Assembly (NCBI GenBank): GCA_020722945.1
Contig: DYJV01000014.1
Coordinates: 19,493-41,818 of the forward strand
Length of the DNA stretch: 22,326 bases
Direction of reading: 5' to 3'
Origin: Candidatus Methylomirabilis sp.
GTDB lineage: Bacteria > DYJV01
The notes under the pieces were generated by a model. That model saw only the letters and a program-made list of their open reading frames with translations, was not told the origin of the DNA and did no database searches. A program made the position numbers and the translations under genes. Positions 1 through 22,326 of this stretch are shown here, in pieces. Position 1 is the first letter of the stretch; each line of letters opens with the position of its first letter.

Positions 1-239
1 TTTCTATATTTATAATATAGTTAACTACACTCCTGATATAAGATTTGATCTTGTATATATAAAAGTGTTCTATACATAATAGAAAATCGTTTAAACTAAA
101 ATAATTGCTAAAAAATTAAATCTAAAAATAAAGTATAAAATATTACACTGTATATAAAATTGTAGAGCAATAGTCAAACATTATTTACTTTAAAAAATAT
201 TTAAGAGATGTTTACCCTTATTTCAAAAGAAATTTTATA

Positions 240-266
240 TTGACAAATCTTTAAGTTTAATATACT
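240..266 (+). promoter_or_regulatory. Sigma70-type promoter for tRNA-His
   Basis: A perfect -35 box TTGACA (240-245) is followed by a 15-nt spacer and a -10 box TATACT (261-266, one mismatch to TATAAT). Transcription would start near 273, about ten bases before the tRNA 5' end, which is the usual arrangement for tRNA promoters. The spacer is two bases shorter than ideal. The sequence before it (1-239) is AT-rich with many stops; I see no gene there, only a short AT palindrome at 4-20. Confidence 0.65.
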
Positions 267-282
267 TTGGCAACTCAATTAT

Positions 283-356
283 GGTGAGTGTAGCTCAGCT
301 GGTAGAGCACTGGATTGTGGCTCCAGTGGCCGTGGGATCAAAACCCATCACTCACC
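283..356 (+). tRNA. tRNA-His (anticodon GTG)
   Basis: A full cloverleaf can be drawn. The acceptor strand GTGAGTG (284-290) pairs with CACTCAC (349-355). The D arm is GCTCAGCTGGTAGAGC, and the anticodon stem CTGGA/TCCAG encloses a loop with anticodon GTG. G283 gives the extra G-1 base typical of histidine tRNA, opposite C356. The T loop starts with A instead of the usual T54. The 3' CCA is not encoded (the sequence continues CTC), so it must be added after transcription. The downstream small membrane-protein gene starts 38 bases after the tRNA and is probably co-transcribed. Confidence 0.95.
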
Positions 357-394
357 CTCTTTTTTTTACTTTCTTCCGTAAAAGGTATCATCAA

Positions 395-604
395 ATGCTT
401 GGGATTGGGAAGCTTCTCATTATATGTGGTATATTATTACTTATTGCTGGGTTGTTTATGCTTTTTTTCGAAAAAGTGCCCCTAATAGGGAAATTGCCAG
501 GTGACATATATATCAAGAGGGGGAATTTCTCTTTCTACTTCCCTATCACTACCGGAATTATTATAAGCATTATCATATCTATTTTGTTAAAGTTGTTCAA
601 ATGA
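395..604 (+). CDS. DUF2905-family small membrane protein
   Basis: This is a 69-residue protein of unknown function. Residues about 5-25 form a very hydrophobic first membrane helix and residues about 49-68 a second. Between them lies the family signature around GKLPGDIYIKRGNFSFYFP (the LPGDI and FYFP blocks), which I recognise from DUF2905 proteins of about 65-75 residues. The start chosen is ATG395, with AAAGG about nine bases upstream. The same frame stays open back to 281, but that extension runs through the whole tRNA-His gene and cannot be coding. The gene is probably read from the tRNA promoter. No clear terminator follows; the next gene begins 252 bases later. The family assignment is good, the function unknown. 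Confidence 0.85.
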   Translation: MLGIGKLLIICGILLLIAGLFMLFFEKVPLIGKLPGDIYIKRGNFSFYFPITTGIIISIIISILLKLFK

Positions 605-787
605 TTGAATTTCTACCAAATCTACAATCTAAATTATTTTTTGTATATAACCACTTATAATAACTACATTATATTCTTATAATTACTTTATTATAAAAAA
701 TAAAAAATAAAAAAGATAGAAATTATCGTTAATAGTGTTTAAATTAACTAATTTTTTAATTTTTTACTTTTAATTTTTATAAATTTC

Positions 788-816
788 TTGACTTTGTTAA
801 AATATTAAATTAATTT
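788..816 (+). promoter_or_regulatory. Candidate promoter for the chemosensory operon
   Basis: TTGACT (788-793) matches the -35 consensus in five of six positions. A 17-nt spacer leads to a poor -10 candidate, TAATTT (811-816). It lies about 40 bases before the start codon of the first operon gene. The region 605-787 before it is AT-rich with homopolymer runs and no supported gene. I found no convincing sigma28 or sigma54 motif here, although chemotaxis genes often use sigma28. Confidence 0.35.
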
Positions 817-856
817 GAGATTATTATAACAATACCAAACTTACAAGGCTGTTCTT

Positions 857-2650
857 ATGGCAAATGACATTACTACTATAGAAAATTATCTCTCAAAGCT
901 GAAAGATATAAAAATTTCTATTTCTAAGCTTTTCCCATCTTTTGAGAGTAATTTTATGGACATTGGTGGAGAATCTTTTAAATGTTTGGAAGAATCTCAA
1001 AATCTCTTTAATATATCCAACAACATCATAGAATCTTTTGTTAACAGCAAAAATGAAAATGATAAAATTCTTGTTGTTTATTCACAGCTTAAGAAAATGT
1101 CTTATGACGAATCTATCCAAATATTAGAAAACCTTGAAAGTCAAATCAAGAGTGTTGACAAAATATTTGAGCAATTGAGAGATATTTTTATCAAACTAAA
1201 TGGCATCATCAAATATTTTAGCATATTGGCTGTTAACACAAAAATAGAGAGTGGAAGGCTCAAAAATGATTTTGGTTTCTCTATTTTGGCAAGAAATATC
1301 GAAACTTTAGCCGAGACCACCTTTGAGAAACTAAAAAAAATAGGCACCGATATATCTACCCTCAAAAGCAATATTGAACAGTCTCATATCTCCATTTCAG
1401 GCAGTATAAAAATATATAAAGATGAACTATCTCATTTACAAGAAGAGAGTCTCCAACTCCTTAAAAATTTCATTGATACCAGACACCAAAATGAAATTTC
1501 ATCAAGAAATTTCAATGATGAATTCCTAAAACTGAAAGATAATTTCTCAAATATCGTTGTATCAATACAGTTTCACGACATTATAAGACAGCAGTTAGAG
1601 CATATCTCAGAAAATATTGATGACGCAATAATCAGGATAAATAGTGAGAAAAGTGATAGTGACAATATACCTTTTCTTCTTCATTTCATAAAAGAAGTTC
1701 TTGTTTTGGAAGAATCTCAGTTTATCAACTCTAATCAAGAGTTTAAAGATGATGCTCTTAAAATGCAGGATAATTTTTATAACATTAGAACCCTCATAAA
1801 AGATCATTTACAAAACCTTTCTCATATAAAATCTGACTTATTAGAAGCTAAAGAGCTCGAATCCCTTAAAAAAAATATTTACACAATAATATCACTTGAA
1901 GATTCAACATACAAGAATCTATCTTTTTTGGCAGAAAACATTAATAATTTTTCAAACATACTCAACAACCTGATAGATTTTATAAAAGATATAAAAGATA
2001 TAGCTGAAGATATTACTCTTATTGCATACAATGCAGAAGTAAAAGCCACCCACCTCGGCTCAGAAGGTAAAGTAATTGCTGTTCTTGCTACAGAGATAAG
2101 GGAGATGTCTATCAAAACAACAACAGAGGTTAAAAATGTCAAACTAATGATAACTTCCCTCAATCAAAACTCCCAAAACATACTTAACAACTCAAATAAA
2201 GTCGAATTAATAAATAAAGAGCAGCTCTATTTTATAGATAAATTTAAAATTTCCACAAACTATTTTGAAGAGATAAACAACGCTACTGCGAAATCTTTTC
2301 TTGATGCTGAATTAAGCTGTGCCAAAATCTTACAAAATGTCGAACATATAATCAAAAAATTTGATGCATTTAAAATTATCCTCCAAAAATTTACAGATAT
2401 AAGACAGGAGAAAGCTCAACTAATAAAAAGTATCACTCAAATTTTACCTAATATATCTGAGAAAAAATATTCAGAGCATTTTGATAAAGTATTAGACAAA
2501 TATACTATGGAGAAGGAGAGAAAAGTCCATCTAAATAGTCACTCTCCAGATAAGGAAGATCAAAGTGTAGATATTGATTCAAATTCAAACGTAGATAACT
2601 CCCCCTCTGGAAGTGATACAGATTTTGGTGATAATGTTGAATTATTTTAA
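857..2650 (+). CDS. Soluble tandem-hairpin chemoreceptor-like signalling protein
   Basis: This 597-residue protein has no signal peptide or membrane segment and is almost all predicted helix. Two segments resemble the signalling tip of methyl-accepting chemotaxis proteins: residues about 118-165 (SILAVNTKIESGR, then a second helix around ILARNIETLAETT) and about 381-430 (TLIAYNAEVKA, then AVLATEIREMS). Each is followed 110-120 residues later by a motif with F-x-D-I-x-R-Q, at 239-245 (FHDIIRQ) and 512-517 (FTDIRQ). The protein therefore looks like two diverged copies of one unit of about 265 residues. A polar, probably disordered tail (about 555-597) ends in NVELF, recalling the NWETF tether of chemoreceptors. 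AAGG lies eight bases before the ATG. As first gene of the CheA operon it probably delivers signals to, or scaffolds, CheA/CheW. The receptor kinship is divergent, so the exact role is inferred. Confidence 0.7.
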   Translation: MANDITTIENYLSKLKDIKISISKLFPSFESNFMDIGGESFKCLEESQNLFNISNNIIESFVNSKNENDKILVVYSQLKKMSYDESIQILENLESQIKSVDKIFEQLRDIFIKLNGIIKYFSILAVNTKIESGRLKNDFGFSILARNIETLAETTFEKLKKIGTDISTLKSNIEQSHISISGSIKIYKDELSHLQEESLQLLKNFIDTRHQNEISSRNFNDEFLKLKDNFSNIVVSIQFHDIIRQQLEHISENIDDAIIRINSEKSDSDNIPFLLHFIKEVLVLEESQFINSNQEFKDDALKMQDNFYNIRTLIKDHLQNLSHIKSDLLEAKELESLKKNIYTIISLEDSTYKNLSFLAENINNFSNILNNLIDFIKDIKDIAEDITLIAYNAEVKATHLGSEGKVIAVLATEIREMSIKTTTEVKNVKLMITSLNQNSQNILNNSNKVELINKEQLYFIDKFKISTNYFEEINNATAKSFLDAELSCAKILQNVEHIIKKFDAFKIILQKFTDIRQEKAQLIKSITQILPNISEKKYSEHFDKVLDKYTMEKERKVHLNSHSPDKEDQSVDIDSNSNVDNSPSGSDTDFGDNVELF

Positions 2651-2682
2651 GTTTTTAGATACTAAATAAATAAGGAGAGAAT

Positions 2683-3006
2683 ATGTCTGATTCATCAGAA
2701 ATTTTACTTCAAGGTTCACTGACTATAGAAACATCAAAAGATATATATGAGCAAATCAGAAAAGCTTTATTAGAAAATGACTCTGTTCAGGTAAAGTTTG
2801 GAAATATAGACAAGATAGATGTAACTTTCCTGCAGAATATCTGTGTAAATCACAAAATTGCTCAAGAAAATGATAAAAAATTACTTATCAATGGCACTCT
2901 ACCCAAAAAAATAAATGATTTTATAATATTTTCAGGATACAAGACATCATTAGAAAGTTGCAATTCCAATGAATGTTTTTTCAAGGAGGTTCTCACCAAT
3001 GAGTAA
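2683..3006 (+). CDS. STAS-domain protein of a chemosensory operon
   Basis: This 107-residue protein is a single STAS (anti-sigma factor antagonist-like) domain. It has an N-terminal strand with GSLTIETSKDIYEQIRKAL, a core strand VQVKFGNIDKID, then the diagnostic loop-helix DVTFLQNI at 46-53. SpoIIAA has its phosphorylatable serine directly after the aspartate (D-S-S-G-L); here that position is V47, followed by T48, so classical serine phosphorylation is unlikely unless T48 serves. Similar STAS proteins sit in chemotaxis operons of Geobacter-like bacteria, function unclear. A strong AAGGAG site (2672-2677) precedes the ATG. Its last eight bases overlap cheY, so the two are probably translationally coupled. 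It may act by protein-protein switching with CheA, CheY or the tandem-hairpin protein. Confidence 0.85.
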   Translation: MSDSSEILLQGSLTIETSKDIYEQIRKALLENDSVQVKFGNIDKIDVTFLQNICVNHKIAQENDKKLLINGTLPKKINDFIIFSGYKTSLESCNSNECFFKEVLTNE

Positions 3007-3361
3007 AATTATAATGACTGTTGACGATGCTGCAAGTGTCAGACAAATGGTTGCTTTTACTCTCAAACAATCGGGCTACAACGTAATTGAAGCAGTCGAC
3101 GGTAAGGATGCAATTGCCAAGTTAAAAGACAAAATTGATATGATAATTACTGATCTGAATATGCCAAATATGGATGGAATATCTCTTATCAAGGAGGTAA
3201 GAAAATTACCTACATACAAATTTGTCCCAATAGTAATGTTGACTACCGAATCTCAAGATAGTAAAAAGCAGGAGGGGAAATCTGCTGGTGCTTCAGGTTG
3301 GATTGTCAAACCTTTTAAACCTGATCAACTTTTAAGTGTTGTTAAAAAACTTGTTGGATAA
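2999..3361 (+). CDS. cheY: Chemotaxis response regulator CheY
   Basis: This is a single receiver domain of 120 residues, the normal CheY length. All phosphotransfer residues are present: acidic pair D9/D10, phospho-acceptor D52 in ITDLNMPNMDG, T82/T83 on the switch strand, and K104 in VKPF. A tryptophan (W101) precedes the lysine near the aromatic switch position. The start is ATG2999, inside the end of the STAS gene, because a textbook AAGGAGGT lies at 2983-2990, eight bases upstream; an in-frame ATG at 2969 would add ten residues without similarity to CheY. CheA, thirteen bases downstream, is the expected phosphodonor. Its output could be the flagellar switch or a non-motility partner; the window contains no flagellar gene to decide this. 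Confidence 0.95.
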   Translation: MSKIIMTVDDAASVRQMVAFTLKQSGYNVIEAVDGKDAIAKLKDKIDMIITDLNMPNMDGISLIKEVRKLPTYKFVPIVMLTTESQDSKKQEGKSAGASGWIVKPFKPDQLLSVVKKLVG

Positions 3362-3373
3362 TGGAGTATTAAC

Positions 3374-5494
3374 ATGAGCGGAATAGATGAAGGGTTATTA
3401 AAAGTATTCCTTGAAGAGGTAGATGAGCTTACTACTGATCTTGAAGAAGCTTTAATGGAGCTTGATGACAATAGGGAGGATACTGACCTTATAAACAGAA
3501 TATTTAGATCACTACATACCATAAAGGGTTCATCGGGTATGTATGGTTTTGATAATTTATCAAAATTTTTACACAATATAGAGACAATTTATGACAAAAT
3601 AAGAAATGCAGAGTTAAAGGTAAATAAAAATCTAATAGATATTACGCTCAAAGCAAAAGATTTTGTCAGAGAGCTGGTCTCTAACAATGACCAATACGAT
3701 CAGGGTAAATTCAATAATATTATTCAATCCTTCAAAAGTTTTGCAGGAGAAGAGGATACCCCTAAATCTGAAAAACCTAAAAATATAGATTCTGCTGTTA
3801 AAGAAAATAAAGAATCCCCTAAAAATATATTTAGAATAAGATTCAAACCATCTCAAAATATATTTTTTACTGGCACAAATCCGATTAGTCTTATAGATGA
3901 GCTGAAACATTTAGGTGAATCTTATATTTTTGCATACAACAAAGATTTACCATCGCCAGAGTATTTTGATCCTGAAAAGTGTTATATTTATTGGGATATA
4001 CTTTTACTAACCGATAAAAAGATTAATGACATCAAAGATGTTTTTATATTTGTTGAGGATGAATCTGATATCAAGATAGATCTGATTGAAGATGAATCAG
4101 AAATTCCCGATTTTTCTGATGCTGATACAAGGAAACTGGGTGAGATACTTGTAGAAAAAGGTGATATCACCTATGATGACCTCAATAGCATATTTTCATA
4201 CAAAAAGAAGATAGGTGAAGAGCTTATTGAGAAAGGTTTGGTCAGTGGAAGTAATATCAAATCAGCACTACTTGAGCAGGAGTTAGTAAAGAAGCAGAAA
4301 GAGATCAAAAAGGAGACATTGACAACATCGAGTGTCAGAGTATCCTCTGATAAACTTGACAAACTTGTAGATCTTGTAGGTGAGCTTGTTATTGCACAAA
4401 CCAGACTTGAGCAGCTTGCAAACAATTTAGGCAATTCAAAACTTAACAATATAACAGAAGAGATTGAAAGGCTTAGTCTTGACCTCAGGCAAACCACACT
4501 TGGGATACGCATGGTTCAGATAGGTAGTTCTTTCGGCAAATTTAGAAGAATAGTCCGAGATCTTTCAAGCGAAATGGGGAAAAAAGTAGAGTTTATCACA
4601 ATAGGAGAAGAGACTGAGCTTGACAAAACTGTAATAGAGAAATTAAACAATCCATTAGTTCACATATTGAGAAACAGCATCGATCATGGAATAGAACCCC
4701 CTGAAGATCGTATTTCAAAAGGTAAGAGTGAAAAGGGTAAAGTTATCCTAAAAGCGGAGCATTCAGGTGGAAATGTTATTATTACAATATCTGATGATGG
4801 AAAAGGGATAAATGTTGATAAAGTAATCGAAAAAGCAGAAAAGCTAAATCTCATATCTACTAAAAATATATCTAAAGATGAAGCATTATACCTTATTTTT
4901 CACCCCGGATTGAGCACTGCTGAAAAAATTACTAATGTTTCAGGAAGAGGCGTTGGTATGGATGTTGTCCGTCAAGATATCTCATCTCTTCGAGGAGAAG
5001 TTAAAATATCGAGTGAACAGGGAAAAGGGACATCTATCAAAATAATACTCCCTCTTACACTTGCAATTATAGAGGGACTAATTTTCAAAATAAAGGATAA
5101 CAGCTTTATTATACCTTTATCTTTTATAAATGAATGTATAGAGTATAGAAGAGTGGAGTATCTCAACAAATACAAAGGTAATTTTGTTGACATTAGAGGG
5201 AAATTAATACCTTTTGTAGTATTTAGAGATTATTTTAAGATTCAAGGAGAGAGACCAGATATAGAGCAGATAATCATAGTCAGCCTTGGGGATGAAATTA
5301 TCGGTCTTGCTGTTGATGAAATTATCGGTCAGCAGCAAATAGTAATAAAAAATCTTGGCTCAATCTTTAAAAACATAAGAGCAATCTCTGGTGCTGCTAT
5401 CCAAGGTGATGGAACAATGGCACTAATAGTAGATATTTCAGGTTTAATAAGTGAAGTAAAAAGTCTAAATATGTTGGATGAAACAGTTTCTTAA
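3374..5494 (+). CDS. cheA: Chemotaxis histidine kinase CheA with inserted MshEN-like repeats
   Basis: This 706-residue kinase phosphorylates CheY. An N-terminal Hpt domain carries the phospho-histidine H48 in LHTIKGSSG. Residues about 152-240 form a P2-like partner-binding domain. Residues about 254-303 are an unusual pair of 25-residue repeats: KLGEILVEKGDIT and KIGEELIEKGLVS begin the two units. The dimerisation helices (about 320-385, DKLDKLVDLVGELVIAQTRLEQL) are followed by the ATPase domain with N box (HILRNSIDHG, N434/H438), G1 (DDGKGI, 474-479) and G2 (GRGVGMDVV, 524-532). A CheW-like P5 domain occupies about 560-690. All catalytic motifs look intact. TGGAG lies seven bases before ATG3374. 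The repeats resemble MshEN/T2SSE N-terminal folds, a family with c-di-GMP-binding members; the diguanylate cyclase at the end of this operon makes that notable, but binding is inferred. Confidence 0.95.
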   Translation: MSGIDEGLLKVFLEEVDELTTDLEEALMELDDNREDTDLINRIFRSLHTIKGSSGMYGFDNLSKFLHNIETIYDKIRNAELKVNKNLIDITLKAKDFVRELVSNNDQYDQGKFNNIIQSFKSFAGEEDTPKSEKPKNIDSAVKENKESPKNIFRIRFKPSQNIFFTGTNPISLIDELKHLGESYIFAYNKDLPSPEYFDPEKCYIYWDILLLTDKKINDIKDVFIFVEDESDIKIDLIEDESEIPDFSDADTRKLGEILVEKGDITYDDLNSIFSYKKKIGEELIEKGLVSGSNIKSALLEQELVKKQKEIKKETLTTSSVRVSSDKLDKLVDLVGELVIAQTRLEQLANNLGNSKLNNITEEIERLSLDLRQTTLGIRMVQIGSSFGKFRRIVRDLSSEMGKKVEFITIGEETELDKTVIEKLNNPLVHILRNSIDHGIEPPEDRISKGKSEKGKVILKAEHSGGNVIITISDDGKGINVDKVIEKAEKLNLISTKNISKDEALYLIFHPGLSTAEKITNVSGRGVGMDVVRQDISSLRGEVKISSEQGKGTSIKIILPLTLAIIEGLIFKIKDNSFIIPLSFINECIEYRRVEYLNKYKGNFVDIRGKLIPFVVFRDYFKIQGERPDIEQIIIVSLGDEIIGLAVDEIIGQQQIVIKNLGSIFKNIRAISGAAIQGDGTMALIVDISGLISEVKSLNMLDETVS

Positions 5495-5512
5495 ACCATC
5501 AGGAGGGGCAAA

Positions 5513-6022
5513 ATGGAAATAGCAAATCAATATTTATCATTTTTATTGGATAATGAACTTTACGGATTTAACATCTCCTCAATAAGGGAAGTATTGGAGT
5601 ATGAGCAGGTAACAAAAGTTCCTGGAGCAGTTGAAAGTATTCTTGGTATCATAAATGTTAGAGGGCATGTTGTTCCTGTGACAGATTTGAGAAAGAAGCT
5701 CAATATTGGTGAAGTAAAGATATCTTTGAATACATGTATCATCATTTCAGAGATAGAGAGAAACAATGAGAAGGTTACAATGGGAGTTATGGTGGATGCA
5801 GTTCAGGAAGTAATTGAGATTGACAATGACAATATAGAATCCGCACCAACAATAGGAAGCAGAATAAATACAAAGTTTATAAATGGAATAGGTAAGATTA
5901 ATGATAAATTTATAGTTCTTCTTGATGTAAAAGAGATATTCTCTTTTGAAGAGCTTGAAAAGATAAATGAGGTCTCTAAAGTATCAAAAGAGAATCTTAA
6001 TCTAATGGAGCAAGCTGTTTAA
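5513..6022 (+). CDS. cheW: Chemotaxis coupling protein CheW
   Basis: This 169-residue protein is a single CheW SH3-like domain that bridges receptors and the P5 domain of CheA. Typical features are the opening YLSFLLDNELYGFNISSIREVLE, the central block VESILGIINVRGHVVPVTDLRKKL with the conserved N-x-R-G, the strand GVMVDAVQEVIEI, and the late segment FINGIGKINDKFIVLLDVKEIF. It extends about 15-20 residues past the usual end with a charged tail. A strong AGGAGG precedes the ATG by about seven bases, and the gene begins 18 bases after cheA. The partner is presumably the neighbouring CheA together with the tandem-hairpin protein and/or the membrane receptor at 18056-21079. Confidence 0.95.
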   Translation: MEIANQYLSFLLDNELYGFNISSIREVLEYEQVTKVPGAVESILGIINVRGHVVPVTDLRKKLNIGEVKISLNTCIIISEIERNNEKVTMGVMVDAVQEVIEIDNDNIESAPTIGSRINTKFINGIGKINDKFIVLLDVKEIFSFEELEKINEVSKVSKENLNLMEQAV

Positions 6023-6061
6023 TTTGATTATAACTAAAAATTATAAATCTTTTCTTATATC

Positions 6062-7729
6062 ATGGTAAAAGTAGGTATTTTATCAAACACTAAAATTACA
6101 GCTAATCTCATAGAAGGGATGTTATTAGGATTTGGTGAAATAGTCAAATTTTCTAACAGAGAGGAGTTGTATCAATATCTACTCTCCGATTCTCTCAATC
6201 TCCTTCTCATCGATAGAGTTGTAGATAATTTTACATCGAAAGAAATTATCTCAAAAATAGATAAGTTACCGCCTACTATCCTTATTATTTCTGATGATTA
6301 CAACAAAGATATTGATGGAGATAATTACTCATTTGTTCTAAAAAGACCTTTCTCTCAGGAGGAGATGAGGGATATTATCTCATTTCTTGTTTTTAAGGAG
6401 TATCCAGATGATCCCCAAAACATAAACATACTAATTGTTGATGATTCAAAGATATTGAGGGATATACTAAAATCAAAGATAGAATTTTTAGGATATAACT
6501 ATTTAGAAGCCTCAAATGGTGAGGAAGCTCTTAATTTACTTACCAAAAATCCTTTGACACCCTCTCTCATAATTACAGATCAAGAGATGCCCGGCATATC
6601 AGGAATCCAACTTTCAAAAAGGATAAGAGATCTCGATAAAAGTAAAAATATTCCTATTTTGATGATTACATCACTATACGATGATATGAAGCTCAGAAAT
6701 GAAGCGTTTTCAGCAGGGATAAACCAAATTATACCAAAACCTTTTGAAGATTCCCTCATAGAGAGTAGCATAAAACAATTTTTTCCAAGAAATGGCCAAA
6801 CTGACCAATCTTCCAAAATCGCACTATTAGATGATTCCAATTCAAGGCGTAAAGCAATGGAGAGCATTATAAGGGGTCATGGCTACCATATATTATCTAC
6901 TACAAGCACGGACAAATTTATCCAATTTGTAAAGAACAACCCATTTGATCTCCTTATAATAGATTTTATACTTGAAAATACGACAGGAATAGAGCTTATA
7001 CAAGAGTTAAGAAACAACTTATCTATATCTGCACCGATACTTATATACACTGCTTTTGATAATATCAATATGAGAAAGAAACTTTCAGAAATTTTTAATG
7101 CTGGCGGTAATGACTACTTACTTGCTCCTTTTGAAATTGAAGAACTTATATTCAAAGTAAAAACATGGCTCAACTACTTCAAATTACTAAAAGAACATAA
7201 AAGCCGTGAATCTCAGCTCCAAAAAATTTTAACATACGATATGCTTACAAATGTTTACAACAGATTCAACATTCTAAAAAGGGGTGAAGAGTATTTTGCT
7301 CTTTCAAAAAGAAAAGGTTATCCACTTTCTCTGCTTTACATGGATATAGATCATTTTAAAAGAGTCAATGACACTTATGGTCATAATTTTGGAGATATAG
7401 TTTTAAAAAAATTCTCATCTGTTGTGAATACTGGAATTCGTAAAGAGGATGTCTTCGGACGGGTTGGAGGTGAAGAGTTTATTGCAATACTCCCCTACAC
7501 TTCAGAGAAAGAGGCATCAATCGTTGCAGAAAAAATCAGAGATATGGTCTCCAAAATAACTTTTGAAGAGCATAATGAGATTAAAGATTTAAAGATAACT
7601 ACATCTATCGGAGTATCTGTATTCAGTAATCAAAAAAATTTCTCAACTTTTGATGATATTATTTCAAAAGCTGACAAAGCTCTCTATAAAGCTAAAACTG
7701 CCGGTAGAAATAAAGTTGTTTTTTATTAA
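6062..7729 (+). CDS. Triple-receiver diguanylate cyclase (REC-REC-REC-GGDEF)
   Basis: This 555-residue response regulator synthesises cyclic di-GMP. REC1 (about 1-112) keeps a possible acceptor D51 and K94 but lacks the N-terminal acidic pair, so it looks degenerate. REC2 (about 121-240) is complete: D127/D128, D173, T203, K226 in PKPF. REC3 (about 252-370) has D257/D258, D301 and T330, but the conserved lysine is alanine (A355 in LLAPF). The GGDEF domain (about 385-555) has the active site GGEEF at 469-473, metal-binding D428 in MDIDHF, and an inhibitory I-site RKED at 460-463, five residues before GGEEF. The layout resembles PleD with one extra receiver. It follows cheW by 39 bases with only a weak ribosome site and is probably controlled by CheA phosphotransfer to REC2. 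Confidence 0.93.
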   Translation: MVKVGILSNTKITANLIEGMLLGFGEIVKFSNREELYQYLLSDSLNLLLIDRVVDNFTSKEIISKIDKLPPTILIISDDYNKDIDGDNYSFVLKRPFSQEEMRDIISFLVFKEYPDDPQNINILIVDDSKILRDILKSKIEFLGYNYLEASNGEEALNLLTKNPLTPSLIITDQEMPGISGIQLSKRIRDLDKSKNIPILMITSLYDDMKLRNEAFSAGINQIIPKPFEDSLIESSIKQFFPRNGQTDQSSKIALLDDSNSRRKAMESIIRGHGYHILSTTSTDKFIQFVKNNPFDLLIIDFILENTTGIELIQELRNNLSISAPILIYTAFDNINMRKKLSEIFNAGGNDYLLAPFEIEELIFKVKTWLNYFKLLKEHKSRESQLQKILTYDMLTNVYNRFNILKRGEEYFALSKRKGYPLSLLYMDIDHFKRVNDTYGHNFGDIVLKKFSSVVNTGIRKEDVFGRVGGEEFIAILPYTSEKEASIVAEKIRDMVSKITFEEHNEIKDLKITTSIGVSVFSNQKNFSTFDDIISKADKALYKAKTAGRNKVVFY

Positions 7730-7738
7730 ACTTTTCAA

Positions 7739-7757
7739 TATGTTGTGCCACAACATA
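7739..7757. repeat. Perfect 19-bp palindrome
   Basis: TATGTTGTG and CACAACATA flank a single central C, giving nine perfectly matched base pairs per arm. It starts ten bases after the cyclase stop codon. No T-run follows on either strand, and a one-base centre cannot form a normal hairpin loop without opening the inner pairs, so an operator is more likely than an intrinsic terminator. The nfnA promoter is about 235 bases downstream, which is far for direct control. Confidence 0.6.
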
Positions 7758-7989
7758 CGATTATTACTCAATAAGTAATTTCTTGATTTGTCCAGATGAG
7801 TTGATTTCCTTCTAATTTTATATTTTACAACTTAAAATATATCATTTTTTTATTTTAAGAATCTTCTTGCAGTTTATCTACCCTTGATCAGCTTTTAAAA
7901 ATCTCAATTATCTAATACAATCTTATACTTTTTTATAATCCGTGACAGTAAATAAAGTTTTATTATTTATTTTTATCTGTTGAAATATC
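7758..7989. other. AT-rich intergenic stretch without a gene
   Basis: Within the 319-base gap 7730-8048, I find no coding sequence or RNA gene here. It holds a 6-bp inverted repeat (ATTACT/AGTAAT, near 7763-7779) and a 9-bp AT-only stem CTTAAAATA (7831-7839) with TATTTTAAG (7851-7859) around an 11-base loop rich in T. Neither has the GC-rich stem plus T-tract of a clear terminator. I found no complete FNR/CRP-type palindrome. Confidence 0.6.
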
Positions 7990-8017
7990 TTGACAAATAT
8001 AAAAAATTTTGTATACT
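7990..8017 (+). promoter_or_regulatory. Sigma70-type promoter for nfnAB
   Basis: TTGACA (7990-7995) is a perfect -35 box. A 16-nt spacer leads to TATACT (8012-8017), one mismatch from the -10 consensus. The start would be near 8024, leaving a leader of about 25 bases with AGGAG at 8037-8041, seven bases before the TTG start codon. It uses the same box sequences as the tRNA-His promoter, which suggests strong housekeeping expression. Confidence 0.8.
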
Positions 8018-8048
8018 ATCTTTAAATTAAAAAGAAAGGAGACCTGCC

Positions 8049-8906
8049 TTGTTTAAAATACTTGAAAAAGAAGTATTTTCCAAAAATCCAAGAGTTACAA
8101 TGTTTGTTATTGATGCACCCAAAATAGCCAAAAAAGCAAAATCAGGACAATTTATTATTTTGAGAATTGATGAAAAAGGTGAGAGAGTTCCTCTTACAGT
8201 TGCAGACAAAGATCCTATTAAAGGGACAGTTACTATTGTTTTTCAAGAAGTAGGTAAAACTACTGCTCAATTAGCTATGCTCAATGCTGGTGATTACATT
8301 CTTGACTTTGTCGGACCACTTGGCAGGGAGACACATTTTGGCGATGCCAAAAAGATAGTTTGTGTAGGTGGTGGTGTTGGAGTTGCCCCTATACACCATA
8401 TTGCTATGGGGATAAAAGAGAAAGGTATCGAACTTATAACTATAATTGGTTCAAGGACAAAAGAGCTTCTCTTTTGGGAAGATAAATTAAAATTACTTAG
8501 CGATACTCTATATGTTACTACAGACGATGGAAGTTATGGAATTAAAGGATTTGTTACTAATGTCCTCAAAAATTTACTTGAAAGTGACAAGAGCATTGAT
8601 ACGGTTATTGCAATTGGTCCTACAATAATGATGAAATTTGTCTGTAAAGTTACAGAGCCGTTCAATGTCAAAACATTAGTCAGCCTCAATCCTATTATGG
8701 TAGACGCAACAGGTATGTGTGGAGCATGCAGGGTTACTGTTGATGGTTCTACCAAATTTGTATGTGTAGATGGTCCTGAATTTGACGGTCACAAAGTTGA
8801 TTTTGACCAATTAATGCAGAGAATGTCACTATACAAACCTCAAGAGCAGTTGTCTTACAATAAGTTTAAAGAATCTTGTGGTAGTAATTGCAAGTGTAAT
8901 TCATAA
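8049..8906 (+). CDS. nfnA: NfnA: small subunit of NADH-dependent ferredoxin:NADP+ oxidoreductase
   Basis: This 285-residue FAD/NAD-binding protein belongs to the PyrK/ferredoxin reductase-like family. The FAD-binding barrel contains the RVPLT block (46-50); the NAD-binding part begins around VCVGGGVGVAP (104-114). The [2Fe-2S] site is DATGMCGACR...VCVDG: C224, C227 and C239, with D219 just before. An aspartate ligand has been reported for NfnA from Thermotoga; D219 is a candidate. The last eleven residues add three cysteines (C277, C281, C283) that I do not recognise as part of the family core. The start codon is TTG, chosen because AGGAG sits seven bases upstream and FKILEKEVF is the usual N-terminus. 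nfnB follows after 19 bases. Sulfide dehydrogenase SudB is the alternative name for the same family. Confidence 0.88.
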   Translation: MFKILEKEVFSKNPRVTMFVIDAPKIAKKAKSGQFIILRIDEKGERVPLTVADKDPIKGTVTIVFQEVGKTTAQLAMLNAGDYILDFVGPLGRETHFGDAKKIVCVGGGVGVAPIHHIAMGIKEKGIELITIIGSRTKELLFWEDKLKLLSDTLYVTTDDGSYGIKGFVTNVLKNLLESDKSIDTVIAIGPTIMMKFVCKVTEPFNVKTLVSLNPIMVDATGMCGACRVTVDGSTKFVCVDGPEFDGHKVDFDQLMQRMSLYKPQEQLSYNKFKESCGSNCKCNS

Positions 8907-8925
8907 TCAAAGGAGGAGTTTTTAA

Positions 8926-10335
8926 ATGTCTGAAGTTAAAAATAAATTAGGGAACAAAATTCCTCGCACTCCAATGCCAGAGCAGGAGCCAAAAGTAAGA
9001 GCACGTAACTTCAAAGAGGTTCCTTTTGGTTATACCCCTGAATTAGCACAAACTGAGGCGAGCAGATGTTTACAATGTAAAAAACCATCATGCGTAGAGG
9101 GATGCCCCGTAAATGTTAAGATTCCAGAATTTATTAAGCTTATATGTGAAGGTAAATTTCTTGAAGCATCATGGAAAATCAAAGAAACCAATGGTTTACC
9201 TGCTGTATGTGGCAGAGTTTGTCCTCAAGAAAGTCAGTGTGAATCAAAGTGCATACTTGGTAAAAAGGGTGAGCCTGTTGCAATAGGACGACTTGAAAGA
9301 TTTGTTGCAGATTTTGAGAGAGCACAAGGGGAAATTAAAATCCCTAAATTACCACCCAAAACAGGTAAAAAGATTGCAGTTGTTGGTTCAGGACCTGCGG
9401 GGCTTACATGTGCAGGTGACCTTATCAAATTTGGACACGATGTAACTATCCTTGAAGCACTACATGAGCCGGGTGGTGTTTTAATATATGGTATTCCAGA
9501 ATTTAGATTGCCAAAAGATATAGTAAAAGCTGAAGTAAATTATCTTATGAAACTTGGAGTTAAACTTGAAGTAAATTCAATAGTTGGTAAGCTCGATACT
9601 GTTGATGAGTTACTTAATGAATACGATGCTGTATTTCTTGGCACAGGAGCAGGATTGCCAATGTTTCTTAATATCAGTGGTGAAAACTTAAATGGCGTCT
9701 TATCTGCCAACGAATTTCTTACTCGTTCCAATCTTATGAAAGCTTATCTATTTCCTGAATACGATACACCTACTGTTCAGGGTAAAAATGTAGCAGTATT
9801 TGGTGCTGGTAATGTTGCAATGGATGCAGCAAGGACAGCTTTACGATTTGGTGCAGATAATGTTTACCTAATCTACCGAAGATCCAGAGAGGAGATGCCT
9901 GCAAGAAAAGAGGAGATTCACCATGCTGAACAAGAGGGGGTTCAACTTATGCTCCTTCGTAACCCTATCAAATTTATAGGCGATGAAGGTGGTATTTTGA
10001 GAAAAGTTGAGCTTATGAAGATGGAGTTAGGTGAACCTGATGCATCAGGGAGGAGAAGTCCTGTAGCTGTAGAGAATTCCAATTTCTTTCTCGATATAGA
10101 TGTTGCAATAATCTCAATTGGCACATCTCCAAATCCTCTTGTCCCTAACACAACAGAAGGTTTAAAAATATCAAAAAAAGGGACAATAGTTGCAGATGAA
10201 GAGACAGGTCAAACTTCCAAAAAAAGTGTTTTTGCTGGTGGTGATGCAGTAACAGGTGCAGCTACAGTTATACTTGCAATGGGAGCAGGCAAGAAAGCAG
10301 CAACTGCAATAAATCATTACGTAAACCAAAAATAA
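8926..10335 (+). CDS. nfnB: NfnB: large subunit of NADH-dependent ferredoxin:NADP+ oxidoreductase (GltD-like)
   Basis: This 469-residue flavoprotein is related to the small subunit of glutamate synthase. Two N-terminal cysteine groups should hold two [4Fe-4S] clusters: C48/C51/C56/C60 and C95/C99/C105/C109. A first dinucleotide-binding motif GSGPAG (154-159) binds FAD, and a second (VFGAGNVAMDAARTA, with YRRSREEMPA after it) binds NADPH. The C-terminal GGDAVTGAATVILAMGAGKKAA closes the FAD site. No glutamate synthase large subunit is adjacent, whereas nfnA is directly upstream, so the bifurcating transhydrogenase NfnAB (NADH plus reduced ferredoxin to NADPH) or sulfide dehydrogenase SudAB is favoured. 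AGGAGG lies about ten bases before the ATG. A strong terminator ends the operon. Confidence 0.9.
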   Translation: MSEVKNKLGNKIPRTPMPEQEPKVRARNFKEVPFGYTPELAQTEASRCLQCKKPSCVEGCPVNVKIPEFIKLICEGKFLEASWKIKETNGLPAVCGRVCPQESQCESKCILGKKGEPVAIGRLERFVADFERAQGEIKIPKLPPKTGKKIAVVGSGPAGLTCAGDLIKFGHDVTILEALHEPGGVLIYGIPEFRLPKDIVKAEVNYLMKLGVKLEVNSIVGKLDTVDELLNEYDAVFLGTGAGLPMFLNISGENLNGVLSANEFLTRSNLMKAYLFPEYDTPTVQGKNVAVFGAGNVAMDAARTALRFGADNVYLIYRRSREEMPARKEEIHHAEQEGVQLMLLRNPIKFIGDEGGILRKVELMKMELGEPDASGRRSPVAVENSNFFLDIDVAIISIGTSPNPLVPNTTEGLKISKKGTIVADEETGQTSKKSVFAGGDAVTGAATVILAMGAGKKAATAINHYVNQK

Positions 10336-10349
10336 CATACCTATCAATT

Positions 10350-10396
10350 ATGAGGAGTAATCTTACCATTTTTAAGTTTACTCCTCATTTTTTTTT
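10350..10396 (+). terminator. Intrinsic terminator of nfnAB
   Basis: An 11-bp perfect stem, ATGAGGAGTAA (10350-10360) with TTACTCCTCAT (10378-10388), surrounds a 17-base loop and runs into nine T residues (10388-10396). It begins 14 bases after the nfnB stop. On the minus strand no T-run follows the stem, so it should not work equally well for the convergent comEC transcript. Confidence 0.9.
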
Positions 10397-10407
10397 AACT
10401 GTAAACC

Positions 10408-12567
10408 TCAATTATTAAAAATCTTTCTGAAACATCGAAAAATAAAGCTTTCTTTATCCCTGACTACTTTTATCTTGTCCCCTTTATCAGGATAAATCTC
10501 AATTAGATTACTATATCCAAAATTATCTCTATCTTTCAATACAATTTCCTTGCTATTTGCTGAGGGAAGAGCTGAATCTCTATCGTAAGTTATCAGAAGT
10601 TTATAATTGAATTTATTTTTAAATTTCAAATAATCTACAATATCAGATGTCATACTATAAGTTATCAAAATATCTTTAAATTTTAAAACTATTGAGGAGT
10701 TACGGTAAGTTAATAAATAAAATTTATCTTCTGGTGGATAAATAATGGATAACTCATCGATATTTATGTTTTCTTTGGCTGTAAATTTTTTAATATATGA
10801 AAAACTTTCATTATCTAAAATCCTTTTATCGTTAACAACTAGATTTTTTATATTTATCGAATTACTGACCTTTAAAAGAGTCTCACTACTATTATACAAA
10901 ATGAATGGGAGAATCAGATAATCTATATCTTTTACTCTATTTTTTAGAAGAAATGGATGTATCTTCCTTTCAAACAAATTTAAATTGCAGTTTGTATAAA
11001 TAAGATAATTTTTACGAGATTTTATTAACACAGCAACACTCTTTCCAAAATTTAAAAGAGTAACTTTTGGTCTAATATCTTGAAAGTTGCTATACAGAAA
11101 ATTTGTAGTGACAATAAAGAGCAATGCTGTAAATGTTTTAATCAATATTTTTTTGTTGAGTCTATCTACTCTTGATAAAATATTTATTATCAAGAAGATG
11201 ACGAGACTCAATAATATAATTTCAACTAAATCGAGACTTCTATAAAAGAAAGGGTCTATTTCTGGTATAATATTTAATAATTTGAACAAAATATCCATAA
11301 TGTAAGCTGAAAATTTGATCAATATTAAAGCAATAGGTTTTATATATATCAGAAATATAAGTATTGTTGATGCTGGAATTATTGCAAAAGTAAAGACAGG
11401 GATTGCAGCTATATTTGCTAATATCCCTTTTGGATAAATCACAGCAAAATGATAGAGGCTGAGTGGGATGCCTGCTATAAAAGAAACTATAAGTATTAGA
11501 AAAAAAATTAAAATATTACTTTTTATACTGCTGTTTCTTGTAAAAAATATAAGTGCAAAAACAACCATAAATGAAAACTGAAATGAAATATTTAAGAAAC
11601 TGTATGGAGATATTAGAATTATAACCAGAAAAATAAGAAATAGAGTATCAAAGGGGGTTTTGTATCTTTTGATAAATAAACTTAATATTACAATAATTGC
11701 AGCTATTCCTGCCCTTACTATTGGGAAATCACCACCCATAAAAAATATGTAAGGGAGGAGAAGTGGAAATGAGAGTAGATAAGGTAAATAGAAATTATTT
11801 AATTTTAGTGTCAATATTCTAAAAAAAATTAAAATTAATGCAAAGAAAATAGCTACATTAAAACCTGAAATCGAAAATATATGTGAAAGACCATTTAATA
11901 GTAGAAATTTCTTATCTTTTAAAGACAGGAAACTTCTATCGCCGGTCGTAATTGCAATTACAAAACCTTTCAATGAATCTGGGATATCTGACTCAACAAT
12001 TACTTTATTTATATAGTTTTTATAATTTAAAATAAAATTATTGCTTTTACTATTTTTTAATACTTCAAGCTCTTTACCACCATTTAGATAGAGCACAAAT
12101 TGGATACCCCTACTTTTAAGGTAATCCCTGAAATTAAAACTCCCTATATTTTCATCTTCAGGTATTTTAAGAGTAGAAGATACTTTGATATAATCTTTTT
12201 CATTTAGTGTGGTAATATTATCGTTCAAATATACATAGACTTTAAAAGGAAAATAAAGAGAAAGCTCCCCCTCCCTACTCCGTATCTTATCTACCTTTAA
12301 TATAAATTTTCTATTTTCAAAGTTAGAAACTGACCCAAATATGTCAAATTTCTGATTTTTATAGTTAGGATAACTACTTTCAATTTTTAGATAAGGGTAG
12401 TAAAAATAGAGTCCTTGAATAAATCCTACTATAAAAAATATTATCACCAACCGTTGTTTTACAAATTTGTAAAGCAGTAGAGTTAGAGGGAGAAGGGATA
12501 TCCACCATAGGTTCTCCCAGAGGAGAGAGCCTGATATCAGGCTTATTGAATATATAAGAAAATTCAT
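10408..12567 (-). CDS. comEC: ComEC/Rec2-family DNA-uptake channel with degenerate C-terminal domain
   Basis: This 719-residue integral membrane protein should transport single-stranded DNA across the inner membrane. Two or three N-terminal membrane helices (about 1-57) are followed by a soluble OB-like region (about 60-185) and the competence domain (about 200-460) with the family blocks GLSHIFSISGFNVAIFF, GGDFPIVRAGIAA and NISFQFSFMVVFALI. The C-terminal part (about 500-719) aligns with the metallo-beta-lactamase-like domain of ComEC at VTLLNFGKSVAVLI, but the metal motif H-x-H-x-D-H expected after DYLILPF is replaced by ILYNSSET, so the putative nuclease site is absent. The gene starts 33 bases after the dnaJ-like gene and is probably co-transcribed. 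No Shine-Dalgarno sequence is visible before the ATG, suggesting low expression. Confidence 0.88.
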   Translation of the reverse strand: MNFLIYSISLISGSLLWENLWWISLLPLTLLLYKFVKQRLVIIFFIVGFIQGLYFYYPYLKIESSYPNYKNQKFDIFGSVSNFENRKFILKVDKIRSREGELSLYFPFKVYVYLNDNITTLNEKDYIKVSSTLKIPEDENIGSFNFRDYLKSRGIQFVLYLNGGKELEVLKNSKSNNFILNYKNYINKVIVESDIPDSLKGFVIAITTGDRSFLSLKDKKFLLLNGLSHIFSISGFNVAIFFALILIFFRILTLKLNNFYLPYLLSFPLLLPYIFFMGGDFPIVRAGIAAIIVILSLFIKRYKTPFDTLFLIFLVIILISPYSFLNISFQFSFMVVFALIFFTRNSSIKSNILIFFLILIVSFIAGIPLSLYHFAVIYPKGILANIAAIPVFTFAIIPASTILIFLIYIKPIALILIKFSAYIMDILFKLLNIIPEIDPFFYRSLDLVEIILLSLVIFLIINILSRVDRLNKKILIKTFTALLFIVTTNFLYSNFQDIRPKVTLLNFGKSVAVLIKSRKNYLIYTNCNLNLFERKIHPFLLKNRVKDIDYLILPFILYNSSETLLKVSNSINIKNLVVNDKRILDNESFSYIKKFTAKENINIDELSIIYPPEDKFYLLTYRNSSIVLKFKDILITYSMTSDIVDYLKFKNKFNYKLLITYDRDSALPSANSKEIVLKDRDNFGYSNLIEIYPDKGDKIKVVRDKESFIFRCFRKIFNN

Positions 12568-12600
12568 TTAATTTCTATTTAACTATTTAAAGAGAAAAGG

Positions 12601-13536
12601 TTATCTAACTTTATAATCTAAACTCTCGATACACTTTTTAAAATCAGCAGATATGGCGTCAGGTAAGACAATATAAACTTCTATATAGAGATCTCCGTAA
12701 AGTTTACTTTTCATATCTTTTACCCCTTTACCCTTTACTCTAAAACGTTTCCCACCACTCGTATTTTGAGGAATTTTGAGCTTTATTTTCCCTGTGGGGG
12801 ACAACACTTCTATCTCTCCACCTAAAAAAGCTTCTTTGAGAGTAATGGGAGTTTTTAGATAGAGGTCTCTGCCCCTCCTTGAACATACTGGATCATCTTT
12901 TACTTTGATTTTTAGAATAAGATTACCCCTTTTGTTGCTAAAAGGAGAGCTCCCACCCTTACCTGCCAATCTTATCTTTGAACCATTATCAACACCCTCT
13001 GGAATCTTTACTTTTAATGTTTCATTATTTACAATTATATACTTTTCTACTCCTGATACAGCTTCTTTAAAATCTATCTCTATCTCCTTTTCTACCTCTT
13101 CAACACTATCTGATTCGTCACTTTTACGAAAATTACCACCAAAATTTCCGTATGAGTAGAAATCCCCTCCCCTCCCTGTCTTATTAAAAACATTCTCAAA
13201 AATATCTGAAAAATCAAAGTTTCCACTCTGAAATCCACCTTGCTGACCTGTTTTAGCATATCTTTTGAAATCAAATCCTGAAAAATCCCTAAAACCTCCT
13301 CCAGCACTACCTTGACCAAAATTGTAAGCACCAAACTGATCATACTCATTTTTCTTTTCAGGATTGCTAAGAACTTCGTAAGCCTCTGATATCTCTTTAA
13401 ATTTCTCTTCGGCAACTTTGTTGTTCTGATTGACATCAGGATGATATTTTCTTGCAAGCTTCCTATATGCTTTTTTTATATCATCTGGAGTAGAATTTTT
13501 ATCTACTCCAAGAATTTTGTAATAATCTTTCCCCAT
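12601..13536 (-). CDS. DnaJ/CbpA-type co-chaperone without zinc finger
   Basis: This 311-residue protein stimulates the ATPase of an Hsp70 partner. The J domain is at about 3-70 with the essential HPD at 32-34. A glycine/phenylalanine-rich linker (about 75-140) includes [11 protein letters not shown] and [12 protein letters not shown]. The substrate-binding C-terminal domains (about 155-305) show [11 protein letters not shown] and [10 protein letters not shown]. The four CxxCxGxG zinc repeats of classical DnaJ are absent, so this is a type II (CbpA-like) protein, probably not the main DnaJ. I chose ATG at 13536, preceded by GAGGGG with a five-base gap and giving the standard [11 protein letters not shown] start; the longer frame would need GTG at 13554 with a poorly spaced ribosome site. 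comEC follows on the same strand. Confidence 0.92.
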
Positions 13537-13569
13537 TTTATCCCCTCTCTTCACCTTTTCATTTTACAT

Positions 13570-13597
13570 AAGATATGTATATAATCAAAATTGTCAA
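13570..13597 (-). promoter_or_regulatory. Sigma70-type promoter for the dnaJ-like gene and comEC
   Basis: On the minus strand, TTGACA (13597-13592) is a perfect -35 box, and a 16-nt spacer leads to TATCTT (13575-13570), four of six matches to the -10 consensus. Transcription would start near 13563, leaving a leader of about 27 bases. I did not see a CIRCE-type inverted repeat that would indicate HrcA heat-shock control. Confidence 0.6.
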
Positions 13598-13655
13598 TTT
13601 TCAAGAAGATAATCATTTTCTCAAAGATATAAGCTAAGATAACTGATTAAAATTT

Positions 13656-13684
13656 TGTTTAGTCCCTTATTCTTATGGTATAAT
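13656..13684 (+). promoter_or_regulatory. Extended -10 promoter for the HD-GYP gene
   Basis: A perfect TATAAT (13679-13684) is preceded by TGG, giving an extended -10 element (TGnTATAAT). The -35 region is weak: TGTTTA at 13656-13661 with a 17-nt spacer, or TTGTTT one base earlier. The start would be near 13691, leaving a leader of about 108 bases before ATG13799. Confidence 0.55.
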
Positions 13685-13798
13685 ATATAACTATTATTTG
13701 ACTAAAATATATTTTTATTATATGTATAAATTTATAGTTTTTAATGTTTATAGCTAATTAATAAATAAAATCACTTACTTTTACTCACAATTAAACTA

Positions 13799-14776
13799 AT
13801 GGATAAAATATTGAACGAAAATATATCTAATATGCAGTTAATCCCCTTAGATCTTCTAAACGAGGAAAACTCTCTTAACATAAGAATATATATAATGTCT
13901 GGCAATATTCCAAAAATGGTCAAAGATATAGGAGTCCATTTCAGTAAAGATCTCAAAAATAGGCTTATGAATTTAAGCAGTTCAGATAAAAACAAAGTTT
14001 TAATCAACAAAGATGATGTAAAAGAGTATATCAATATATGCAACTCTATGCTCCTCAAAATAATAAATAGCAATGATAGACCTAAAGATACATTTACACA
14101 AGTTTTTGATATATTAGAGACAGTCTATGATACACTATCCAAAAACATATCAAAAGAGAGCATCAAAGAGGCATCAAAATCGAGTGAATATTTGTCAAAA
14201 TTTTTAGAGAGTAACCCCAAAATATCAGAAGTAACCATAGCCACCCTTAAAAAAGATCTAAATACGTCTATCCATGTTAATAATGTCCAGAAATTAGTTG
14301 CAGGATTCTCCTCTTTTATAGGCATAAAAGCTAAATCTTTATCTTTTATCATAAATTCAGCATTCTTTCACGATATTGGAAAGATAAATATCCCTGATGA
14401 AATCCTAAAAAAATCGGGAAAACTTACAGATGATGAGTATAAAATAATAAAAAAACATACAACATTTGGTTACGAAATATTAAAGAAAAACAATCTCCCA
14501 CAAGAAGCTGAAATAGCTTTTACCCACCACGAGTTTATAGATGGTTCAGGTTATCCCAATCAGTTAAAGGGCAACGAAATATCCACAGACTCCAAAATAG
14601 TCCAAATATGTGATATCTATGAGGCTCTTACAGGGATACGTTCATATCGAAACTCTCTTGTTAATTTCGCAGCTCTTGAGCTAATGATCCAAGATTTTTT
14701 TAACAGAGGGAAGATTGAGAAAAATATCTTTATGGATTTTCTTAAATTCTTAAATTACAACAAGATAGAAAGCTGA
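13799..14776 (+). CDS. HD-GYP-domain cyclic di-GMP phosphodiesterase
   Basis: This 325-residue cytoplasmic protein should hydrolyse c-di-GMP. The C-terminal HD-GYP domain (about 155-320) has its expected landmarks: a first histidine in TSIHVNNVQKL, the HD pair in FFHDIGKINIPDEIL, H in KKHTTFGYEIL, the pair HH in FTHHEFIDGSGYP with the GYP signature, and the late D in CDIYEALTGIRSYR. Catalytic residues look intact. The N-terminal 150 residues show no domain I recognise; they are mostly helical with a short strand-like region near 17-35 and may be a sensor. It is monocistronic, between divergent and convergent neighbours. No clear Shine-Dalgarno precedes ATG13799, so the start is less certain. 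It could oppose the cyclase at 6062-7729. Confidence 0.92.
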   Translation: MDKILNENISNMQLIPLDLLNEENSLNIRIYIMSGNIPKMVKDIGVHFSKDLKNRLMNLSSSDKNKVLINKDDVKEYINICNSMLLKIINSNDRPKDTFTQVFDILETVYDTLSKNISKESIKEASKSSEYLSKFLESNPKISEVTIATLKKDLNTSIHVNNVQKLVAGFSSFIGIKAKSLSFIINSAFFHDIGKINIPDEILKKSGKLTDDEYKIIKKHTTFGYEILKKNNLPQEAEIAFTHHEFIDGSGYPNQLKGNEISTDSKIVQICDIYEALTGIRSYRNSLVNFAALELMIQDFFNRGKIEKNIFMDFLKFLNYNKIES

Positions 14777-14880
14777 CTTAAGTTTATTAAATTTTAAACA
14801 TTTTCTAAATCATCCCCTTTTTATATTTCCAACACTTTTACATAAAAAAGGGTAATTCTGCTAACTTTCACAAAATAGTT

Positions 14881-15936
14881 TTACTCCAAAAGTCTCTTAC
14901 TTCTCAACATCATATCTACAATTGCTACTCTTGTCATAGCTGTAATTACAGGGTTAATTCTTGGAATAGCAGATATATCGTGTCTTCCTAAAATTTGGAT
15001 TTCAACATCTTCACTCTTTATATTGATACTCTTCTGCTTTTTATATATTGAAGGGATCGGTTTGACAGCCGTTCTAAATACAACATTCTGCCCTGTCGAT
15101 ATCCCACCTAATATCCCACCTGAATTATTTGAAAGGAAACCTTTTGAAGATATCTGATCATTATTACTGCTGCCCCTCATCTTTGCTGCTTCAAAACCAG
15201 TCCCAAATTCTATCCCCTTTGTTGCTCCAATGCTCATAACTGCATGAGATATATAAGCTTCAAGCTTATCAAAAACAGGTTCTCCAATCCCAGCAGGTAA
15301 ATTTTGGATAATTGTTTCAACTATACCACCAGCACTATCCCCAAGAGTCAGTAGCTCATCTGCAATAAACTCAAGTTTGTCAGAATTTTTTTTATCAGGG
15401 AAGAAAAATTTATCTTTAGGTGCATAATCAAGGTCTATCTCCCTTGCCCTAATACCTGCATATTCAAGTGTATATGAAAAAATTTTGATTCCATACTTAT
15501 CAAGGATTTTTTGGGCAACTGCACCAGCTGCAACTCTCGCAACAGTCTCCCTTGCTGATGCCCTACCCCCGCCTCTCCAGTCCCTTATTTTAAATTTCTT
15601 CATATATGTCCAATCAGCATGTCCTGGTCTAAAAATATCTTTTATATCTTCATAATGTTGACTTTTGACATCACTATTGTAAATTATAAGTGAAATGGGT
15701 GTCCCTGTAGTTTTCCCCTCAAATACTCCTGATAGTATCTCAACTTTATCAGGTTCTTTTCTTGGAGTTACAAATTTTGAAGTTCCCGGTTTTCTGAGTG
15801 AAAGTTCAAAATTTATCTCATCCTCTGTAATTGGGATATTTGGAGGAGAACCATCAATTGTAACACCAAGAGCTTTCCCATGTGATTCACCCCAAGTTGT
15901 AATAATAAAAAGATCACCAAAGCTATTGTTAGGCAC
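14881..15936 (-). CDS. aroC: Chorismate synthase AroC
   Basis: This 351-residue enzyme converts 5-enolpyruvylshikimate-3-phosphate to chorismate using reduced FMN, the last step of the shikimate pathway. The family blocks are all present: TWGESHG near the start, FRPGHADWTY, RDWRGGGRASARETVARVAAGA, GDSAGGIVE, MSIGATKGIEFGTGFE and NNSGGILGGIST. Length is normal for the bacterial form. The start codon is GTG at 15936; the upstream gene aroA stops at 15940, leaving three bases between them. The ribosome site GGAG lies within the last codons of aroA, six bases before the GTG, so translation should be coupled to aroA. A weak stem-loop between this gene's end and the HD-GYP gene might terminate either transcript. 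Confidence 0.97.
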   Translation of the reverse strand: MPNNSFGDLFIITTWGESHGKALGVTIDGSPPNIPITEDEINFELSLRKPGTSKFVTPRKEPDKVEILSGVFEGKTTGTPISLIIYNSDVKSQHYEDIKDIFRPGHADWTYMKKFKIRDWRGGGRASARETVARVAAGAVAQKILDKYGIKIFSYTLEYAGIRAREIDLDYAPKDKFFFPDKKNSDKLEFIADELLTLGDSAGGIVETIIQNLPAGIGEPVFDKLEAYISHAVMSIGATKGIEFGTGFEAAKMRGSSNNDQISSKGFLSNNSGGILGGISTGQNVVFRTAVKPIPSIYKKQKSINIKSEDVEIQILGRHDISAIPRINPVITAMTRVAIVDMMLRSKRLLE

Positions 15937-15939
15937 TTA

Positions 15940-17181
15940 TCACTCCAATTTCTCAAACTCTTCCCAATAAGATGGGAAAGATTTCTTTACACAACCTTTG
16001 TCTGATATTGAAACACCTTTATTAATAAGAGAAAATAGAGAGAAACTCATTGCTATTCTATGGTCATTTTCTGGATCAATAGTGCAACTTCTAATCTTTT
16101 TATAATTTCTGCATCCCTCGATCTTTATAAAATCTTGACCAGATTCAGCGTTAATCCCGACTTTATTGAGATTTTTGACAGTTACTTCTATCCTGTCACT
16201 CTCCTTATACCTAAGATGCTCTATATTTTTTATTACAGTTTCCCCGCTGCTTATAGAAGCCAAAACAGCAAGTGTAGGCACCATATCTGGAATATCAGAC
16301 ATATCAACCTCTACTCCATATAATTGGGAGGGATATATCTCAATATGGTTTGAAGATGTTTTTATGGTGGCACCCATCATTTTGACAATATCAATAAATC
16401 TCTTATCCCCTTGCAGCGAAGAATCGTATCTTAAATTATTAATGAAAATAGTTTTATCAGAAAAGAAAGATGAAGCAATAAAGTATGATGCCGATGAAAA
16501 ATCACTTTCAACAGTAAATTCTCTCCCTAAATATGATGAATTTTTTGGAAAAATGAAAATATTCCCATTTCGTTCTACATCTACACTAAAATCCCTCATA
16601 ACCGACAAGGTAATTTCTATATATGGTGCAGAAACTAATTTATCTAATACCTCAATTCTGAATCTATCAGGAAACAATACTCCTGATAGCAGCAGTGATG
16701 AGACAAACTGACTGCTCTTTGCCGCATCTATGGTAATTTGGTTGGGAAGGATATTATAGTTAGAAATTTTGATAGGGGGGAAATTAGAATCTTTGAGATA
16801 GCTGATATCAAAACCAAAATGATTAAGTGAATTAACCAAATCACCCACAGGTCTTGACTGCATCCTCTTATCACCCATGATAGTAACATCAGATGGGTAA
16901 AAATTAGCTAAAGTAGTCAAAAATCTAAATCCTGTCCCATTATTGCCCATAAAGATAGATACTTCACCTTTATCTGCAAATTTACCACTATTGCCAGATA
17001 TATAAAAAGTATTTTTTGAGAGTTGAACTTCTATCCCAAGAGAGCGGATACCTTCCGATAACAAGGCTGTATCTTCTGAAAGGAGAGGATTGTAGATTAT
17101 ACTTTTGCCAGAAGCTAATGCAGCACAAATAAGTGCTCTCTGGGTAATACTTTTTGAACCGGGAATATCTACTCTTATCAT
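15940..17181 (-). CDS. aroA: 3-phosphoshikimate 1-carboxyvinyltransferase (EPSP synthase) AroA
   Basis: This 413-residue enzyme joins phosphoenolpyruvate to shikimate-3-phosphate, the step before AroC. Signatures include PGSKSITQRAL (7-17), the substrate loop GNNGTGFRFL, the block KSSQFVSSLLLSG, the catalytic D in SDIPDMVPTLAVLA, YKESDRIE, and DPENDHRIAMSF. The substrate loop differs from the common GNAGTAxR form at two small residues (A to N and A to G) but keeps the central glycine and the arginine. ATG17181 is the first possible start after an in-frame stop; its ribosome site is weak, with AAAGGA unusually far upstream. It is transcribed together with aroC, away from the Cache gene. Confidence 0.97.
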   Translation of the reverse strand: MIRVDIPGSKSITQRALICAALASGKSIIYNPLLSEDTALLSEGIRSLGIEVQLSKNTFYISGNSGKFADKGEVSIFMGNNGTGFRFLTTLANFYPSDVTIMGDKRMQSRPVGDLVNSLNHFGFDISYLKDSNFPPIKISNYNILPNQITIDAAKSSQFVSSLLLSGVLFPDRFRIEVLDKLVSAPYIEITLSVMRDFSVDVERNGNIFIFPKNSSYLGREFTVESDFSSASYFIASSFFSDKTIFINNLRYDSSLQGDKRFIDIVKMMGATIKTSSNHIEIYPSQLYGVEVDMSDIPDMVPTLAVLASISSGETVIKNIEHLRYKESDRIEVTVKNLNKVGINAESGQDFIKIEGCRNYKKIRSCTIDPENDHRIAMSFSLFSLINKGVSISDKGCVKKSFPSYWEEFEKLE

Positions 17182-17236
17182 AAGAAAATCGTATTAAAAA
17201 AATCCTTTCAATTGTGCTTGAGGTAAACAGATCTTG

Positions 17237-17265
17237 AGATTATTTAAATATTATCAAAAAGTCAA
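17237..17265 (-). promoter_or_regulatory. Candidate promoter of aroA-aroC
   Basis: On the minus strand TTGACT (17265-17260), five of six matches, is followed by a 17-nt spacer and TAATCT (17242-17237), a weak -10 box. The start would be near 17230, about 50 bases before the aroA start codon. The -35 box overlaps the left edge of the inverted-repeat cluster at 17262-17308, as an operator would. Confidence 0.35.
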
Positions 17266-17308
17266 GTTTTAAATTTTAAACTTATTTTAACTTGAAATAA
17301 GTTTAAAA
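17262..17308. repeat. Nested inverted repeats, probable operator
   Basis: TTTTAAACTTATTT (17274-17287) and its exact reverse complement AAATAAGTTTAAAA (17295-17308) form a 14-bp perfect inverted repeat around seven bases. A second, overlapping repeat pairs TCAAGTT (17262-17268) with AACTTGA (17289-17295). Seen as protein sites, AAGTT/AACTT half-sites recur about every 11-13 bases, close to one DNA turn. The cluster lies between divergent genes, so it is not a terminator for either neighbour. Confidence 0.6.
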
Positions 17309-17358
17309 ATGTATTAGTAATAATTTATCACTAAAAATTTTTTTTGGAGGAGAGAATT

Positions 17359-17874
17359 ATGAAAAAATGTCTAATGTTTACAATCTTATCCATTTTACTA
17401 TCTTTAAACTCACTTTTTGCAGCTGATGCCAATCTTATTAACAAGGCAAAGTCAATCTGCAATGAAGCTGCCAAATATCTTGATGGTGGTGGGAAATTGG
17501 AAGAGTTCAACAAGCAAAATACCAAATTTGTAGATGGGACACTTTATGCTTTTATTTATGAATGTAAAGGGAATGATGTTATCTTGGCAGCTCATCCATA
17601 CCTTGTGGGGAAGCTTGTTGGTAAAAGCCTTTCAGCTTTAAAAGATAAAAATGGTAAATTTTTTGCCCTTAATTTATGCAGAATTGCAAAAGATAATCCC
17701 AATGGGATATGGGACAACTACTATTGGCTCAATCCTGCCACCAAAGCTATAGAGGAGAAATTTACATATCTAAAAGTAGTCCCCAGCAAAAAAAATCTTT
17801 TAGTTGGAGTGGGTGTATATAAGAGTGAATTGGGAGATGCTACTCTTGATGTTCTTAACACCCAATACAAATAA
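17359..17874 (+). CDS. Exported stand-alone Cache-domain protein
   Basis: This 171-residue protein has a signal peptide: KK, a hydrophobic core (about 5-20) and a cleavage region SLFAADA, most likely cut after A21, A22 or A24. The mature part is a single small-Cache (sCache_2-like) sensor domain, with a helix SICNEAAKYLDGGGKLEEFN, the strand VDGTLYAFIYE, the block ILAAHPYLVGKLVGKSL, a DKNGKFFALNL helix, and the late strands around KVVPSKKNLLVGVGVY. Such domains usually sit in chemoreceptors or kinases; here there is no membrane helix after cleavage and no signalling domain. I chose ATG17359 because GGAGGAG lies just upstream; a TTG at 17344 overlaps that site. A chemoreceptor follows 181 bases downstream, so it may be a soluble ligand-binding partner, but that is inferred. 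Confidence 0.85.
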   Translation: MKKCLMFTILSILLSLNSLFAADANLINKAKSICNEAAKYLDGGGKLEEFNKQNTKFVDGTLYAFIYECKGNDVILAAHPYLVGKLVGKSLSALKDKNGKFFALNLCRIAKDNPNGIWDNYYWLNPATKAIEEKFTYLKVVPSKKNLLVGVGVYKSELGDATLDVLNTQYK

Positions 17875-17899
17875 CCCACTCAAAGTAAAATAATTACAA

Positions 17900-17941
17900 T
17901 TATATCAGGGGATTAGACATTTTTCTACTTCCCTGATATAA
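17900..17941. terminator. Stem-loop after the Cache gene, possible weak terminator
   Basis: An 11-bp perfect stem pairs TTATATCAGGG (17900-17910) with CCCTGATATAA (17931-17941) around a 20-base loop, starting 25 bases after the Cache stop codon. No T-tract follows on either strand, so intrinsic termination would be weak; it may instead stabilise the mRNA end. The right arm CCTGATATAA also occurs at 32-41 near the window start, so it may belong to a dispersed intergenic sequence. Confidence 0.4.
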
Positions 17942-18055
17942 AATCTATAACTTTTAATTTAATATTTCTATTTTTGCTTACTTTTGCCCATTCAATATCT
18001 GCACTTTTTTGTTTACCGACAGGTAGATTAAAACTTTTATAGGGGAGTTGATTTA

Positions 18056-21000
18056 ATGAATATAAATATCAAAAATAAGCTTATACTTCTTGGGACCATT
18101 TTTGTTTTAGGAATTGCTATTATTCTCTCTATATCTATATACAGCAGTAAAAAAATAATTGATAACGACAACAAACTAAAGATTTCTAAAGAGAAGATAG
18201 ATAAGATAGAAAAAAATATTAGCAAAGAAATTGAAGTAAAAGCTTTTATCAATGCAATCGTAAAAAATAGCTCCTTATTACTTGACAGTAAAGACACCAA
18301 ATATATAACCGAAGTAATACAATCTTTTCAAAAAGCCAAAAAGCAAAAGATAAAAGTTGATTCAATAGTAACAATAGAGGAAATATTTGAAAATTTTGCC
18401 TCAAATTTCTCTCTTTTCATAGATTCTCAAAGTTCCACAGATGAAAATTACTCCAAATATAAGAGTAATCTTGATACTCTAAAAGACAATATTAACAACA
18501 GCATTGCAATTTTTGATACAACAGGGGATAAAGCTCCTCAAAGGATACTATCCTTTGCAACTGTTGTGCAGAGTATAGAACTTTTACTTATGGATATTGC
18601 TATCGATCTTGGCAGATATTCATCAGAAGTTATATCCATTGATAACTTTGATAAAAATAGAAAAGAGTTTGCATCAAAGATACAGACTGAGAATAGTAAT
18701 ATGATAGCACTCTCAAGCTTGCTCAAACCTTCCGAAAAGAAAGATTTCAAACTTGAAGAGAATTTGAAATCTTTAGATGAGTTTATATTCTCTTTTAACA
18801 ACAATCTTTTAAAATTTATTGAAACAAAGGAGCAATACAAACAATCTTACAAAAAACTCAACGAACAAATAGATTCATTTCTACTTGAAATAAATAAAGA
18901 TATAGACAAAGAGAGGAAAGATCTATCTCTTTTATATTCAGATATGTCCAAAATAGAGAAAAGCATTAGCCAAGAAAACCACTTTTACAGTAAAATCATA
19001 CTCTTAACCGGTATCATTGCACTTGTTGTATCCATTGTTGTGCTGATATTGATTGTTTTATCAATTACAAAACCTCTCAAAAATATAGAAAAAAATGTTG
19101 AGGATCTTGCTGAAGGTGAAGGGGATCTCACAAAAAATATCGATATAAAGTCTCAAGATGAGATTGGATATGTAGCAGACAAACTCAACATATTTATTCA
19201 AAAGATGCATGGGATAGTGAGCAACATCAAAAATATTGCTCTTCAATCAGTTATAGATACAATAAGTATGAATAAAGATGCTTATAGTATGAAAAATAAA
19301 TTAAGACTTACTATGGAGAAAGTCATTCAAGATATTGGCAATAATCTTTCTAAGCTAAATAGCAACAGTCAGCTCACAATAGAAAACTCCAAAATTGTTG
19401 AAAGCACACTCAAAAGGACAATATCTTTCTCTGAAAAGATAAAAACATCCTCTTTCAAAACTCAAGAATCTGTTACTACCCTTTTAAAAGAGATTGATGA
19501 AGTATCTTCAGCAATAGAGGAGATGGTAGCGAGTCTAAAGAGTGTTTCTGATGAGATAACAAACGTAAATGACAATTCTGTTGACATCAAAAATTCCAGT
19601 GAGCAGGTTAAATTTCAAGTTGAAAATACTGATAAAAGTGTTGTTCAGATACTTCAGGAGATAGAGTCTGTCTCAAGTGCAATAAACGAGCAGACTGCAA
19701 GTATAAAAGAGATATCAAACAATGCAGGTGAGGCTGATAAGTTGAGTGACGAGACTATTGCCAAAGCAAATGACGGCTCTTTGAAATTGGAAAAGTTTCT
19801 TACTTCAAACAACCAGCTTATTGATGGTTTAAAGATTACAAGTTCTGACATCGAAAATCTTTCAGAGATGGCAGGTAACATAGGTCAAATTACAGAAATG
19901 ATATCAGAGATATCAGAGCAAACTAACCTCCTTGCACTTAATGCAGCGATAGAAGCAGCAAGAGCTGGTGAAGCAGGTAAAGGTTTTGCAGTGGTTGCAG
20001 ATGAAGTCAGAAAACTTGCTGAAAGAACTGCAAATGCAACCAAAGATATCGGAAATGTTCTTGACAAAATCAGAGACAAAATAACAACTGCAAATACCAA
20101 AATAAATCAAGTCATCCAAAAATCAGAGAAAGAGAAAATATTTGCTGAAGATACTCAAGTTGCAATAAAAGATATAATCACAGCAAGTAACAACACAAAA
20201 CTTTTGGTCTCCCAAATCACAAAAGCAACCGAAGAGCAGGCTAATGTAGGGATTCAGATTGTAAACAGTATGAACAATATCAATGACGCTGCTGATCAGG
20301 TAAAGGAGACTTTTTCTCAACTCAAGGTTTCTGAAGATACTGTTTCAGACAAAATATTAGATACTACACATTTGATAAGTAAAGTTACTATATCTGTCCA
20401 AGAACAGCTCACAACAATGAATAGTATTGGCAAATTGGTAATTGAAATGCAGGAGTTTGCAAAAGATGTGAGCACAATAGTTGAAGAGCAGGTAAACAAC
20501 AACGATATAATCACCAAATCTATAAATGATACAAACAGCAATGTTAACAGCATGCTTGAATCATTGAATGACCAGATAGCAACATCACAAGAGCTTGCTC
20601 AAAGCAGTGATACATTGGAAGAGCTTAAAAATATAATTTTTAAAGAGATAGCCAGAATAACCGAAAAAGGTAACGAATTAAAAAAAGTTATGGGGACCCT
20701 CAATAGCACCATTGATATCTTCAAGTTAAACAAAAAATCTTATCTTGAACAGATATGCTTTAATGAGATAAAAAATCTTACTAACTTAGATTACCTTACA
20801 AAACGTTTTAAAACTATAGATTCCTCAAAATATACAAAAGATCTTTCTTTTTCAAATTTTATAGAGGATAACCAAACAAATTTTACAAATTCAAAAGAGA
20901 TATCAGAAAAATATAAAGAGTATGAAAAAATGTTAGAAGAGTTAATCACTTTACACAATACTCAACAGTTTGTAGAGAGAGATTCTCTTTTTGATAAAGC

Positions 21001-21079
21001 GTATAAAGCAGTATACCAATTAAAAAATATTGTCCAATCAGGTTACAGTGAAAAAGAAAATAGTATTGTAGCAGTATAA
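18056..21079 (+). CDS. Large transmembrane methyl-accepting chemotaxis protein
   Basis: This 1007-residue chemoreceptor has TM1 at about 9-29, an all-helical periplasmic domain of about 285 residues, TM2 at about 314-336, and a HAMP domain at about 337-385 ending with the DEIG block. The signalling domain has the highly conserved tip [19 protein letters not shown] (621-639) followed by [18 protein letters not shown]. Each arm, HAMP to tip and tip to about 891, is close to 250 residues, about twice the E. coli type. Methylation-region-like segments recur at [10 protein letters not shown] and [16 protein letters not shown] further 116-residue helical domain follows; it has no NWETF-type tail and I do not recognise it. 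AGGGGAG lies eight bases before the ATG. The periplasmic ligand is unknown; the upstream Cache protein is a possible partner, and CheA/CheW at 3374-6022 possible outputs. Confidence 0.95.
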
Positions 21080-21106
21080 ATGTTAATATTTTTAACTATT
21101 TTTTCA

Positions 21107-21153
21107 GACAGGATTCTTTAATTGGTCAAACAGCAAACCTGTCTACTGACAGG
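21107..21153 (+). promoter_or_regulatory. Competing GACAGG/CCTGTC pairing at the ROK gene start
   Basis: GACAGG occurs at 21107-21112, where it covers the only ribosome-site-like sequence, and again at 21148-21153 within the first codons. Between them CCTGTC (21138-21143) is complementary to both. Pairing with the second copy gives a compact hairpin with a TACT loop; pairing with the first would cover the initiation region. This is visible in sequence; a regulatory role is speculation. Confidence 0.3.
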
Positions 21154-22039
21154 CAAGATTCTTGTATTTGATATAGGTGGGACAAATATCAAATATGGAT
21201 TGTTTTCTAATAAAGGGAGATTGCTTAAAACAGGGGAGGAGGAAACACCAAAAAGTTATAACAACCTCCTCCTCTTTATACTTGATAATGTCATCTCTAA
21301 CCACAATATTGGATATGTTGTATTAGGTATTCCAGGGACAATATCATACGCCAACCATAAAATAATCTTTGCCCCCAACCTAAAATATCTTACCAATAAA
21401 TACATTGTCAGAGATCTAAATAAAAAAGGAAATATCCATTGTCTGATTGAAAATGATGCAAATTTAGCAGGGATAGGTGAGTATTACTACAAAAAAGAGA
21501 GGGTTAAAAACTTTGCTCTTGTAACCCTTGGCACAGGAGTTGGGGGAGCTCTTATAAACAACGGCAAGATATTCACCTCCAAAATTAGCTCTTTTGAGCT
21601 TGGTCATATGAAAATAGTTAAGGATGGGAGATTATGTGGCTGCGGTAAATTTGGATGTTTTGAAGCTTATGCTTCAAAGATAGGATTGGAAAACACATAT
21701 TCTGAATTGACCGGGGAATTCTTACCTGTAAATGATATAATTTCAAAAGCAAGGGTCATGGAAAAATACTCTACCAAATCATTTCAAATATTTGGAAGTT
21801 ATCTTGGGTTAGGTTTATCAAATATAGCAAATCTACTTACACCTGAAGAGATAATTTTATCTGGAGGATTATCAGAGGTTGCAGATCTATTTTTTGATAC
21901 TACAATTCAAACTTTTAATGATAATATTTACCCCTCTTTCATTAATAAAATTAAACTATCCATATCACAATTAAAAAATAGAGCTGCACTATTTGGCGGT
22001 TACTCCCTTGCAAAAGTAAGCCAGCAAAGACAATCTTAA
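21122..22039 (+). CDS. ROK-family sugar kinase (glucokinase-like)
   Basis: This 305-residue protein probably phosphorylates a hexose with ATP in the cytoplasm. The ATP-binding loop is FDIGGTNIKYGLF (about 16-28). The sugar/catalytic block is IENDANLAGIGEY with the catalytic aspartate, followed by VTLGTGVGGALI. The ROK zinc site is visible as GHMKIV and then CGCGKFGCFEAYAS, giving one histidine and three cysteines. The block LTPEEIILSGGLSE closes the fold. Its sugar cannot be fixed from sequence, so glucokinase is only the default. The start is uncertain: TTG21122 gives twelve residues before KILVFDIGG, more than usual, with only a weak CAGG site; a CTG at 21146 is the alternative. It follows the chemoreceptor by 42 bases and may be read with it. 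Confidence 0.9.
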   Translation: MVKQQTCLLTGKILVFDIGGTNIKYGLFSNKGRLLKTGEEETPKSYNNLLLFILDNVISNHNIGYVVLGIPGTISYANHKIIFAPNLKYLTNKYIVRDLNKKGNIHCLIENDANLAGIGEYYYKKERVKNFALVTLGTGVGGALINNGKIFTSKISSFELGHMKIVKDGRLCGCGKFGCFEAYASKIGLENTYSELTGEFLPVNDIISKARVMEKYSTKSFQIFGSYLGLGLSNIANLLTPEEIILSGGLSEVADLFFDTTIQTFNDNIYPSFINKIKLSISQLKNRAALFGGYSLAKVSQQRQS

Positions 22040-22063
22040 GATAAAAATATTCTTTATTAATGC

Positions 22064-22091
22064 TTGACATAAAACGTTAAAACATTGTAAT
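22064..22091 (+). promoter_or_regulatory. Sigma70-type promoter of a downstream leader
   Basis: A perfect TTGACA (22064-22069) is followed by a 16-nt spacer and TGTAAT (22086-22091), one mismatch from TATAAT. It begins 25 bases after the ROK stop codon. The transcript would start near 22098 and run off the right end of the window with no confident coding sequence. Confidence 0.65.
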
Positions 22092-22097
22092 AAAAAT

Positions 22098-22326
22098 TTT
22101 ATTTTACTTTTTTTGGTAATTTGGAAATTCACATACTTGTTTTGAATAGTTTTGATAAATATTGTTCTTTGAGAGTCTTTGTGTATATGAAATTCCGAAA
22201 TCAACCAACAAACAGACAAGTTTCAGAATGAAAGTGTAGGACAGTTTTTACAAGATAACAATTCTTTATCTATAATTTAAAAATTAAAGATAAATTAAAA
22301 TATAGGAGAGAATATCTCTATTGCCC
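22098..22326 (+). other. Structured leader region with boxA-like motif, gene beyond window
   Basis: No gene is supported in these 229 bases. An imperfect stem pairs 22120-22135 with 22185-22200 (TTTGGAAATTCACATA against ATATGAAATTCCGAAA). In its loop TGTTCTTTGAGA (22163-22174) resembles the boxA antitermination element of rRNA leaders. A second hairpin at 22265-22294 has 13 base pairs, one A-A mismatch and a two-base loop. AGGAGAG at 22304-22310 could be a ribosome site for a TTG at 22321, but only two codons are visible. It may lead an rRNA operon or a protein gene. Confidence 0.35.

Follow-up and report, generated by a model that had tools for sequence, protein, structure and literature searches.

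The chemotaxis kinase CheA encoded in the window (the whole stretch of DNA analyzed, 22,326 nucleotides) carries, between its P2-like domain and its P3 dimerisation domain, a pair of short units that is almost certainly a homologous domain of the MshEN_N type. Judged from its sequence and predicted structure, this compact domain may act as a c-di-GMP (cyclic-dinucleotide) input to the kinase, a reading to which we assign a probability of roughly 0.5. The likeness of the repeats to the N-terminal motif of MshEN/T2SSE proteins had been noticed in a first-pass annotation, and it is now backed as homology by sequence profiles and by the predicted fold.

The cheA gene (3374–5494, on the + strand, as are all the features of the window given below) encodes 706 amino acids. 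The Hpt, H-kinase_dim, HATPase_c and CheW domains of a CheA chemotaxis kinase are all present over the Pfam cut-offs: the P1 Hpt domain lies at residues 8–93 (3395–3652; PF01627, E 1.5e-15), the P3 domain at residues 319–375 (4328–4498; PF02895, E 1.3e-14), the P4 ATPase domain at residues 427–562 (4652–5059; PF02518, E 1.2e-17) and the P5 CheW-like domain at residues 567–694 (5072–5455; PF01584, E 1.2e-26). A P2-like alpha/beta domain is predicted by AlphaFold2 at about residues 150–240 (3821–4093), with a mean pLDDT above 90 there. Its top Foldseek rows are mostly ferredoxin-like alpha/beta proteins, and the Pfam P2/CheY-binding models match weakly in a few CheA homologues. The MshEN-like pair is found between P2 and P3.

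The translation of 4133–4282 is KLGEILVEKGDITYDDLNSIFSYK-K-KIGEELIEKGLVSGSNIKSALLEQ-E, which corresponds to CheA residues 254–303; thus, the first-pass annotation had placed the pair exactly. The two matching units described there are real, since they align without gaps (8 of 25 positions identical) with a Smith-Waterman score of 42 that none of 5000 shuffles reached. The unit length of 25 residues proposed for them is refined: unit 1 (residues 254–277; 4133–4204) and unit 2 (residues 279–302; 4208–4279) are 24-residue motifs, joined by a single Lys (Lys278; 4205–4207) that gives a unit-start period of 25, while the spacer of canonical MshEN is 5 residues long. Several positions are informative. 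Gly at position 3 is kept in both units (Gly256 and Gly281), and unit 2 ends in the canonical Gln at position 24 (Gln302). Unit 1, in contrast, departs from the canonical motif in its last residue, Lys277 instead of Gln, and in residue 21, Phe instead of Leu. Position 1 is Lys instead of Arg in both units (Lys254 and Lys279).

The relationship to MshEN was examined with several profiles. An HMM of the PilB/GspE-type MshEN, built without any CheA sequence, matches CheA residues 253–302 across 54 profile positions, scoring 26.0 bits with the whole protein and 28.7 bits with the segment; among 2000 shuffled versions of it, the highest score was 11.2 bits, and the reversed CheA protein gave no match to this HMM. 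The NCBIfam model NF053729, a c-di-GMP-binding motif related to MshE (53 positions; curated cut-off, 38 bits), matches residues 254–302 over its full length (1–53 of 53; E 2.8e-7), with scores of 30.2 bits for the whole protein and 32.4 bits for the fragment, both below the cut-off. The same model matches all of the 32 aligned CheA homologue regions, and homologues above the cut-off include L039 (40.5 bits), L064 (44.0), L017 (46.1), L007 (53.5) and L057 (59.2). When 24 CheA pairs were compared by hhalign with 21 MshEN sequences of PilB/GspE-type ATPases, the two groups aligned with P 99.0 and E 8.8e-18, and a four-column gap fell exactly at the spacer between the units. A search of PDB sequences with the CheA-pair profile retrieved PilF, MshE and PilB (E 1.4e-30 to 1.9e-5): all 14 matches with E < 1e-4 were MshEN proteins, and the next match had E 0.19.

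The comparison with the Pfam MshEN family (PF05157) that the first-pass annotation proposed as a check gave a divided answer, the hhalign comparison with the ATPase MshEN being positive and the Pfam model, which describes the whole domain with MshEN_C, showing no match in CheA. In the ATPases of the same genome, the NF053729 motif precedes the Pfam match, which begins just after it; the Pfam model therefore largely covers what follows the motif. Nothing convincing was found by Pfam-A in the pair region of CheA, and weak matches there to fumarase, nucleotidase and GCN5L1 were taken as chance.

The structure prediction is in line with the profiles. In the AlphaFold2 model of CheA residues 150–400, the confident alpha/beta P2-like domain is followed by four helices of the pair (residues 255–262, 267–273, 280–286 and 292–318), with moderate confidence (pLDDT about 70–85). 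The last of these (4247–4327; helix 143–169 in the numbering of the model, which starts at CheA residue 150) reaches P3, and helix 2 is predicted to stop before position 24. Because the Foldseek matches of this larger model were dominated by the P2-like domain, the pair alone was modeled separately; it again gave four helices, with a mean pLDDT of 73. With this model, the Xanthomonas PilB N-domain and MshE rank first in Foldseek (for MshE, rmsd 1.5 Å over 51 columns and TMq 0.60), and the individual E-values exceed 1, as the small size of the domain would lead one to expect. Among the VIA matches listed, the first eight are all MshEN/GSPII structures (Z 6.9–7.8), most of them with bound c-di-GMP, and the next, unrelated one has Z 5.3. 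Such Z values would be insufficient alone to establish an MshEN fold; together with the sequence evidence, they support the four-helix fold, which, on the ranking by Foldseek and VIA, is predicted with moderate confidence.

The pair is not confined to this CheA. In a sample across bacteria, the CheA dimerisation domain was found in 190 of 386 genomes, and a single match spanning both the pair and P3 was found in 43 of the 386, as counted from the match rows; the pair-bearing genomes thus make up 43 of the 190 CheA-bearing ones and represent about 40 families. Homologues sharing the P2-like domain are abundant in the phylum of genome G024; named ones come from MAGs of Desulfobacterales (L004) and Acidobacteria (L005). 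Of 56 non-redundant CheA pairs, 33 have their unit starts 25 residues apart (a one-residue spacer) and the remainder 26–35, whereas in the ATPase pairs the distance is 29 (a five-residue spacer) in 22 of 27 and 30–31 in the other 5. Gly3 is invariant in both units of the CheA pairs (56/56 each), as is the Gln24 of unit 2 (56/56), while the Gln24 of unit 1 is present in 42 and replaced by Lys in 8, Arg in 3, His in 2 and Thr in 1. The corresponding values in the ATPases are 25/27 (unit 1) and 21/27 (unit 2) for Gly3, and likewise 25/27 and 21/27 for Gln24; Gly3 in both units and the Gln24 of unit 2 are thus kept more strictly in the CheA pairs. The invariance of Gly3 is partly built in, because the profiles of the unit detector were made from units with Gly3; the Gln24 result is free of this kind of bias, although strongly degenerate pairs may have been missed. 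Taken together, the invariant Gly3 and unit-2 Gln24 favor retained binding across the CheA pairs. A different arrangement was seen in the CheA of L014 (977-aa frame): four consecutive MshEN-like units, i.e. two tandem pairs, precede P3, with spacers of 7, 13 and 7 residues.

Whether the copy in the window may bind c-di-GMP can be judged against the characterized MshEN proteins. In MshE and PilF, the backbone of Gly3 bonds the guanine, and Gln24 bonds the ribose and phosphate (PMC5013675, PMC11731258). The replacement of the RLG Arg by Lys in both units, to which the first-pass annotation had drawn attention, is correctly observed; as a weak point of the pair, it does not stand. PilF GSPII-B, in which Lys and Leu occupy these positions, has an affinity of 6 nM for c-di-GMP, and its K167L variant one of 2 nM (PMC11731258), so Lys254 and Lys279 are residues of a kind shown to substitute for Arg, and the idea that Lys in the RLG abolishes binding was rejected. 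Real concerns arise from the sequence elsewhere: the change of Gln24 to Lys and of Leu21 to Phe in unit 1, and the shortening of the spacer from 5 residues to 1. In GSPII-B, single Gln-to-Glu changes gave a KD of 0.46–0.95 µM and the double change abolished binding (PMC11731258); close to the phosphate, a Lys may do less damage than a Glu. In PilF GSPII-A, measurable binding needed both Gln positions to be restored (PMC12002112), and binding in MshEN reportedly benefits from a longer helix 2 (PMC5013675). On this balance, the odds that this CheA would bind c-di-GMP with a KD below about 10 µM appear even, and the CheA family as a whole probably binds c-di-GMP or a similar dinucleotide.

The strongest rival to a c-di-GMP input holds that the domain descends from MshEN but that this copy has lost ligand binding and now either holds P2 and P3 rigidly apart or mediates protein interactions there. 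The Lys at unit-1 position 24, the shortened spacer and the score below the NF053729 cut-off all agree with such a loss, for which degenerate precedents exist: GSPII-A is a well-folded non-binder (PMC12002112), and XpsE lost binding through changes of key residues (PMC5013675). Nevertheless, this copy retains Gly3 in both units, Gln24 in unit 2 and the hydrophobic residues used for stacking; a tolerant rule accepts 11 of its 12 key positions, compared with about 8 in GSPII-A by a manual count from the published text; and an invariant polar Gln ending unit 2 throughout the family is hard to explain by structure alone. We therefore regard this loss as a serious possibility, though a doubtful one. 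A second rival, that the compact pocket of the CheA family binds another ligand, such as 3′,3′-cGAMP or another nucleotide, is quite improbable: VcMshEN binds cGAMP weakly (PMC5013675) and an altered spacer could reshape the pocket, but the positions that contact both guanines are retained in both units. Finally, the likeness might be fortuitous, the motif being short and Pfam-A giving no convincing match; the region would then be a helical linker of low complexity in which two LGE..VEKG stretches happen to be alike. This reading, akin to the simple helical linker that the first-pass annotation had named as fatal to its proposal, is refuted by the shuffles (0 of 2000), the negative reversed sequence, the hhalign E-value, the conservation in 56 non-redundant CheAs and the predicted MshEN-like four-helix fold, and is thus extremely improbable.

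If the compact MshEN_N domain is indeed a c-di-GMP input, its action can be pictured as follows. The domain consists of the two 24-residue units with a one-residue joint instead of five and without the MshEN_C subdomain, and the ligand would be clamped between the units. The Gly3 backbone would contact the guanine, which would stack on Leu/Ile clusters, and the ribose-phosphate would be held by the unit-2 Gln24, here perhaps also by the unit-1 Lys24. A clamped ligand would fix helices 2 and 4, and the change would pass via helix 4, which leads to the dimerisation helices of P3. Since helix 4 leads straight into P3, the likely effect would be on how P1/P2 are placed relative to the P3-P4-P5 core, altering the access of P1/P2 to the kinase core. 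Ligand binding by CheA, its affinity and its effect on phosphorylation are all points that we infer, and that binding changes the kinase output appears slightly doubtful.

Known links between c-di-GMP and chemotaxis act via adaptors, receptors or the motor. Binding by this domain, if it occurs, would give c-di-GMP a direct action on the central kinase in a considerable minority of chemotaxis systems (43 of the 190 sampled CheA-bearing genomes), and the residues tabulated for the individual copies (Gly3, Gln24 and the spacer) show which of them merit testing first.

With MshEN_N as known from NF053729 and from PDB entries 5HTL and 8PDK (PilF GSPII-B), the CheA pair shares the two 24-residue RLGxx(L)(V)xxG(L)(V)xxxxLxxxLxxQ units, Gly3, the unit-2 Gln24, the predicted four-helix fold and a match over all 53 positions. 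It differs in its spacer (1 versus 5), the unit-1 Lys24, the missing MshEN_C, the long helix running into P3 and the score below the NF053729 cut-off. The MshEN-CheA fusion itself is not new and is widespread: in one sentence of the accessible part of their paper, Wang et al. (2016; PMC5013675) list CheA among the partners of MshEN. The MshEN-type motif in a CheA kinase is thus common to both studies; the motif in that part of the paper has a five-residue spacer, whereas the compact spacing and the residue pattern come from the present analysis. The one-residue spacing without MshEN_C and the family residue pattern seem to be undescribed in the accessible literature, and no published experimental test of a CheA-MshEN protein was found in the open-access literature. 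Two further comparisons concern other enzymes. The C-terminal MshEN of the glycosyltransferase NfrB (NF008411), which is activated by c-di-GMP, is a weak secondary match to CheA residues 243–308 (E 7.6e-4); it is an MshEN-type regulatory domain carried by a different enzyme, with other protein surroundings for the motif. In Myxococcus xanthus, SgmT (PMC3509222), in the accessible part of its description, is a precedent for a histidine kinase as a c-di-GMP receptor; it is an orphan hybrid kinase rather than a CheA, and the comparison made here is one of function.

In the window, cheA is the fourth gene in the order MCP-signal protein, STAS, CheY, CheA, CheW and receiver-GGDEF cyclase. The first encodes an MCP-signal-containing protein without an obvious sensor domain (857–2650; PF00015, E 5.5e-15), and the second a STAS-domain protein (2683–3006; STAS_2, E 4.3e-6, 27.2 bits, just under the cut-off of 29.2). 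The third, a CheY-like single receiver (2969–3361; PF00072, E 2e-27), overlaps the STAS gene by 38 bases as listed (2683–3361 for the two genes); the listed start may be too early, and the true one is probably a later ATG. CheW (5513–6022; PF01584, E 1.5e-34) and the diguanylate cyclase (6062–7729) follow. The latter has receiver domains (PF00072, E 3.2e-45; two Pfam stretches, with a third likely) and a GGDEF domain at residues 391–551 (PF00990, E 1.1e-43). Because a GGEEF signature and, five residues upstream of it, an RxxD-type inhibitory site (RKED) can be read from its sequence, this cyclase is probably active and product-inhibited.

The first-pass annotation had taken the cyclase in the cheA operon as a hint of c-di-GMP input. 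The gene is present, and as evidence for such an input it is weak: of 20 CheAs with the pair, 3 had a GGDEF gene at a distance of up to about 9 kb, as did 4 of 20 CheAs without it. The cyclase was accordingly rejected as a conserved partner of the pair-bearing CheA, its presence in the operon being a feature of this locus rather than of the family. The recurring partners in the 20 pair-bearing clusters are an MCP-like protein, STAS or CheY, MCP, CheW, CheR, CheD and CheB, and a homologue of the MCP-signal protein of the window lies near cheA in most of them. It is rather unlikely, though conceivable, that in a broad class of CheA the compact MshEN_N with the one-residue spacer lets c-di-GMP gate the kinase directly; here, such gating could complete a circuit, with CheA phosphorylating the co-operonic receiver-GGDEF cyclase and the c-di-GMP made by the cyclase feeding back on CheA.

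The genome to which the window belongs is rich in GGDEF genes (11 matches over the cut-off) and has a single PilZ match, a contrast that counts in favor of the proposed c-di-GMP input to CheA; MshEN motifs of its ATPases exceed the cut-off in two cases. Its second CheA (L103:5510-8605; 1031 aa, with two Hpt-like regions) has no MshEN-like pair before P3. Just downstream of this CheA, CheW and a DnaK-like gene, on contig C44, lies a gene (L103:10912-11835) for a protein of 307 aa whose N-terminal part is a J domain and whose C-terminal part holds an MshEN-like pair (NF053729, 32.4 bits, under the cut-off); from its sequence, it is possibly a c-di-GMP-linked DnaJ co-chaperone beside the chemotaxis cluster. 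A further weak MshEN-like pair (21.3 bits) was found in a truncated ORF at a contig end (L102:3-299).
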